Of a DNA stretch of 64,000 nucleotides, positions 1 through 64,000 are shown one piece after another; within the stretch, counting starts at the first letter, position 1, and each line of letters opens with the position of its first letter. The translations under genes were made by a program, and so were the position numbers. The stretch comes from an uncultured Poribacteria bacterium (GTDB lineage Bacteria > Poribacteria > WGA-4E > WGA-3G): NCBI GenBank assembly GCA_951828385.1, contig OX639973.1, forward strand, positions 3,773,200-3,837,199, read 5' to 3'. Below the pieces are notes generated by a model. It saw only the letters and a list, made by a program, of their open reading frames with translations. It was not told where the DNA came from and did no database searches.

Positions 1-69
1 CCAAGATAAAGGTCTGTTTTTATGCCTGTCATCCAATGATCTGCCTTTAATTGTCGTTCGTTAGATAAC

Positions 70-117
70 GAAACCCAACGCCTCAAACGCTGTTGGTGTG
101 AGAAGGTGTTGGGTTTC
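70..117 (-). terminator. Stem-loop downstream of the PhoX-like gene
   Basis: GAAACCCAAC (70-79) pairs perfectly with GTTGGGTTTC (108-117), and the loop contains a partial second stem (GCC/GGT). It lies 18 bp beyond the stop of the minus-strand gene that ends at 136, so a role in 3'-end formation is plausible. There is no clear T-run, so it may instead be a dispersed palindromic repeat. Confidence 0.45.
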
Positions 118-135
118 ACTTGTATTTGGAAGGTT

Positions 136-1635
136 TTAAGCAGCGGAAACTTGATTGTTAGGTTTCTGCCATAGTGTCTCAGATCGCTGCCGAATCTGGT
201 GCCAAGGCCCGGTGATCGCCAGTGTAATCCCAGGACTTTGGATATTCACAAAGAGCGTCGTGCCATCGGGTGAGAACGTCGCGCCTGCGAGTTCGGATAG
301 ATTACCGGCGTTCCGCGCGAACCGGTAGAGGTTTCCTTCGGGAGTTACGCCGATAAGGAACTCTTCGTTGGGACCGTCTTCGCAGATAATCAGATCGCCC
401 CACGGTGTGAGCGTCAGGTTATCTGCGTTTTCCATGAGATTACTGTCGTTCGGTTCAATGAAGAGTTCAATAGTCCCCGGTTCTTGTGCTTCGCGGCTTG
501 TGCCTTCGTAAGCACTCGGGATATATCTCCAGATTTGTCCTTTGTATGCGATACCGCCATTCGTGCAGGCAATATAGAACTCTCCGTTCCCTTGGTTGTC
601 GCCGTACCATATCCCTTCACCGCGTGCGAACTTCGCTGCATCTTTACCTTCAGCCCCCTGTTTGCGGAGATCATCCAAGGGCGATTCCACGTTCTCAATA
701 TCTACCCATTCAACCGCAAGTGTTTCTCCGACGGGTATCGGGTTATACGTCCACCAGAAGTACTTTTGGTTTCGACTTCGCCAGTTTTGGGTATCGGCAC
801 TCTTGAGGTCCCGGATTTTCAGTGCTTGCAGCTTACCCCCTGCAGCGAGTTCGCCCGGCTTCTCAGGAATAAACCGGTAAATTAAACTATCACCCCTGTC
901 TTCCGTTTGATAGACGATGCCAGTTCTCGGGTCAACAGCGACAGCCTCATGATTGAAACGCCCCATCGCTTTCAACGGGATAGGTTCGGCTAATCCTATT
1001 TCCGCAGAAGCAGGCACCTCAAAATTATACCCGTGATCTGCTTCATAGGTATTTTCTTTTTCAGATTTCTGCATAGTCTCTTCACAGGTTATCCACGTAT
1101 TCCAAGGGGTCAGTCCACCGGCACAATTTCGGATCGTCCCTGTCAGACTTAGGAAGTGTTTCTCCAGCGTCTTCGTGCGCGTATCATAAACGAGTGTCGT
1201 CGTCCCACCGAGGCACGGTAGTTCGCCTGATCCAGCGTCATAAAATTTGTCAATAGCCGCGCTTTCAATTTTTTCGTTGTTCCATCCAAAGGGTCCGACG
1301 GTTTTGGCGGTAGCGACTAATTCGTGATTTCGGACGAGGATAGTTTTGCCGTTGGGCCCCGGGAAAGCCGCCATACCGTCGTGTCCGCCTGGCACCCAAA
1401 GCCCATCGTCCATCTGTTCGCCTGTTCTCGAAAAAGCGTGGGCGGTAAATCCTTCAGGGAGGTCCAGGAGACGGTTCGCGCTCGGCACGAATTGGAATGG
1501 CGGTTCAGGTCTAAAGCCCGGCACTTTTTGAATCAGGGTACGGCTACACCCTAAAAATCCGAGGCTGACTGCTGCAGCTGTAGTCGCGAGCGCGCCGGTA
1601 CGTAGAAACTGCCGTCGAGATAATTTATTCTTCAT
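136..1635 (-). CDS. Tat-exported PhoX-like (DUF839) protein
   Basis: A 499-residue protein of the PhoX/DUF839 beta-propeller family, whose studied members are Ca/Fe-dependent alkaline phosphatases of the periplasm. The N-terminus has a twin-arginine signal (SRRQFLR, residues 6-12), a hydrophobic stretch, and FLGC at 27-30 that could act as a weak lipobox. The body shows DUF839 landmarks such as GGTTTLVYDTRT, CAGGLTPWNTWITCEE and FNHEAVAVDPRTGIVYQTED. The start is supported by GAGGAAC just upstream. It stands alone, divergent from leuS. Family assignment is secure; phosphatase activity is inferred from the family. Confidence 0.85.
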   Translation of the reverse strand: MKNKLSRRQFLRTGALATTAAAVSLGFLGCSRTLIQKVPGFRPEPPFQFVPSANRLLDLPEGFTAHAFSRTGEQMDDGLWVPGGHDGMAAFPGPNGKTILVRNHELVATAKTVGPFGWNNEKIESAAIDKFYDAGSGELPCLGGTTTLVYDTRTKTLEKHFLSLTGTIRNCAGGLTPWNTWITCEETMQKSEKENTYEADHGYNFEVPASAEIGLAEPIPLKAMGRFNHEAVAVDPRTGIVYQTEDRGDSLIYRFIPEKPGELAAGGKLQALKIRDLKSADTQNWRSRNQKYFWWTYNPIPVGETLAVEWVDIENVESPLDDLRKQGAEGKDAAKFARGEGIWYGDNQGNGEFYIACTNGGIAYKGQIWRYIPSAYEGTSREAQEPGTIELFIEPNDSNLMENADNLTLTPWGDLIICEDGPNEEFLIGVTPEGNLYRFARNAGNLSELAGATFSPDGTTLFVNIQSPGITLAITGPWHQIRQRSETLWQKPNNQVSAA

Positions 1636-1787
1636 AGAGTTCCTCGTTGAGCAGACGTTAAAGAGGTCATTGGAATTTTTATGTTGCAGACGGAATACTT
1701 TTTTTCACATGTAAAGTATAGCGTTAATATTTTACAATATTTTTAAGATTTTTTCAAAAGTTTATTGCAAACTGACAACAGGTAATC

Positions 1788-1816
1788 TTGACAATTGGTC
1801 AGGTTTGTGTTAGAAT
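1788..1816 (+). promoter_or_regulatory. Sigma-70 promoter of leuS
   Basis: TTGACA at 1788-1793 and TAGAAT at 1811-1816 are separated by exactly 17 bp, close to consensus, 50 bp before the leuS start. The TTG of the -35 box is in frame with leuS, so an automatic call could mistake it for a start codon. Confidence 0.8.
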
Positions 1817-1865
1817 TCATACATGTAAGTTAATAGACAGGGATGCAAAAGGAGAAGAACGAGAA

Positions 1866-4418
1866 ATGGAGAACCATCCGTACGCCCCGGCGGAAATAGA
1901 ACCCTATTGGCAAGCCGAGTGGCAAAAAAAAGAAGCATTTAAAGTTCCAAACGATATTGAAATACTGAAAACCAAGCCGAAATTCTATGTACTTGGCATG
2001 TTCCCCTATACTTCAGGGGCTGGACTTCACATGGGGCATGCAAAAAACTACGTGCCGACCGATGTACTCGCTAATTTTCGGCGGATGCAGGGGTATCATG
2101 TGATGCACCCCATGGGATGGGATGCTTTCGGACTGCCCACGGAACGGTACGCGGTACGCGAAAATGAACATCCAGCACACGTTACAAAACGGAACACAGA
2201 GACCTTTCAGCAGCAGATCCAACGCATCGGTCTCTCTTACGACTGGTCCCGCAAAATTGACACCTCCCTACCCGAATATTACAGATGGACGCAATGGATT
2301 TTCCTCCGACTCTATGAAAACGGGTTAGCATATCTCGCCGATGTACCCGTCAATTGGTGTCCAGCGTTAGGCACTGTCCTCTCAAATGAAGAGGTGAAAG
2401 ACGGTAAATACGTTGAAACCGAAGACCCCGTTGAACGCCGCCTCATGCACCAGTGGATGCTCAAAATTACCGCTTATGCCGAACGGCTGTTGGAAGACTT
2501 GGATTTATTGGATTGGCCCGAGGGTCTCAAAGAGATGCAACGCCACTGGATCGGTAAATCGGAAGGTGCGGACATCACCTTCAAGATCAGAGATAGTAAG
2601 GAAGTGTTCACCGTTTTTACGACGCGACCGGATACGCTCTTCGGCGCGACCTATTGCGTGTTGGCACCTGAACATCCGCTTGTCTCCGAGATAACGCACC
2701 CTGATGCCGCTGCTGCGGTTAACGCTTACGTCAAGGCAGCCGTCAACAAATCTGATCTTCAACGTACGGATCTCGCTACAGAGAAGACAGGCGTTTTCAC
2801 AGGTGCTTATGCTATTCACCCGTGCAACGATGCCCCTATCCCAATTTGGGTTGCGGATTATGTGCTCATGACTTACGGTACGGGTGCAATTATGGCAGTG
2901 CCCGGACACGATGAACGCGATCACGAATTCGCGTCAACCTTCGGTATCCCTATCGTCGAAGTTATCAAAGGCGGTGAAAAGCCGATTGAAGAGGCACCTT
3001 TTGAAGGGGACGGTGTTTGCGTCAATTCCGGTTTCCTCAACGGCTTGCAGGTTGCTGAAGCAAAAGAAAAGATGATTGCATGGCTTGAAAGTGAAGGAAA
3101 AGGGGCGCGTCAGGTGCAATACCGTTTGCGCGACTGGCTCTTCTCGCGGCAACGGTATTGGGGAGAACCCTTCCCGCTGGCACACCTTGAGGATGGCACG
3201 ATTGTTCAACTACCGGACGAGGTTCTGCCCGTAGAACTGCCACCCATTGATGCCTATAAGCCGACAGAAGACGGCAAACCGCCACTCGCCCGCGCCGATG
3301 CAGAATGGTTGAAGGTAACACTCCCCGATGGCAGTGTTGCCACACGGGAAACGAACATTATGCCACAGTGGGCAGGTTCCTGCTGGTATTACCTCCGCTT
3401 CCTTGATGCCCACAATACTGAGGCACCTTTTGACACCGCGCTTGAACGCTACTGGATGCCGGTAGACCTCTACATGGGCGGTGCCGAGCATGCTGTCTTG
3501 CACCTGCTCTATGCCCGTTTCTGGCATAAAGTACTTTACGATGCTAAGTTGGTCTCCACGCAAGAACCCTTCCAAGGCTTGCTCAACCAAGGCACGATTC
3601 TCGCTGAATCTTACCAAGACGCTGCGGGTAAATACTACTATCCGCACGAAGTTGAGCAGAACGATGGAAAAGCCGTTGCGAAAACCTCTCGCGTGCCGCT
3701 TCAAACGCAGATGGAGAAGATGTCTAAATCGCGCTTTAACGTCATCAATCCGAATGACGTTATTGACAATTACGGCGCGGACGCACTCCGCCTCTATCTG
3801 TTGTTTATCGGACCCGTTACAGCCAGCACGCCGTGGCAAGATGCCGGTGTAGAGGGAGTCTATCGGTTCCTTCAACGCGTCTGGCGACTTGTTATTGATG
3901 AAGATAGCGGTGAACTCAGCGAGAAGTTGACCGACGCTGCTGGTACAACGGACCCCGAACTCTGGCGCGAACTCCACAAAACTGTCAAGCAGGTAACGGA
4001 GGACACCGAATCCATTGACAAAATGAACACCGCGATTAGCCAGATGATGATCTTTGTTAACACTGCAACACAGGCGAAATCGCTATCAAAGGAGACTTTG
4101 AAAATCTTCCTGCATCTGCTCTCGCCTTATGCGCCGCACATTGCGCAGGAGTTGTGGCATCGTCTCGGCGAAACTGGGTTCATCGCGCAGGCGCAGTGGC
4201 CCACACACGACGCATCCGTACTCACAAGTGCCACCGTAACTATCATTGCACAAGTCAATGGGAAACTCCGCAATCGGCTCCAACTCCCTGCTGAGGCAAC
4301 TGATAAAGAGATTGAGGAAGCCGCACTTGCAGATGAACGGGTTCAGCGATTTATTGAGGGAAAACCGATTCGGAAGGTCATCGTCGTGCCGAACCGCCTT
4401 ATCAATATCGTTGTTTAA
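1866..4418 (+). CDS. leuS: Leucyl-tRNA synthetase
   Basis: A class I aminoacyl-tRNA synthetase of 850 residues that charges tRNA-Leu in the cytoplasm. The HIGH-type motif is HMGH (residues 55-58) and the KMSKS loop is near residue 618. Between them lies the CP1 editing domain, with [12 protein letters not shown] and [14 protein letters not shown] carrying the conserved editing aspartate. The C-terminus has the anticodon-binding and leucine-specific domains ([12 protein letters not shown]). The ATG at 1866 is preferred: AAAGGAG lies 8-14 bp upstream and the protein then begins in the usual way ([15 protein letters not shown]). The upstream in-frame TTG at 1788 is the -35 box. Confidence 0.97.
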
Positions 4419-4502
4419 CAGTTATCAGTCGTCAGTACGAGGAAACCTTAGAACTATCCAAAACCTCTTGTAACTGATAACTGTTAACTGATAACTGAGT
4501 AC
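4419..4502. repeat. Family E palindromic repeat (GTTATCAGT type)
   Basis: The gap after leuS is made of CAGTTATCAGT followed by TAACTGATAACTG units in inverted orientation. Similar sequences occur at about 23471-23545, 46672-46708, 46855-46905 and inside a coding gene at 49722-49816 and 49901-49993. They form a dispersed palindromic family. Confidence 0.6.
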
Positions 4503-4520
4503 TATTAAAAAGGTGAACGT

Positions 4521-5546
4521 ATGCGTATCGGACGAGTCATGAGTGTGTTCATGTTAGTTGCCATAATGGGTGGAATTGTGTCTGCAGACGATAGTGCGGG
4601 CAAATTAGTCTTTGCCATCCGTGAGCCGCTCCTGAATGAAGACGGTTTCCGAGCGGCAACACGGTCGCTGGAGAAAGGTCGAGATACAGAAAAATGGTGG
4701 GAATTCTATCAGTATGACATCTGTACGATGAACCCGGATGGCACGGATTTCCACCGACTCACGAATGATGCGGTTTCGCGCAACCCACGATGGTCACCAG
4801 ATAGGGAATGGATCGCTTACATATCTGGCGTGGAGCGTGCGAAATCGCTCTATGTGATGCGAGCAGATGGGTCGGAGAAGAAACAACTGGTCAAGAGAGA
4901 ATATGGCATCCACGATTTCTGGTGGTCTCCGTCAAGTGAAGCGGTTCTGGTTGTGGTCGAACTTGATCGTTCGAAAGACCCGTTGGAAAATTGGGAGGTC
5001 CCGGTTGACGGAAAAATCAAGCGTTGGCGGACCGAGCGGTGGGCAAAGGGATGGCTACATTGGGATGCTAAAGGCGAAAGAGTTAAAGAACCGAATAGAA
5101 GAGTACTTGAAGTGTTGCCAAAGGGAACAAGCTGGCCCGAGTGGTCGCCAGACCGCAAATGGATTGCGTTTAAGACAGAAGGTCTCCTTGCAATCGCAGA
5201 ACCGGATGTTGTCAGTATGAGCCGGAAATGGTTTCTGCAGCACGACGAGCCGCCGTGTCAAAACATTGAAGAATGGTCCCCAGATGGCAAACAGCTTCTG
5301 TTTTATACGTCAGGCGAAATCTGCGTTGCCACTGTGGAGCAGGGACGATTTAAGCACTATCTGAATCTGAGTCTTTACCCAGGACGCGAGGCAACATGGA
5401 GTCCAGACGGCAGCCAGGTCGCGTTTATCGGTAAAGATTCCGATGGACGACGCACCAGCGAAATCTTCATCTTAGATGTTGAAACCGGCAAAATGGAGCA
5501 GATTACCTCAACAACTTACGATTACTTTGATCTACATTGGCGATAA
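4521..5546 (+). CDS. Secreted TolB-like WD40/PD40 propeller
   Basis: A 341-residue protein with a signal peptide (residues 1-22, ending GIVSA) and PD40/TolB-like blades marked by repeated PRWSPDREWIAYIS, WPEWSPDRKWIAFKT, EEWSPDGKQLLFYT and ATWSPDGSQVAFIG. Such six-bladed propellers are protein-interaction folds in the periplasm; no enzyme motif is visible. AAAGGTGAAC lies just before the ATG. It resembles the two propeller proteins at 60.8 and 62.6 kb but lacks their C-terminal W-G-x-L-K tag. It is probably not an essential TolB, because no Tol-Pal genes are nearby. Confidence 0.8.
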   Translation: MRIGRVMSVFMLVAIMGGIVSADDSAGKLVFAIREPLLNEDGFRAATRSLEKGRDTEKWWEFYQYDICTMNPDGTDFHRLTNDAVSRNPRWSPDREWIAYISGVERAKSLYVMRADGSEKKQLVKREYGIHDFWWSPSSEAVLVVVELDRSKDPLENWEVPVDGKIKRWRTERWAKGWLHWDAKGERVKEPNRRVLEVLPKGTSWPEWSPDRKWIAFKTEGLLAIAEPDVVSMSRKWFLQHDEPPCQNIEEWSPDGKQLLFYTSGEICVATVEQGRFKHYLNLSLYPGREATWSPDGSQVAFIGKDSDGRRTSEIFILDVETGKMEQITSTTYDYFDLHWR

Positions 5547-5553
5547 AGCAAAC

Positions 5554-5737
5554 TATAGTAAATCCTAAAAATAAATAGACACATTCGTAGCACAAACTTC
5601 CAGTTTGTGCCAGTCTGAATGCCTATTAGTCTTTCACATTCGTAGCACAAACTTCCAGTTTGTGTTTCCAGTCTGAATGCCTGTTATAGGTATTCAGACT
5701 GTTTGAGAGTGCCCAATTAATTCTAAACTTTACTATA
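5554..5737 (+). mobile_element. Family A MITE-like element, copy 1
   Basis: It begins TATAGTAAATCCTAAAAAT and ends TTCTAAACTTTACTATA, imperfect terminal inverted repeats shared by all family A copies. The interior has the family palindromes CACAAACT..AGTTTGTG and CAGTCTGAATG..TATTCAGACTG. This copy is longer (184 bp) because the CACATTCGTAGCACAAACTT segment is duplicated. It has no coding capacity. It ends 7 bp before the first possible RNase J start codon. Confidence 0.85.
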
Positions 5738-5744
5738 AACCTAA

Positions 5745-7562
5745 ATGGCAGTCAGGAGCCGACTGAATAATTATTCTATGACAGATTCCACACTTTTAAA
5801 TAATGAAAAGATAAATAATGAAAAGAGCGTGAACGGCAGCGTTTCAATGATTCCATTGGGAGGCTTAGGCGAATTCGGGATGAACATGATGGTCTACGAA
5901 ACCGAGAATGACCTTATCGTCATTGATACCGGTTTCATGTTACCGAATTCAGATATGCCCGGTGTCGATCTCATATTCCCGGACATCCACTATCTAATTG
6001 AACGACAAGAAAAGATTCGTGGAATCCTACTAACGCATGGACATGAGGATCATATCGGTGCCTTAGCCTACGTCCTGCGGCAGTTGGATGTACCCGTTTA
6101 CGGGACACAGCTGACGCTCGCGATTGCAAGCGGACGGCTACGTGAATACGGTGTACTCGGTAAGGCGCAACTCAAGACGACTGCCCCCGGCGATACCGTT
6201 GAATTGGGCGATTTTACCGCTGAATTCATCCATGTCACGCACAGCATTCCGGATAGTGTCGCCATCGCGCTCCGTACACCGATTGGTGTGATCGTCCATA
6301 CAGGCGATTTCAAGTTTGACATGACCCCTATTGATGGAAAGTTGAGTGACGTTCAGACGCTCGCACGCTTAGGTTCCGAAGGCGTACTGATGCTCGCCTC
6401 CGATAGCACAAACGCAGAGCGACCCGGGCAGACCCCCTCTGAACGGAGTATCTATGATACGATAGACCACATCTTTCAGAGGACCGAGCAGAAACTATTT
6501 CTCTGCACCTTCTCCTCAAGTCTGCACCGTATCCAACAATTCATTGATCTCGCAAATGTACACCGGCGACTTGTTGCTGTCAGCGGACGTTCTCTTATTA
6601 ACAATGTGCGCACCGCTTCCGAACTCGGTTACCTTCACCTGAATCCGGACCACCTGATTGATGCCCGCGACGCGGCTATGTTCCAACCGCACGAGGTTGT
6701 GATTTTAAGTACCGGCAGTCAAGGTGAACCCCGCTCCGCCTTAGCATTGATGGCACTCGATAATCATCCGTTTTTAAAGGTAGAACCCGGCGATACCGTC
6801 GTCATCTCTGCGCGAATCATCCCAGGTAACGAAAAGGCTATCGGGAATGTGAGGAACCATCTGCTTAGACGCGGCGCGAAGATATACCACGAACGCAATG
6901 CCGATGTCCACGTTTCAGGACACGGGTCAAGCGAAGATTTAAAGTTGATGCTCAATCTCTTGCAACCCAAATTTTTTCTGCCGGTGCACGGTGAATACCA
7001 AAACCTTGTACGGCACGCGGAACTCGCTGAATCCGTCGGCATCCCGAGGGACAACATCAAAGTCGCCGAAGATGGAGAACTCATTCACCTGACACCTGAG
7101 ACATGCGAGGTTTTCGGACGAGAAGGGCGTTCTGGACGCGTGCTTGTTGATGGGAAACCGGAAATTGAACTTGAGGATATTGTCCTACGTGACCGTATCC
7201 AACTCTCTGAAGAGGGCATCCTGGTCCCTATTATTGTTCTGCACAGTGATACCCCTACTGGTACAAACGAGGAGGGCAACGCGGAAAATCTGCCTACCGA
7301 TGGAGATGCCGATAACACTAAAACAGCACTAAACGCCGGACAGATAGAAATTATCTCGCGTGGATTTGTCTACATGGATAAATCGGAGGAACTCATAGAA
7401 AAAGCGAAAGAGATTACCCGAAGCGTCATCGAAAACCTGAGCGACGAACAGAAACACGAAACCGAGATCGTTCAAGATGAAATCCGAGGCGCGCTCCGAC
7501 GGTTTTTCTCCAAACAGATGCAACGCACCCCACTCATCTTCCCCGTCGTCATGCGGGTTTAG
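5745..7562 (+). CDS. rnj: Ribonuclease J
   Basis: A beta-CASP metallo-beta-lactamase RNase of about 605 residues, with 5'-3' exonuclease and endonuclease activity on RNA in the cytoplasm. The Zn-binding motif HGHEDH sits near residues 99-104 (THGHEDHIGA). Further metal motifs are HVTHSIPDSVAI, HTGDFKFD and LASDSTNAERPG, and the beta-CASP part has VHVSGHGSSEDLK and FLPVHGEY. A C-terminal domain typical of RNase J follows. Two starts are possible: 5745, or 5778 (MTDSTLL). Neither has a good Shine-Dalgarno, because a family A element ends at 5737. The mature enzyme core begins near residue 34. Confidence 0.93.
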   Translation: MAVRSRLNNYSMTDSTLLNNEKINNEKSVNGSVSMIPLGGLGEFGMNMMVYETENDLIVIDTGFMLPNSDMPGVDLIFPDIHYLIERQEKIRGILLTHGHEDHIGALAYVLRQLDVPVYGTQLTLAIASGRLREYGVLGKAQLKTTAPGDTVELGDFTAEFIHVTHSIPDSVAIALRTPIGVIVHTGDFKFDMTPIDGKLSDVQTLARLGSEGVLMLASDSTNAERPGQTPSERSIYDTIDHIFQRTEQKLFLCTFSSSLHRIQQFIDLANVHRRLVAVSGRSLINNVRTASELGYLHLNPDHLIDARDAAMFQPHEVVILSTGSQGEPRSALALMALDNHPFLKVEPGDTVVISARIIPGNEKAIGNVRNHLLRRGAKIYHERNADVHVSGHGSSEDLKLMLNLLQPKFFLPVHGEYQNLVRHAELAESVGIPRDNIKVAEDGELIHLTPETCEVFGREGRSGRVLVDGKPEIELEDIVLRDRIQLSEEGILVPIIVLHSDTPTGTNEEGNAENLPTDGDADNTKTALNAGQIEIISRGFVYMDKSEELIEKAKEITRSVIENLSDEQKHETEIVQDEIRGALRRFFSKQMQRTPLIFPVVMRV

Positions 7563-7723
7563 GATGCAGCTTGAGGGTCTATAATACAATGTATTGTGTG
7601 GCATCAATTTATGAGTTTATAACCGATTGGAAACACCAAATTGCAATGAAAACCACGCCGTGTGAGCAATATTAAATAATAATCTTCCGATTTTTTCAGC
7701 AGACGGTGACACCGAACTCGTAG

Positions 7724-7742
7724 GGGCGGGGTTTTCCCGCCC
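7724..7742. terminator. GC hairpin between convergent genes
   Basis: GGGCGGG (7724-7730) and CCCGCCC (7736-7742) flank a GTTTT loop. It sits in the 250-bp gap between convergent rnj and the restriction endonuclease gene, and may end transcription in both directions. The rest of this gap (7563-7812) shows no gene. Confidence 0.4.
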
Positions 7743-7812
7743 GCTATCAATGGACAATGTGCATGTTTAATATTGAAATTTGCTTGTGCGCTAAAATTCA
7801 AATACCCCAAAA

Positions 7813-8724
7813 TTAGAAATAGCCTCTTGTAATTACGTCATTCTCAGGATTTTCGTCAATAACACTATTAACATGATCTAAAAATCTTAAAAACACCTCC
7901 GCCGAAAATGGATTGGTTTCTAAGTATTGAGCAAATTTCTCTCTATTTTTCATTCTCCCTGGGACAGTGCTGAATTCCTGACGAACATCAGAAGAAAGCC
8001 GCTTTGCCTTACGTAGTACAAGAATCTCATCAATAGCTGTAGTGTGAGTACTTATAGGCGACATATCAAGCCATTCACACAGCAAATAATACTTTGCTCC
8101 TGGAACAACAAGTTTAACGTCTAAAGCAGTCGCGGCAGCCTCCTGAAACATTGTTTTATCAAGGTTCGTCTTGCACTCCGCCGCGATATAAGCAATATTA
8201 GTTTCTTTTGTTATACTGCTTTGAAAGTCTTTATGGTGTGACGATTGAATAAATAACCTCCTACTTATGGCGAAATCATGGTCTTTGGTCCTAACCCGCA
8301 TACCGCCACCAATTCTATCTGTCGTAATACTCGACTCAAATCTAATTCCCGAGAAGCAGGTCATTGGACCGAAGCCCAAATCATAGTCTTGAAGTATACC
8401 AGACAAAGCTGAAGTTAATAATATTGGCAGGAACTCTTCAATAATAGTATTATCAAGTTTAAGTTGACCCTTCTGGCGATAAAGGAAGTTATTCTTGCTG
8501 TCAAATATGACATTTAACTCAATGTGTTGTTTGTACGCGTTTAGCATCTCAACCATATCGGTTGCAATTTTTCGATGCCCGCCTGTAACCGATTTTAATT
8601 TCTCTAACCATTCTTTATAGAGTTTGAGCGTTTCTAAGATATTGGGGCGATCCGATTCAGGGAGTTTTTCATTTTTAAGTAATGCGTTTAATTTATCACC
8701 GTGAGGCGTAGGTAGAATAGGCAT
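7813..8724 (-). CDS. Restriction endonuclease, probably Bpu10I-like
   Basis: A 303-residue protein that looks like the nuclease half of a type II restriction-modification system. The region around residues 176-195 (AYIAAECKTNLDKTMFQEA) carries a PD-(D/E)xK signature, with E183 and K185 as catalytic candidates and acidic D148/D150 upstream. The overall pattern matches my recollection of the Bpu10I endonuclease family, whose type member cuts an asymmetric CCTNAGC site; this was not checked by alignment. The gene starts 2 bp after the methyltransferase stop and its Shine-Dalgarno (AGAGGTGG) overlaps that gene's last codons, so the pair is translationally linked, methylase first. Only one nuclease subunit is visible. 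Confidence 0.7.
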   Translation of the reverse strand: MPILPTPHGDKLNALLKNEKLPESDRPNILETLKLYKEWLEKLKSVTGGHRKIATDMVEMLNAYKQHIELNVIFDSKNNFLYRQKGQLKLDNTIIEEFLPILLTSALSGILQDYDLGFGPMTCFSGIRFESSITTDRIGGGMRVRTKDHDFAISRRLFIQSSHHKDFQSSITKETNIAYIAAECKTNLDKTMFQEAAATALDVKLVVPGAKYYLLCEWLDMSPISTHTTAIDEILVLRKAKRLSSDVRQEFSTVPGRMKNREKFAQYLETNPFSAEVFLRFLDHVNSVIDENPENDVITRGYF

Positions 8725-8726
8725 AT

Positions 8727-9974
8727 TTAGCCACCTCTCACATTCTTAGCATCAAACAATGGTGATGCATGAACATCGCTAATGTTCTTTAGGGCTAATC
8801 TGATGTCGTTTTTTGATTGTTCAGGTGCTGTTGAATAGGACTCTTCCAATGTTTCTTGAGCGATGCTTCGGGCGATCTCTAAATATACTTTGTGTGGAGG
8901 ATATTGACTCGGTGGCGAAAAGTGGAGAATATCTTCAAAGATACTTTGCCCAAAACTATTACGAAATACTCTTTGTTGTTTCAGAATTAAGTTAAACCCT
9001 AAAGTTCTATGGCAAACTTCAGTCACGATTTCACCGTTAAAGAAACGTGTTCCTTTTACCTTTGATTCTCTGCCGACTACAAAAATTAGTCTCGCCCCTG
9101 AACAACAGACTCTTGCTAACTCGCCAAGTGTTTGAGCTATATCAAGACAGAACTGTACAACGGTCAGAAATCGATTGCTCCTATGCTTTCTGTTAGCTCC
9201 AAACTCCGATCTTGATACCTTTAACAAGTTCCAATTCAGAGCTTCCATTGATGCCCGATACTGCTGATGGTAATTAAAAACATTAATATATGGCGGAGAC
9301 GTAATGACGAGATCAATTGAGGAATCGGACAAAGGGGCTTCACGGGCATCTGAAAGAAAGACTGCAATAGGTTGGCATGAAAACGGCAGTTCAACCACAA
9401 GTTTCCTGAGATTCGTCCAAACCTTAAAAACCTTTTTTATTGATATATCCGTCCGGTAAAAATCGAGTAAAGTAATCAAAGTTTCCAACAATCCTCGTTG
9501 GAAACGGTCATCCACCTTTGACAGTAAGCCTATAAGTTTCAGTTTAACTGCCTCAAAATTTGTTTCACCTTGATCTTCCTCAATATTCTGCAATAGTGGC
9601 AAACTGGATAAAAATTCAGTATGAAGAAGATTTGAGACTGCTTGTAAATGTAAGTGACGTGAATCAGCAGGAATGTTTATAAGGTGGTAAGTCTGTGCCA
9701 GCATAGCAGCTGCTGGATTAATCTCGGTGCCACTGGCTTTAAGTCCAGCCATACCCGATTCCAAAAGAACAGTTCCACTCCCAAGAAACGGGTCAAATAC
9801 ACTGGTATCACGATTAGAATATTTATCCAAGAGTACTTGAACTAACTGAGGTGAAAATTGTCCTTTCCAACGTAAAGGGTTACTACGGTACTTATTAGCA
9901 ATATTGAGATCCGCTTGAAGTATTTCTTCTGTGTCAAAAGGCGTATCTGCATAAATTCCATTCAAAACCGGCAT
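8727..9974 (-). CDS. DNA methyltransferase (N4/N6, TSPPY class)
   Basis: An amino-methyltransferase of about 415 residues that should protect host DNA against the neighbouring endonuclease. The S-adenosylmethionine loop DPFLGSGT is near residues 61-68 and the catalytic SPPY motif near 226-229, giving motif order I then IV. A third conserved strand, ARLIFVVGRESKVKG, follows. The ATG at 9974 is preferred to a GTG four codons upstream because GGGTG lies 6 bp before it. SPPY is usual in N4-cytosine and some N6-adenine enzymes, so the base modified is undecided. Confidence 0.87.
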   Translation of the reverse strand: MPVLNGIYADTPFDTEEILQADLNIANKYRSNPLRWKGQFSPQLVQVLLDKYSNRDTSVFDPFLGSGTVLLESGMAGLKASGTEINPAAAMLAQTYHLINIPADSRHLHLQAVSNLLHTEFLSSLPLLQNIEEDQGETNFEAVKLKLIGLLSKVDDRFQRGLLETLITLLDFYRTDISIKKVFKVWTNLRKLVVELPFSCQPIAVFLSDAREAPLSDSSIDLVITSPPYINVFNYHQQYRASMEALNWNLLKVSRSEFGANRKHRSNRFLTVVQFCLDIAQTLGELARVCCSGARLIFVVGRESKVKGTRFFNGEIVTEVCHRTLGFNLILKQQRVFRNSFGQSIFEDILHFSPPSQYPPHKVYLEIARSIAQETLEESYSTAPEQSKNDIRLALKNISDVHASPLFDAKNVRGG

Positions 9975-9986
9975 TATAACACCCAC

Positions 9987-10393
9987 AAAATCTGGTCTTT
10001 TTCTCTTGTGTGCATAGTTGAAGTAAAACTTTTTGCTTTTATTAGTATTCGTCCTATCCGATACACATTAGCCAGCATGTCAGACATTGCGGTTTTTCCT
10101 GATAAGTATGGAAGAAGGTCCCGCAGTACTAGCGTTATCGGAAAAGCGCAAGTCTCTGTAGAATATACTACTGCCAACAACGAACACCAACACACTTAAA
10201 TTATATCACATTTGATAAAAAAAGTACCACTTATTCTTCTTTTTCGACGTTGGTAAATATTCGCCAGCGTGCATAATGCGTGTAAACCGGAAAAATCTGA
10301 AAACTGCTTGATACCTGATACAAATTTGTGGTAAACTTTACTGAGCGAAAATACGAACGTGCAAAACATATAACCAAGAAAGGAATATATCGA
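9987..10393. other. Intergenic region between divergent genes
   Basis: About 400 bp separate the methyltransferase (minus) from the solute-binding lipoprotein gene (plus). No convincing gene is seen. A weak plus-strand promoter candidate is TTGATA near 10307 with TAAACT downstream. No control-protein gene of the restriction-modification type is present. Confidence 0.5.
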
Positions 10394-11542
10394 ATGAAAT
10401 CATTTATGTTGATCGTGGCAATTGCCACCTTGATAGTAGCTTTCTCCGCCTGTGAGCGGATATCTCAAATTACGCAACCCACCACACCGCAGGTCGACGA
10501 TAAAAGCGACGCAATTTCTATCGGTGTCGTTTTACCGTTGACAGGGCACTTGGCTGCCGCAGGCGAACTCATGAAACAAGGCTTCGACCTCGCCCTCGAT
10601 GAAATTAATAACGGACAACCCGGTAGTCCGCAATTCAAGTTTATTATTGAAGACGATGCCAGTACACCGGAGGGTGCGATTGCTGCTTTCAATAAACTGA
10701 TTCATGAAGACGGCGTGTCTGTTATTCTCGGGCCCGCGTCCTCAACCGCGACAGAGGCAGCTTTCCCCATTGCCGGTGAAAATCGGATTGTCGCAATTAG
10801 CCCGACAGCCGGGAAACGTGGGCTTGGCGCGATCAGTGACTTTGTCTTCCGTATCCCGCTCGCCACAGACGTTGTGGTTGCTAAAGGCATCCCGGTAACA
10901 CACGCGAAACTCGGCTATCAACGCGTGGCTACGATGTATGACGAAACCGATGACTTCTCCACAGACCGAGACAAGGCATTGCAGGAAACATTTACTGTAA
11001 AGGGTGTTAAGGTACTCACCACTGAAATCTTCCAGAGTGGGAATACCGATTTCTCCGCGCAATTAACCCGAATACAAGCGTTGAATCCGGAGGCAATCTT
11101 TGTTTCGGCGTTGCCACCCGAAAAACCGTTGATACTCGTTCAAGCAGACGCACTCGGCATATCCGTTCCGTTTATTGTGAGCTCATTAACCAATGTTGAG
11201 GTAGCAGCCGCAGGTGCCGCCGCTGAGGGCGCAATCACTTTTATTGAGTGGCTCCCGACAGACGACACACCCGGAAATCAAGCCTTCGTTCAGAACTACA
11301 GCGCGACTTACGGGATGAAGCCAAACGTCTTTGCTGCCGCGTCCTATGTCACTGTCTATATTTTAGCGGAGGCAATTCAGAACGCGCAATCAACCGATTC
11401 AGTCTCGATTCGAGACGCGCTATCGAATATTATGGACTTTGACACAGTCTTTGGTAAGTTCTCTTTTAATGCCGACGGGGACGCTGTTTATGCGCCGGGG
11501 GTACTGGTCGTCAAAGACGGGACATTGCAACCTTTTGAGTAA
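10394..11542 (+). CDS. ABC-type solute-binding lipoprotein (LivK-like)
   Basis: A 382-residue type 1 periplasmic-binding-fold protein related to branched-chain amino acid and amide receptors (Peripla_BP_6). A lipoprotein signal ends FSAC with the modified cysteine at residue 20. The first binding-domain strand reads ISIGVVLPLTGHLAAAGELM, followed by GFDLALDEINN and the ligand loop ILGPASSTATEAAFPI. AAAGGA lies before the ATG at 10394; the longer in-frame extension to 10328 has no signal peptide at its start. No permease or ATPase genes are adjacent, so this is an orphan receptor and the substrate cannot be stated. Confidence 0.88.
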   Translation: MKSFMLIVAIATLIVAFSACERISQITQPTTPQVDDKSDAISIGVVLPLTGHLAAAGELMKQGFDLALDEINNGQPGSPQFKFIIEDDASTPEGAIAAFNKLIHEDGVSVILGPASSTATEAAFPIAGENRIVAISPTAGKRGLGAISDFVFRIPLATDVVVAKGIPVTHAKLGYQRVATMYDETDDFSTDRDKALQETFTVKGVKVLTTEIFQSGNTDFSAQLTRIQALNPEAIFVSALPPEKPLILVQADALGISVPFIVSSLTNVEVAAAGAAAEGAITFIEWLPTDDTPGNQAFVQNYSATYGMKPNVFAAASYVTVYILAEAIQNAQSTDSVSIRDALSNIMDFDTVFGKFSFNADGDAVYAPGVLVVKDGTLQPFE

Positions 11543-12321
11543 GCTTTGATCCAGACCCCGGTAGGTTCGGTTTGATTATGTTCTCCCCAGGTCCGGTAGG
11601 TGCGGTTTGGAACCGCACCGGACTTTGAGCAGCAACTTTCCCAGGTCCGGTAGGTGCCGTGATAGCACCCACTACCTAAAGGTAGGGGAAACCTCGGCTT
11701 CGTAGACAATAGCAGTTTTCCTGAAAAGGTCAACCGTCTTACGCTGTCTCCACCAGCAGGCGATTCCCCGAAGGGTGAAAAATCCCCGCGGGCATATCGT
11801 GCGAAAAACTTTCACGGCTATCCCCGCCTGCCTCTCTCCAAAATGGAGAGAAAAATTGAAAAAGGGGGCAGCAATACAACGTGCAGACTTTCACCTCTGC
11901 CCCGATCCAAGCTTTCGCTCAATTACGCGTCAACTGCCCGATACATATTTTGAGTGGTGTCGCACTTAAAGACCCTTTTCACGAGGTCGGTTAGGACTCT
12001 CTCAAAGATAGAGAGAGGTGAAAATCCTAACCAAGTGCTGATATTAATTATACAACATTTTTAGGTGAATGTCAAATCTTTTTTTGGCTTTAACACCTTT
12101 GGTTTCCGCTTACATCCCCAAGCTGAAGCATGGGGCTTTAGCGGGGGAGTGATAAAAAGTAGTATAAAAATCAAATAATTTTTATACTATGCCATGCCAA
12201 ATGTGGTATAATTAAATTGTTCAGTTTTGGGTGGTACTGCAAAGCATGCCGGAAACCCCGCATGTCTGCCACCTTCCCACCTTTGCAGGGGGATAAATCA
12301 AACTGGCATTGGAAACACCCC
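11543..12321. other. Non-coding stretch with palindromic repeats
   Basis: About 780 bp without a supportable gene. It holds repeated CCAGGTCCGGTAGGTGCGG units (11586, 11646 and a variant near 11555), short palindromes such as CTCTCCAAAATGGAGAG (11834-11850), and from about 12257 a leader conserved upstream of the following gene and its paralogue at 30459. The same GGCCCGGTAGGT-type unit recurs near 24150 and 30680. Confidence 0.55.
11591..11623 (+). terminator. Strong GC hairpin after the solute-binding protein gene
   Basis: GGTGCGGTT (11599-11607) pairs with AACCGCACC (11611-11619) across a TGG loop, and GTCC/GGAC extend the stem. It lies 49 bp after a stop codon and probably acts as a terminator or REP-like element. 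No long T-run follows. Confidence 0.45.
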
Positions 12322-12708
12322 ATGAAAACGATTTTGCTTTTCTCGATACTATTGTGTGTCATCGTGATGCCGGCAATTGGGGCACTCGAGGATGCTGACC
12401 TTGACAAGATCCGCTTGATTGTCAAAGATGAGATCGCTGAGTCCGAAAAAAGATTTGATACAAAGATCCAAGCGTCGGAAGATAGTATGAAAGAACACAT
12501 GACGCAACAGGTAGACTCCCTGAAAACGCCTGTCGCATGGCTTATAGGTATCCTTGTGGCTTTGATAGCACTCATAGGTATCCCTTTAGTCGTTTTGACA
12601 ATCATGATGGGCTGGCGAAGCGTTAAAGACAGTTCACAAGAAAAAATCAATCAAGAACTTCGAGAAGAAATCGAAACGCTGAAGCAACAACGGGTGGTAA
12701 ACCCCTAA
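12322..12708 (+). CDS. Small membrane coiled-coil protein, paralogue 1
   Basis: A 128-residue protein of unknown function. It has a signal peptide or N-terminal membrane segment (MKTILLFSILLCVIVMPAIG), then ADLDKIRLIVKDEIAESEKRF, a charged helical region likely to coil, one transmembrane segment (LIGILVALIALIGIPLVVL) and a charged tail. The product at 30088-30459 has the same plan and near-identical first 30 residues, and about 70 bp upstream of both ATGs is conserved. The start at 12322 matches the paralogue; the in-frame upstream extension is part of the shared leader. The topology would place the coiled coil outside the membrane. Confidence 0.75.
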   Translation: MKTILLFSILLCVIVMPAIGALEDADLDKIRLIVKDEIAESEKRFDTKIQASEDSMKEHMTQQVDSLKTPVAWLIGILVALIALIGIPLVVLTIMMGWRSVKDSSQEKINQELREEIETLKQQRVVNP

Positions 12709-12764
12709 CCAACGTCAGACGGTGACAATTTTTTATGAAAAGCAAATTGATGAAAAAAAAGACA

Positions 12765-14150
12765 ATGTACGAAAAAATATGGGAGACGCATCTGGTGCGC
12801 GCTTCCGCAAACGAGGTGCCGATCCTCTATATCGACACGCACCTCGTTCATGAAGTCACATCCCCACAAGCATTCGAGGGACTCAGACTCAACAACCGAA
12901 AAGTCCGCCGTCCGGATCTGACGTTCGCGACGATGGATCACAACGTACCGACAACCGATAGATCGCTACCGATTACGGATCTGATTGCAGCGAAACAGAT
13001 GGAAACGCTCGCAGAAAACTGCGCTGAGTTCGACATCCCGCTTTATGACATCGACAGCCCTGAACAGGGCATCGTCCACGTCATCGGACCGGAACTTGGC
13101 ATCACGTTGCCCGGCAAAACGATTGTCTGCGGCGATAGCCATACCTCGACGCACGGTGCACTCGGCGCACTCGCCTTCGGGATCGGCACCAGCGAGATTG
13201 AGCATGTCCTCGCCACCCAATGCCTCTTGCAACAGAAATCAGAAACCTTTGAGATTCGCATTGATGGCAAGCTCCCGTACGGCGTTACCGCGAAAGATAT
13301 TATCCTCTCTATTATTGGACATATCGGTATTGACGGCGGCAACGGTGCCGTGGTTGAGTATACCGGTTCCGCGATCCGCGCACTAAGTATCGAGGAACGG
13401 ATGACCGTCTGCAATATGTCGATTGAGGCGGGTGCCCGTGCCGGTATGATCGCACCTGACGATGCCACCTACGAATATATCGCTGGCAAACGTTTCGCAC
13501 CGAAAGGCGAAGAATTTGATGCAGCCGTCGAAAATTGGAAACACCTCCCAACTGACGAAGGGGCAACCTACGATCGGACGTTACAACTCGACGCAGCAGA
13601 CATCGCACCGCAGGTAACATGGGGCACAAACCCCGGTATGGTGACGGATGTGACAGGACGCGTGCCAGACCCAGCAGACATGGCGACAACCGACGAAAAG
13701 ACTGCTACCGAACACGCTTTGGCATATATGGACCTCCAACCCGGCACCCCGATAACAGATATTCCGGTGGACAGAGTTTTTATTGGGAGTTGTACGAACT
13801 CCCGTATCAGCGATTTACGCGCTGCTGCGGAAGTCGCAAAAGGCAGGAAAGTCGCAGAGAACATCAGCGCGATGGTCGTTCCCGGTTCGCAGGCGGTCAA
13901 ACGCCAAGCGGAGGCGGAAGGGCTTGACGAGGTTTTTCGTGAAGCGGGTTTTGAATGGCGTGAAGCCGGTTGTAGCATGTGCCTCGGCATGAACCCGGAC
14001 ACCCTGAGTCCGGGACAACGCTGCGCCAGCACATCGAACCGGAATTTTGAAGGCAGACAGGGCAAAGGCGGGCGCACACATCTTGTTAGTCCGCAGATGG
14101 CTGCCGCGACTGCTGTAACGGGTCGTTTTGTTGATATCCGAAAGTTTTAG
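12765..14150 (+). CDS. leuC: 3-isopropylmalate dehydratase large subunit
   Basis: LeuC, 461 residues, with LeuD isomerises 2- to 3-isopropylmalate in leucine biosynthesis using a 4Fe-4S cluster. Cluster ligands are in GSCTNSR and in [10 protein letters not shown] (two cysteines). The aconitase-family active site is seen in ATMDHNVPT and [20 protein letters not shown]. The ATG at 12765 ([11 protein letters not shown]) fits the family start; 12735 and 12750 are in-frame alternatives and none has a clear Shine-Dalgarno. leuD follows after 256 bp interrupted by a family A element. Confidence 0.95.
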
Positions 14151-14263
14151 TAGGAAGCGTGGAAGGCTGGAAGATACTGGAATGGAAGCGTGGAAGGTTG
14201 GAAGATTGGATTCTCATCCTTCCTCTCTTCCTCTTTTCCAACCAAGTTCTTCCATCTCGAAGA

Positions 14264-14389
14264 TATAGTAAAGTTTAGAATTAATTGGGCACTCTCAAAC
14301 AGTCTGAATACCTATAACAGGCATTCAGACTGGCACAAACTGGAAGTTTGTGCTACGAAGATGTCCACTTATTTATGGGCTTCACTATA
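14264..14389 (-). mobile_element. Family A MITE-like element, copy 2
   Basis: A 126-bp copy in reverse orientation, with TATAGTAAAGTTTAGAATT at its left end and GGGCTTCACTATA at its right. It carries both internal palindromes. It lies between leuC and leuD, and the leuD ribosome-binding site (AAAAGGA) begins right at its edge. Confidence 0.87.
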
Positions 14390-14406
14390 AAAAGGAAACA
14401 GAAAAT

Positions 14407-14988
14407 ATGGAAGCATTTAAAGAACACGTTGGATTTGTTGTCCCACTCGACCGGATTAATGTTGATACCGACCAGATTATCCCGAAGCAATTTTTGAAAC
14501 GGATTGAACGCACCGGCTTCGGTGAATTTCTCTTTAACGACTGGCGTTACCTTGAAAACGGCGACCCAAACCCAGAATTCGTGTTGAACCTACCGCGCTA
14601 CGCGAACGCAAGTATCCTCATTGCTGGCGCGAATTTCGGGTGTGGCAGCTCCCGTGAGCACGCACCGTGGGCATTGCAGCAGTACGGCTTCAAGGCGATT
14701 CTCGCACCCTCATTTGCGGACATCTTCCGTAACAACTGCTATAAGAACGGCATCCTCCCGATTGCCCTGCCTGCAGACGTTATTACCTCGCTCGGCGAAG
14801 AGGCGCACGACACTGAGGGATACCAGTTGATGGTAGACTTGGAGGCGCAATCAGTGATATGTCCGGACGGCACGGCGCACACTTTTGAGATCGGAGATTT
14901 TGAGAAGTATTGCTTGCTCAACGGACTCGATGAAATCGGTTGGACTTTGCAATATGAAGCGGATATTGCTGCGTTTGAGAACCGATAG
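14407..14988 (+). CDS. leuD: 3-isopropylmalate dehydratase small subunit
   Basis: LeuD, 193 residues, is the swivel-domain partner of LeuC. Family landmarks are [17 protein letters not shown] near the N-terminus, [20 protein letters not shown] (residues 74-93) and [16 protein letters not shown]. The ATG at 14407 has AAAAGGA 10 bp upstream. An in-frame extension back to 14350 translates the family A element and is not real protein. Confidence 0.95.
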
Positions 14989-15037
14989 GCAGTTCCGTCG
15001 AAATCCGTTTCGGACAGAATTAAAATGGAGGTAGAAA

Positions 15038-15298
15038 ATGACGCATCCAACAAAGATCAGGGCAACCTATAAAAACGGAGTGATTGAACCGCTGGATAGG
15101 ATCAGTCTCCCCGAAGGGCAAGCACTTGAGGTTGAAATCAAAGCTTTTCCCTCCATCCGATCTGAACTCTCTCGTGATCAAAAGAGAGCATTGATTCAGA
15201 AGATTTGCGGCTCAATGAAAGGTACATGGGGAAATACTGTTGAAGAAATTGATGCGTATATCCAATCAGAAAGGAACTCATGGGATCGGGAATTTTAG
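15038..15298 (+). CDS. DUF104-type antitoxin
   Basis: An 86-residue protein beginning with the AF2212/DUF104 antitoxin signature (KIRATYKNGVIEPLDRISLPEG, residues 7-28). These small beta-barrel proteins usually pair with a PIN-domain toxin. A strong GGAGG precedes the ATG. The next reading frame overlaps its last 19 bp and starts a PIN toxin, the standard arrangement, but that toxin is truncated here, so the antitoxin is likely an orphan. The C-terminal helix (NTVEEIDAYIQSERNSWDREF) probably binds the toxin. Confidence 0.82.
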   Translation: MTHPTKIRATYKNGVIEPLDRISLPEGQALEVEIKAFPSIRSELSRDQKRALIQKICGSMKGTWGNTVEEIDAYIQSERNSWDREF

Positions 15299-15435
15299 GT
15301 TTTCGTTCAGCAGATTCTCAAGCAGCATCAGTTTTGTTGGATACTTCCGTTTTTATATATTACCTTGAAGAAGTTGAACCATACTATCTCTTAGCAGAGG
15401 AAATATTCAACGATATTGTAGCACAAACTTCATAG
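15280..15435 (+). pseudogene. Truncated PIN-domain (VapC-type) toxin
   Basis: The frame opens at ATG 15280 inside the antitoxin gene and reads 51 residues, including LLDTSVFIYYLEEVEPYY, the first PIN strand with its catalytic Asp. It then runs into a family B repeat fragment at 15415 and stops at 15433. The remaining two-thirds of the PIN domain and the other acidic residues are absent, so the toxin is dead. This matches an intact antitoxin kept after toxin loss. Confidence 0.75.
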
Positions 15436-15504
15436 TTTGTGGCGTATATGACGTCCATTAACAGTGGACGCTACATAAGTCCAACATTTATCAAACTCAC
15501 GTTA
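15415..15504 (-). mobile_element. Family B MITE-like element, partial copy 1
   Basis: It shares ATTGTAGCACAAACTT, GTTTGTGGCGTATATGACG and the terminal TTTATCAAACTCACGTTA with the full copies near 25.1 and 37.2 kb. The other terminus is missing. It truncates the PIN toxin. Confidence 0.78.
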
Positions 15505-15579
15505 CTAATGATTCGGCCGGGTTTTCCTCCGTAAGGAAGATCCGGTTTGTCTATCTAATGTCCCCGTGGTATAAGGAGC

Positions 15580-15759
15580 GAAAATGCCTTAGCCCAATAC
15601 ATTGACGTTCCTGTTTTCTCCTGTGAAGAACGGATTAGAAAACCAGCACGTCGCATCTACGAGATCGCGTGTGAACGACTGAAGGTCCAACCACAGGAGT
15701 GTTTTTACGTTGGGGATGGAAGCGGTGAAGAATTGACGGGTGCATCAGCGGTTGGAATG
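15580..15759 (+). pseudogene. Remnant of a HAD-superfamily hydrolase
   Basis: This frame has no start codon but reads VFSCEERIRKPARRIYEIA, then ERLKVQPQECFYVGDGSGEE and LTGASAVGM. This is the C-terminal half of a HAD phosphatase, with motif III lysine (RKP) and motif IV (VGDG). The N-terminal part with the nucleophile DxD is absent. After 15759 the frame runs into the antisense of the Uma2 repeat region. The Uma2 gene ends at 15705, so its last 18 or so codons are read antisense through this remnant. Confidence 0.7.
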
Positions 15760-16517
15760 CTTCGGAGGTGCTTGACTTCTTCTTCCGCTTTCTGCCGTGT
15801 GATGGCTTCTTGTTCCGCCCGTGCCTCTGCGGTTTCTGCGCGTGCCTCTGCGGTTTCTGCGCGTGCTTCTGCGGTTTCTGCGCGTGCTTCTGCGGTTTCT
15901 GCGCGTGCGGCTTGCTGCTCCGCAGAGGTTTGGAGCCACTGCTGACGCACCGGGTCGTAAACCGCCAAACGTCTATCGCGTATATGGAAATCTAAACTGA
16001 GTACATCTGAATGAATGCCGCCAGCTACATCCGGTCGGATCGGTACATACGCTTTGTCTACCAACCGAAAGCCTATCAGCGGTGAAGGCAGATAAAGTGC
16101 CTCGGCATCATAAAGGAGATAATTAGGTATGCCGAGCGCAGCGTAGATGTCCATCTTGTCTGTGAGATCGTTTTGATAGGTGGTTTTGCTTGAGAACTCC
16201 ATGACGAAGTCTGGCACCTTCCCCTCTTCCCAAACCTTGTAGGTGTGGCGCGGCTTCCGCCCGATCCCGAAAGAGACGAGCACATCCGGTGCGATGACTG
16301 CGCGCGGGTTACCCTCCGTGTAATATGTCAGAATATCACCGGAAACATAGACATCCGGCCGCCCCGCAAAATGGGCTTTCAACGTCTGCAAAAGCCAGAT
16401 GAGGATTTCCAGGTGGAAGTCGCTAGCCGCCATAGGTTCACCGTCCCTGTCCGGGTAGAGGTCTGCTGTGTCTGTAGGCGCGTAAGGGATGTTGAACCGT
16501 TTTGTGTCGGTATCCAT
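15705..16517 (-). CDS. Uma2-family (DUF820) putative endonuclease
   Basis: A 270-residue protein of the Uma2 family, a PD-(D/E)xK fold abundant in cyanobacteria and Poribacteria, of unclear role. Family landmarks are VYVSGDILTYYTEGNPRAVI, APDVLVSFGIGRKPR, PDFVMEFSSKTTYQND (acidic and lysine catalytic candidates), KMDIYAALGIPNYLLYD and a C-terminal PVRQQWL. Residues about 200-245 are a heptad repeat (ARAETAE) encoded by near-identical 21-bp units. AAAGGAGGAGATCA precedes the ATG. The last 18 or so residues come from antisense reading of a HAD remnant, so the natural C-terminus was probably replaced. Confidence 0.85.
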   Translation of the reverse strand: MDTDTKRFNIPYAPTDTADLYPDRDGEPMAASDFHLEILIWLLQTLKAHFAGRPDVYVSGDILTYYTEGNPRAVIAPDVLVSFGIGRKPRHTYKVWEEGKVPDFVMEFSSKTTYQNDLTDKMDIYAALGIPNYLLYDAEALYLPSPLIGFRLVDKAYVPIRPDVAGGIHSDVLSLDFHIRDRRLAVYDPVRQQWLQTSAEQQAARAETAEARAETAEARAETAEARAETAEARAEQEAITRQKAEEEVKHLRSIPTADAPVNSSPLPSPT

Positions 16518-16631
16518 TGATCTCCTCCTTTACCGATATGATCCAGGATCGGATCTGTTGACCTGACCTGTCGTTTGGAATAAATCCGGTTCAGTTATTG
16601 TATCAAGTGTTACGGAGGGTTACCCGAGGGG

Positions 16632-16931
16632 TTATGCGGTTTTGATTTTATCTGATATTCCGAGTTCGTCTGCGATAGTAGTGACGTTGTTGTCTATCTG
16701 TGCTTGTCCTTCTTTTAGGATAGACACGTCAGATTTTAGGGTAGATACGTCAGATTTTAGGGTAGATACGTCTTTTTTGAGGTTGCTTATACCTTTTTGC
16801 ATAGCATCCATCCTGTTATTAACTTTTTCGAGTTCCTCATGGACGTAGTTCTCGGTTTTTTGTCTTTCAGATGTGATATGGTCAAGGATTGTTTGCATAT
16901 CGCCTTTTGTCATAGGTGTGTCGTTCATCAT
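16632..16931 (-). CDS. Small coiled-coil protein with heptad repeats
   Basis: A 99-residue hydrophilic protein predicted to be almost entirely helical coiled coil. The centre has repeated units KKDVSTL, KSDVSTL, KSDVSIL encoded by near-identical 21-bp DNA repeats (16727-16770). A perfect AAGGAGG lies 5 bp before the ATG, a good sign that it is expressed. No known family was recognised. It lies between Uma2 and a REP-associated transposase, with two other coiled-coil repeat genes nearby. Confidence 0.7.
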   Translation of the reverse strand: MMNDTPMTKGDMQTILDHITSERQKTENYVHEELEKVNNRMDAMQKGISNLKKDVSTLKSDVSTLKSDVSILKEGQAQIDNNVTTIADELGISDKIKTA

Positions 16932-17046
16932 AGTGTCCTCCTTATTTACAGTTATATTCTAATTATACCACATATCATTATCAATTGCCAAGCAATTTCG
17001 GGGGTGTCAGGGCTATTCTATAGAACACGGTTTTTCGGACTTTCTT

Positions 17047-17112
17047 CACCCCGTAGGGGTGTTATGTCTATAGAAAATCGGATATTCAAGAGGCTGCACC
17101 CTGTAGGGGTGC
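17047..17112. repeat. REP palindromes 3' of the RAYT gene
   Basis: Two palindromes, CACCCCGTAGGGGTG (17047-17061) and GCACCCTGTAGGGGTGC (17096-17112), share the core of the copies on the other side of the transposase. Each is followed by an ATGTCTATAGA- or ATGTAAATA-type tail, as in the REP units near 37.3 kb. Confidence 0.8.
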
Positions 17113-17148
17113 TATGTAAATAAGAAGTTGTCTCCTGATGCTGCTAAA

Positions 17149-17628
17149 TCATTGTTCAGGTGGGATATCAGCAACTGAATCAAAAGCGTACTTCACATCA
17201 TACGCAACCCCAAACAGCTTCAAGAACGCAAGATATTCCTCACGAAATGTCTGTCGTGAATGATGTCTCTCCTGATTTTCAATATAGGCGGCGACCTCGG
17301 GTATCTGAGAATGGGAATAACTGAACGCACCAAATCCCTCTTGCCACGCAAATTGTCCTACAGTCCAGCGTTTCTGATTGATAAAGCGCGTCGAATTGAC
17401 TTTAATATCTTTCACCAAACCAGACAGGGCAGCATCTGGAGTCATACCAACTAAGATATGGATGTGATCGGGCATCGAATTGATTTGAATCAATTTCTGT
17501 TTCTTATTACTAACGATGCCAGTGATATATTTATGAAGTTCTGCTTTGTGGCGTTCGGGAATAAGTGCCTGTCTTCCTTTTACGGAAAACACGATATGTA
17601 TGTAAAGTTGCGTATAGGTATTCGCCAT
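17149..17628 (-). CDS. REP-associated tyrosine transposase (Y1/HUH)
   Basis: A 159-residue Y1-transposase-fold protein related to IS200/IS605 TnpA. The HUH motif is HIH in MPDHIHILVG. The catalytic tyrosine candidate is in AAYIENQERHH, and GAFSYSHSQI is the RAYT-type segment before it. Such enzymes act on single-stranded DNA at REP hairpins and are thought to spread them. REPs flank the gene on both sides. The ATG at 17628 is preferred over an upstream TTG because GGAGGAAC lies 10 bp before it. The gene looks intact. Confidence 0.9.
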   Translation of the reverse strand: MANTYTQLYIHIVFSVKGRQALIPERHKAELHKYITGIVSNKKQKLIQINSMPDHIHILVGMTPDAALSGLVKDIKVNSTRFINQKRWTVGQFAWQEGFGAFSYSHSQIPEVAAYIENQERHHSRQTFREEYLAFLKLFGVAYDVKYAFDSVADIPPEQ

Positions 17629-18050
17629 AAGTTGTTGTTCCTCCAAACTTTTCTATGTCTAACGTTTGTTTTCATGTGTTTATAGACATTGCACCCCTAC
17701 GGGGTGCGTTTTTTGAGATATAACGTTTTCTATAGACATTGCATCCCTACGGGATTGCAAGAGGGTATCCGATAGGTATTCGCCATAAGTTGTTGTTCCT
17801 CCAAACTTTTCTATGTCTAACGTTTGTTTTCATGTGTTTATAGACATTGCACCCCTACGGGGTGCGTTTTTTGAGATATAACGTTTTCTATAGACATTGC
17901 ATCCCTACGGGATTGCAAGAGGGTATCCGATAGGTATTCGCCATAAGTTGTTGTTGTTCCTCCAAACTTTTCTATGTCTAACGTTTGTTTTCATGTGTTT
18001 AAAGACATTGCACCCCTACGGGGTGCGTTTTTTGAGATATAACGTTTTCT
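17614..18050 (-). repeat. 158-bp tandem repeat holding REPs and the RAYT translation start
   Basis: Three copies with period 158 bp start at 17614, 17772 and 17930 (the last is partial). Each copy includes the first five codons of the RAYT gene, its GGAGGAACAACAACTTATG initiation region, a GCACCCCTACGGGGTGC REP and, in the full copies, a second degenerate REP (GCATCCCTACGGGATTGC). Each extra copy therefore forms a mini-frame of 17 codons beginning with the same five residues as the transposase and preceded by a good ribosome-binding site. Confidence 0.88.
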
Positions 18051-18075
18051 AACGATTTTTTTCGGGCATCCCATT

Positions 18076-18435
18076 TTAATCCATTTGTTTGTCGAGGTAA
18101 TCTAAAACCATTTTGCTCAGACCGTTCTGCCTCTCTAAAATTCTACTTACAGCAGTTTCTATCCTCTGTTCGTCAGTCGCAAAAGGATACAGATCGTCTT
18201 TCTTGATCTGCTCTCTAATAGTATCAGACACAAGAATCATCAGCAACTGACCCTGTCTGTTTACACGATCCTCAAGATTATCAAATCTTTCCTCAAGATT
18301 ATCAAACCTTTCCTCAAGATTATCAAACCTTTCCTCAAGATTATCAAACCTTTCATTGATTTTCTCAAACTGCCCATTGATTTTCTCAAACTGCCCATTG
18401 ATTTTCTCAAACTGCTCTCTGGTTTCCTTATCCAT
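18076..18435 (-). CDS. Coiled-coil protein with seven-residue repeats
   Basis: A 119-residue protein whose N-terminal half is FEKINGQ repeated, then FDNLEER repeated four times, each from near-identical 21-bp DNA units. The C-terminal half (QLLMILVSDTIREQIKKDD to MVLDYLDKQMD) is non-repetitive and helical. AAAGGAG lies before the ATG. No family was recognised; it resembles small Poribacteria or cyanobacterial proteins that accompany Uma2-like genes. It ends 26 bp from the repeat array of the RAYT element. Confidence 0.7.
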   Translation of the reverse strand: MDKETREQFEKINGQFEKINGQFEKINERFDNLEERFDNLEERFDNLEERFDNLEDRVNRQGQLLMILVSDTIREQIKKDDLYPFATDEQRIETAVSRILERQNGLSKMVLDYLDKQMD

Positions 18436-18558
18436 AGACTTCTCCTTTGTTAGTGTGGTTTGCTGTTAAGTATAACGCAAGTTTTTGTTTTAGTCAAATA
18501 AAGTTTCCGATGGCAGTACATCTCGGTACTGGCGGTTTCCGACAACCCTTAAGATGTG

Positions 18559-18589
18559 AAAAGCGGTGGACAGGGAATCCACCGCTTTT
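18559..18589 (-). terminator. Bidirectional-looking intrinsic terminator
   Basis: AAAAGCGGTGGA (18559-18570) pairs perfectly with TCCACCGCTTTT (18578-18589) across a 7-nt loop, leaving a T-tract on either strand. It is about 100 bp downstream of the large minus-strand gene ending at 18690. Confidence 0.75.
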
Positions 18590-18650
18590 GCGTTTAGGTT
18601 AGTTCGGTTATAGACTTCTCCCTGAATAACCGAGTTGTTGCTAAGCGAAA

Positions 18651-18681
18651 GCACGCCATCACGATAAGCGTGATCGCGTGC
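18651..18681 (-). terminator. Second hairpin after the 1577-aa gene
   Basis: GCACGC-C-ATCACG (18651-18663) pairs with CGTGAT-C-GCGTGC (18669-18681), with a single mismatch and a 5-nt loop. It starts 9 bp downstream of the minus-strand stop and could stabilise the mRNA 3' end. Confidence 0.6.
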
Positions 18682-18689
18682 CTTTCGTA

Positions 18690-21600
18690 TTATTGCAACG
18701 CTTTTAGTTCACCCCATGTCACTGTCAACTTACCAGCCGCAGAGATATGTCCTCTCAGACGGGTCTGTGCTAAGGTCGCAACTTGACCGTCAAGGGAAAC
18801 ATCCTGAATCTGATAATAGTAGACGACATTGGGCTTCGCAGATGTATCTTTCCACTCGTAATTGGTTTTCTCACTTGTGGTGCCTTGACCTGCGATCAAT
18901 TTCGTATTAACTTGTGTGAACTCACCAGCTCGGGTATCACTCCGCAGGATATTGAAGCCAGCGTTGTTCAACTCGGACTGCGTGATCCAACGGATAACGA
19001 TGTCGCCACTCTCGAGACGTTGCGGACGGAACTTGGAGAGTTCCACGGGCAGGACACGACCACCGGTAATACCCGGTGAACCGACATCATCCCGATCACC
19101 ATACCACGTCTGGCGAACATCCCGGAAGTCCGTTTCATGTGCAGCGATCCAGCCGGCTGCCTCGACACCCATATCTTCGATTTCAGCGTCTGAATACCGC
19201 TTCTTATCTTTATCGCGATATTTACGGAGTATGGAACTACGTCCATCTTCCATCATTTCGCCGCTGACTGCGGACAACTCCCATTCAATCGTAGCCGCAA
19301 CACGACGGTTCGGAGATTTGACGAGGTTACCCACGCCATCAGAGAAGTTCCCCTTGCCATCAATCAGCTCGATATAGAAACCTTGCTCGCTGAGGATCGG
19401 ATCCGTCGGGTGTCCGCCTTTGTCGGGTTGCCGTGTCAATTCACCGCGTTGGTCATCCCAAGCGGAGAAGACGCGAGTTGCCGGGAAAATCACACGGGTA
19501 TCGAAGAACGCACTACCGGAACTTCTCGCACGTGTTGAAGTGACCAGCACCGTTTGCTGTGGCAAAATCGTCTGGACATCGCTGTTCTTGAAATTAAGCG
19601 TCCCAGACAAGGTCTCTATGGGAATCTCACCATCATCAAAGTTCTCAATGACCAGTCGCCATCCCGCTTCAGAATGAAGGTTAACCGACTGCGTAGCAGA
19701 ACTGTTATAGATCTCGATCCACTGCGGATACTCACCATCACCTTGAGCGTACATAATCTCGCTGATGGTTAAGACACCGGTCGCCGTGATATCGGCAACC
19801 AAGTTCTTCCGAGTGTCCTCGTAGCCGGGCGTACCGCCGTGTGCAGCGATGCGCTGTGCATGGCGCTTATAACCGACACCGGTATAACCGGCATTCCCGA
19901 GAGCCATATGCTCATCTTTTTTGTCGCCATGTGCGGTCTGATCTGGATCTAAATGATGTTGACGGCGATGGACAGTCTCCACTTCCAGTTTATTCCGTGC
20001 GTCTGGAGCACCAAAGACCTTCAACGGCCAGAGTTGCGTATGGATCGATGCATCTGCGAGTTTATCACCCCACCCGACAACGTCTATAACGTGTGCATCA
20101 CCTGCATCCGTCTTATCGTGCGCGTTACGCAGGAGCAATATGAAGTTACCGTCGTCTGGGAGTCCGCCTTCACGGAAATTCGCGACCTTATAGCTCACCA
20201 GAAGCGCCTTCGGATCCTGGTTTTGCCCCAGACCGAGTGCCTGATCGTTGCCACCATTGCGGTCATGTCCAACTGCGATCGGATGCGCATCGTTATCCCT
20301 CGGACTCGTGTCGAGGAGGAGTAACAACTCACCCGCTTCAAGCTGGATATCATCGTTGTCAGGGAACTGATAGAACTCATGAGAGTTATCGTTACCTTGC
20401 GCCGTCACGAGAGTAATCTCGTATTTTCTGAGGTTCACTTTAGCATCAGAGACGTTCTTCAGTTCGATCCATTCCAACGTTTGGTCTCTACGGTTCGAAA
20501 CCTCGTTGATAACAATCGTGTTGCTCGGAACATTCGTCCGCAGAATCGGTGTGCTAGCACTTGGCTTGTTATCACGACCCGGCGTACCAAAGTAATCGTA
20601 GTTCTGGTTTTCTGCCGCTAAGGTCTGCCACAAGCCTGCCCGTGCTGTCAGATAAGAGAAGGTAGAAACAGTCCACCGATTCGCATGGATACCGTTCCAG
20701 TTACCCTCTGCGTAACCCTTAGCTGTGTTTGGCGCGAGACCCGCATTGTCGTGCTTGCCACGCTGCATAGAAACGAAATCTATTCCAAACTCAGAGTTAC
20801 CGCTCTGACCTTTCGGATCCCACACATTATTGATATTATAGTTGCTCACCCGATCAAGTTCATCGTCTTCGGTCGTGAGCGCTTCATTCGTTGGACGTGA
20901 GAACAGCGTGACCTTCACCGCAGTACTATTGCGGTTATGGAGTTCAATCCACTGCTCACGGGTTTGATCGTAATTCGTACGTGAGCGTCGCCCTGTGTTC
21001 GGATCGACTGCTCCACCATGTTGGATACCTTCATCGGAACCCCACATGATTTCACTGAGACCCACTGAGCCCACGGCAATATCAGCCAGCGTATCGCCAG
21101 GATCATGCCCCATAGGACCATCGGCTTCCTTGATAACGATTGCACCGCCGCCAATCGCGGGGGCGGATCGACCGAAGAAGACCGTTAGATCCGGCATGCA
21201 GTCCCAATGTTGAATGAGAACTTCAGGTGCTCTAATCGGGATACTACCGAGTACGTACGGGTCTAAGAGGTGCGTAGTATCTTCATGGGCAGGGTGAATC
21301 ACGAGGACATAACTGTTACCGGGGATCTCGATCACGGGACCCACAGTAAAGGGCTCGGATGTCGCAGCATTACTACCAACAGCATTCGCCGCAACGCTAA
21401 CATCTACAGTTGTAACACCAATCGCATTATTACCGTCAGGAACGATATCGATTGTGCCATCGGACGGATCATTATCTGTGGTGCTGACCACCCAACCGTC
21501 ACTGATGGTAATATCGCCAATAACAAGCGTCTCATCCGTACCGGTGATAGCGAAAGTTATCGTGCTACCCATATCACAATTAAGTGGATCCGGGGCCGCA

Positions 21601-23423
21601 GTAATCGCTACCGTCGGGGCATCTACTTCTGGTGGCATATAGGTTAAGGGTATATCATCTTGTGTCAGATTACCTGCCAGATCCGCCAAACCTGCTTCCA
21701 GAGTCATATATGTGTGTTCGCTGGTCGCATGATCTGGGGCATCAACAGTGACCTCGTATGTGTGATCCTCACCGTCTACTGCTACTGCATTGCCTCTCTG
21801 GGTTACGTCACTACCTCGATGACCATCTATATCAATTCCGCCATTACGTCGGTCTGTTTCAACGTCTTCATTAAACACAAGTGTGACTAACAACTGATCA
21901 GTAACCTCATCATCATCATCAAGGATAGGTTCAATAGTAACAGCTTCCTCATCCAACACCGGTGGCGTGACATCATAGGTCGCCGTAATAGGAGTCGTTG
22001 TGACATCAGCCATATTATTTGCTAGATCTCTGATATCGCCAGTCAGCGTGACGGTTACAGACATATTCTCGTCAGGCGTGACTGTTAGCGTGTAGTCATA
22101 GACCTCGTTACCATCGGTATCCGTACGCTTAACGGGATCACTAAGGTTCCTCATCGTCGAGTCATCACCAGTAATAGTAAGATCATTGAGCTCAAGAGCG
22201 TCAGCTCCATCTGCAAGCATCTCACTGACCGTAATGGTGAAACTCACAGTGCCAGCAGTCTCATCAACATCAGGGTCCCCGATGGTCACCGTCGGTGGCA
22301 TGGTATCAATCATTGCCGTGGCTGGGTCACTTGCGGGACTCTCAAGGTCATCAGAATTTGTTGCGGTAACGGTGAACGTAAATTCAACATTTTCCGGTAA
22401 CGCAGGGTCACTCGACCCCGGAATCGTGAGTGTAGTGTCAGTGGTCTCTTTCGTTACCGGGTCTGCCGCAGTACTGTCGGCCATCATGTAATTTTTCGTT
22501 ACCGTGTATCCGGTGATAGTCGCGGGTGTTGCCGTAGTTCCGCCAGTCTCAGTGGGGGCATCCCAATTCAACGTGATGGTACCGCGCTCATGATTAGATG
22601 TAGCCGTTAGATTCATTGGCGCGCCTGGAGCCGTCGGTAATGCGCCCAACGCATTAACCAGCGTGAACGGGTAGACCGCCGATGCTGTACTTCCCGAACC
22701 AGTGATGTTCACAAAAGTAGCAGTAGAGGATGTCTCAAGACTGTAGACAGCATTCACATTCACCTGAACTCTGAAGAGGAGCGCAGCATCACCCGTTGTG
22801 CCAGTTGGAAAAACAGCAGGGGCAGTAGCAGGAACATGATCAGAGAGCGTCACTACTACCTCAAACTGATTGTCTGTGTCCTCTACCCGAGTGGAATCCC
22901 CAATAAGAATTCGAGCATCAGCATTAGGCGAACCGTCTTCGTTCGTGATTCTAATCGTGAATTCACCAGTCTCAGCACCAGCAGCAGCATCTGCAACAGC
23001 AGTAGTATCACCGCCCAAATGACCCTCGGCTGTGTCTAAGGCCACAGTTGTGAGAGTAGCCTCACTTACGACAGGTTGATCAAATGTAATGACCAAGGTA
23101 AACGTAGCAGCAGCACTAGTGACAACTGCCATATTGTCTCTTACAGTAAGGGGATCCGGCTTCAGGACAATCGAATCCACCATAGGATGTGAATTGTGTG
23201 CGGGAACCCCCTCATCCACAGCAGTAGTGGTAGTATTATCTACTATGGCATCTTGAGATCCATCTGAATTACTATGATCATGTGTGCCTGGGTCACTATC
23301 ATCAGCCTGCAATGGATTTTGTCCAGGATCATCATGCGCCATCACGGAGGTTGTCCCGAAGACGAGCCCAAAGGTGAGTAAAACAATTAAACTTGCTAAG
23401 GAAAATGTCAATCGATTTGACAT
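18690..23423 (-). CDS. Large secreted FnIII / lamin-tail-domain protein with C-terminal TWG tag
   Basis: A 1577-residue surface or exported protein. It has a signal peptide (residues 1-29), cadherin/Big-like domains, a fibronectin type III domain near 268-370 (PGAPMNLTATSNHERGTITL), further Ig-like repeats to about 690, and three lamin-tail (LTD) domains starting near 788 (LSEIMWGSDEG), 968 (IVINEVSN) and 1221 (LTISEIMYAQGDGEYPQW). A final beta domain near 1461 reads LSKFRPQRLESGDIVIRW, as seen before C-terminal sorting domains. It ends KLTVTWGELKALQ, the tag shared with four other secreted proteins here. GGAGGAAAA precedes the ATG. No enzyme motif is seen; adhesion or a matrix role is inferred. 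Confidence 0.85.
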   Translation of the reverse strand: MSNRLTFSLASLIVLLTFGLVFGTTSVMAHDDPGQNPLQADDSDPGTHDHSNSDGSQDAIVDNTTTTAVDEGVPAHNSHPMVDSIVLKPDPLTVRDNMAVVTSAAATFTLVITFDQPVVSEATLTTVALDTAEGHLGGDTTAVADAAAGAETGEFTIRITNEDGSPNADARILIGDSTRVEDTDNQFEVVVTLSDHVPATAPAVFPTGTTGDAALLFRVQVNVNAVYSLETSSTATFVNITGSGSTASAVYPFTLVNALGALPTAPGAPMNLTATSNHERGTITLNWDAPTETGGTTATPATITGYTVTKNYMMADSTAADPVTKETTDTTLTIPGSSDPALPENVEFTFTVTATNSDDLESPASDPATAMIDTMPPTVTIGDPDVDETAGTVSFTITVSEMLADGADALELNDLTITGDDSTMRNLSDPVKRTDTDGNEVYDYTLTVTPDENMSVTVTLTGDIRDLANNMADVTTTPITATYDVTPPVLDEEAVTIEPILDDDDEVTDQLLVTLVFNEDVETDRRNGGIDIDGHRGSDVTQRGNAVAVDGEDHTYEVTVDAPDHATSEHTYMTLEAGLADLAGNLTQDDIPLTYMPPEVDAPTVAITAAPDPLNCDMGSTITFAITGTDETLVIGDITISDGWVVSTTDNDPSDGTIDIVPDGNNAIGVTTVDVSVAANAVGSNAATSEPFTVGPVIEIPGNSYVLVIHPAHEDTTHLLDPYVLGSIPIRAPEVLIQHWDCMPDLTVFFGRSAPAIGGGAIVIKEADGPMGHDPGDTLADIAVGSVGLSEIMWGSDEGIQHGGAVDPNTGRRSRTNYDQTREQWIELHNRNSTAVKVTLFSRPTNEALTTEDDELDRVSNYNINNVWDPKGQSGNSEFGIDFVSMQRGKHDNAGLAPNTAKGYAEGNWNGIHANRWTVSTFSYLTARAGLWQTLAAENQNYDYFGTPGRDNKPSASTPILRTNVPSNTIVINEVSNRRDQTLEWIELKNVSDAKVNLRKYEITLVTAQGNDNSHEFYQFPDNDDIQLEAGELLLLLDTSPRDNDAHPIAVGHDRNGGNDQALGLGQNQDPKALLVSYKVANFREGGLPDDGNFILLLRNAHDKTDAGDAHVIDVVGWGDKLADASIHTQLWPLKVFGAPDARNKLEVETVHRRQHHLDPDQTAHGDKKDEHMALGNAGYTGVGYKRHAQRIAAHGGTPGYEDTRKNLVADITATGVLTISEIMYAQGDGEYPQWIEIYNSSATQSVNLHSEAGWRLVIENFDDGEIPIETLSGTLNFKNSDVQTILPQQTVLVTSTRARSSGSAFFDTRVIFPATRVFSAWDDQRGELTRQPDKGGHPTDPILSEQGFYIELIDGKGNFSDGVGNLVKSPNRRVAATIEWELSAVSGEMMEDGRSSILRKYRDKDKKRYSDAEIEDMGVEAAGWIAAHETDFRDVRQTWYGDRDDVGSPGITGGRVLPVELSKFRPQRLESGDIVIRWITQSELNNAGFNILRSDTRAGEFTQVNTKLIAGQGTTSEKTNYEWKDTSAKPNVVYYYQIQDVSLDGQVATLAQTRLRGHISAAGKLTVTWGELKALQ

Positions 23424-23470
23424 AGGTTATTTTCCTCCAAAATGTAAATAGAAAAATTTGTTAAGTCTCA

Positions 23471-23550
23471 TTTTCAGTTACCAGTGTCCAGTTATCAGTT
23501 TCCAGTTAAGAGTCTCTCTTTTCTGGTCACTGGTGACTGGGTACTGTTAA
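23471..23550. repeat. Family E palindromic repeat
   Basis: CAGTTACCAGT, CAGTTATCAGT and TCCAGTTAAGAG are followed by inverted TGGTCACTGGTGACTGG and ACTGTTAAC. It lies upstream of the 1577-aa gene and is related to the repeats near 4.4, 46.7, 49.7 and 49.9 kb. Confidence 0.5.
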
Positions 23551-23783
23551 CTTCTATAAAACTTCCATTCAAACGATCGAATGGATTCAGGGAAATAAAC
23601 CCATTCTTACAAAATAAACTAACCTGTTTTGCGGGTGTGCGGTCCCCGCCTTTTATATCAAAATTACGAAGGTGTTGCATTTTCGAGGCTTAAGGCACGT
23701 TGTTTGTATGCATCAATTGGTTCTGCCTCGAATTAAACCTCAAACATACATTAAGACGTTTTATTTTATCGTAGGTTACAATA

Positions 23784-24129
23784 ATTTTGCCTTAATATAC
23801 TAATATTATACATAAAAAGTATAATTAAGTCAAATTTATTTTGATTTTTTTTGAAACAAATTGATTTTATTCCAATTTTTATCAATAAAAAACCTATTTT
23901 CCCGGTGCCAACACCCAAAAATGTCAAGACTGGGCACCGAATCCGAGACGCTAAGTCGGTCTATTAAGACAATTTATCACAATTAATTGGCAACTATATT
24001 GATTTTTGCCTCAATACATTAATATTATACAAAACAAATAGTATTAAGTCAAATTTATTTTTATTTATTTTGAAATAAATTGATTATATCATAATTTTTT
24101 ATCAGTAAAAACCCGTTTTTAGCGGTGCC
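23784..24129. repeat. Pair of AT-rich direct repeats
   Basis: Copy 1 (23784-23908) and copy 2 (24003-24129) share TTTTGCCT, AATATTATACA, TTAAGTCAAATTTATTTT, TGAAA.AAATTGATT and end in CGGTGCC. A third partial relative is at about 25631-25712. No gene is seen in this 850-bp region (23424-24282), and no function is evident. Confidence 0.7.
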
Positions 24130-24246
24130 TATATCCGATTTCTCCAGGCCTGGTAGGCCACAAAACCGCACCTACCGGGCCTGGTGGTGAGGATTTGATC
24201 GGAAAATGGAGAATTGAATGGCCCTGCTTCAATTCTGAAAAAAATC

Positions 24247-24276
24247 TTGACATTTTCCCATAAAGGTAGGTATAAT
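24247..24276 (+). promoter_or_regulatory. Consensus promoter placed to give a leaderless transcript
   Basis: TTGACA (24247-24252), an 18-bp spacer and TATAAT (24271-24276). The next ATG, at 24283, lies where transcription should begin, so the mRNA would be nearly or fully leaderless. Confidence 0.7.
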
Positions 24277-24282
24277 ACTTTT

Positions 24283-24784
24283 ATGCCGTACTTTGATGAA
24301 ATCTTCAAGCACGTCGTCGGGGCTTTCCCGCATCCGTTGGCAGCATTAGCACTGAAGACACCAGACGTGAAACGCCTGGGTTGAGAAGTGTATAGAGACG
24401 ACCCAAGCAGCGGATGTGGATAGACAGACGCGGGGAACGCTTTTATTTGCGCTCTCACTTTTCGGGAGTTTAGCGCATCCGCCTGAACTTTTTCAGGATC
24501 CTACATTGGAGGCAATCATGCAAGAATCCCCTTTTTATGAACTCATTATCCAACGCGGCATAGAGCAAGGCATAGAGCAAGGCATAGAACAAGGCATAGA
24601 GCAAGGCGCGCGCCAGATGAGCATTGACAATACATTGGCAATCCTCAAAGCACGTTTCCCGGAAGTTGATGTCAACGCCCTCAAACCCAGACTTGAAGCC
24701 ATCGTGGACCTCGAGCAACTCAAGCAAGTCAGTCTTAATGCCTCATTCGCAACCTCGTTCCAAGACTTCGAAGAGTCCCTATAA
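24283..24784 (+). pseudogene. Broken Rpn / PD-(D/E)xK transposase-like gene
   Basis: The frame starts MPYFDEIFKHVVGAFPHP, continues LAALALKTPDVK and stops after 33 codons at 24385. A different frame then continues from about 24390 as ETTQAADVDRQTRGTLLFAL, and so on through a run of IEQG repeats to 24784. The middle of the nuclease domain is missing, so this is an internal deletion plus frameshift of an Rpn-like (recombination-promoting nuclease / DUF4351-type) gene. The IEQG repeats come from 12-bp DNA units (about 24550-24606). A 122-residue C-terminal product from GTG 24416 remains possible. Confidence 0.7.
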
Positions 24785-24798
24785 GCAAGTTTCAATAT

Positions 24799-25017
24799 TA
24801 TAGTGAAGCCCATAAATAAGTGGACATCTTTGTAGCATGATGCACATCGCATCTGGGGTTTTTGCTGGGGTATTTCTGCGGATTTCTTCAAGTATGCCGC
24901 AAAACTTTTAGTTTGTGCTCTTGTGTAGCATAAACTTCCAGTTTGTGCCAGTCTGAATGCCTGTTATAGGTATTCAGACTGTATGAGAGTGCCCAATTAA
25001 CTATAAATTTTACTATA
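24799..25017 (+). mobile_element. Family A MITE-like element, copy 3 (long variant)
   Basis: It starts TATAGTGAAGCCCATAAAT and ends AATTTTACTATA. At 219 bp it is longer than the usual 126 bp because about 90 bp of unrelated sequence lies between TTTGTAGCAT and GTAGCATAAACTTCCAG. Both internal palindromes are present. Confidence 0.85.
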
Positions 25018-25174
25018 TAAACGTGAGTTTGATAAATGTTGGACTTATGTAGCGTCCACTGTTAATTTATGTCATATACGCCACAAACTGGGAAGTTTGT
25101 GCTACAATTGACGTCTCTGTGATGCGAAAATAGAACCGCAACACAACCGAAATGATTAATCAAACTGGCGTTAT
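25018..25174 (+). mobile_element. Family B MITE-like element, copy 2
   Basis: It begins AACGTGAGTTTGATAAAT and ends TTAATCAAACTGGCGTTAT; these are imperfect terminal inverted repeats. The interior has GTAGCGTCCACTGTTAAT and GCCACAAACT..AGTTTGTGCTAC. It abuts family A copy 3 with no intervening base. Confidence 0.82.
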
Positions 25175-25204
25175 ATAACCCAAGTTGCTGCGGTAGAAAT
25201 AATC

Positions 25205-25453
25205 ATGATACTTTACAATATCGTCAAAGAACAGATAGCCGCGCGTCAAAAGAAGCGCATTGAGCGAGCGCGTGCGGAAGGTCGCAGTGAAGGTCGCAGT
25301 GAAGGTCGCAGTGAAGGTCTCGCGGAAGGATTCCAAGAAGCGAATACAGAATGGATCGAATGGTTCAAACGTAAAGACGCAGCAGAAGCCGCAGGTGAAC
25401 CCTTCAACGAACCCTCGCCAGCAGAAAAATCTCAAAAAGAGAACCGAAGTTAG
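25205..25453 (+). CDS. Small charged protein with RSEG repeats
   Basis: An 82-residue hydrophilic protein. Residues 20-40 contain repeated GRSE units from 12-bp DNA repeats (GGTCGCAGTGAA), followed by EANTEWIEWFKRKDAAEAAG. It resembles the C-terminal tails of transposon-associated Uma2 or Rpn proteins and may be a remnant. No Shine-Dalgarno is evident before the ATG. The function is unknown. Confidence 0.5.
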   Translation: MILYNIVKEQIAARQKKRIERARAEGRSEGRSEGRSEGLAEGFQEANTEWIEWFKRKDAAEAAGEPFNEPSPAEKSQKENRS

Positions 25454-25513
25454 CCATCAGCGATCGGTTTGATAGTTTGCATCTGTAATCATGGGAAACA
25501 AGGTAGGTCTTTA

Positions 25514-25607
25514 ACCCGAAACACGCGCAGGTTGCACTCCATTTCAAGGGTCCCTAGGCCTTGAAACATCATGCAGGCGCGTGTTCCCGGGTGTTTTTGT
25601 TTTTTTG
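25514..25607 (+). ncRNA. Structured RNA element ending in a T-run
   Basis: There are three nested stems. ACCCG (25514-25518) pairs with CGGGT (25588-25592), AACACGCGC (25520-25528) with GCGCGTGTT (25577-25585), and TTTCAAGG (25542-25549) with CCTTGAAA (25559-25566). A run of 15 nearly all T bases follows (25593-25607). The unpaired segments TTGCACTCCA and CATCATGCAG face each other across an internal loop. This could be a free small RNA with its own terminator, or just a large terminator. No Rfam family was recognised. It lies about 190 bp before an AIM24 gene. Confidence 0.5.
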
Positions 25608-25796
25608 GAGGAGAATAACATCTTCCTCACGCCTTAATTATACGATAAAAGTCAAAATTAAGTCAAATTTTTTTATTTTTTTGAAATTATTCGAAGGTTT
25701 ATCAGGTTTTATGGGGCAAGGCTGGCAAATTTTTCGCTTCGCGTTACATATGTATATTCGCGTTACATATATATAAAGGAAAGGAACCACAAAACA

Positions 25797-26528
25797 ATGC
25801 AGAGTCACGAAGTCGATTACGAAATTTTTGGGAACGATATGCAGGTCGTTGAGATTGAACTTGACCTGGGGGAGACGATTGTCGCCGAAGCCGGTGCTAT
25901 GAACTGGATGGAAGATGACATTGTCTATGAAACAAAGATGGGCGATGGATCGAGCGATGATGGCGGCTTGATGGGCAAACTGCTCAGTGCTGGCAAGCGC
26001 GCCATCAGCGGTGAATCGCTATTTCTAACGCACTTTACGAACACCGGGAGCCACAAAAGACGGGTCGCTTTCGCTGCGCCGTACCCGGGTCATATTATTC
26101 CGATTGATCTGACACACATCGGTGGTGAACTGCTTTGTCAGAAGGACGCGTTCCTCTGTGCTGCCTTGGGTACTGAACTCGACATTGCCTTTTCACGCAG
26201 ATTAGGTGCCGGTTTTTTTGGCGGTGAAGGGTTTATTCTCCAACGCCTCCGCGGCGACGGTATGGCGTTTGTACATGCCGGCGGTTCAGTCATCAAAAAG
26301 GAGCTCGTCAATGAGACGCTGCGTGTAGACACAGGTTGTCTCGTCGCGCTTTCATCGGGTATTGACTACAACATTGAAATGGTCAAAGGTTTAAAGTCAA
26401 TGTTCTTCGGTGGTGAAGGACTATTCCTTGCAACCTTGAGCGGTAGAGGCACCGTTTACCTCCAGAGCCTACCGTTTTCAAAGTTAGCTGACCGTATCAT
26501 CGAACAAGTGCCAACTTCCGGTAACTAA
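25797..26528 (+). CDS. AIM24 / TIGR00266 family protein
   Basis: A 243-residue protein of the AIM24 beta-sandwich family, found in bacteria, archaea and mitochondria, with no settled bacterial function. Family landmarks are [14 protein letters not shown] near residue 31, [27 protein letters not shown] and [34 protein letters not shown] precedes the ATG. It may be cotranscribed with the enolase-superfamily gene 23 bp downstream. Confidence 0.88.
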
Positions 26529-26551
26529 TACCGATCCCGGGTGGAGTTTTC

Positions 26552-27658
26552 ATGAAAATTCAATCTATTAAAGCCTATCAAGTCGATCTCCCGCTCCACG
26601 AAGGCAGCTACAACTGGTCCGGCGGCAAATCCGTATCCGTCTTTGATAGCACCATCGTCGCCGTTGAAACCGATGAAGGGATTACCGGCTACGGTGAAGT
26701 TTGCCCGCTCGGACCCTTCTACCTCCCCGCTTATGCAAAAGGAACGCGCACCGGTATCGCCGAGCTGGCACCACACCTCATCGGTGAAGACCCAACGCAA
26801 CTGCTACCGCTCAACCAACGTATGGACACCGCACTCAAGGGACATCCTTACGTGAAATCAGGCATTGACATGGCGTGCTGGGATATTCTCGGCAAAGTCG
26901 CCAACCAATCCGTCTGCACACTCCTCGGTGGCAGGTATGGCGACGATTTCATGCTCTACCGTGCGATCTCCCAACAATCGCCGGACGAGATGGCGGCGAA
27001 AGTCGCAACCTATCGCGCGGAAGGCTACCGCAAATTCCAATTGAAAGTCGGGAGCGACCCAAACACCGATATTCAACGTATCCACGCCGTCGCCGAACGG
27101 ATGCAACCGGGAGACATCCTCATCGCCGATGCGAATACCGGTTGGTTAATGCATCAGGCAGTCCGTGTTGTTCGAGGCGTACGGGATGTGGATGTCTACA
27201 TTGAGCAACCGTGCCTCTCATACCAAGAATGCCTCGCGATCCGTCAGCGCACAGACCACCCCTTTATTCTTGACGAGACCATCGACAGCATCCATGCGTT
27301 ATTACGCGGTCATGCGGACCTTGCGATGGATGTCGTCAATATAAAGATAAGCAAATTCGGTGGGTTAACCAAAGCGAAACTCGCCAGAGACCTCTGTGTT
27401 GAACTCGGTGTTGCGATGACGATCGAAGACAGTTGGGGGGGTGATATTACAACCGCCGCGATTGCGCATCTCGCCCACAGTACACCCACAGAATTCCTTT
27501 TCACCGCAACAGATTTTAACAGTTATGTTACCGTTAGCACAGCAGAAGGCGCACCGCAACGCACCCATGGCAGAATGGCAGCTTCAATCCAACCGGGGTT
27601 AGGAATTATCCCAAAGATGGATGTGTTAGGTGAAGTCGTCGTAGTCAGTCAAGTCTAA
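26552..27658 (+). CDS. Enolase-superfamily dehydratase, likely cis-3-hydroxy-L-proline dehydratase
   Basis: A 368-residue mandelate racemase / muconate lactonising family enzyme that would abstract an alpha proton and eliminate water. The capping domain covers residues 1-120. In the barrel, the base motif is KFQLKVG near 166-172, metal ligands are in DANTGW, EQPC and DETID, and KISKFGG holds the second catalytic lysine. The sequence resembles the cis-3-hydroxy-L-proline dehydratase / hydroxyproline-betaine epimerase subgroup. The next gene is an ornithine-cyclodeaminase-family reductase, which would reduce the resulting pyrroline-2-carboxylate to proline, so the pair makes biochemical sense. 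Subgroup assignment is an inference. Confidence 0.82.
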
Positions 27659-27660
27659 AA

Positions 27661-28320
27661 TTGGGAGTAACCCGGCTCGTAGTAGGGCAATTCATTGCCC
27701 GTCTCTGAAGGGCCGAATATGGATGTGTTAGGTGAATCTGTCGTAGTCATTTAAGTCTAAAATTGGGAGTAACCCGGCTCGTAGTAGGGCAATTCATTGC
27801 CCGTCTCTGAAGGGCCGAATATGGATGTGTTAGGTGAATCTGTCGTAGTCATTTAAGTCTAAAATTGGGAGTAACCCGGCTCGTAGTAGGGCAATTCATT
27901 GCCCGTCTCTGAAGGGCCGAATATGGATGTGTTAGGTGAATCTGTCGTAGTCATTTAAGTCTAAAATTGGGAGTAACCCGGCTCGTAGTAGGGCAATTCA
28001 TTGCCCGTCTCTGAAGGGCCGAATATGGATGTGTTAGGTGAATCTGTCGTAGTCATTTAAGTCTAAAATTGGGAGTAACCCGGCTCGTAGTAGGGCAATT
28101 CATTGCCCGTCTCTGAAGGGCCGAATATGGATGTGTTAGGTGAATCTGTCGTAGTCATTTAAGTCTAAAATTGGGAGTAACCCGGCTCGTAGTAGGGCAA
28201 TTCATTGCCCGTCTCTGAAGGGCCGAATATGGATGTGTTAGGTGAATCTGTCGTAGTCATTTAAGTCTAAAATTGGGAGTAACCCGGCTCGTAGTAGGGC
28301 AATTCATTGCCCGTCTCTGA
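27661..28320 (+). repeat. 102-bp tandem repeat, six full copies plus a partial one
   Basis: Units start at 27661, 27763, 27865, 27967, 28069, 28171 and 28273 (partial), almost identical to each other. Each unit contains ATGGATGTGTTAGGTGAATC and GTAGTCATTTAAGTCTAA, a diverged duplicate of the last codons and stop of the preceding dehydratase gene, plus the left half of a family C element (CGTAGTAGGGCAATTCATTG). The array seems to have grown from a duplication of the gene's 3' end. Confidence 0.95.
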
Positions 28321-28355
28321 ACGACGGACGTGCGATGAATCGCACTACTACGAAC
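28288..28355. mobile_element. Family C small palindromic element, copy 1
   Basis: CTCGTAGTAG at the left and CTACTACGAAC at the right flank two palindromes, GGGCAATTCATTGCCC and GTGCGATGAATCGCAC. It is nearly identical to 51420-51480. Its left half is repeated in the adjacent 102-bp array. Confidence 0.8.
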
Positions 28356-28371
28356 CAGGTGGAATAGTCCT

Positions 28372-29337
28372 ATGTCCATCAGAATCCTCTCAGCCGCCGA
28401 TGTCCGAGCCGCCCTACCGATGCCTAAAGCGATTGACGCGATGCGGCACGCCTACAGCCAACTTTCCGCAGGCAAGGCAACCGCGCCGCCACGGCAACAT
28501 CTCGCTACCGACAAAGGCGTTACACTCATCATGCCCGCCTATCTCCCCGAACGCAGCGAATTCGGCATCAAAATCGTCTCGGTTTATGACGATAACCCGA
28601 ACCTTGATTTACCGCGCATCACCGCAACCGTCTTAGTCCTGGATCCCGTCACAGGCACCCCAAAAGCATTTATGGACGGCGCCAGCCTGACAGCCATCCG
28701 AACCGGTGCCGGCGGCGGCGTAGCAGCAGATCTGCTCGCTCGGCAGGACGCGAAAACGGTCGGGTTATTTGGCGCAGGTGTTCAGGCAAGGGCACAGCTA
28801 CAGGCAGTGATGGCGGTTCGCGGCATCACAAGCGTTAACCTCATCAGCCGCACACAAGCCTCAGCCGCACAACTCGCCACTGAAATTTCAGAATGGGTGG
28901 ATGCTCCCGAAGTCAACCTCGTCCCTACGCCACAAGCGGTAGTGCAGGGCGCGGATATTGTTATTTGTGCCACGACATCAGCAACCCCACTTTTTGACGG
29001 AAACGCCCTCCGACCGGGTACACATATCACAGCCGTCGGCACATTTGTCCCTGAGAAACGGGAAGTCGATACCCAAACAATCAGACGCGCACACCGGATT
29101 GTCGTCGATTCACGGGAAGACTGCTTAGCGGAGGCGGGCGACCTGATAATTCCCAACGCGCAAATTGACGCTGAAATCGGCGAAATCCTTAACGGTGACA
29201 AACCGGGACGGCAGTCGGACGATGAAATCACGCTCTTCAAATCGGTAGGTGTAGCAGTGCAGGATGCAGTCGCAGGCGCAGCGGTGCTCGCAGAAGCGGA
29301 AGCCAAAGGATTAGGCACCGAGTGCGTTTTTTATTGA
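28372..29337 (+). CDS. Ornithine cyclodeaminase / mu-crystallin family, likely ketimine (pyrroline-2-carboxylate) reductase
   Basis: A 321-residue NAD(P)H-binding enzyme. The Rossmann motif is GLFGAGVQARAQLQAV near residue 130. Other family features are PRITATVLVLDP, FMDGASLTAIRTGAGGG, DIVICATTSATPLF and DSREDCLAEAGDL. Relatives are ornithine cyclodeaminase, alanine dehydrogenase and pyrroline-2-carboxylate reductase. The neighbouring dehydratase suggests reduction of delta-1-pyrroline-2-carboxylate to L-proline. No Shine-Dalgarno is obvious, the upstream region being a repeat array. Its stop overlaps the -35 box of the next promoter. Confidence 0.85.
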   Translation: MSIRILSAADVRAALPMPKAIDAMRHAYSQLSAGKATAPPRQHLATDKGVTLIMPAYLPERSEFGIKIVSVYDDNPNLDLPRITATVLVLDPVTGTPKAFMDGASLTAIRTGAGGGVAADLLARQDAKTVGLFGAGVQARAQLQAVMAVRGITSVNLISRTQASAAQLATEISEWVDAPEVNLVPTPQAVVQGADIVICATTSATPLFDGNALRPGTHITAVGTFVPEKREVDTQTIRRAHRIVVDSREDCLAEAGDLIIPNAQIDAEIGEILNGDKPGRQSDDEITLFKSVGVAVQDAVAGAAVLAEAEAKGLGTECVFY

Positions 29338-29362
29338 CAATCATTTTGTTTTATAGTATAAT
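29334..29362 (+). promoter_or_regulatory. Consensus sigma-70 promoter
   Basis: TTGACA (29334-29339), 17 bp, TATAAT (29357-29362). It overlaps the stop codon of the reductase gene and drives the small gene starting at 29397. Confidence 0.88.
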
Positions 29363-29396
29363 AAATGTAAAAATAACACACTGATAGGAGAGTATC

Positions 29397-29669
29397 ATGA
29401 CTGCTGCAATGAATAATAAGCGTTTAACGGTCAAAGAAATGTTTGAGAAATATCCAGACCAATGGTTATTCATCATTAAACCTGAAATTTGTAAGAATAC
29501 CTCTCAACTTTTATCTGGTATAGTCCAAGTTCATAGTTCGTCACGCAACATTGTTCATAAAGCATCAAAAAAATTTGTTGGTGGCGCAGCTATAAAGTTT
29601 ACAGGTGATTATTCAATGCCAGAAGATAAACAGACTTTAATTTCGTATAGACTTAAAAATACTCATTAA
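29397..29669 (+). CDS. Small protein of unknown function (partner of the retropepsin-like gene)
   Basis: A 90-residue protein. TAGGAGAG lies 8 bp before the ATG and a consensus promoter lies just upstream, so it is very likely expressed. The centre reads EKYPDQWLFIIKPEICKN, somewhat like the DUF5678 type often found beside small aspartic proteases. An intrinsic terminator follows, 10 bp after the stop. Its base composition is more AT-rich than the neighbouring metabolic genes, which hints at transfer together with the next gene. Confidence 0.7.
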   Translation: MTAAMNNKRLTVKEMFEKYPDQWLFIIKPEICKNTSQLLSGIVQVHSSSRNIVHKASKKFVGGAAIKFTGDYSMPEDKQTLISYRLKNTH

Positions 29670-29678
29670 TTCACACAT

Positions 29679-29716
29679 AAACCCTTATTGCACTTTTTTT
29701 GTCGCAATAAGGGTTT
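29679..29716 (+). terminator. Intrinsic terminator
   Basis: AAACCCTTATTGC (29679-29691) pairs perfectly over 13 bp with GCAATAAGGGTTT (29704-29716), followed by GCTTTT. It separates the small gene from the aspartic-protease-like gene, so read-through or attenuation is needed for cotranscription. Confidence 0.82.
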
Positions 29717-29737
29717 GCTTTTAGAAAGGCTGAAAGT

Positions 29738-30070
29738 TTGATTTCTAATAATCTAATACCTATTAAATTTAAAGATAAACAGATTGTAATTGACTGTGTA
29801 ATATATGGTATTAACAATACGAATTTTAGAAGTATAAGTTTAGTGTTAGATACTGGGGCAACAATTAGTGGGATTAGTGAAAATATTGCAGTTGAATTAG
29901 GTTATGATCCATCACAACTTGATCATTTTGAAGAATTTGCAACCGCTGGGGGAACACAGGAATTACCTATGATTACAGTCAGCCAGATTGATATTGCTGG
30001 ATCAAAATATAAAGATTTTACACTTTTATGTAATAGGTACTTCGATGATAATTATATAGATGGAAATTAA
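29738..30070 (+). CDS. Retropepsin-like aspartic protease
   Basis: A 110-residue protein with the active-site motif LVLDTGATISGISENIA (residues 36-52), typical of a single-domain retropepsin that would act as a dimer. The second family segment, ELPMITVSQIDIAG, follows. TTG is the only upstream start in the frame (ISNNLIPI after it), with AGAAAGG about 10 bp before. It is AT-rich like the preceding small gene, and the two form a likely unit. Its natural substrate is unknown. Confidence 0.75.
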   Translation: MISNNLIPIKFKDKQIVIDCVIYGINNTNFRSISLVLDTGATISGISENIAVELGYDPSQLDHFEEFATAGGTQELPMITVSQIDIAGSKYKDFTLLCNRYFDDNYIDGN

Positions 30071-30087
30071 AAACATGAGAATCTTCT

Positions 30088-30459
30088 TTATTGAGGCACT
30101 GCCTTTTGGGTGTCCTGTGTGGTCGGTGAGATAGCGGGTTCTTTTTTTCTTAAGGCAATGATTGAGATGATGATCGCAGCTGCCGCACAGATGACAACAA
30201 GCCAATCTTTTAGGACTGAAAAACCGATGTTACGTCCCCGTAATTCCGCAATATTCGTTTCGACGTTTCGCAGCCGAGTGTCTAAGCCGTCGATTTTTGT
30301 GTGGGTTATAGTGGTCTCTGTTTTGACTTCCTCTTTAATACGCTTTTCTGCATCATTGACAATCAAGCGTATCTCGTTGAGGTCCGCCTCCGTTAACTCA
30401 CCAAGTGCCGGCATAGCCATAACAGAGAATAGTATCAAGAAAAGCAAAATCGTTTTCAT
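30088..30459 (-). CDS. Small membrane coiled-coil protein, paralogue 2
   Basis: A 123-residue paralogue of the product at 12322-12708. It has the same signal (MKTILLFLILFSVMAMPALG) and the same LTEADLNEIRLIVNDAEKR stretch, then a coiled-coil region (HTKIDGLDTRLRNVETNIAEL), a membrane segment (LKDWLVVICAAAAIIISIIAL) and a short charged tail. The membrane segment is not conserved between the two, only the plan. About 70 bp before the ATG match paralogue 1. The function is unknown. Confidence 0.75.
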   Translation of the reverse strand: MKTILLFLILFSVMAMPALGELTEADLNEIRLIVNDAEKRIKEEVKTETTITHTKIDGLDTRLRNVETNIAELRGRNIGFSVLKDWLVVICAAAAIIISIIALRKKEPAISPTTQDTQKAVPQ

Positions 30460-30694
30460 GAGGTGTTCCAGTTCCAGTTTGTTTTATCCCCCTACGAAGG
30501 TGGGAGGGTGGCAGACATACCAAATGGTACGCTTCGTAGTGCCACCCAAACTGGTTTAAAGAGTATATCAGAAAGGCGAACATTAAGCAAGTCAAATTTA
30601 TCTTCCGGTCAGTCTATGAAGCCAACTGTGTTCCTTTTCAGGGTTTCAAACCCCTCTTGAATCCCGGCGCAGTTCCCAGGCCCGGTAGGTTCGG

Positions 30695-32035
30695 TTAGTC
30701 CGGAATAATCCGTCGCACCTGTGCGTTCAGTCCACCAACAACAATACTGCCATCCCTTGGGTGAACCGCAAGCGCGTAAGCCCAACCCTTCAGTACCTGA
30801 ATCTCACCGGTAACTTCTACTGACTCCGGATCAACAAAACGGATCGCACCATCGGCACAAGTGGCGACAATCCTCGCACCGTTGTTCAGCCATGCCACAT
30901 CCAGCGGTGCTGCCTTAAGGCGTGCGAACTTAACCATCCGTCCGATGCTCGGCTGCCAGAACCGAACGGTTCGGTCATCGCCTGCGGAGACAACCATCGG
31001 AAGTCCCGACGTATCAGGACGCAATGCCAAGTCGTGTACAGGTAACGTGTGATTATTCATATTGCGAATCAATGTTCCCGATGTCAAATCCCAAACGCGG
31101 ACACTCTGATCTACGCCAGTACTCACGAGTGTCTCTTTATCATCGAGAAAACAGAGAGATGACACACCGCGCGAATGACCTTTCAGGCGTTGAACTGCGG
31201 TTCCGGTACGTAAGTCCCAAAGAATAATGTCACGGTCTAAACTTGCCGATACGAGCGACAACGCATCCCGCCAAGCGATAGCCGTGACAGAATCGCGATG
31301 CTCCCTCAAAATACGGAGCGATTTCCCTTCTGGCCACGAAAAAATCTCTATAATGCCTTCGGTTGCTGGGTTCCCACCGCCAACCGCCAACCGATCGCCA
31401 TCAGGCGAAAACGCAAGATCGTGTATATTGCGGGCTGACACCGCAATTGTCCGCTGTGGGTTGAGTGCAGGAAAATCGTAAACCTGCACGCCGGCTTGTG
31501 AACATGCAGCAACATATTTCCCATCGTGAGAAAACGCGAGAGAAGTAATCGGTGGCATGACAGTCGGTTGGTGCGGATGGGTGTCGGTCATCAATGGCTT
31601 CGACTCGGATTGAGTGCCTGTCCATTCCCCATAATCTGCGTCCTGTTCAATCCACTTTCGGATACGGTCGATTTCCTCCGTCGATAAAGGCGCGCCTTCA
31701 TCTGGCGGTGGCATGATGCCGGTATCGCCTTCGGGTAAGGTAATACGTTGGTAGAGCAGGGAATCCTCAGGTTCGCCAGCGACAATAACCGCTCCGTGCA
31801 GGCTCATCTCAATCCCTTTCACGCTATCCAGTTGAACCCCACCCTTCGGTTTTGTAGTGTTCCCAGAAGTGCTATGGCAACTGAAACAACGATTTTGGAG
31901 GATTGGCAGGATTTGTGTCTCAAAATTGATTTCAGTCTCAGATTCTGCCGAAATAGCAAGTGACGCAGACATTAGGACGAATATGAAACTAAAGATAGAT
32001 ATTGCTAAGTTTGAATGTTGTGTATACTTCATCAT
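30695..32035 (-). CDS. Secreted c-type cytochrome / WD40 protein (PSCyt1-like)
   Basis: A 446-residue protein with a signal peptide (residues about 1-30) and a planctomycete-type cytochrome c domain at about 40-130, whose haem site is CFSCH. Other features are LDSVKGIEMSLHGAVIVAG, SLLYQRITLPEGD and IMPPPDEGAPLSTEEIDR. WD40 blades fill residues 165-446, such as HDLAFSPDGDRLAVGGG and VTAIAWRDALSLVSASLDRD. It probably sits in the periplasm and pairs with the DUF1549/1553 and PQQ-propeller genes of the same strand. A family A element abuts the start codon (the ATG is 2 bp from its edge), so no normal leader or Shine-Dalgarno remains. Confidence 0.85.
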   Translation of the reverse strand: MMKYTQHSNLAISIFSFIFVLMSASLAISAESETEINFETQILPILQNRCFSCHSTSGNTTKPKGGVQLDSVKGIEMSLHGAVIVAGEPEDSLLYQRITLPEGDTGIMPPPDEGAPLSTEEIDRIRKWIEQDADYGEWTGTQSESKPLMTDTHPHQPTVMPPITSLAFSHDGKYVAACSQAGVQVYDFPALNPQRTIAVSARNIHDLAFSPDGDRLAVGGGNPATEGIIEIFSWPEGKSLRILREHRDSVTAIAWRDALSLVSASLDRDIILWDLRTGTAVQRLKGHSRGVSSLCFLDDKETLVSTGVDQSVRVWDLTSGTLIRNMNNHTLPVHDLALRPDTSGLPMVVSAGDDRTVRFWQPSIGRMVKFARLKAAPLDVAWLNNGARIVATCADGAIRFVDPESVEVTGEIQVLKGWAYALAVHPRDGSIVVGGLNAQVRRIIPD

Positions 32036-32036
32036 T

Positions 32037-32492
32037 TATAGTAAAGTTTAGAATTAATTGGGCACTTTCAAACAGTCTGAATACCTATAACAGGCATTCA
32101 GACTGGCACAAACTGGAAGTTTATGCTACAAAGATGCACAAACTGGAAGTTTATGCTACAAAGATGCACAAACTGGAAGTTTATGCTACAAAGATGCACA
32201 AACTGGAAGTTTATGCTACAAAGATGCACAAACTGGAAGTTTATGCTACAAAGATGCACAAACTGGAAGTTTATGCTACAAAGATGCACAAACTGGAAGT
32301 TTATGCTACAAAGATGCACAAACTGGAAGTTTATGCTACAAAGATGCACAAACTGGAAGTTTATGCTACAAAGATGCACAAACTGGAAGTTTATGCTACA
32401 AAGATGCACAAACTGGAAGTTTATGCTACAAAGATGCACAAACTGGAAGTATGTGGTACGAATGTGTCTATTTATTTTTAGGATTCACTATA
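32037..32492 (-). mobile_element. Family A MITE-like element, copy 4, expanded
   Basis: It has TATAGTAAAGTTTAGAATT at the left and GGATTCACTATA at the right, so it is in reverse orientation. Its normal internal CACAAACTGGAAGTTTGTG palindrome region has been amplified into a 12-copy tandem array, making the element 456 bp. Confidence 0.9.
32107..32466 (-). repeat. 30-bp tandem repeat, 12 copies
   Basis: Units of CACAAACTGGAAGTTTATGC plus TACAAAGATG repeat from 32107 with a 30-bp period; copies 1-11 are identical and the 12th diverges. There are no spacers, so it is not a CRISPR. Because 30 is a multiple of 3, open frames span the array on both strands but are artefacts. Confidence 0.97.
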
Positions 32493-32546
32493 ATCTCCAA
32501 TGCGTCCTGAAATTACGAGCACTGTCAGTAGTTCTCAACAGACTCT

Positions 32547-32654
32547 TATAGTGGATCCCCTAATTCTTTTTACATCTTCCGAACTCCGAAACCGCTACGG
32601 CACAGGCTAACAGCCTATGCTACATGTGTAAACTTATTTTCGGATTTTACTATA
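32547..32654 (+). mobile_element. Family A relative with a different interior
   Basis: It starts TATAGTGGATCCCCTAATTC and ends CGGATTTTACTATA, like family A termini, but the interior has the palindrome GCACAGGCTAACAGCCTATGC instead of CACAAACT..AGTTTGTG. It is 108 bp long. Confidence 0.6.
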
Positions 32655-32669
32655 ACTGAGGCTTAAAAA

Positions 32670-34586
32670 CTATTCTGCTCGGATTGTTCGCCGCAAGGTT
32701 TTCATCTGTTCAAGTGTCGCAGGCGAGACCTTTCCATCCTGAGTGATCCCTATATTCATTGTAATTACGAGTTTTTGGGCAATACACATCTGCACGTAAT
32801 CGACAATCTGCTGCGTCGTAAATAAAGGCGGGGCAATATCGGTATCTGGATATCCGTGCTGCCAGGGATCGTCAAGAAAGATTAAACCGTGCGGTTGTAG
32901 ACCACTTGCGCTGCCATCTTCAGCAAAGAAACTTGCTGGTGGCATTACGAGAGCACCGCCAAACTCGCCAGCGTAGTACTCTTGAAATTCGGTTGTTTTG
33001 GGGAGAATCCAACTGTTCCAAGCGACGATGCGATCAGGGTTACCGGCTTTGGTCGCATCATACAATTCTTCAAAGGGTTGGAGCGGATACCGATCATCGA
33101 ACCAGTACCCCACAACCTTTTTACCGTATCGGTGCCCGATTTCAGTAAGGATATCACGCTCGATTTTGAAGAACCGAGATTTATCCTTACGCAAAAATCC
33201 AGCGGCTTTCACCCACTCGGAATCTCCAACACCGTGATGGAAGTAAAGAATGAGCGGAATGCCGCGTTCATTCAATTTATCCGCCATCTCTCCAATCAAA
33301 TCGCGTTTACACGTGCGTTCCGACATAACCGCTTCAACCGATTTTAAAGGCGCTGGGAAATGCATAATTCCGTGGACAGCGGTGAAAATGACGTAGCCTG
33401 CTCCGGTTTCACTCACCATATCCGCGAAGGCGTTGACATCAAAAGCCTCCACTGCCTCCGGGTAAGGTTTTTGGGGACCGCGCAACGGCTGCGTCGTTGT
33501 TGACCAGTGGAACATTACGCCGTACTTTGCTGCAATGAACCAATCGGTACTTGCACGCATCTGTTGCGCCTTCTCCCTTGAGGCAATCATTGTCTTTGCC
33601 GCTGCGGACGAAATCAACTCAAGAGAATGGATTTTCACGTTCGCCTTAGATTTTGCTTCTCCGATGAGACGGAGTGTAATTGTGCTTTCACCTATCGGCA
33701 GGTGCAATGTTCCGTGAAACGGTATCCTTTCAAAGTTCTGCGCAGCTCCTGCCCATCCGGTCGTCCGGCGGATTGTCGTAGTGATTCTGTTTTGTCCTGC
33801 AACAATCTCGAACTTCGAGCCTATTGCATCGGCATCCGCAGTATAGGTGACCGCAAGCTCGTAATCAGAAGACATTGGGAGTTTCACCTGCCATGAAAGT
33901 GAAGCGGATGATTTGTTCCAACCTTCAATCCAGTCCTGTGCTTGCAAGTGCGCAAGATCACCATCTACCTTGGCACTGTCCCCGAAAAGAGAAATAACTC
34001 TTGACGGATCTGCCTCAATCAATTGTGGCTTCTTAAGGGTAGCAGGATCCCCTTCAATATCAAGAACGATGATGTCATCAACGCCATTTTGATAATCTTC
34101 CGGAACTACAATCAAAAGCCCCCATGGATGCTGGCGCACGATTCCCCACGATGCACCATCTGCTTCCGGGTTTTCGAGGAGCCAAGCGTTCTTCACCACC
34201 CGATCAATGATTGCTGGAAGTATGATATTGTTTTTTCCACCCCAAGAAAGGACATGAACATAGATTTTATTATTCTTGTAGGTAGTTACATATTGGTCGG
34301 TAGGATTAAAGGGACCACTGCGAGTACCAACGATTGATTCTCCATTTTCATCAATCCATTTCTTAATCACTTCACCTGCCAAGGTCGCTTCGGAAACTTC
34401 CTGACTATCCGACAATGGGTTTATATTGACCCCGGAATGGCTGCCTGCTGCGCGCACCATATCCACAATCAATGCCTTGTTGTTTACCTCGGTGGCACCT
34501 TGGTTATGCATAATTTTCTCCTGTGCGGTGGCAATGGAGACCACACAGTTGAGCAAAAGCAAAATCGCAAAAAAGGGGCGTAGCAT
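32670..34586 (-). CDS. Secreted GH29-like (alpha-L-fucosidase family) protein
   Basis: A 638-residue exported protein (signal peptide residues 1-22, ending IATA). The catalytic-barrel part is residues about 345-638, with KYGVMFHWSTTTQPL, MVSETGAGYVIFTAVHG, LNERGIPLILYFHHG and YWFDDRYPLQ, where Asp is the nucleophile candidate as in GH29. Residues 200-330 look like a carbohydrate-binding beta-sandwich. The N-terminal 50-150 resembles the region that normally follows the GH29 barrel (KKWIDENGESIVGT), so the domain order looks permuted. TAGGAGAG precedes the ATG. The sugar substrate is not determined, and key residues need alignment. Confidence 0.65.
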   Translation of the reverse strand: MLRPFFAILLLLNCVVSIATAQEKIMHNQGATEVNNKALIVDMVRAAGSHSGVNINPLSDSQEVSEATLAGEVIKKWIDENGESIVGTRSGPFNPTDQYVTTYKNNKIYVHVLSWGGKNNIILPAIIDRVVKNAWLLENPEADGASWGIVRQHPWGLLIVVPEDYQNGVDDIIVLDIEGDPATLKKPQLIEADPSRVISLFGDSAKVDGDLAHLQAQDWIEGWNKSSASLSWQVKLPMSSDYELAVTYTADADAIGSKFEIVAGQNRITTTIRRTTGWAGAAQNFERIPFHGTLHLPIGESTITLRLIGEAKSKANVKIHSLELISSAAAKTMIASREKAQQMRASTDWFIAAKYGVMFHWSTTTQPLRGPQKPYPEAVEAFDVNAFADMVSETGAGYVIFTAVHGIMHFPAPLKSVEAVMSERTCKRDLIGEMADKLNERGIPLILYFHHGVGDSEWVKAAGFLRKDKSRFFKIERDILTEIGHRYGKKVVGYWFDDRYPLQPFEELYDATKAGNPDRIVAWNSWILPKTTEFQEYYAGEFGGALVMPPASFFAEDGSASGLQPHGLIFLDDPWQHGYPDTDIAPPLFTTQQIVDYVQMCIAQKLVITMNIGITQDGKVSPATLEQMKTLRRTIRAE

Positions 34587-34630
34587 GAAACTCTCCTATA
34601 AAACGATGGATACGATCCGAAGTTTACTGT

Positions 34631-36859
34631 CTAATGGTTCGTCACAAATTCATTACAAGTTAACAAACTCCACACCATATCTTCAAGAACTGCGCGTTGC
34701 GAATCGGCAGACGCACCGACATCAATGTGTTGTTCCCAAAATTGCTGCTCAGTCTCCGTCGGATGCCGACTCAGCGCGGCAAGGTAGAACGCCTTGAGGA
34801 TCTCCATCGGCGATTTCCCATCCGACACCAGTTTATCAAGCCGACTCCCAGGCACACCGATCCGTGCATTGAGAAGGTCGCCATTGAACAGATGCAGTTT
34901 ACGCTGAAGTCCATCTGTCACTTCAGTAGCACTCTCACATGAGGTCTCACGTCCACAGCGTCCCAAAATATCAAGTGCCTCGGATTCGGTGTTCGGATTG
35001 AATAGAGAGACAGCACGAGTGCCTTCGGGTTCATTGCCGTAGGCATCAGGTACACCGAGGACATCTGAAATGGCATCCGCTAACACCTCGGGTTCAAGCG
35101 GCTTTTGTAGCGCGTGCGAATAGAAACGATCATCCGTCGCGTTTTGAGGCAGCGTATTTGCACTGCGGGCGTAAGATTCACTCAGCGCAATGCGTCTCAG
35201 GGCATGCCGTAGGTCATAACCGTTTGCGACAAAATCATCTGCCAACTCCGTGAGCAATTCGGGGTGTGTCGCTGGATTGGTGGCTCGGAAATCGTCCACA
35301 GGTTCGACTAACCCGCGTCCCATCATCGCCTTCCACAATCTGTTGACGATGGCTTCAGCGAAATAGGGATTATCCTGACCTGTTAGCCACGCCACCAAGT
35401 CGGCGCGACCGTCAGCAACATCGGCAGGCAAAAACCGATTGCCGGGGATCCGTGGTACCGCTTTCTCGCGGGTTGCAGGGTGGATAACCTCCCCAGACGG
35501 TTTTACCTTAACGATCTGATCGCTCTCTATTTTCGCAAAGATTGCCGCTAACCCGTGGTAATCGTCCTGTGTCCACTTGTCGAGTGGGTGGTTATGGCAA
35601 TTCGCGCATCGCAATCGAGCCCCCATAAAAAGTTCACTCATAAACTCTGCCTGTTCACGCGGACCCTCCACGGTACGGTAAAAATTCGCCGGACCCACCT
35701 CGTGTGAATCGCCTGTTGCCAAAATAACCGAGCGCGCCATCTGGTCATATCCGACACCTTCACGAATCTGTTCCGAAAGCCATTGATGATAGACAAACGC
35801 GCCTTGTGTGTTTCTTTCTTCTGCGCCAATCCGTAGCAGCTTCGCCAACTGTAATGTCCAATACGCGTTAAATGCGTCTGATTGAAGCAACGTACCCACT
35901 AATGTTTCCCGTTTATTTGTATTAGGGTCTGTGAGGAACGCGGTTACAGCGTCTGGTGTGGGAATACGTCCGGTGAGGTCAAGCGTCACCCTACGCAGGA
36001 AGATCCCATCATCGGCAGCCGAGGAGACCGGTAACCGCAGCGTTGAGAGCAATTTGAGAATCTCCGTATCAATACTTGTACCTGCCGATTCTGGAACTAT
36101 GGGCATTTCACCTTTGTCATACGTATTCTGTAGAGGAGCCTCATTCAAAGGCGCGATGAACTCGATCGGGACGACTTCTGTGAGATAGCGAGCCAGAATG
36201 ATATGCCGACCGCGGCGATGTAATTTGGCTACGGCAGTAGATACATCAATTTCAACCGCTGAGTTGTCCTCTGGCGTAAAAACAGTCCAGCGTGTTACAT
36301 CTTCCGTTGTGGCATCAGAAAAATATGCCTTTGCCTGTAATTGAATGGGGTTCTCAAGATTCGTTATCACCTGTTTTTGTGGGGATATTTCAACACGTTC
36401 CAAACGCCGCAGCGTTTCATAGGATGCACCTTGTTGGATCCAGTTGCGGAGTAATCGCGCACCTTCCGAATTATCGTTCAGCACCTGACCACCGCCATGG
36501 CTGGTTTGCGCTGTCGGTTTTAGAATAACAAGGCTCTCTTCTGGGTGCATCAGGTTAATACGTCTGCCCGCGAGTTGTCGAACAATCGCCTTATAGTCCG
36601 CTTTTGGGTTACCGCCAAAGAGCGACAGCTTGAACTCACCTCTACCCGCGGCTGAACCATGACATGCCCCAGCGTTGCACCCAAACTTAGTAAAAATCGG
36701 TATCAAGTCATTTTCAAAGTCAACACGGTCAGACGCTTTTGATGCATCAAAATTAGGCTGCTCGTTGTTTGCAAAGGATATATTTTGGTGGACGTGACCG
36801 CACAAAAATAAGATGACGGATACTGTTAATGTTATGAGAGTGAACTGGGTTGTTTTCAT
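34631..36859 (-). CDS. DUF1549/DUF1553 (PSCyt2/PSD1) secreted protein
   Basis: A 742-residue protein of the planctomycete type. It has a signal peptide (residues 1-22) and a haem-c-like segment CNAGACH near residue 60. A Big-like domain lies at about 175-240, DUF1549 at about 265-460 (FLRRVTLDLTGRIPTPDAV, RCANCHNHPLDKWTQDDYHG) and DUF1553 at about 490-740 (NRLWKAMMGRGLVEPVDDF). AAGGACAAAA precedes the ATG. Such genes are regularly linked with DUF1501, present here at 39.8-41.1 kb, and with extracytoplasmic polysaccharide or sulfate-ester degradation. The biochemical function is unresolved. Confidence 0.9.
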   Translation of the reverse strand: MKTTQFTLITLTVSVILFLCGHVHQNISFANNEQPNFDASKASDRVDFENDLIPIFTKFGCNAGACHGSAAGRGEFKLSLFGGNPKADYKAIVRQLAGRRINLMHPEESLVILKPTAQTSHGGGQVLNDNSEGARLLRNWIQQGASYETLRRLERVEISPQKQVITNLENPIQLQAKAYFSDATTEDVTRWTVFTPEDNSAVEIDVSTAVAKLHRRGRHIILARYLTEVVPIEFIAPLNEAPLQNTYDKGEMPIVPESAGTSIDTEILKLLSTLRLPVSSAADDGIFLRRVTLDLTGRIPTPDAVTAFLTDPNTNKRETLVGTLLQSDAFNAYWTLQLAKLLRIGAEERNTQGAFVYHQWLSEQIREGVGYDQMARSVILATGDSHEVGPANFYRTVEGPREQAEFMSELFMGARLRCANCHNHPLDKWTQDDYHGLAAIFAKIESDQIVKVKPSGEVIHPATREKAVPRIPGNRFLPADVADGRADLVAWLTGQDNPYFAEAIVNRLWKAMMGRGLVEPVDDFRATNPATHPELLTELADDFVANGYDLRHALRRIALSESYARSANTLPQNATDDRFYSHALQKPLEPEVLADAISDVLGVPDAYGNEPEGTRAVSLFNPNTESEALDILGRCGRETSCESATEVTDGLQRKLHLFNGDLLNARIGVPGSRLDKLVSDGKSPMEILKAFYLAALSRHPTETEQQFWEQHIDVGASADSQRAVLEDMVWSLLTCNEFVTNH

Positions 36860-36933
36860 TTGTTTTGTCCTTGTTAAATCTATATTTTAACCCAAGTTGC
36901 TACTTTTGGGGGTTTTATAGTAAAATCCTTAAT

Positions 36934-37059
36934 TATAGTGAATCCTAAAAATAAATAGACACATTCGTACCACAAACTTCCAGTTTGTACCAGTCTGAAT
37001 GCCTGTTATAGGTATTCAGACTGTTTGAGAGTGCCCAATTAATTCTAAACTTTACTATA
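36934..37059 (+). mobile_element. Family A MITE-like element, copy 5
   Basis: A standard 126-bp copy from TATAGTGAATCCTAAAAAT to AAACTTTACTATA. A lone terminus, TATAGTAAAATCC, lies just upstream at 36916. Confidence 0.9.
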
Positions 37060-37108
37060 ACTTTATATTAGCGAGGTTAGGAACGCTCGCCAGCGAGCGA
37101 GAAACGCT

Positions 37109-37268
37109 ATAACAAAGTGAGTTTGATAAATGTTAGACTTATGTAGCGTTCACTGTTAATGGACGTCATATACGCCACAAACTATGAAGTTTGTGCTACA
37201 ATTGATGTCTCTGTGATGCGAAAATAGAACAGCAACACAACCGAAATGATTAATCAAACTGGCGTTAT
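37109..37268 (+). mobile_element. Family B MITE-like element, copy 3
   Basis: It starts around ATAACAAAGTGAGTTTGATA and ends TTAATCAAACTGGCGTTAT, with the same interior as copy 2. It lies in the 669-bp non-coding gap 36860-37528. Confidence 0.85.
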
Positions 37269-37379
37269 AACACGATTTTTTCAAAACGTTCCTCACCGCG
37301 TAGGGGTAGTATGTGTATAAAAAGGCTATAACACGATTTTTTCAAACGTTCCTCACCCCGTAGGGGTGGTATGTCTATA
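37266..37379. repeat. Two REP-like units far from the RAYT gene
   Basis: ATAACACGATTTTTTCAAAA and CGTTCCTCACCGCGTAGGGG occur at 37266 and again from 37327 with a better palindrome (CACCCCGTAGGGGTGGTATG). The core equals that of the REPs flanking the transposase at 17 kb. They are probably products of that system. Confidence 0.7.
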
Positions 37380-37528
37380 GAAACTCAATTTGCGTAAGTC
37401 CTATTTATTATCAAACTCACGTTACAGTTAACGATACATCTATAGAAGCGGGGTTACAAACCCTGAAGAAACACCGCAGCAAAAACCCTGCAACGGGGGT
37501 TGTGTAAGTCGTATATATTTTATTTCCT

Positions 37529-38842
37529 TCACTTTCCAATACAATAAAGATGCGTAAGCGAACGCAGAATCAGCGCATTGCCCGCAACCGCACCAGATGC
37601 GATGAATTCTCCGTCAAACGCGTTGCGTGCAAGCAATTTAAATTCCCGTCCCGCAGAAATAACGGACACTCTCCCCTCCATGCTAAAAAAGTAGATGTTT
37701 CCACCCACATATAAGGGTGATGCCCAATGATTCCCACCGACACGTCCTTTCCATATAGCATCTCCACTCTTTGCATCTACACAAGAAACGACACCGCCTT
37801 CGTTAACCATAAACATCAGGTCATCCACAATAAGCGGCGACGGTATTTCAGGAGCACCCTTGCGATTCTTCCACACGATATGCGTATCCGTAACATCACC
37901 GCTGCCAGAGGGATCAACGGCTAACAGTAACTTTTCTACGCCAGTTGTAAAATAGACAAGATTGTGTGCGAAAATCGGTCTACACGCAACGTTCCATCCC
38001 CACCCTTCATGCCGAACACGCCAGAGTTCATCGCCTGTTTTCGGGTCGTAGGAAATCGTGACTTCCGCTGCCGGACTCACCAACTGCTTCTTTCCTTGGA
38101 ACGTAATGATTGTAGGGGTCGCGTAAGATTTCCTGTTATCGTTCGGCTTCTCTTTTTTCGTTTCTTCTACATCCTTAACACCCTTTGCTTTGAGCACATC
38201 CTCAAAATTGGAGTCAACCTTCCGATGCTGCAACCACAAAGTGTCGCCGGTGTTTTTATTCAGCGCAGCAATGAACTGTACATCAACGCCATCGAAAGTG
38301 AGAAATAGGGTCTCCTCATCAATGATCGGCGAAGACGCAGGACGCACTCGGTGATCGCAATTGAGGTCTCGGCGTTCCCAAAGTTTCTCGCCGGTTTTCG
38401 TGTCCAGACAGGCGGTGCCATAAGTGCCGTAGTGAACATAGATGCGTCCATCCTCTATAACAGGCGTAGGCGAGGCATGGCTGTTGAGGTCCCCGTGTTC
38501 GAGTTGCGGTTCCGCGACATCGAATACTTTTATATCGTGTAGGATGTCGCCGCTCTCTAAATCTACACAGATCGCAAAAAGTTCGCTACCATCTTCACGG
38601 GCGGTTGTCACCCAAATCTGGTTATCCCAAACGACAGGTGATGAATATCCCTTGTCGTGGATAGGTACTTTCCAACGGACGTTTTCGGTTTCGCTAAATT
38701 GCGTAGGGAGATCAGTCGCAATTGCTTTGCCATCTCCGTTTGGACCCCGGAACTGATGCCAGTTGTTCTCTGCATACGTGTCGGATAGGACGAAAACAGA
38801 TAAAAAAATGAAGATTAGAATTGCAATGCATACGTTTTTCAT
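37529..38842 (-). CDS. Secreted PQQ-type beta-propeller protein
   Basis: A 437-residue exported protein (signal peptide residues 1-24) with PQQ-like blades, as in planctomycete BamB-like proteins. It starts WHQFRGPNGDGKAIATDLP, then ENVRWKVPIHDKGYSSPVVW, and blades GDTLWLQHR, GDELWRVRHEGWGW and GDAIWKGRVGGNHWASPLY. AGGGTGAATC precedes the ATG. The role in the cell is unknown. It follows the LamG gene after 37 bp and is likely part of the same minus-strand transcription unit. Confidence 0.88.
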   Translation of the reverse strand: MKNVCIAILIFIFLSVFVLSDTYAENNWHQFRGPNGDGKAIATDLPTQFSETENVRWKVPIHDKGYSSPVVWDNQIWVTTAREDGSELFAICVDLESGDILHDIKVFDVAEPQLEHGDLNSHASPTPVIEDGRIYVHYGTYGTACLDTKTGEKLWERRDLNCDHRVRPASSPIIDEETLFLTFDGVDVQFIAALNKNTGDTLWLQHRKVDSNFEDVLKAKGVKDVEETKKEKPNDNRKSYATPTIITFQGKKQLVSPAAEVTISYDPKTGDELWRVRHEGWGWNVACRPIFAHNLVYFTTGVEKLLLAVDPSGSGDVTDTHIVWKNRKGAPEIPSPLIVDDLMFMVNEGGVVSCVDAKSGDAIWKGRVGGNHWASPLYVGGNIYFFSMEGRVSVISAGREFKLLARNAFDGEFIASGAVAGNALILRSLTHLYCIGK

Positions 38843-38879
38843 GATTCACCCTGTATAGTAGCTCCCTATCAAGAGCGTC

Positions 38880-39740
38880 CTATTTTGCTGATTTAAGTTT
38901 ACCCCAAGTGGTCGTGGCTTTCCCCGCAGCATCGACCGCAAAAACACCTTCAATGCCACTGCCGAGTGATTTAACTTCAGCCCCGGAAAGTGGCACATTA
39001 AAGATGACAATCTCATCAATGATGCCACCGAAATGACACCGTCCCTTACCGGCATTACAACCCTCATCTGCACCGATGTAAACCGCTTCAGGGGAATCCC
39101 AAGGTTGTCCGACTGCGTCTGCGCTGTTCTGGAGTTCACCATTAACGTAGATATGGATTTTCGCTCCATCCCATACACCGACGAGGTGAACCCACTCTTT
39201 TTCGGGAAGCGGGTCTCCGAGGGCTTCAAATCTTTCAGGCGCGCTCTTGAGACGATAATGAAACGAAGCTTGATTAATTCTCCCCCCGACATTTTCATGC
39301 GCACCGGTTCCAAGTAGATACTGCGACCAACTTGAACAGCCCTGCCCTTTCCATATAACGCATTTTCCGTTCGGCGGTACCGTCGGATATATCCATGCAT
39401 GGATCGAGAAACCTTTGGAGTCCTTAAAATTCAAAGCTGCCAAACTATCGGCATCCCCTTTCGTCCCGATACGTACGTGGTTTTGGGCGTCAACGCCGCT
39501 GAACTCTATACCACCCCCGAACTTGGCTTTTGCCCATTTGACATCGCCGACAAATACACCATCGCTACCGTTGCCAGAAAGATCCGTAACGGTTTCACCT
39601 TTGCCTTCTTCAAATGTCCACATCCCTTGAATCGTATTTTTATCAATCTTTGCATCACTTGTCAATAGCATCGCGAAACTTAGCACGATAATAAGGTTGA
39701 TAGTGAGCATGTCATTCAGATACCGTTTTGCCAAAAACAT
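38880..39740 (-). CDS. LamG-domain exported protein with C-terminal TWG tag
   Basis: A 286-residue protein with a signal peptide (about 30 residues, MLTINLIIVLSFAMLLTSDA) and one LamG/concanavalin-like domain (GMWTFEEGKGETVTDLSGNG through GGIIDEIVIFNVPLSGAEV). It ends ATTTWGKLKSAK, the shared tag. LamG domains usually bind glycans or matrix. The ATG at 39740 is preferred because GGAGG lies 4 bp upstream; an ATG nine codons earlier would contain the Shine-Dalgarno. It follows the DUF1501 gene closely. Confidence 0.85.
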   Translation of the reverse strand: MFLAKRYLNDMLTINLIIVLSFAMLLTSDAKIDKNTIQGMWTFEEGKGETVTDLSGNGSDGVFVGDVKWAKAKFGGGIEFSGVDAQNHVRIGTKGDADSLAALNFKDSKGFSIHAWIYPTVPPNGKCVIWKGQGCSSWSQYLLGTGAHENVGGRINQASFHYRLKSAPERFEALGDPLPEKEWVHLVGVWDGAKIHIYVNGELQNSADAVGQPWDSPEAVYIGADEGCNAGKGRCHFGGIIDEIVIFNVPLSGAEVKSLGSGIEGVFAVDAAGKATTTWGKLKSAK

Positions 39741-39763
39741 GGTTCCTCCTCTAAAAACTACTT

Positions 39764-41125
39764 TCAAGCAATTAATTCTGAAACGACCTTGGCACCATCA
39801 GGGGCAACGCGAACAGGTCTTCCATCACTGGTATGCAACTCAAAACTGGGGTTAATACCGAGTAGCGTATAGATTGTGGCTGACAGATCCGAAGGTGTCA
39901 CCGGACGCTCTTTCGGAAACTCACCGAGCGCATCGCTACTGCCGACGATTTGCCCGCCTTGTACGCCGCCACCAGCCAACATCACACTGAACACGTTGGG
40001 CCAATGATCGCGTCCACCTTGCGAGTTAATCTTCGGTGTGCGTCCAAACTCACCCATAACCACCACGAGCGTTTCATCCAACATACGCCGATCGGTAAGG
40101 TCTTGAATCAGCGCGCTCAGTGCCCGATCGAGAGATGGAAGATGTGCATTCCTATCGGTAGGGTAACGTTCTTTGAGTGTGAAGATATCTTGATGCGTAT
40201 CCCACCCGGTATGGTTGACAGTCACAAATGGCACACCCCGCTCAACAAGCCGCCGTGCCAGTAAACAACTCTGTCCGATTCCGTTTACACCGCCTGGACC
40301 ATATCGCTGACGTACCTCTTGCGGCTCCTCAGAAAGCGTGAACGCCGCTTTGGCTTCGGGCGATGTTATCAGATTGTAGGCACGTTCTAACTCCGGATCG
40401 GATACCGTCGTTGCGTCAGCGTCTTTGGCACGACTGAATGTGTTGAGTGCATCGACGAACTGCCTACGCCGGGAAACGCGTTGTAAATCAATCCCCTCAT
40501 AGAAGTCGAGGTCGCGCACCTTAAACTCACTTCTCTCAGGATCACCCCCAACAGAAAATGGACGCGTGGCACTCGGTAAATATCCGTTCCCTGATACTTG
40601 ACCTGTGAAGTTCGGCACTGCGATGTTTGGCGGTAAAGCCGTGAGTGTATCTCCTGAAGCATTCTTACTACTTTGAGATCTGATGTATGTAACTGTTGCC
40701 CCAAAAGTCGGATACTCCAACGCAGGCGTAGGTTTGTATCCTGTCATCAAGTATTGGGTGCCGAGGCTATGCTCACCCAACGGCGAGGTCATCGAGCGAA
40801 TGATGGCGATCTTATCCATGATCCCCGCTGTTTGTTCCAAGCATTCACTGATGCGTACGCCTGTCACATTTGTAGGAATGGTTTTCAGCGGTCCGCGGAC
40901 CTCTTGCGGAGCGTCCGGTTTCGGGTCAAAGGTCTCCAGATGACTGGGACCCCCATCAAGCCATATCAGGATACAGGATTTTGCTGTTGCTGTCAATGGA
41001 TTCGTGCCGGCAAAAGCGCGTTGGAGATGGAAAAAGTCGCCTAATCCGAGTCCAAGTGCTGCCAATCCACCGACACGCAAGAAATCGCGGCGGCTTATTC
41101 CGTCACATCGTTGGGTCGCTTCCAT
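39764..41125 (-). CDS. DUF1501 exported protein
   Basis: A 453-residue DUF1501 protein. A twin-arginine signal (SRRDFLRVGGLAALGLGLG) gives Tat export. The alkaline-phosphatase/sulfatase-like core has CILIWLDGGPSHLETFDPKP, MTSPLGEHSLGTQYLMTGY, VTVNHTGWDTHQDIF and VVVMGEFGRTPKIN, with HWP later. Members accompany DUF1549/1553 proteins in planctomycetes; their reaction is not established. The ATG at 41125 is preferred to 41140, because GGAGGAG lies within the earlier codons. Confidence 0.9.
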   Translation of the reverse strand: MEATQRCDGISRRDFLRVGGLAALGLGLGDFFHLQRAFAGTNPLTATAKSCILIWLDGGPSHLETFDPKPDAPQEVRGPLKTIPTNVTGVRISECLEQTAGIMDKIAIIRSMTSPLGEHSLGTQYLMTGYKPTPALEYPTFGATVTYIRSQSSKNASGDTLTALPPNIAVPNFTGQVSGNGYLPSATRPFSVGGDPERSEFKVRDLDFYEGIDLQRVSRRRQFVDALNTFSRAKDADATTVSDPELERAYNLITSPEAKAAFTLSEEPQEVRQRYGPGGVNGIGQSCLLARRLVERGVPFVTVNHTGWDTHQDIFTLKERYPTDRNAHLPSLDRALSALIQDLTDRRMLDETLVVVMGEFGRTPKINSQGGRDHWPNVFSVMLAGGGVQGGQIVGSSDALGEFPKERPVTPSDLSATIYTLLGINPSFELHTSDGRPVRVAPDGAKVVSELIA

Positions 41126-41205
41126 TTTATTCTCCTCCATTCCAGTGCAAGGGTTCGTTTTTCAGATAAGGCACAGAAACCTGCCCTCAAAGGTTAACCT
41201 AAATT

Positions 41206-43209
41206 TTAATCTTCCGCGCTACGACTTTCCATACGCTTATTTTCAGCCGGACCAATTGCGAATTCAATTTTATCAATACCTGCCTCTTTTGCTGTATCCA
41301 TTACTTTGACGATTTGTTCATGAAGTACATCTCGTCCTGCTTGGATAATAAGCGTAGCTTTTTGTTCCTCAGGCAAATTGAGAAGGCGGACAGGCAATTC
41401 GTCAAACTGGACAACTTTTCCGTTTAGGAGCATTTCGCCAGTTTTTTCACCCGCAGCAGGATTCTTGATTTCAATTACAGGATTTTGTGGGTTCAACCAT
41501 TTTTCCAGCGTGGCAGGTTTTACGCCAATCGCCTCTCCGACAGCCCCAAGCACATGCGGATCGGGACGGAGCATCGGTTGCGTGAAAGCGAAGTTGTGTA
41601 GCACTTTTCCATCTTTGGCGATGATAACCGTCTGCGCCACATTACGATTCAACCCGTAGCTGCCTGGACCTTCACGACCCTCCTGAGAGATACCGAGTAA
41701 GACCCCACTTGGAATGTGTGGGACTAACCTACTCACTTGATTCTCCACGGTATCGGGTGTATCTCCTAAAAACACAGCGCTTATATGCAGTGCCTGTTTA
41801 GATTTCTCAGCGATTTGCGCAAGTAAACGAGAAACACCAAGCAACCCACGCAATCCAAGACCGGTTTCGTCTTGTAGGAAGAGAACGAGTAGCTGTCCAT
41901 CTGCTTTGGCGATGACATCGAATGTTTTGTCTTTAGTTTCACCGTTGATGCCCTTAGCCTTCAATGGCGGAAGCTTTTCGTCGGGTTGTGGCCCAGAAAA
42001 AATTGCTGTCCCTTGCGTTTTCTTGAACTCAGCAGGATTCTTAACTTCAACGTTCTCTCTGCGGTATCGGTTTTGATTCTCCCGATTCGCTAAGGCGCGG
42101 CGAGCTGCCATGCCTTCTTCTTCATTCAATTTGCCGTCACCATCTTTGTCGAACCGTTTGACAAGTTCTTCGCGAGATAGCGTGCGTTCACGATCGCGAG
42201 CACCTTCACGTTCCATTTGTTCTCCGCCTCGCTCCATACGTGTCCCTTCGGCAGGCTCTTTGTTCAACCATTTCTCTACTGTTGCGGACATTGGATTTGT
42301 ATTTTCATCGCCGGTTAACCATGCTCCCTCTTCGTTCAACCATTTCTCCAGTGTAGCAGGTTCCACTTCAATCGCTTGTGCGATGGCACCGAGGAGGTGT
42401 GGATCCGCATAGAGCAAAGGTTGTGTGAAAGCAAAGTTGTGGAGCACCTTTCCATCTTTAGCGATAAGAACGGTCTGTGCGACATTCCGGTTCAGTCCAT
42501 AACTCCCTGGTCCTTCACGCCCATCCGGAGATATCCCTTTTAATACCGCCTTTGGAATCTCTTCTTTTAACATGTTACGCGCCCATTCCGGTAAAGTATC
42601 AAGATTATCTGCAAGGAACACAACACCTATCTTGAACCCTTGATGAGACGTTTCGGCACCCGTGGTTGCCTTGCTACGCCTTTTTTCAAACGCATCAATT
42701 TTGAGGAGCAACTTAGACACGTTAACAAATCCTTTTATACCAACTGCATTGGTATCCTGCAAGAATAACACGAGCGGTTTTCCATCTGCTTTAGTGGTAA
42801 TATCAAACGTTGTTCCGTCAATTCTACCACCAATACCAGTCACCGTCAACGCTGGCAGTTTTTCCCCAGGTTGCGGTCCAGAGAATATCTTGTTTTCTTC
42901 GGACTGCCCAAAAAGCGTTGGGTCCTTTACTTCGATATGGGACTCATCTTTATACTGTTTCTCGACCATCTTTCCATCTTTCGCTTTCTCCATCCGTTGC
43001 TTTTTCGCAGTCTTATCAACCCCTTTTTCTGATTTCTGAGGTGAGTTTTGAGGGGTTTGGGCGAAGAGCGAGACTTGGAAAGTTTTCAGCGGCACCAGTT
43101 GTGCCATTGCCAATAAGGGCAGGCAAGTGAGAAGCAAGGTTACCGCTATCAGTCGCAAACGCGGCTTCAGTGAACAGTTGAGCAATGAAAGTAGGATTTG
43201 CTTAGTCAT
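41206..43209 (-). CDS. Fusion protein: two redoxin-like domains, EF-hand and ExbD/TolR-like C-terminus
   Basis: A 667-residue exported protein. It has an N-terminal signal/anchor (about 10-37) and a thioredoxin-like domain at about 110-290 with a nearly identical second copy at about 395-560; both contain EGPGSYGLNRNVAQTV, AKDGKVLHNFAFTQP and PATLEKWLN. Between them is an EF-hand loop (DKDGDGKLNEEE). The C-terminal 90 residues (MLLNGKVVQFDELPVRLLNL, ATLIIQAGRDVLHEQIVKVM) resemble the periplasmic ExbD/TolR domain. No CxxC is visible in the redoxin-like domains, so redox activity is doubtful. It overlaps the BlaI-type regulator gene by 8 bp, so the two are translationally coupled. Confidence 0.75.
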   Translation of the reverse strand: MTKQILLSLLNCSLKPRLRLIAVTLLLTCLPLLAMAQLVPLKTFQVSLFAQTPQNSPQKSEKGVDKTAKKQRMEKAKDGKMVEKQYKDESHIEVKDPTLFGQSEENKIFSGPQPGEKLPALTVTGIGGRIDGTTFDITTKADGKPLVLFLQDTNAVGIKGFVNVSKLLLKIDAFEKRRSKATTGAETSHQGFKIGVVFLADNLDTLPEWARNMLKEEIPKAVLKGISPDGREGPGSYGLNRNVAQTVLIAKDGKVLHNFAFTQPLLYADPHLLGAIAQAIEVEPATLEKWLNEEGAWLTGDENTNPMSATVEKWLNKEPAEGTRMERGGEQMEREGARDRERTLSREELVKRFDKDGDGKLNEEEGMAARRALANRENQNRYRRENVEVKNPAEFKKTQGTAIFSGPQPDEKLPPLKAKGINGETKDKTFDVIAKADGQLLVLFLQDETGLGLRGLLGVSRLLAQIAEKSKQALHISAVFLGDTPDTVENQVSRLVPHIPSGVLLGISQEGREGPGSYGLNRNVAQTVIIAKDGKVLHNFAFTQPMLRPDPHVLGAVGEAIGVKPATLEKWLNPQNPVIEIKNPAAGEKTGEMLLNGKVVQFDELPVRLLNLPEEQKATLIIQAGRDVLHEQIVKVMDTAKEAGIDKIEFAIGPAENKRMESRSAED

Positions 43210-43588
43210 CGGTTTTTTCCCCTTCAGGCTGATAGTTGTTAATCAACACTTGTAAGCGGTTGTGTTCAGCTGCGCTGGTGTGTCGCACTTCGAGAAGTGT
43301 GTTCACCAGCTTCTCGGCTGAGTTGTCAAAAAGGCGTTCCAGTAAATCGTTGAGCATCGTATGTGTAATCTCCGCTTCTTTGACCAAAGGCTGATAAACG
43401 AACGTCCTACCATCCACTTGATGCGACAAAAAACCTTTCTTTTCAAGGCTTTTCATCGTCGTGGCGACGGTGGTATAAGCAAGTTTCCGATCAATGTTAT
43501 CAAGGACATCATTGACCGTAGCATGCGTTAGTTTCCATACCACTTTCATCACCTCAAGTTCTAAATGGTGTAATCTATTGGTTTTCAT
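43202..43588 (-). CDS. BlaI/MecI-family transcriptional repressor
   Basis: A 128-residue winged-helix repressor. It starts LHHLELEVMKVVWKLTHATV, then VNDVLDNIDRKLAYTTVATT, which is the BlaI recognition-helix region, then MKSLEKKGFLSHQVDGRTFVY. The C-terminal dimer helices include the region where BlaR1-type proteases cut. No M56/BlaR1 sensor is adjacent; the downstream gene is a redoxin-EF-hand-TolR fusion. A dyad upstream of the promoter suggests autoregulation. Confidence 0.92.
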   Translation of the reverse strand: MKTNRLHHLELEVMKVVWKLTHATVNDVLDNIDRKLAYTTVATTMKSLEKKGFLSHQVDGRTFVYQPLVKEAEITHTMLNDLLERLFDNSAEKLVNTLLEVRHTSAAEHNRLQVLINNYQPEGEKTDD

Positions 43589-43665
43589 CTGTGTCTATCC
43601 TTATCTAATGGTTTTCAATTGGTTTCTACGATTGATAAGACAATACTTCGCCACGAATGTTCGCA

Positions 43666-43710
43666 ATTATGCATACTAAATACTATTTGTAAATACGTAG
43701 TAATAGTATT
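43666..43710 (-). promoter_or_regulatory. Candidate BlaI promoter and operator
   Basis: On the minus strand TTTACA (43688-43693) and CATAAT (43666-43671) are 16 bp apart. Overlapping the -35 box is an inverted repeat, AATACTAT (43679-43686) and ATAGTATT (43703-43710), with an inner AAATACGTAGTA that resembles BlaI/MecI operators. It lies about 80 bp before the repressor gene. Confidence 0.55.
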
Positions 43711-43891
43711 ATACACCCTAAAGAAGGGTTTGTCAAGTTAAATTGGAAAAAAAAGCATAATTTACGAAATTTTGGAAAAAATTCAGCAAGCAGCTTATTG
43801 ATTTTGATTTAGACATTTATTTGACTTTTGGTAATTTTTGTGGTTTAATGTCTCAAGCAAAACCCTGAGATCCGTGCCTTGTAGGAGACAT

Positions 43892-44014
43892 TATAGTGAA
43901 GCCCATAAATAAGTGAACATCTTTGTAGCATAAACTGTTAGTTTGTGCCAGTCTGAATACCTGTTATAGGTATTCAGACTGTTTGGAAGTGCCCAATTAA
44001 TTATAGGTTTTACT
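43892..44014 (+). mobile_element. Family A MITE-like element, copy 6, right end decayed
   Basis: It starts TATAGTGAAGCCCATAAAT, has the CAGTCTGAATACCTG..TATTCAGACTG palindrome, and ends GGTTTTACTCC instead of TTTTACTATA, so its right terminus is mutated. A promoter begins 10 bp after it. Confidence 0.82.
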
Positions 44015-44023
44015 CCTTTTTTG

Positions 44024-44052
44024 TTGACAAATTACGAGAAAACTGCTATACT
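44024..44052 (+). promoter_or_regulatory. Consensus sigma-70 promoter
   Basis: TTGACA (44024-44029), 17 bp, TATACT (44047-44052), 80 bp before the GTG start of a small membrane protein. Confidence 0.85.
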
Positions 44053-44131
44053 ATTGGTATCACGTTGGCAGACAGATCGAGCATAGTCGCTTGGCTAAGT
44101 GTCTGCCTCCCACTTGATAGGGGATAAAAGC

Positions 44132-44617
44132 GTGAAACGTGAGAATCAGCAGATACTTTTGAAAGACAACCGCGAAAGCGAACAGAACAGATATTCATTA
44201 TTCACAGTCCGTGACGCTGAGAATGCGATGACAGCGTTCACGATCTTTGCAATTGCGATCATCTTTGTAATTTTCTTTCATGCACTTATTATTGAGCATA
44301 AACTCCTTATTACGCTTAATAGCATTGTGAGTTCACTATCTGCTGTCGTAGGCAATGTTTCAAATGTTCTGTCTGCGTCAACATTACTAACCATCTTGCT
44401 CGAAGGAGCTGATATTATGTTTTTTCGTCGTACTCGCGAGGAACGTGCTAAACTGAAAGAAGAACGGCGCGAATTAGAAGAGCTGAAAAAAGAGATACAA
44501 AACCTTCAAAACGTCCCTCAAGAAAGGGAGGCAACACCAAAACCTGATAATGTTAAGGCAAAGAATCAACCGCCGAAACAGTCATCGAAACCTGGAAACG
44601 TAAAGCCTGATAAGTAG
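44132..44617 (+). CDS. Membrane protein with cytoplasmic coiled coil
   Basis: A protein of about 161 residues with two hydrophobic segments (FTIFAIAIIFVIFFHALII, then LITLNSIVSSLSAVVGNVSN), followed by a charged helical segment (RTREERAKLKEERRELEELK) predicted to coil and a Pro/Lys-rich tail. No family was recognised. A consensus promoter lies upstream. The GTG at 44132 has AGGGG 8 bp before it and is preferred to the GTG at 44099. Confidence 0.7.
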   Translation: MKRENQQILLKDNRESEQNRYSLFTVRDAENAMTAFTIFAIAIIFVIFFHALIIEHKLLITLNSIVSSLSAVVGNVSNVLSASTLLTILLEGADIMFFRRTREERAKLKEERRELEELKKEIQNLQNVPQEREATPKPDNVKAKNQPPKQSSKPGNVKPDK

Positions 44618-44712
44618 CAATTTTTCTTGACAAAAAGTGCCTAAAGCGGAGGAGACGACTCCACTCGGATACGTTCAAAACTCTCGCACAACGGCATGCT
44701 TCGGTATTTTTA

Positions 44713-46665
44713 TTAGAATTTCCCAAAAACCCGCACAAAAATTTCCATGTAATTCTGATCGTTAACGTCCCCAATCGCACGCTGATCTATATATCTGGCA
44801 CCGATATGTAGAAACATCTGCTTCCGATATGCCGTAAAACTTTTCTCCATCTCCGCTAATAACGCCTGACGGACAAAGTCGTTATCGTCGTCAAGCATAT
44901 CATTGAACAGGAGAATTTGCCCACCCCCCGTGAGTTTGATGGTTTTCGTGAACTGATAGACCACCTTGAGGATAAGTGCGGGAGCCATATCCCGCACATG
45001 CGTACGTTCAATGAGGCGCAGGCGTAGCCCGCGGGAAATCTCATCACCGTCAATTTCACCCGTCAGCGGCAGGTACTCGATCCGGTCCTCTGCCATTCGG
45101 AAACCGTTGCGGATGGTATACTTGAACATCGGACTGATTTCTAACGATTTTGACGGACGCAGCCGGTACAGCGTCTTGAAAATACCGACTTCGTAATGTT
45201 CATTGTCTCTGTCAAAATCGATGTCATACTGAATTTTGGCACGAGCCGTCGTGACCATCCGATCAATGCCGAGATATTCATACGTAATTTTGGCGGTGTT
45301 AATAAGGTCGTTCTGCATCAACAGAGGATCCCTGCGCCGTTTTTCGACTTCGACACCACCATCCACATAAAAGAATTGCAGATCTCCCTCTCTCTCCATT
45401 TCCTGGATTTCCGGCTGTGATCGATAGAGGCGTTCGTCTTGTCTACCCAAAAATCCGGCATAATACCACGTTTCATCAGGAATTCGGTCTTTCACCAGTT
45501 TGAGTTCATTCTCGAAAATGAGCGAAGAAGCCCGGGCAAGTTCTTTCTGGTAAACAATATTGGCGAACGCTTTCGTTGAGGACGGCGTATTTCTGAGCTT
45601 GATGTTTTTTTCGATTTGCATCCCAAAATCTAAATCTATGACACGCGTCTGACGACTTATCTTCCGATTCATGAACAACCGTATTCCTTGCAGCCCGACA
45701 TCGAATTCGTAATTTGGGTCTATGTCATTCTCCTCTTCATCCCGAATCCCGTTGTTGTTCCGATCCGTTTCATCAAGAAAATCCTCGTCAACATCAAACA
45801 ACAGAATATCATCCTCATAGTCAAAGATGCCGTTGTTGTTTTTATCCAAGTCGCCGGGAATAATCAGGGAAGGTGGATCCAGAAATGTGTTATCTGAATA
45901 ACGATCTTGGTCATCGTTGTCCCCGACAGAACGGGAGGCATCAAAACGCGGACCGACGCGAAACGCTTCCGCCTGAAGAATCGTATCGCCAATGGTTTGG
46001 AAGGCTTTAAAAACTGTAGTCGTTGCATCGAACCGGGAACCTAAGTTCTTTTGCAACGCGTTTTTCGGCGTGACAGCGACTTCGGCTTTTATACCGTAGT
46101 TGGTGAAATTAGTTTCCAAGTCCACTGCCCATACCGGTACTTCTCGGAAGTACCAAGAGAGTCCTAACTGTGAGTTACCGAACTTTGTGACCTCACGCAA
46201 ACCGATGCCAGAACCTTCTGTCTGCTCCTCTTGACCGTTCAAGCGGTTCAGCAGACCCGGCACCATGAGAATCGTCCAATCGGTGCGGTTGGAGCGGACC
46301 TCCCAACGGACACCGCTCAAGTCAATCTGATCGAAGGTGAATTTTGTGAAGGTCGTCGGAACCTCGCCGAGACTTAGGATGTTTTTCACACTGCCAGAAG
46401 TCTCCTCAATCACCATGACGCTGTGGAAACCGCGCCGAAAAAGGCGGTCGAAATCGAAATTGTCTTGCCTGACCCGTTCCTCCTCTGTATCGGCGAGGAA
46501 GTTGCGTCGGTTTGTAAAATCGTATTCGACACGTCCGGATAAGAACAACTTGCCAAATAGACTGTACACGTCCTCTGCTTCAGCGTAGAACACAAGAGAA
46601 CAGTTCAATAGTAAGAGGAGAAAGCCTGGAATCAAGCACTTTCGGGCACCTGTTTTTATGTCCAT
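44713..46665 (-). CDS. Outer-membrane beta-barrel-like protein
   Basis: A 650-residue protein with a signal peptide (about 30 residues) and a pattern of alternating beta strands. It ends YMEIFVRVFGKF, with the terminal phenylalanine and aromatic alternation typical of BamA-inserted outer-membrane proteins. The middle has a calcium-rich-looking insert (DLDKNNNGIFDYEDD, DETDRNNNGIRDEEEND). No known porin family was recognised. It is followed, after a family A element, by the giant propeller gene on the same strand. Confidence 0.65.
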   Translation of the reverse strand: MDIKTGARKCLIPGFLLLLLNCSLVFYAEAEDVYSLFGKLFLSGRVEYDFTNRRNFLADTEEERVRQDNFDFDRLFRRGFHSVMVIEETSGSVKNILSLGEVPTTFTKFTFDQIDLSGVRWEVRSNRTDWTILMVPGLLNRLNGQEEQTEGSGIGLREVTKFGNSQLGLSWYFREVPVWAVDLETNFTNYGIKAEVAVTPKNALQKNLGSRFDATTTVFKAFQTIGDTILQAEAFRVGPRFDASRSVGDNDDQDRYSDNTFLDPPSLIIPGDLDKNNNGIFDYEDDILLFDVDEDFLDETDRNNNGIRDEEENDIDPNYEFDVGLQGIRLFMNRKISRQTRVIDLDFGMQIEKNIKLRNTPSSTKAFANIVYQKELARASSLIFENELKLVKDRIPDETWYYAGFLGRQDERLYRSQPEIQEMEREGDLQFFYVDGGVEVEKRRRDPLLMQNDLINTAKITYEYLGIDRMVTTARAKIQYDIDFDRDNEHYEVGIFKTLYRLRPSKSLEISPMFKYTIRNGFRMAEDRIEYLPLTGEIDGDEISRGLRLRLIERTHVRDMAPALILKVVYQFTKTIKLTGGGQILLFNDMLDDDNDFVRQALLAEMEKSFTAYRKQMFLHIGARYIDQRAIGDVNDQNYMEIFVRVFGKF

Positions 46666-46708
46666 ATCTAATTAGTTGTCAGTTTGCCTCGCAGTGAGAG
46701 TTGTCAGT

Positions 46709-46834
46709 TATAGTGAATCCTAAAAATAAATAGACACATTCGTACCACAAACTTCCAGTTTGTGCCAGTCTGAATGCCTGTTATAGGGATTCAGACTGTT
46801 TGAGAGTGCCCAATTAATTCTAAACTTTACTATA
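46709..46834 (+). mobile_element. Family A MITE-like element, copy 7
   Basis: A standard 126-bp copy from TATAGTGAATCCTAAAAAT to AAACTTTACTATA. It sits among family E repeat fragments (GTTGTCAGTT on the left, AACTGATTAACTG on the right). Confidence 0.9.
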
Positions 46835-46908
46835 AAAGAGACGTTTCTTAAATCATGACCTCTTAACTGATTAACTGAAAACCGATAATCGAAAACTGAT
46901 AACCATCT

Positions 46909-49900
46909 TTATCTTAAAATATCCTCCGGTCCGTAGGATTCTGTGAAGGCTGTCCAGGTGCCTGTGCGTTTATCGAAACGGCTCAATCCACGATATGTGC
47001 CGAGCCAAACGTAGTCACGACCGATAACCATCGAAAGGATACCGTTATGTGCCAAACCGTCATCTCGGGTGTAAGTTGTCCAGGTGTCTGTCAACTGATC
47101 AAACCGACTGACACCCGCATTATAGGTACCGATCCAGACCTCTGTGCCATCAACCCCGATAGTGGTAACCTTGTTGCTGGCGAGTCCATTTTCTGCGGTA
47201 TAGGCGGCCCAAACATCTGTCTTTTCATTATAGAGCGTCACCCCACGATCACTGCCGAACCAGACGTTACCGCGATCAATCGCGATACAACTGACTTCAT
47301 CGCTGGCGAGTCCATCTGCTGTTGTGATCGTCTTCCAGATGTCTCTACCGATGTCGTATTTGCTCACACCTCGACGCGTCCCGACCCAGACGTGTTTCTT
47401 GCTTGCCGTGATACACCAAATTTCATCGGTAACCAATGATTCCGCGAACTCTTTAGATACGGCGGAAGGTTGGATCTCGGTGCCAGATGTGTAAGTAATC
47501 CATGCGTTGAGGTCATCCGCTGTGCGCGGGTACTTCCCAATCCCGGAATTGGTGCCAACCCAGATGCTATCACCGTCGCTGCTGACAGAGGTCACGTTAT
47601 TCGCGGGCAACCCGTGCTCCGTTTTGTACTGATCCCATTGCAGTGCTATCTTATCAAAGCGGTTCACACCATCGCGTGTCCCGATCCAGACGTATTGTTC
47701 ATCGACGACAATAGAACTCACAACGTTATCGGAGAGTGAGCCTTTCTTTTTACGTCCATGCTGGTGCCAATGGCCGCCGTGAGTTTCTATATTTTCAGAG
47801 CCACCCTCCTGTCGATAATTTTTCCAGGTCCCGAAAACCTGGTCATAGCGCGACATCCCTTCGTCGGTACCGACCCAAACGAAGCGTTCATCCGCATCCA
47901 TTGTCCGGACAGTACGCCCAACAAGGGTTGGGAGTGCCGTCAAAGGCGTCCAAGATTCCTTCCGCTTGTCATAACGCGAAAGCCCGCGCAAGGTCCCCAC
48001 CCATACATAGTCTTCATCAACTGCCAGCCCATACTCACCGACATGATTATGGAGCAGTCCCTTGATATCTTTAAACGTTGTCCAGGTACCGGAGGCGAAA
48101 TGAAAGCGTCGAAGCCCTTCGTTGGGCGCAGCTAACCAGAGATAGTCGTCATCGGCTGCGAGTTCAAGTGTCCCGCGTCCGGATTTGATTGTGGTCCACT
48201 CCTTTGTACGCCGGTCGTATCGGGTGACACCTGAGTCATCCCACGGTCTGTAGAGTATCCAAACATCCTTCTCAGTTGCGATAATGCGTCTAATCGTCTT
48301 CGCGGCAAGCACATCATTCGTTGAAAACGTCGTCCACTTTTTTGTTTTCTTATCGTATCGGGACAGTGGACGGTTGCTGCCTCTGTCCCATTCCGAACGC
48401 GCAACCCAGATGAAATCATCATCTATCGTAATCCATTCCGCACCTCTACCCGCCAGTCCATCCCTCGGCCCGAAATTCTTCCATTCACCGCTAATCTCAT
48501 TGTAACGCGTGAGCCCGCGCCCAGATGCAAACCAGACGTTTGGCCCATCAACGCCAAGTGACCGTATACGCTCAATTTCGCGGTGCCCCTCTTCCTCAAC
48601 CACATCCCATGTGCCAGTCGCTTTGCTATAATGGTTTAGCTCCAAACCTATCATCGGAATCACCCAAACGCTCTGCTCACTGACAGCAATCTTATCCACA
48701 TCGTCTGTAGAGAGCCCGTTTTCTTTTGTAAAGTGTTGCCACGTATCCGCCATTTTATCGTAACGGAGAATACCGTAGTCGGTAGTGAACCAGACGGCAT
48801 CGGTATCGACATAAATCCAACGGATAAACGTCATGGATCTTTTCTGTGTGGATTGCAGAATATCTAAGCGTGTGAAACGCCGCCACGTTGCTGTCGGACG
48901 GTGAAACCGCACAATACCCCCATTCGGCGAAGCCTTCCAATTATTGAACCAGATGTAATCGCCATCAAATTTAATGTCTGAAACTCTGGTTTCAAGGAAC
49001 GGCTCCCGCACCGGACGGGATTGATGTATGTTTATAGTACCTTCCGGTTCGGTGAGGGGCGGTGGTGTTACATTACGGGCTACGTTTTGGGTTTTTTTAG
49101 CGTTATGATATTCAACAAGCCCGATGTCTGTCGCCAGCCAAAGCGTTTCATCTGCCCCACATAAAATATCGCGAATGTTATATGGCACGTTTGAGAGAGA
49201 ACTCCACTTTTCTGTGTCGATCGCATAACTTCCTAACCCTTGTGGCGTGCCGATCCAGAGGATACCATCTTGAAAAGCGAGTGCCGTAACATTGGGAGAA
49301 GGCAATTGTTCATGCTTTTCAATATTACTGGGGGACAGTGGAACCCAACGCTGCCGGGGGCTGTCATATCTCGCAAGCCCTTTATGCGTTCCTGCCCAAA
49401 GCGTCTCTTCTTTCCCTTTTTCACCCGTGGACAATAGGATATTCACATACGGATTGGGAAGTCCATTAGCAGCACGGTGCATCTTTTTATCGGCAATCGA
49501 ATACCGCCAAACCCCGTCAACGCCACCAAACCAGACACTTTCGTCATGAACACATACAGATAATATAAGCGGATTTTTGGGCGCATCCGGCACGGCAAGC
49601 TGCTTCCATTCTTGAGATGTTGGGTCATACATAGCAGGTCCCGAGCTGGTACCGAGCCAGATAACACGGGTGGGCTGCGTCGCATCGGTATCAATTGCTG
49701 TCACAAAGGCTTCGCCTTTATAGTTTTCAGTTGTCAATTTTCGGTTTTCAGTTAAAGAAGTATCTGATTCAACAGCACCATCTTTTAACTGACCACTGAT
49801 AACTGATGACTGACCCCTATTCCGTGGTGTATGAAATGTCCACTCAGTGCCTACATACTTTCGGGTGCCAAGGCCTCGATCGCTCCCAATCCAAACAGAA

Positions 49901-51315
49901 TAGTTTTCAGTTTCCAGTTTTCGGTTATCAGTTAAAGAGGACTCTGATTTAGCATCTTTTAACTGGCCACTGATAACTGGTGACTGACCACTCATAAATA
50001 TTGACGTGACGTATGGAGACGGGAGTCCATCTTCTTTCGCGATGATTTCCCAACTGCCTGTTTGCGGAGCGTAAACAGAAATGCCCGCGACGGTTGCCAT
50101 CCAGAGGTTCCCATCGGTATCACGTGTTATCGCGCGAACATCGTTGTCGGCAAGAAAATCAGCCTGCTTGTAAATTGTCCATTCACCTGTCACCTTATCA
50201 AAGCGACTCACACCATCCTCTTTGGTCGCAAACCAGACATCATTGCCTTGTGTGGTAATCCAACTCACATGATTGCTTGACAAGCCATCGGCTTTGGTGT
50301 AATGCACCCACGTATTGACCGGTTTGATGAACCGATGTACACCCGCATTGGCAGTCCCAAACCAGACTTGGAAACCATCTGCACGGATGGAGGTAATCAT
50401 GTTGCTTTTAAGTAGATCGGTTTTCGTATATGCCTTGATGAAGGTCTGATCCACCTTATTGTATTGACTGACACCCTCCTTTTGCGTGCCAAACCAAACG
50501 CTATCGTCGTCCACTGCAATCGTAGCGATCTCGCTGTCTATCAAGCCATCTGATTTCGTATAGTTATTCCATGAATCCGTATCTCGATGGTAGCGACTCA
50601 CGCCGCCCTTACTAAATCTCGGATCTTCATCCCATCCATGCGGATCCGGGTTTATTTCCCTATCGGTGCCGACCCAGACGTACTCTGGCTCGACTGCAAT
50701 CGTTGTAATTATTTTGCTAACCAAGCCGTCTTTTCGGGTACGTACCGCCCAGCTATCAATCGTCTTGTCATAACGGTTTAACCCGTCGGATGTTCCGAAC
50801 CAGACGTAGTTCCCATCTATCGCGATAGAGGAGACCTGGTCGCTCGCCAAGCCATCAATCGTTCGGAAGGTGGCAAAGGTATCTGTTTCCATGTCATAGC
50901 GACTCACGCCTTCATCGGTCGCAAACCACACCCACTGCCCATCAATCGCAACGGCATTTACCATATCGTTCGCCAAGCCATCTTCCATGGTATAGTGGAG
51001 CCACCTATCCTGCTGACGTTTCCAACGAGAAACCCCCCGCGCTGTCGCAATCCATACGTTCTCTGAATCGGCAGTAATACAGTTAACTTCGTTGCTGACG
51101 AGCGTCCTTTTCACAGGCCAGGTCTTCTCAGGACGTGAATCTGGATCGGAATCCTTAAGTGGAACGTTGGACTGCGGATCGGTTGTTAAGGGACCACACC
51201 CTATAAGCACAAGGAGAGGCAACAACAACAAGGCACTCACAACCGAGGCAATATACGCACATTTGCTTGGCGAACTTTCAATCCGAAGGGTGTTTTTATC
51301 TGATGGCTGTGTCAT
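46909..51315 (-). CDS. Giant lipoprotein of two-component-regulator-type (Reg_prop) propeller repeats
   Basis: A protein of about 1468 residues with a lipoprotein signal (LLLPLLVLIGCGP, cysteine near residue 40). It consists of dozens of repeats of about 40 residues of the type DGLAsDxVxxIAxDGxxVWFGTxxGVSRYDK, matching Reg_prop beta-propellers. Unlike classical Reg_prop proteins it has no histidine kinase, YYY or DNA-binding domain at the C-terminus, so it may be a scaffold or sensor that signals by another route. The ATG at 51315 is supported by AAGGAAGG upstream. Two insertions of about 30 residues come from repeat E elements. Confidence 0.85.
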   Translation of the reverse strand: MTQPSDKNTLRIESSPSKCAYIASVVSALLLLPLLVLIGCGPLTTDPQSNVPLKDSDPDSRPEKTWPVKRTLVSNEVNCITADSENVWIATARGVSRWKRQQDRWLHYTMEDGLANDMVNAVAIDGQWVWFATDEGVSRYDMETDTFATFRTIDGLASDQVSSIAIDGNYVWFGTSDGLNRYDKTIDSWAVRTRKDGLVSKIITTIAVEPEYVWVGTDREINPDPHGWDEDPRFSKGGVSRYHRDTDSWNNYTKSDGLIDSEIATIAVDDDSVWFGTQKEGVSQYNKVDQTFIKAYTKTDLLKSNMITSIRADGFQVWFGTANAGVHRFIKPVNTWVHYTKADGLSSNHVSWITTQGNDVWFATKEDGVSRFDKVTGEWTIYKQADFLADNDVRAITRDTDGNLWMATVAGISVYAPQTGSWEIIAKEDGLPSPYVTSIFMSGQSPVISGQLKDAKSESSLTDNRKLETENYSVWIGSDRGLGTRKYVGTEWTFHTPRNRGQSSVISGQLKDGAVESDTSLTENRKLTTENYKGEAFVTAIDTDATQPTRVIWLGTSSGPAMYDPTSQEWKQLAVPDAPKNPLILSVCVHDESVWFGGVDGVWRYSIADKKMHRAANGLPNPYVNILLSTGEKGKEETLWAGTHKGLARYDSPRQRWVPLSPSNIEKHEQLPSPNVTALAFQDGILWIGTPQGLGSYAIDTEKWSSLSNVPYNIRDILCGADETLWLATDIGLVEYHNAKKTQNVARNVTPPPLTEPEGTINIHQSRPVREPFLETRVSDIKFDGDYIWFNNWKASPNGGIVRFHRPTATWRRFTRLDILQSTQKRSMTFIRWIYVDTDAVWFTTDYGILRYDKMADTWQHFTKENGLSTDDVDKIAVSEQSVWVIPMIGLELNHYSKATGTWDVVEEEGHREIERIRSLGVDGPNVWFASGRGLTRYNEISGEWKNFGPRDGLAGRGAEWITIDDDFIWVARSEWDRGSNRPLSRYDKKTKKWTTFSTNDVLAAKTIRRIIATEKDVWILYRPWDDSGVTRYDRRTKEWTTIKSGRGTLELAADDDYLWLAAPNEGLRRFHFASGTWTTFKDIKGLLHNHVGEYGLAVDEDYVWVGTLRGLSRYDKRKESWTPLTALPTLVGRTVRTMDADERFVWVGTDEGMSRYDQVFGTWKNYRQEGGSENIETHGGHWHQHGRKKKGSLSDNVVSSIVVDEQYVWIGTRDGVNRFDKIALQWDQYKTEHGLPANNVTSVSSDGDSIWVGTNSGIGKYPRTADDLNAWITYTSGTEIQPSAVSKEFAESLVTDEIWCITASKKHVWVGTRRGVSKYDIGRDIWKTITTADGLASDEVSCIAIDRGNVWFGSDRGVTLYNEKTDVWAAYTAENGLASNKVTTIGVDGTEVWIGTYNAGVSRFDQLTDTWTTYTRDDGLAHNGILSMVIGRDYVWLGTYRGLSRFDKRTGTWTAFTESYGPEDILR
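49722..49816 (-). repeat. Family E palindromic element inside a coding sequence, copy 1
   Basis: TTTTCAGTTGTCAATTTTCG through CTGATAACTGATGACTGACC matches the intergenic GTTATCAGT repeats. It is read in frame in the propeller gene, giving VISGQLKDGAVESDTSLTEN and RKLTTENY, a stretch that interrupts the repeat periodicity. Confidence 0.8.
49901..49993 (-). repeat. Family E palindromic element inside a coding sequence, copy 2
   Basis: This is the same type as the copy at 49722 (TTCAGTTTCCAGTTTTCGG through CTGATAACTGGTGACTGACC), giving VISGQLKDAKSESSLTDNRK and LETENY in frame. It lies in the same coding gene, 84 bp from the first copy. Confidence 0.8.
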
Positions 51316-51419
51316 TCTATAGCCTTCCTTTTCGCCTAATTTTGCGTTTGGTAATATCAGAACTATATCCACGACTTGGCAACTATTAGTTCTTCAATGT
51401 TGAGTTTATAGGTGATCCT

Positions 51420-51480
51420 GTTCGTAGTAGGGCAATTCATTGCCCGTTGCTGACGTGCGATAAATCGCACTACTACGAAC
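51420..51480. mobile_element. Family C small palindromic element, copy 2
   Basis: GTTCGTAGTAG and CTACTACGAAC are perfect terminal inverted repeats of a 61-bp unit with two palindromes (GGGCAATTCATTGCCC, GTGCGATAAATCGCAC). The rest of the gap 51316-51835 shows only GTAAAGT-rich fragments and a promoter. Confidence 0.85.
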
Positions 51481-51751
51481 CTGCCTCAAAGTCAAAGTTG
51501 AAAGACTACTATTATGCCATAAAAAGACTTCATAAGCAAGAAAAGCATATCGGAAAGTTTCAAAGTCCGTAAAGTGTTTTACAGTCTGTAAAGTTGTAAA
51601 AGCGTTCTTTCACTGCAATAACTTTAGGCACTTCGGAACTTTAGATGCACTTACGAACTTTCTTTTATGTGACGTATATTGTCAGTGCATCCCTTAAAAA
51701 AAGTTATACAAACCCAAATTGCTACCTATAGAAAAAGATGTCAAAAAGTGT

Positions 51752-51780
51752 TTGACAAAAATTTTCCGATGCCCTACAGT
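51752..51780 (+). promoter_or_regulatory. Sigma-70 promoter of the amidohydrolase gene
   Basis: TTGACA (51752-51757), 17 bp, TACAGT (51775-51780), 55 bp before the ATG. Confidence 0.65.
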
Positions 51781-51835
51781 GGACACAAAGAGACATAACG
51801 ATTAATCTGAAAACTACAAAGATGGAGGAACTTCT

Positions 51836-52861
51836 ATGCCTTATGGAGGCAACGACTGGCTCGCTTTAACCGAAGAACCGACACTGGAACCGGAGATTCC
51901 AATCTGTGACCCGCATCACCATTTTTGGGATTTCCGAACCGAGCGTGTTCCTTATCAACGGTATCTGCTCCACGAGCTCATAGCGGATATTGACAGCGGA
52001 CATAACGTGCGTTCTACCGTGTTTGTTGAGGCACGAGCAATGTATCGCGCTGATGGACCGGAGGAGATGCGTCCTGTAGGTGAAGTCGAGTTTGTGCAAG
52101 GGTTAGCTGCTGCGAGTGCAAGCGGTTTATATGGCACGAGTCGTGCTGCCGCTGCGATTGTCGGACACGCGAACCTGAACTTGGGTGAACGCGTTGAGCC
52201 TGTGCTTGAAGCCTTGCAAGCAGCGAGCCCGAATCGGTTTCGGGGTATCCGTCATTCTGTCACTTCGGATCCACACCCGGAGATAGGCGGGACCTCTGCA
52301 TACAAAACAGCCGGACAACTGGCGCGCGAGGATTTCCGCGCAGGTGCGCGGGTACTGGCGCGTATGGGGATGTCTTTCGAGGGGTGGATGTATTTCCCAC
52401 AACTCCCCGAACTCGCTGATTTCGCAAAAGCAGTGCCCGACTTGACGATTGTTCTTAATCATATCGGCGGTTTGCTGCGGGTCGGTCCCTACGGTGGTAG
52501 AGATGACGAAGTGTTGGCGACTTGGCGGAGCGGCATCGCTGCTGTGGCAGAATGCCCGAACGTTAACATCAAACTCGGCGGTATCGGGATGCCGCGTACC
52601 GGGTTTGATTGGCACGAGCGGGAAAAACCGATCGGTTCTGAGGAGTTAGCGGAATCTATAGCACCGTTTATGAATTATTGCATTGAGCAGTTCGGTCCGG
52701 AGCGGTGTATGTTTGAAAGCAACTTTCCTGTTGATAAGGTTTCGTTTTCCTACCATGTGATGTATAACGCCTTCAAACGGTTGTCAACAGGCTACTCAGA
52801 CGACGAACGCGCTGCGTTGTTTCATGATACCGCCGTTCGTGTTTATCGGATAGATATTTGA
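51836..52861 (+). CDS. Amidohydrolase-2 family TIM-barrel hydrolase
   Basis: A 341-residue metal-dependent hydrolase (PF04909). The metal motif HxH is in CDPHHHFWD near residues 24-32. Other family features are STVFVEARAMYR, FRGIRHSVTSDP, LTIVLNHIGG and FESNFPVDKVSFSYHVMYN with the catalytic aspartate. GGAGG precedes the ATG. Relatives include lactonases and decarboxylases acting on carboxylic or aromatic acids; the substrate is not determined. It stands alone. Confidence 0.85.
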   Translation: MPYGGNDWLALTEEPTLEPEIPICDPHHHFWDFRTERVPYQRYLLHELIADIDSGHNVRSTVFVEARAMYRADGPEEMRPVGEVEFVQGLAAASASGLYGTSRAAAAIVGHANLNLGERVEPVLEALQAASPNRFRGIRHSVTSDPHPEIGGTSAYKTAGQLAREDFRAGARVLARMGMSFEGWMYFPQLPELADFAKAVPDLTIVLNHIGGLLRVGPYGGRDDEVLATWRSGIAAVAECPNVNIKLGGIGMPRTGFDWHEREKPIGSEELAESIAPFMNYCIEQFGPERCMFESNFPVDKVSFSYHVMYNAFKRLSTGYSDDERAALFHDTAVRVYRIDI

Positions 52862-52904
52862 GGAAGCGCGAAAGTATCTAATCCTGTACATCCGTGATTT
52901 GGAA

Positions 52905-53162
52905 CTAATAGACCCCACTACGATGTCCAACTTCATGCACAAAAACCTCTTCGGTACTTGCATTGAAGGAATACAGTACTCGATAATCTTTGGCAACTGT
53001 TAGGCTGAATTTGCCTCTGTGTATACCTTTCAGTGCTTTTTTCGGGTGTTCATCCCAATTTGCACATAACTTTTCCATCTTTTCGAGGACTCTTGCCCGG
53101 ATTGTGGGATGCAAACGCCGCATATCCGATCTTGCCCGGTCTCTTAACACTAACGTGTACAT
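52905..53162 (-). CDS. RelE/ParE-family toxin
   Basis: An 85-residue toxin that starts MYTLVLRDRARSDMRRLHP and ends VFVHEVGHRSGVY. The RelE/ParE features KGIHRGKFSLTVAKDYRVLY and FVHEVGHR are present. It would act on ribosome-bound mRNA or on gyrase. Its ATG overlaps the 3' end of the antitoxin gene by 13 bp, so the two are coupled. Both genes look intact. Confidence 0.85.
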   Translation of the reverse strand: MYTLVLRDRARSDMRRLHPTIRARVLEKMEKLCANWDEHPKKALKGIHRGKFSLTVAKDYRVLYSFNASTEEVFVHEVGHRSGVY

Positions 53163-53845
53163 TTCAATTTCACCCCGAACTCTTTAGCAACCTCCTCAAG
53201 CGTAAACGTTTTTGCTGTTCCCGCTTCAATTTCTGCTATGCTTTGATCAATCCTCTCAATAACTTCGGGTCGCAACTCCAATCCTTCGTCCGGATCGTAG
53301 TGATAATCTTCAAAGGCAACTTCCAAAAGTTCATAAGCGACGTAAAGTTCCCGAAATGCCAGATCCAATTCCTGATCTGACGGGTTCTGATTAAGCAACG
53401 CGGCGAACCTCTCACGCACTGGAAAGATCTCTTGGGCGACGAGGAAACGGAGCAGGTTTCGGTATTCGTCCGGTGGCAGTTCGACGATTTTTTTCTCTGG
53501 CATCGGATCGCTGTATAGATAAAGTCCCATCCGTCTGAAGTTACGCTCTTTGAGCGTTGTTTTCCGGTTGGCGAGGACATATTCCCGTTGCCGTTTGAGT
53601 TTCTTGACGAGCGGTGTATCTGGTGTGAGCCCTTCCAGAGGGTCCTCCTCGTAACTTTCCAACCAAAAGGCAAAATCCACATAATCGCCGTGGAAATGGA
53701 AAAACTCCGCTTCCAATGCCTCTTGTGGACTATCGTTAGCAAGTAATGCAGCAAGCCGTTCACGAGATTTAAATAACTCCTCATTAACAAGGGTGTGGAG
53801 TAACTCGCGGAATTCGGTCCGGTTCATCTCTGTAATGTTTGGCAT
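53150..53845 (-). CDS. Large antitoxin-like protein with a duplicated N-terminal domain
   Basis: A 231-residue protein, much longer than usual RelB/ParD antitoxins. Two related domains of about 100 residues are visible: EFRELLHTLVNEELFKSRER and EYRNLLRFLVAQEIFPVRER, each continuing FAALL or LAALL plus an acidic helix. The last 40 residues (IDQSIAEIEAGTAKTFTLEE) resemble the C-terminal toxin-neutralising tail of RelB-type antitoxins. Its position upstream of and overlapping a RelE-type toxin gene supports an antitoxin role. The duplicated domain was not recognised. Confidence 0.7.
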   Translation of the reverse strand: MPNITEMNRTEFRELLHTLVNEELFKSRERLAALLANDSPQEALEAEFFHFHGDYVDFAFWLESYEEDPLEGLTPDTPLVKKLKRQREYVLANRKTTLKERNFRRMGLYLYSDPMPEKKIVELPPDEYRNLLRFLVAQEIFPVRERFAALLNQNPSDQELDLAFRELYVAYELLEVAFEDYHYDPDEGLELRPEVIERIDQSIAEIEAGTAKTFTLEEVAKEFGVKLKCTR

Positions 53846-53899
53846 GATGTCCTCCGTATGTGTTATTTTTCAATACCTTAGTGTACCACAAAATCGGTT

Positions 53900-54026
53900 T
53901 ATAGTAAAGTTTAGAATTAATTGGGCACTCTCAAACAGTCTGAATACCTATAACAGGCATTCAGACTGGCACAAACTAAAAGTGTGTGCTACAAAGATGT
54001 TTATTTATTTTTAGGATTCACTATAA
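53900..54026 (-). mobile_element. Family A MITE-like element, copy 8
   Basis: A standard copy in reverse orientation (TATAGTAAAGTTTAGAATT to AGGATTCACTATA, 127 bp). A promoter for a PIN gene begins 35 bp to the right. Confidence 0.88.
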
Positions 54027-54060
54027 AACTAAATGGCCCTGAGGGACACGATGTTTTATC

Positions 54061-54089
54061 TTGACATCCTCAGAATGTTGTATTATTAT
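54061..54089 (+). promoter_or_regulatory. Sigma-70 promoter of the PIN toxin operon
   Basis: TTGACA (54061-54066), 17 bp, TATTAT (54084-54089). The TTG is in frame with the PIN gene but is not its start. Confidence 0.78.
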
Positions 54090-54156
54090 AAGTCAAAAGA
54101 GGATCCTGACTTGTATACCCTATTCTGCTATAGCCCCATGGAGTCTTGAGGCGCGC

Positions 54157-54618
54157 GTGCAAACCGACCTTCAACCTTTGAGAATTTATCTTGATACTTG
54201 TTGTTTGAGTCGTTCTTTTGATGACCAAACGCAAACCCGGATTCTTTGGGAGACTCAAGCGATCCGCCGGATCCTCGCTCAGGTTCGGATAGGACACTGG
54301 CACTGGATTTCCAGCGATGTTTTAGTCAGAGAAGTAGCGCAGATCCCTAATCTGGAGCAACGTTTTGAAGTCAATCGTTTATTAACTTATACGCATCAAA
54401 CTGTTACTACTGAAACGGATGAAATATCAAGAGCGAAACAGCTAGAAACCTTAGGGTTTAAAGTCTTCGACGCTTTGCATCTTGCTTGTGCTGAAAGCGC
54501 GGCTGTGGATATCTTCCTAACGACAGATGATGGGATACTCAGAATTGCAAAACGTGAGAACGCCGAACTTCGCCTCCAGATCGAAAACCCTGATAGATGG
54601 TTGCACAAGGAACTATAA
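54157..54618 (+). CDS. PIN-domain (VapC-type) nuclease
   Basis: A PIN ribonuclease of about 154 residues. The first strand has the catalytic Asp in RIYLDTCCLSRSFDD, and later acidic residues are in KVFDALHLACAESA and DIFLTTDDGIL. VapC toxins cleave tRNA or rRNA. The GTG at 54157 is preferred, with GAGG upstream. The longer frame begins at the promoter. The next gene starts 1 bp after its stop, so the two form an operon with toxin first, the reverse of the usual order. Confidence 0.85.
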   Translation: MQTDLQPLRIYLDTCCLSRSFDDQTQTRILWETQAIRRILAQVRIGHWHWISSDVLVREVAQIPNLEQRFEVNRLLTYTHQTVTTETDEISRAKQLETLGFKVFDALHLACAESAAVDIFLTTDDGILRIAKRENAELRLQIENPDRWLHKEL

Positions 54619-54619
54619 A

Positions 54620-55396
54620 ATGAACACACTTGAAATGACAGACAATGAACTTTATGAATTGGGAATTAAAATCCTTACCGATAAACTCGGTGCCTCTCAG
54701 GTGCCACGGTTTATTCGACAGATCCGGCCCGGTAAAGGTGATTACTCCGTTGATCGACATAAGTTGTTGGCGAATCAACCCGATATTGACACCATCGTAA
54801 AACAGATTCAAGAGAGGCATCCGACGAGAGAAGCAGCAGAGCGGGCACGCGTCAAAAGGTTCGCTGCCCCTCAAGGCGAAATCCGAGAAATGACCGATAT
54901 TGAGATTTATGAAATCGGGAATCAAGTCCTTGTTGATAAACTCGGGCCTGACGGATTGATGGGATTTATCATGCAGTGCCAAGAGCTGAACGGGGGCCCT
55001 CGTCATGACCGAATTCAGAGTGCCAAGGCCGCTAAACGCGCTATTAAGTTTTACACGGCAAGTTTGAGGCTCAATCCGAAAATAGTCGAAGACTACATTA
55101 AACGCGGCACCGCCTACAGTTATATCGGTAAGCACACCAAAGCCACCGGAGATTATACTGCGGCACTAAAATTGAAACCCAATTATGCCAACGCCTATTA
55201 TAAGCGCGGTGTAGTGTGGTTGCACCTAAAAGAATGGGAGCGCGCCGAAGCAGACCTAATGACGGCTAAGAACAAAGGGGCTGATATCGTCGGTTTATTC
55301 CATAACGACTATAAAAACATTGAAGACTTTGAGACCAAAAATGAGGTGATGGTGCCCGAAGACATCGCAGCACTGTTGCACGGAGAAACAGTATAG
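54620..55396 (+). CDS. ELYELG-repeat / TPR protein, putative antitoxin partner of the PIN protein
   Basis: A 258-residue protein with two similar segments, MTDNELYELGIKILTDKLG and MTDIEIYEIGNQVLVDKLG, each followed by a gap and GF- or RF-type helix. The C-terminus is TPR-like (YIKRGTAYSYIGKHTKATGD, NAYYKRGVVWLHLKEWERAE). AAGGA lies before the ATG. The ELYELG unit occurs in cyanobacterial and poribacterial proteins beside PIN genes. It could be an antitoxin, but this is inference from position and architecture. Confidence 0.7.
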   Translation: MNTLEMTDNELYELGIKILTDKLGASQVPRFIRQIRPGKGDYSVDRHKLLANQPDIDTIVKQIQERHPTREAAERARVKRFAAPQGEIREMTDIEIYEIGNQVLVDKLGPDGLMGFIMQCQELNGGPRHDRIQSAKAAKRAIKFYTASLRLNPKIVEDYIKRGTAYSYIGKHTKATGDYTAALKLKPNYANAYYKRGVVWLHLKEWERAEADLMTAKNKGADIVGLFHNDYKNIEDFETKNEVMVPEDIAALLHGETV

Positions 55397-55428
55397 GATT
55401 TAACCCAGTTTTACATGAATCAATACTG

Positions 55429-56325
55429 ATGAGAATTAACACAGACTATTTCTGGTTCCGACTCTTTAAAACGCGAGGTATAGGTCCTAAACTTCTGGCT
55501 TCTATTGCCAAAATGTTGGAAGCAGAAAACCTAAACCCAGAAACGTTGCCACTCGACCACAACGATCTCTCGGCACAATTTCCAGAATTGGCGAAAATCC
55601 TTAAGGGAAAAATCCGCGAAGAAGATAGAGAAAAGGTATCTGCAGCGTACAAACAACTTAAAGATCAGGAAATTGATATTATTTATCCGGGTCACCCAGA
55701 TTTTCCGCCACATCTCCTTGAAATTGCACCGATCCTATTTGTTAAAGGAAATCAAAAACGTCTCATGTCAGATAGTGTCACAATTGTTGGGGCGCGGGAT
55801 GTATCGGATAAAGGGGTTCGCATCACGAGAAACCTATCTGGCGAACTTGTAGGTAAGGGGATAAATATCGTCTCTGGCTATGCTGAAGGTGTTGATTTAG
55901 AGGCGCATTTAGGCGCGTTAGAAGCAGGGGGAACAACGACAATCGTTCTATCTGACGGCATCAAGCAGCTGCGTCAAAAAAGTGCCTTTAAGCAATTCAA
56001 TTGGGACCGAGATGTGCTTGTGGTTTCACAATTTGACCCAGATACCGAGTGGAGTGCCTGGGATGCATTGGAGCGAAATCAACTTGTGTGTGCCCTCTCT
56101 AAAGCAGTTGTCGTTATTGAATCCGGACCTGAGCGGGATATGCAAGGTAAAATGAGTGGTACCTTTATTACTGCGAAAGCGGCACTTGACCTAAATCTAC
56201 CCGTTTTTGTTGTTAACCCAAGTTGCCTTGACAATGCCCCAAAGGGCAATGCTGACTTGATTGCATTAGGTGGGCATAGCCTCGACCCAGTCAATGGCAC
56301 AGCGGAAATTGCAAAATATCTCTGA
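55429..56325 (+). CDS. DprA/Smf-like DNA-processing protein
   Basis: A 298-residue Rossmann-fold protein of the DprA/Smf family, which binds single-stranded DNA and loads RecA in natural transformation. Features are MRINTDYFWFRLFKTRGIGP at the N-terminus, SVTIVGARDVSDKGVRI near residue 122, VSGYAEGVDLEAHLGALEAG and a C-terminal VVVIESGPERD. It is shorter than canonical DprA (about 360) and has no C-terminal winged helix. No com genes are adjacent; it follows a PIN module in a defence-like cluster, so a defence-associated paralogue is possible. Confidence 0.85.
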   Translation: MRINTDYFWFRLFKTRGIGPKLLASIAKMLEAENLNPETLPLDHNDLSAQFPELAKILKGKIREEDREKVSAAYKQLKDQEIDIIYPGHPDFPPHLLEIAPILFVKGNQKRLMSDSVTIVGARDVSDKGVRITRNLSGELVGKGINIVSGYAEGVDLEAHLGALEAGGTTTIVLSDGIKQLRQKSAFKQFNWDRDVLVVSQFDPDTEWSAWDALERNQLVCALSKAVVVIESGPERDMQGKMSGTFITAKAALDLNLPVFVVNPSCLDNAPKGNADLIALGGHSLDPVNGTAEIAKYL

Positions 56326-56410
56326 AATACCGAGATATTCTAATCTACCACCGAAGCCTGTCACTGGCGAGGTTGAAAACCCCGCCAGCAATAGGACGGC
56401 GTTCTAACTT

Positions 56411-58819
56411 TCACTCGCCTTGAACCAGTTTGAACTTATGCGCGGCTTCCTCTACACCGACGAATCGACTGTAGATCGCCACACGGCTCAATTTGCCTTC
56501 CCAATTCCGGCCGCCACTCGCCTCATCACCGAAAAGCAATGGATAAATCTCCCAATTGCTGAAATCCCCTTGGATTCCGTTGCTAACGTAGACAAGTTCG
56601 CCATCAACGTAGCAGTAGACGTTTCCGTCAAAATAACTGACGATGACGTGCATCGGTTTCCCCGGCTCAATCTTACCGAAAGAAAACTCACCGCCCATGG
56701 CATTCGTTCCAGTCCGAGGCGTGCGGATTCTTACGGCAAAACGGTTTCCATCCTGCCCGAAGGTGAAATTGCGATGCGTAATGTCGTTTGAGAATGAGAT
56801 AATCCGAGCAGGACCACTCTGATCCAGATTATCCGTCGTAACGAGACATTCAAGCGTTAATTGATGGCTCGCCTGACACGCTGCAAGAAGCGTGTCATTG
56901 ACACCCTCGGTGAGAAACGCTCCACCTGTCAGGTCCATCTGCTCATCTTCACCGATTGTTACATCACCGCGGGATTCAATTTCCCCGCTGTCCTCAAGTG
57001 TGCCGTGCCAGAGAAATACGAGTCCATCGCGTGAGCCGGGGAATTCTGTGTGTGTCCCGATGTCAGCCGGTGCTTCGGGGGATACATGGATTGCGAGGGA
57101 TGTCGTTGCCGTGTCACCCTCCGCGTCCATCACCGTGAGCGTTGCAACGTATTGACCAAGACTTTCGTAAACGTGCGTCGGATTCGATTCAGTGGACGTT
57201 GTGCCGTCTCCGAAAGTCCAGTGGTGTGCCAGATCCCCTGCTGCTGCGAAATTCACTGTGAGCGGTGCGCTGCCTTGCAACACATCGGCGGACGCTTTCG
57301 CTTCCGGACGGAGTTTCTCACCGGGTGCGTATGGCGTAAAGCGATAGGCAAAACCACCGTGCGGTGCAGCGAACGTATACTCACCGGGTTGTGCCGTGCC
57401 GACTGGGACGACTTTCATGTTCCACGTATCCACACGATCAACTTTATAGGGTTGCTCTCCCTTCAAATCCAATGTTATCGTCTGCGGTGCGGTTGTATAA
57501 GTCAGGTAGTATTCGCCATGTTTCGCGAGGATATACTGCCCCTTGTCATCGCCGATTGGGTTAAGCGTATCAAATGCTGGTGCGTCAGCCATGAAGTCCT
57601 TGAGGAACGCAATCCGCGGCGGACTCTCACCGCGCAGGATACCGCCTTTTGCCCACCAGAGGAGGTCTTCGGGGTGTTTGTATGTCTCTCCGTGTCCGAC
57701 GTAGCATCCAGAGACAGTGCCTGCCCAGAAGTTATGTACCATCTCTTCCGCGGTAATATTTCCCCACCCCTGCGGAATATCGCCTTCATAACGGCACTCG
57801 TCGTAGATAACAGGCTTTCCGTATTGCGTGCGATAGCGGATGCCTTGTGCCATATTAGAGGTTTGGATGCTGGTATGCGTCACCCATGGCTTGTTGTGGT
57901 CGTACCAACGTCTGCAATTGTGGATGCCACGTAAACGCTGATATGGGTCATGATCGCGGATAATCTGAAAAAACCGATCCCAATCGGATTCTTCTTTCGC
58001 GGGCATAATGTCAAATTCATTTGCGAGCGACCACCAGACATTACGGAACGCCGCTAACCGCGCGACAGCATAACGGATATAGCGATCATCGGTTTCAGCG
58101 TCCATATTCTCAAAATCCCATCGGTCATAAGTATGAAATAGGATAATGTCCGCTTCGATACCGAGATCTAAGAGGTCTTGAACGCGCTGCTCGAAATGCT
58201 GCCAGAATTCAGGGTTGAATGTTGTGAAGTCCCAATCCTTTAGCGGTTTCCCTTCATACGGGTAGTGTACGGGTTCATTTTTGTTGTAGACGTAATCTTT
58301 TGGAAAAATGCACATCCGCATCTTGTTAAAGGGGGCTTCAGTGAGAGTTTCGAGCGTCTGTGCCTCCATCGTCTCGCCTTGATGTGCCCACGCATAACAG
58401 GTCGTCCCAAATTGGTGATACGGGGTTCCATCGGCATATTGCAAGTAGTAATCTTTATAGACACGTACAGGTCCGTGGTTGTCCTCGGACGGTTCAACAC
58501 ACGTAAACTGCCCGGTCTTGCCGTCGAGTTCGGCGCGGTTACTTTTCGTCGTGTACGTCCATTCGCCGATTGCATCGGGCATAAATCGGATTTTGTAAAT
58601 CCCGTCCCCGTCGTAAAACCCGTGCGGCTCAAAAGTCCGATTCTCTTGTTTAAATTCTGCTGTCAATTCGACCTCAGTGAACGGATTGCCTATGTCTGGT
58701 CCATTCAAGGCCAATTCAAATATTCCCCACTGTTCAATCATATTCACCTCTAAATTTTTTTGTGCAGTCACGGTAGCTGCCATACTTACAAAAAAAGCAA
58801 TTGTAAGTTTTATTATCAT
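56411..58819 (-). CDS. Secreted DUF5060/DUF4038 glycoside-hydrolase-like protein with PKD and LamG
   Basis: An 802-residue exported protein with a signal peptide (residues 1-19). DUF5060 lies at about 27-105 (FELALNGPDIGNPFTEVELT) and a DUF4038-type TIM barrel at about 110-470 (YHQFGTTCYAWAHQGE, VWWSLANEFDIMPAKEESDW, GKPVIYDECRYEG; the two Glu are catalytic candidates). A PKD domain is at about 525-600 (HHWTFGDGTTSTESNPTHVY) and LamG at about 610-800. The set matches the apiosidase-like GH140 group. The substrate is probably plant- or host-type pectin or glycan, not shown here. It overlaps the nucleoside-hydrolase gene by 4 bp (ATGA), implying coupling. No C-terminal TWG tag. Confidence 0.82.
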   Translation of the reverse strand: MIIKLTIAFFVSMAATVTAQKNLEVNMIEQWGIFELALNGPDIGNPFTEVELTAEFKQENRTFEPHGFYDGDGIYKIRFMPDAIGEWTYTTKSNRAELDGKTGQFTCVEPSEDNHGPVRVYKDYYLQYADGTPYHQFGTTCYAWAHQGETMEAQTLETLTEAPFNKMRMCIFPKDYVYNKNEPVHYPYEGKPLKDWDFTTFNPEFWQHFEQRVQDLLDLGIEADIILFHTYDRWDFENMDAETDDRYIRYAVARLAAFRNVWWSLANEFDIMPAKEESDWDRFFQIIRDHDPYQRLRGIHNCRRWYDHNKPWVTHTSIQTSNMAQGIRYRTQYGKPVIYDECRYEGDIPQGWGNITAEEMVHNFWAGTVSGCYVGHGETYKHPEDLLWWAKGGILRGESPPRIAFLKDFMADAPAFDTLNPIGDDKGQYILAKHGEYYLTYTTAPQTITLDLKGEQPYKVDRVDTWNMKVVPVGTAQPGEYTFAAPHGGFAYRFTPYAPGEKLRPEAKASADVLQGSAPLTVNFAAAGDLAHHWTFGDGTTSTESNPTHVYESLGQYVATLTVMDAEGDTATTSLAIHVSPEAPADIGTHTEFPGSRDGLVFLWHGTLEDSGEIESRGDVTIGEDEQMDLTGGAFLTEGVNDTLLAACQASHQLTLECLVTTDNLDQSGPARIISFSNDITHRNFTFGQDGNRFAVRIRTPRTGTNAMGGEFSFGKIEPGKPMHVIVSYFDGNVYCYVDGELVYVSNGIQGDFSNWEIYPLLFGDEASGGRNWEGKLSRVAIYSRFVGVEEAAHKFKLVQGE

Positions 58820-59793
58820 CTTCTCGGCGGTTTAACCATCAAATTCTCAATAATTTCGGTAAACTCACTATCGGACAACCTTGCACCCAGATAAGAGCGA
58901 AAACCGGGTTGCATCTTCCACTCAAAACCATTCAGTAGTCTCCCGCTGCCTTCTGTAACCTCAGTGAAATAGTCGTCCAGACCCCGCACTCCATATAAAA
59001 CAGCAACTTGATCCCAACTGGCACGTCCCTTGTACTGCCCGTTGAACCACTGATAATACGCTTCTCGTACCGGATTTTCAGCTGGTGATTCTGCAAGTTT
59101 CGTACCCGTGCGGACAGATCCACCATGCTGACTGATAACAAGCCGTGTGGGCCAATTGCGGATTACCTCTTCCGTCTGATCAACCAAGTCGTGACGAACC
59201 GTGTTGAAATTGTCGTTGACAAGCCCCGCCATCACCACGAGTTCAGTAACTTTTTGGTCAATCAGCTTAGGATCGGTTTTCAAGAGATCATAGAGATTGT
59301 TAAGAAACCCGACACTGATAATCGTTACTGAATTATCCGGTTGTTCGCCTAACACTTCCAAATAGAGTTCAAGGGAGCTGGATAATTCAATAGAAGGCGG
59401 ATTGTGCGGGAAGTTAGCGAGACTATCCAGATATTTTGATGTATCAGGGTTGGCGAGATCACCTTTGTAGACACCAATAGGTATTTCACCACGATTGTAC
59501 CACGTGTTTATCGCGCGAATGGCGTTGGCACCGTTTGGATGCACTTCGTTGAAGCTAATCGCGAGGATTTCTGCTTCTCCACTGTCTGCAAGCGTATGCA
59601 GCACAGCCAATGCCCCCACGTCATCTACGTCGAAACACATATCTGTCTCAAATATTATCTTTTTCGGAAGCACTTTCTCGGTATCTTGTGCTACGGAATT
59701 GGTTGGTATAATTATCATAGTAAAGAGCGTCAATATTGTCGCAAAATACGAAACTCTCAAGTTTCGCTTGAAATAAAAAATAGAATACTGCAT
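58816..59793 (-). CDS. Secreted inosine-uridine-preferring nucleoside hydrolase family protein
   Basis: A 325-residue protein with an N-terminal signal (about 1-36). The family metal motif DxDxxxDD appears as ETDMCFDVDDVGALAVLH near residue 49-66, where the first Asp fits. NFPHNPPSIELSSSLELYLE and VTIISVGFLNNLYDLL follow, with LVVMAGLVND. The typical reaction is hydrolysis of ribonucleosides to base and ribose. It sits in a coupled unit with the glycoside-hydrolase-like gene, upstream of it on the minus strand. Confidence 0.85.
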   Translation of the reverse strand: MQYSIFYFKRNLRVSYFATILTLFTMIIIPTNSVAQDTEKVLPKKIIFETDMCFDVDDVGALAVLHTLADSGEAEILAISFNEVHPNGANAIRAINTWYNRGEIPIGVYKGDLANPDTSKYLDSLANFPHNPPSIELSSSLELYLEVLGEQPDNSVTIISVGFLNNLYDLLKTDPKLIDQKVTELVVMAGLVNDNFNTVRHDLVDQTEEVIRNWPTRLVISQHGGSVRTGTKLAESPAENPVREAYYQWFNGQYKGRASWDQVAVLYGVRGLDDYFTEVTEGSGRLLNGFEWKMQPGFRSYLGARLSDSEFTEIIENLMVKPPRR

Positions 59794-59999
59794 TTACGCC
59801 TATCAATGTCTCCAATCCGTTTGTAAGGTGAGAATTACTCTACGGCTAAGTATACTTAAAAAATTGGGGAATGTCAAGGACTTCTGTGCCACCAGATTCT
59901 TGAACAAAACTGTTCATAAATTGGACAGTAAAAATAATACGGTTGTCTAATATTCAGTGAAAACCCGCTTTCAGAGGTATTTTGCGCCTGAATTGCCTT

Positions 60000-60015
60000 T
60001 GGCATGGAAATTGCT
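60000..60015 (+). promoter_or_regulatory. Sigma-54 promoter, copy 1
   Basis: TGGCAT (60000-60005), GGAAA, TTGCT (60011-60015) match the -24/-12 consensus TGGCAC-N5-TTGCW with correct spacing. A family A element is inserted 9 bp downstream at 60024, near the expected start site. A second copy is at 63743. Confidence 0.8.
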
Positions 60016-60023
60016 CAGTATAT

Positions 60024-60149
60024 TATAGTGAAGCCCATAAATAAGTGGACATCTTTGTAGCATAAACTGTTAGTTTGTGCCAGTCTGAATGCCTGTTATA
60101 GGTATTCAGACTGTTGGAGAGTGCCCAATTAACTATAGATTTTACTATA
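60024..60149 (+). mobile_element. Family A MITE-like element, copy 9
   Basis: A standard 126-bp copy from TATAGTGAAGCCCATAAAT to GATTTTACTATA. Comparison with the sigma-54 leader at 63.7 kb, which lacks it, gives the empty site: TATTAAACAACGCTGAG there, TATAT then element then AAACGCTCAG here. This is consistent with insertion at TA with TA duplication. Confidence 0.9.
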
Positions 60150-60165
60150 AAACGCTCAGTAAAAC

Positions 60166-60241
60166 CTGGGAAAGCCTACCTCCTTGGGGAAATACGGAGC
60201 GATGCAAAGGCTTTCCCAGATCTCAATTGCTGCATCGCTCC
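60166..60241 (+). ncRNA. Structured 5' leader RNA (pseudoknot), copy 1
   Basis: Segment A (CTGGGAAAGCCT, 60166-60177) pairs with A' (AGGCTTTCCCAG, 60208-60219), 12 bp. Segment B (GGAGCGATGCA, 60196-60206) pairs with B' (TGCATCGCTCC, 60231-60241), 11 bp. The order A-B-A'-B' gives an H-type pseudoknot or two exclusive hairpins. The region between A and B holds a small CCTCC/GGGG stem-loop. The copy at 63786 keeps all pairings with compensatory changes. It lies between a sigma-54 promoter and a lipoprotein gene, whose ATG is 43 nt further on. No known riboswitch family was recognised. Confidence 0.8.
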
Positions 60242-60283
60242 ATCTATCTATCTGTCTGTACTGTGTGCAAAGGAGAAAGAATC

Positions 60284-60676
60284 ATGAAGAGATGGAAAAG
60301 TCTACTTTTTATTCTCGCATGTCTATCACAGATTAGCTGCGCGGCACTCTTAACGGAACAAGAGTATGTCTTGATTGATCGTCCGGTGAGTGAAAAGGCA
60401 ACTTTCAACGGCGAAATTTATTCACTTCCAGAAAGCGCGAGCATTCGGAAGGTTGTGCTGCTCGGCTCTGGAAAAATCCGAAACATTGAAATTCACGTAC
60501 GTGACAAGCGAAATCAATGGGAACCGGTCAAGAAAGTACCCGGCGGCATCGAATTCCCGTTTGAAATCTCACTTATCGCCGAGACAGACGCTATCAAAAT
60601 TATAAAACACGCAATGACTGGAGCCGGGCGCATTGAGACGGTTCAATTTTACACGGTTGCTGATAAAGGAAATTAA
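60284..60676 (+). CDS. Small lipoprotein of unknown function
   Basis: A 130-residue protein with lipoprotein signal MKRWKSLLFILACLSQISCA, cysteine at residue 19. The rest is predicted beta-rich (YVLIDRPVSEKATFNGEIYS, RKVVLLGSGKIRNIEIHVRD). AAAGGAG lies before the ATG at 60284. It is expressed from the sigma-54 promoter with the pseudoknot leader. It is followed by two TolB-like propellers and a LamG protein, likely one regulon. In-frame sequence upstream of 60284 translates the leader and is not protein. Confidence 0.75.
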   Translation: MKRWKSLLFILACLSQISCAALLTEQEYVLIDRPVSEKATFNGEIYSLPESASIRKVVLLGSGKIRNIEIHVRDKRNQWEPVKKVPGGIEFPFEISLIAETDAIKIIKHAMTGAGRIETVQFYTVADKGN

Positions 60677-60775
60677 GTTTTCTGAGCTCCTTTATCTCCC
60701 ACACCACAGTACCTTTTCAGGTACCTTCCTGAGTCAAACGGATTATTTCTGAATCACACATTGGAGAATAGAAAA

Positions 60776-61774
60776 ATGAAAGGTAAACTTATCTATACCC
60801 CGTTGCGGACAACAGTGATATTCGTGTATTTCCTACTTGCGATGGGATTTTATGCACAAGCATCTGATCCTACACATATCGTCTTCACTTCTCCGAGAGA
60901 GGGGAACGCTGAAATTTACATCATGGATATAAACGGGAAGAATCTTCGGAACCTTACAAACCATCCAGCACATGATTCTCAACCAGCGTTTTCACCCGAC
61001 GGACGTTGGATGGCTTTTGTTTCTAATCAGAGTGGCACTAACAGAATTTATCTGATGAATAGGAATAACAACGTAATCCGTCCATTAACGAACCATCTGA
61101 GATCAACAGGAGATTTTGATCCCAATTGGTCGCCGGATGGACAGTGGATTGCCTTTACGTTCAGAAAAGGGGAGGGGCCAGCGTCTCAATATAACATTTA
61201 CAAAATCAATGTCAACAGCGGAGACCTGCAGCAACTTACAGACACCAAATACAATAGGGATCCTGCATGGTCGCCGGATGGAGACCGAATTATGTTCTTT
61301 TCTGATGGAAAAGAGAGACATGATCTCTATGTGATGAAGGCGAATGGGAAAGGTTTAAGACGCGTTATAGTAAGGAATCCCGGGGGATACAGTCCTGCGT
61401 GGTCGCCGGATGGAAAACAGATTGCCTATGAGCGTTTGGGGCTTGAGGGACGAGGCATTTATATCATGACTGCAGAGGGGCAACACGACCAGAGAGTGAC
61501 ACCGAAAAATACATGGGGTGAGAATCCTGCGTGGTCGCCGGATGGACACTGGATCGCCTATGAGTTAGAACTTGTAAGTCCGTGGGGTAACCCAAATCGA
61601 GATTCAAATATCTATCTTGTCAGTCCTGACGGTGCCGAAACTCGTCAATTAACACAGCATCCGGCAAGGGATCGTTATCCTGCGTGGGTGCCAGAGAATT
61701 TTCTCTCTGTGTCGCCGACCGCCGAGAAGCAAACGACCCTCTGGGGTAGGCTGAAGCAGTCTGGTAGCGATTAA
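60776..61774 (+). CDS. Secreted TolB-like propeller with C-terminal TWG tag, copy 1
   Basis: A 332-residue protein with a signal peptide (about 1-30, ending YAQA). PD40 blades carry repeated WSPDG (PNWSPDGQWIAFTF, PAWSPDGDRIMFFS, PAWSPDGKQIAYER). The C-terminus is GFLSV-like followed by QTTLWGRLKQSGSD. TTGGAG lies before the ATG at 60776; a TTG five codons earlier overlaps the Shine-Dalgarno and is not preferred. It shares family and tag with the gene at 62624. It probably acts at or outside the cell surface. Confidence 0.85.
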   Translation: MKGKLIYTPLRTTVIFVYFLLAMGFYAQASDPTHIVFTSPREGNAEIYIMDINGKNLRNLTNHPAHDSQPAFSPDGRWMAFVSNQSGTNRIYLMNRNNNVIRPLTNHLRSTGDFDPNWSPDGQWIAFTFRKGEGPASQYNIYKINVNSGDLQQLTDTKYNRDPAWSPDGDRIMFFSDGKERHDLYVMKANGKGLRRVIVRNPGGYSPAWSPDGKQIAYERLGLEGRGIYIMTAEGQHDQRVTPKNTWGENPAWSPDGHWIAYELELVSPWGNPNRDSNIYLVSPDGAETRQLTQHPARDRYPAWVPENFLSVSPTAEKQTTLWGRLKQSGSD

Positions 61775-61832
61775 ATTAAAGCAGGCATCACCTTTTTCGC
61801 ACAATTTTTCGCACAATATAAGGAGATTAAAA

Positions 61833-62627
61833 ATGATACACCGACACATCCTCATCTCTCTCTTTTTACTAATATTAATCCCACTGAGTGCTAAAGCACT
61901 ACCACCCCCTTCACCAGCAGGCGGCGGTATGTTGAAACTGGATGAAAACCACGATTTCGTTGCGACGGTTGAGGCGTGGTTTCCCAATAAACAGTTCAAG
62001 GGATTGACCGCAGAAGCATGGATATATTTTCAAGAACCACCGCAACCCCTCAGTTTTTGGTCAATTATTGGGCAAGAAGGGCGATTCAATCTGGTTATTC
62101 ATGGTAATGGTGGCACGTTAGGTGCATGGGGATACGACGAAGATGCGAACGGAGGTCCAATAGTTGCCGGCGGTACACCACTGCCCAAAGAAGAATGGGT
62201 GCACGTCACAGCAATTTATGATGCATCAGCGGGGAAAGGATTTAACGGAAAGGGCGGCAATTGGTGCTGCCCAGGTGGTCATCTCATCAAATCAGACAAG
62301 CCATTTCGTATCGGCGGTATCATCTTCCAAGATCCGGAACAAGTGCGGTTTGGTGGGGAAAATGTGAAACTTCGGGGTTATATTGATGAAGTCCGAATTT
62401 CCAATATCGTGCGATATGTCGGACCGGAGTGGGAGGTACCTAAAGGAAGATTCGAGGTCGATAAACATACCATTTCGCTGTGGCATTTCGATGAAGAAAC
62501 CGGTTTTAACCGTTTCAAAGATGCGTCCGGAAATGGACATCATCTCTGGAGGAGCGGTGTTATTGGCAGTTTGGCTGTTGAAGCAGAAAGAAAACTCACA
62601 ACCACATGGGGACAACTTAAGCGATGA
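61833..62627 (+). CDS. LamG-domain exported protein with C-terminal TWG tag
   Basis: A 264-residue protein with a signal peptide (about 1-22), one LamG domain (AEAWIYFQEPPQPLSFWSII, KEEWVHVTAIYDASAGKGF, LRGYIDEVRISNIVRYVG) and the end KLTTTWGQLKR. AAGGAG lies before the ATG at 61833. Its stop overlaps the next ATG by 4 bp (ATGA), so the two are coupled. It is the same fold as the tagged LamG protein at 38.9 kb. Confidence 0.87.
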   Translation: MIHRHILISLFLLILIPLSAKALPPPSPAGGGMLKLDENHDFVATVEAWFPNKQFKGLTAEAWIYFQEPPQPLSFWSIIGQEGRFNLVIHGNGGTLGAWGYDEDANGGPIVAGGTPLPKEEWVHVTAIYDASAGKGFNGKGGNWCCPGGHLIKSDKPFRIGGIIFQDPEQVRFGGENVKLRGYIDEVRISNIVRYVGPEWEVPKGRFEVDKHTISLWHFDEETGFNRFKDASGNGHHLWRSGVIGSLAVEAERKLTTTWGQLKR

Positions 62628-63559
62628 AACAAAAACTTACCTATATTGTGTCGGGAACAATTATACTATTAGGATGCTTTCTGCTTACGGTAAACCTTTG
62701 GGCACAAGCATCTGACGTTACGCACATTGCCTTCGTTTCTCGGCGAACAGGGAATAGTGACATCTACATTATGGATATAAAAGAAAAAAATATCCAAAAC
62801 TTCACAAACCACCCAGCATGGGACTTTTCTCCAACCTTCTCGCCCAATGGCCGATGGATGGCTTATGTGTCCGACCGAGATATTTATCTGATGAATTTAG
62901 CAGCAAAAGAGCGTCACCGGTTAACAGAAGGTCGGAGCCCTGACTGGTCCCCAGACGGTGAATCTATTGTCTTTGTCTCCAGTCGATCAGGTCAGTCTAA
63001 TATCTACAAAATGAATGTCAACGGCGAAGCGGTTCAACAACTGACAAACGAGGGAAGTAATGACAGTCCATCGTGGTCGCCGGACGGTGAATCAATTATT
63101 TTCAGTTCCAATCGGGATCACGGAATATTTTTGTCGGTCTACGTGATGACTGCCGATGGAAGAAGGCAAAGGAGGCTGGCAGACGGGAGCAGTCCGGCGT
63201 GGTCTCTCGATGGCAAACAGATTGCCTATATTTTAGATATTGCGGGAAGTGGCGTTTATGTTATGAACGCAGAAGGCAAAAACAGTCGGCGGTTGACACC
63301 GGAAAATACATGGAGCGAGAGTCCGGCGTGGTCACCGGACGGTCAATGGATTGCCTATGGAACAGAACTTGAAAACCCATGGGGAAACCAGAATCGAGAT
63401 TCAAATATTCATCTCATCAGTCCGATTGGTGGCAAATCACGGCAATTAACAGACCATCCTGCGCTGGATACTTTTCCGGTGTGGGTGCCTTCTGGTTTTC
63501 TCTCCGTTTCTCCAACTGTGAACACACAAACGACTTTGTGGGGCAAACTGAAGCAGTGA
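62624..63559 (+). CDS. Secreted TolB-like propeller with C-terminal TWG tag, copy 2
   Basis: A 311-residue protein whose start codon overlaps the previous stop. It has a signal peptide (about 1-28, ending WAQA) and PD40 blades (PDWSPDGESIVFVSSRSG, PSWSPDGESIIFSS, PAWSPDGQWIAYG). It ends TQTTLWGKLKQ. It is close to the product at 60776 but has its own residues; the last blade segment and tag (GFLSVSPT, TTLWG) are nearly the same, so the two genes are a duplication. Confidence 0.87.
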   Translation: MKQKLTYIVSGTIILLGCFLLTVNLWAQASDVTHIAFVSRRTGNSDIYIMDIKEKNIQNFTNHPAWDFSPTFSPNGRWMAYVSDRDIYLMNLAAKERHRLTEGRSPDWSPDGESIVFVSSRSGQSNIYKMNVNGEAVQQLTNEGSNDSPSWSPDGESIIFSSNRDHGIFLSVYVMTADGRRQRRLADGSSPAWSLDGKQIAYILDIAGSGVYVMNAEGKNSRRLTPENTWSESPAWSPDGQWIAYGTELENPWGNQNRDSNIHLISPIGGKSRQLTDHPALDTFPVWVPSGFLSVSPTVNTQTTLWGKLKQ

Positions 63560-63742
63560 AAATAAGTATCACGTTTTTCATATTAGAAAGTTTGACTCCG
63601 ATTGATCTTGATTACGAAAGCTGCACCTCTTCGGGCATTTTTTAAACTGTTTCGCCCCTTTTTGTGCAATTTTGCGGCGTACTCGCCCAAATGCGACGTG
63701 CATTAACAGCCATCATACCAAGATTATGGACATATTTGGCAT

Positions 63743-63758
63743 TGGCATGAAAATTGCT
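63743..63758 (+). promoter_or_regulatory. Sigma-54 promoter, copy 2
   Basis: TGGCAT (63743-63748), GAAAA, TTGCT (63754-63758). The -24/-12 spacing is the same as at 60000. The sequence after it (AACATATTAAACAACGCTGAG) aligns with copy 1 with the family A element removed. Confidence 0.8.
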
Positions 63759-63785
63759 AACATATTAAACAACGCTGAGTAAACC

Positions 63786-63862
63786 ATGGGAGAGCCTTTC
63801 TCCTTGGAGAAACACGGAGCGATGCGATCGGCTTTCCCATATCTCACTTGCCGCATCGCTCC
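63786..63862 (+). ncRNA. Structured 5' leader RNA (pseudoknot), copy 2
   Basis: A (ATGGGAGAGCC, 63786-63796) pairs with A' (GGCTTTCCCAT, 63830-63840) with one G-U pair. B (GGAGCGATGCG, 63816-63826) pairs with B' (CGCATCGCTCC, 63852-63862). Compared with copy 1, the outer A pair changes C-G to A-U and the end pair of B changes A-U to G-C. A TCTC/GAGA hairpin lies between A and B. The gene it controls is beyond the window edge. Confidence 0.8.
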
Positions 63863-63886
63863 ATCTATCAATCCGAAACACTATAT

Positions 63887-64000
63887 GCAACGCCAGTTTG
63901 ATTAATCATTTCGGTTGTGTTGCGGTTCTATTTTCGCATCACAGAGACATCAATTGTAGCACAAACTTCATAGTTTGTGGCGTATATGATGTCCATTAAC
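63887..64000 (-). mobile_element. Family B MITE-like element, copy 4, cut by window end
   Basis: It starts AACGCCAGTTTGATTAATC and continues TTGTAGCACAAACTTCATAG and GTGGCGTATATGATGTCC. By comparison with copy 1 of the leader it is inserted just before the expected Shine-Dalgarno of the next gene. Confidence 0.8.

Follow-up and report, generated by a model that had tools for sequence, protein, structure and literature searches.

A probable sigma-54-driven, structured mRNA leader ahead of lipoprotein-like genes in a genus of Poribacteria

Two leader copies and their genes

The window, by which we mean the whole 64,000-nucleotide stretch of Poribacteria DNA analyzed here, contains both leader copies found in its genome, which is assembled as a single 6.66-Mb contig. 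Since there were just two genomic copies, the idea that the leader is a repetitive element was rejected. Each copy consists of a promoter of the sigma-54 type followed by two pairs of complementary arms in the order A-B-A'-B', and lipoprotein-like genes follow both leaders, that of copy 2 outside the window. The two promoters, the arm order, and the presence of surface lipoprotein genes downstream were the main claims of an earlier sequence-only reading of the window. The promoter motif TGGCAT-N5-TTGCT was confirmed at 60000-60015 and 63743-63758, the arm order and stem lengths (A, 12 or 11 bp; B, 11 bp) were confirmed by coordinates in both copies, and the three pairing-preserving differences named in that reading were all found when the copies were aligned. 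The reading had missed the anti-Shine-Dalgarno (anti-SD) block, the activator site, the inserted element, the cassette behavior, and the similar RNA elsewhere, all of which are described below. The features are as follows.

59901..59916, plus strand: copy-1 activator site TGAACAAAACTGTTCA, a palindrome located 98 bp upstream of the -24 box
59999..60015, plus strand: sigma-54 promoter of copy 1, TTGGCAT-GGAAA-TTGCT
~60026-60150 (approximate ends), plus strand: inserted repeat element, copy 1 only, splitting the promoter from the structure
60166..60177, plus strand: 5' arm of stem A, copy 1, pairing with A' over 12 bp
60179..60187, plus strand: anti-SD-like block CCUCCUUGG of copy 1, in a small hairpin separating A from B, with 0-3 substitutions per column
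60196..60206, plus strand: 5' arm of stem B, copy 1, pairing with B' over 11 bp
60208..60219, plus strand: 3' arm of stem A (A'), copy 1
60231..60241, plus strand: 3' arm of stem B (B'), copy 1
60270..60275, plus strand: Shine-Dalgarno sequence (SD) AAGGAG of the copy-1 gene
60284..60676, plus strand: lipoprotein-like protein of 130 aa, without a Pfam match
60797..63559, plus strand: TolB-like PD40 propeller, Laminin_G_3 protein, and second PD40 propeller, downstream of the lipoprotein-like gene
63742..63758, plus strand: sigma-54 promoter of copy 2, TTGGCAT-GAAAA-TTGCT
63786..63796, plus strand: 5' arm of stem A, copy 2, pairing with A' over 11 bp
63799..63807, plus strand: anti-SD-like block UCUCCUUGG, copy 2
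63816..63826, plus strand: 5' arm of stem B, copy 2, pairing with B' over 11 bp
63830..63840, plus strand: 3' arm of stem A (A'), copy 2
63852..63862, plus strand: 3' arm of stem B (B'), copy 2; the served gene lies beyond the window, past another inserted element

The product of the copy-1 gene was predicted to have a beta-strand-rich fold behind an N-terminal helix, and a fold search with it returned only generic beta-sandwich matches, with query TM-scores below 0.5. A possible operon comprises this gene and the three downstream genes. The copy-2 gene (~64061-64450) starts ~60 nt past the end of the window and encodes a lipoprotein-like paralogue, also of ~130 aa. The two products are 69% identical, indicating that the window copies arose by tandem duplication and are not independent cases.

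The element inserted in copy 1 is ~126 nt long and was found neither in copy 2 nor in the orthologues, where the structure directly follows the promoter. Its palindromic hairpin, AACT-N3-AGTTTGTG, had 43 matches in the window compared with 0.3 expected, and a longer piece of the element recurs in other loci, so that it represents a genomic repeat. About a dozen AACTTCCAGTTTGTG palindromic repeats with 30-nt spacing, which form the same kind of hairpin, were also seen at 32107-32455 of the window. In copy 2, an insertion lies after the structure and before the gene. No terminator was found in the copy-1 leader, which makes transcription attenuation unlikely.

Promoter, activator site, and distribution in the genus

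Both window promoters showed GG-N10-GC spacing in a consensus context (-24 GG, -12 GC), and a sigma-54 motif was present upstream of 52 of the 56 leader copies that were collected at E ≤ 1e-5 among the extracted loci. A sigma-70-like candidate overlapping the copy-1 promoter (TTGGCA-16-TATTAT) was rejected, its second hexamer entering the insertion in a region that is unconserved in other copies. The genome of the window encodes one RpoN, and the sigma-54 activator domain of enhancer-binding proteins gave ~13 strong matches in it. The activator palindrome of copy 1 has the general form TGAACAAAACTGT(T/C)CA, also written TGAACAnnnnTGTTCA, and with at most one mismatch it was found in 28 of 52 leader upstream regions but in only 0.3% of shuffled regions. 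Its matches lie mostly at -95 to -98. Class 1 copies carry it 95-98 bp before the -24 box, and class 3 copies carry it at other distances. Class 2 leaders, including copy 2 of the window, have no palindrome of the TGAACAAAACTGTTCA type and have a different conserved upstream block of their own. The motif, the RpoN and enhancer-binding proteins, and the palindromic site together support the earlier proposal of sigma-54 control. The promoter region resembles known sigma-54 units with enhancer-binding proteins in its GG-N10-GC element, the palindrome ~100 bp upstream, and the presence of RpoN and ~13 activators, and differs from them in the addition of a structured leader.

The same palindrome also occurs, with unchanged spacing to a sigma-54 promoter, ahead of a TonB-like gene at G000:4501568 lacking this kind of leader, suggesting that the reach of the activator is wider than that of the RNA. 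The suggestion of a regulated regulon in this lineage gained ground to this extent, with leaders of three classes and one TonB-like gene with the common activator site as its candidate members. Sites of the sigma-54 type were also seen upstream of groES, of an Hsp20 gene, and of more envelope protein genes (names read from the sequences). In the genome of the window, the Hsp20 gene has three tandem promoters of this type (L141:3534-3640) and groES has one (L145:985), and judging from these motifs heat-shock genes may be under sigma-54 there.

When 85 Poribacteria genomes were searched at the DNA level, leader copies were recovered in 32, every one of them in the genus of the window. The covariance model suggested by the sequence-only reading did find further copies in related genomes, covering 33 of the 38 genomes of the genus and adding the divergent class 3, which occurred in three genomes. 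In the 47 other Poribacteria genomes, neither DNA nor covariance-model searches gave a convincing copy, and the weak matches (E 0.2-1) resembled chance. A pattern of a sigma-54 site plus CCTCCTTRGG, searched over GTDB species, returned 55 stretches from Poribacteria and a single archaeal MAG, the latter being about what we estimate for chance. Three short-pattern matches in viral contigs were taken as chance. The comparison with Rfam, also suggested earlier, matched no riboswitch or leader family: scans of the window and of the copies gave chance-level matches only, with nothing at or above the gathering threshold. Our literature search found no account of Poribacteria riboswitches or of sigma-54 pseudoknot leaders.

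Many genomes of the genus have two copies per contig, each usually preceding the gene for a paralogous ~130-aa protein. Several genomes have the unit that runs from promoter to SD and start codon joined instead to genes for PD40-type propellers, LamG-type proteins, or other signal-peptide proteins. The joining to varied exported-protein genes suggests that promoter, leader, and SD behave as one functional unit. Spacing within the unit is nearly constant: A mostly lies 15-18 nt after the predicted transcription start, and mostly 17-21 nt separate the modelled core from the SD. The leaders often precede further genes on the same strand. The served proteins, probably exported, may face the host sponge.

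Stem pairing and the geometry of a possible pseudoknot

The A-B-A'-B' helices are kept in the relatives, with part of B lost in some second copies. Among 49 sequences, 90.4% of the stem cells formed standard pairs, compared with 32-49% when the 3' partners were slid by 1-3 columns. An R-scape-like test of mutual information, which takes the tree into account and uses simulated null alignments, found no individually significant pair among 53 sequences (best stem pair 61:90, E about 7), because the alignment varies too little. We also counted inferred substitutions on a paired background and took the expectation from the substitution spectrum of the other columns. In this aggregate test, pairing was kept by 66 of 113 stem substitutions compared with 46.7 expected (p < 1e-5), with p = 1e-5 for stem A and p = 0.003 for stem B. 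Four of the six slid controls were non-significant, but one reached p = 0.04 and another (+1) p = 0.002, so the aggregate p-values should be taken with reserve. Class 3 leaders showed double changes, AGAGCAATGCA/TGCATTGCTCT and GAGAACC/GGTTCTC. Selection on stem pairing is supported by these sequence comparisons. The sequence-only reading had called the differences between the window copies direct evidence of a conserved structure. That wording was too strong for two paralogous copies, no single pair being significant; the aggregate test nevertheless favors the conservation.

The tandem duplication of the window copies and the non-significant single pairs would also be expected if the leaders were neutral copies of a duplicated intergenic stretch with no RNA function. 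That reading is largely refuted already by the substitution test and the cassette behavior, and the presence of copies in 33 genomes, the kept spacing, and the conserved CUCCUU block (see below) also speak against it, leaving it very improbable in our view. We are instead highly confident, on comparative grounds, that the leader is a real, genus-specific, and uncatalogued structured mRNA leader driven by sigma-54. It would place two layers of control, a structured RNA and an activator-dependent promoter, on the same genes in an uncultured phylum of sponge symbionts.

The distance from the end of B to A' is 0-3 nt, and 10-12 nt of loop separate A' from B'. These lengths allow an H-type pseudoknot with stacked stems, in which A and B are formed together. 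An additive energy estimate, comparing the pseudoknot plus a penalty with the best nested fold, came out in favor of the pseudoknot for 49 of the 53 sequences with a penalty of 9.6 kcal/mol and for 39 with one of 14 kcal/mol. Between the two options offered by the sequence-only reading, a pseudoknot or a switch between two hairpins, the estimate thus leans to the pseudoknot, with both stems able to coexist, though it does not amount to proof.

SAM-II and preQ1 are translational riboswitches with an H-type pseudoknot fold. The Poribacteria leader resembles them in having a predicted 5'-leader pseudoknot near the SD and no terminator. It differs in that both stems are ~9-12 bp long, the SD lies outside the pseudoknot, loop 1 holds an anti-SD hairpin, no ligand is assigned, and the promoter is of the sigma-54 type. 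A metabolite riboswitch with this architecture could account for the compact fold and its fairly well conserved loop, UCUCAAUUGC, immediately upstream of the SD. The downstream genes are non-metabolic, however, the loop conservation could be structural, and no Rfam similarity was seen; we consider a riboswitch improbable.

The anti-SD block and a second RNA beside rtcB

The most conserved element of the leader is not a stem but the CUCCUUGG block between A and B, which is complementary to the AAGGAG SD of the served genes. The CUCCUU columns had 0-2 substitutions each and the flanking GG 3 each, compared with means of 3.3 for stem A and 2.6 for stem B and up to 12 for many loop and flanking columns. 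In folding models of both window copies, the block fits a small hairpin. Of 36 distinct leader-served genes, 25 had AAGGAG as the SD, and of the 446 remaining genes in these loci, 49 did, an enrichment among related sequences within a genus that is not independent evidence. The 3' end of the 16S rRNA of the organism is CACCTCCTTTC.

The long surface-protein mRNA might simply be protected by the pseudoknot, acting as a 5' stabilizer that blocks decay from the 5' end without any switch. The position of the structure, mostly 15-18 nt from the predicted 5' end, its high predicted stability, and the further same-strand genes often found downstream are consistent with such a role. However, it leaves unexplained both the conservation of CUCCUU above that of the stems and the common AAGGAG of the served genes, and we regard it as unlikely.

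Pairing of CUCCUU with AAGGAG would enclose B and cross A, and we therefore propose a switch between SD-free and SD-masked forms. By sequence comparison, the cassette that is conserved in the genus and mobile between genes comprises the activator palindrome, the promoter, A, the CUCCUUGG hairpin, B, A', B', a short linker, and AAGGAG. From the activator-dependent sigma-54 promoter, a cis-acting mRNA leader of ~130 nt would be transcribed, ending at the SD of the lipoprotein-like gene. With A and B in the H-type pseudoknot, the CUCCUU block would be kept inside its hairpin and the SD would be free. Alternatively, CUCCUU would pair with the AAGGAG of the gene it precedes; this pairing can coexist with B and crosses A, and in this form (B plus CUCCUU:AAGGAG) the SD would be masked. 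Production of the protein would then require both an active sigma-54 activator and an open RNA. Nested folding gave strong SD:CUCCUU pairing in a minority of sequences only, and a few second copies have CUCUUU, CCGCCUU, or CCACCUU without a matching change in the SD. We accordingly put forward pseudoknot-gated SD masking as a plausible working model that may well prove wrong. The combined statement, of an mRNA leader induced through sigma-54 and equipped with a pseudoknot that governs access to the SD in cis, is our leading explanation and seems to us about evenly balanced. If the switch is true, SD masking would be gated by a pseudoknot in a compact cis arrangement, which would point to the activator and the signal that induce these genes.

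A search for the pattern of a sigma-54 site with CCTCCT behind it revealed a second RNA, located downstream of rtcB (rtcB being read from the protein) and often convergent with an oxidoreductase gene.

G000:C1:2307850-2308024 (L148:3360-3526), minus strand: rtcB-linked RNA, also found in L151-L178 and L180-L234

This RNA is single-copy, ~150 nt long, and sigma-54-driven, and it was recovered family-wide, from 33 of the 38 genomes in the genus and from 17 of the 18 in a sister genus. It has a 5' hairpin (GCCU-CCUU-RGGU), a T-arm-like GGTTAGAATCC stretch, a long closing stem, and a T-run, and from these features it looks like a stand-alone small RNA. Consensus folding recovered the 5' hairpin only, the alignment of the 3' half being poor. 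An Rfam scan gave chance-level matches only. A Y RNA reading is not put forward, there being no Rfam match and no Ro60/TROVE-domain gene in any of the 37 genomes of the genus of the window that were tested. Such genes were found in 14 of 18 genomes of the sister genus g4 (L280-L287).

The similar CCUCCUURGG hairpin near the 5' end of the rtcB-linked RNA, in as many genomes of both genera, raises the question of whether the CCUCCUUGG hairpin binds a trans-acting factor for which the leader and the rtcB-linked RNA compete. CsrA and Hfq, the factors looked for, were not found, and regulation by either was rejected. The covariance model of the leader failed to match the rtcB-linked RNA, so that homology between the two is not supported, and their activator sites differ, the rtcB-linked RNA having its own conserved inverted repeat, TGTCTATTTTTT...AAAAAATAGGCA, upstream of the sigma-54 site (e.g. 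L180). We consider such competition quite unlikely.

Anti-SD hairpins acting in trans are known from the alphaproteobacterial sRNAs alpha-r14/NfeR1 and cuckoo/CcsR, in which an ultraconserved CCUCC-type motif is exposed in hairpins, and the CcsR RNAs are transcribed from a stress (RpoH) promoter (PMC10746234, PMC10253847). The Poribacteria leader shares the CCUCC-type anti-SD motif in a hairpin. In contrast to these free trans-acting sRNAs, with CCUCCUCCC in NfeR1, it carries CCUCCUUGG within an mRNA leader, in another phylum and without an Hfq match. The leader was also not assignable to the cuckoo/alpha-r14 type, which has CCUCCUCCC motifs, a terminator, and a free sRNA: it has no terminator, a coding gene follows it, and its motif is CCUCCUUGG.

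Returning to the cis-acting switch, a similar anti-SD RNA beside rtcB would mean that the same module is also employed in trans. As a speculative extension that we hold to be rather doubtful, one CCUCCUURGG hairpin module might serve Poribacteria sigma-54-driven RNAs both in cis, in the pseudoknot-gated leader, and in trans, in the small RNA next to rtcB, so that a sigma-54 network would have a shared translational layer without Hfq. In a genome of another Poribacteria family (G012, L150, minus strand, ~1400-1545), we observed a sigma-54 site followed by CCTCCTTGGGG, a stem AGGGAGCCA/TGGCTTTCCT, and then an SD, behind which lies a gene resembling that of a TonB-dependent receptor.
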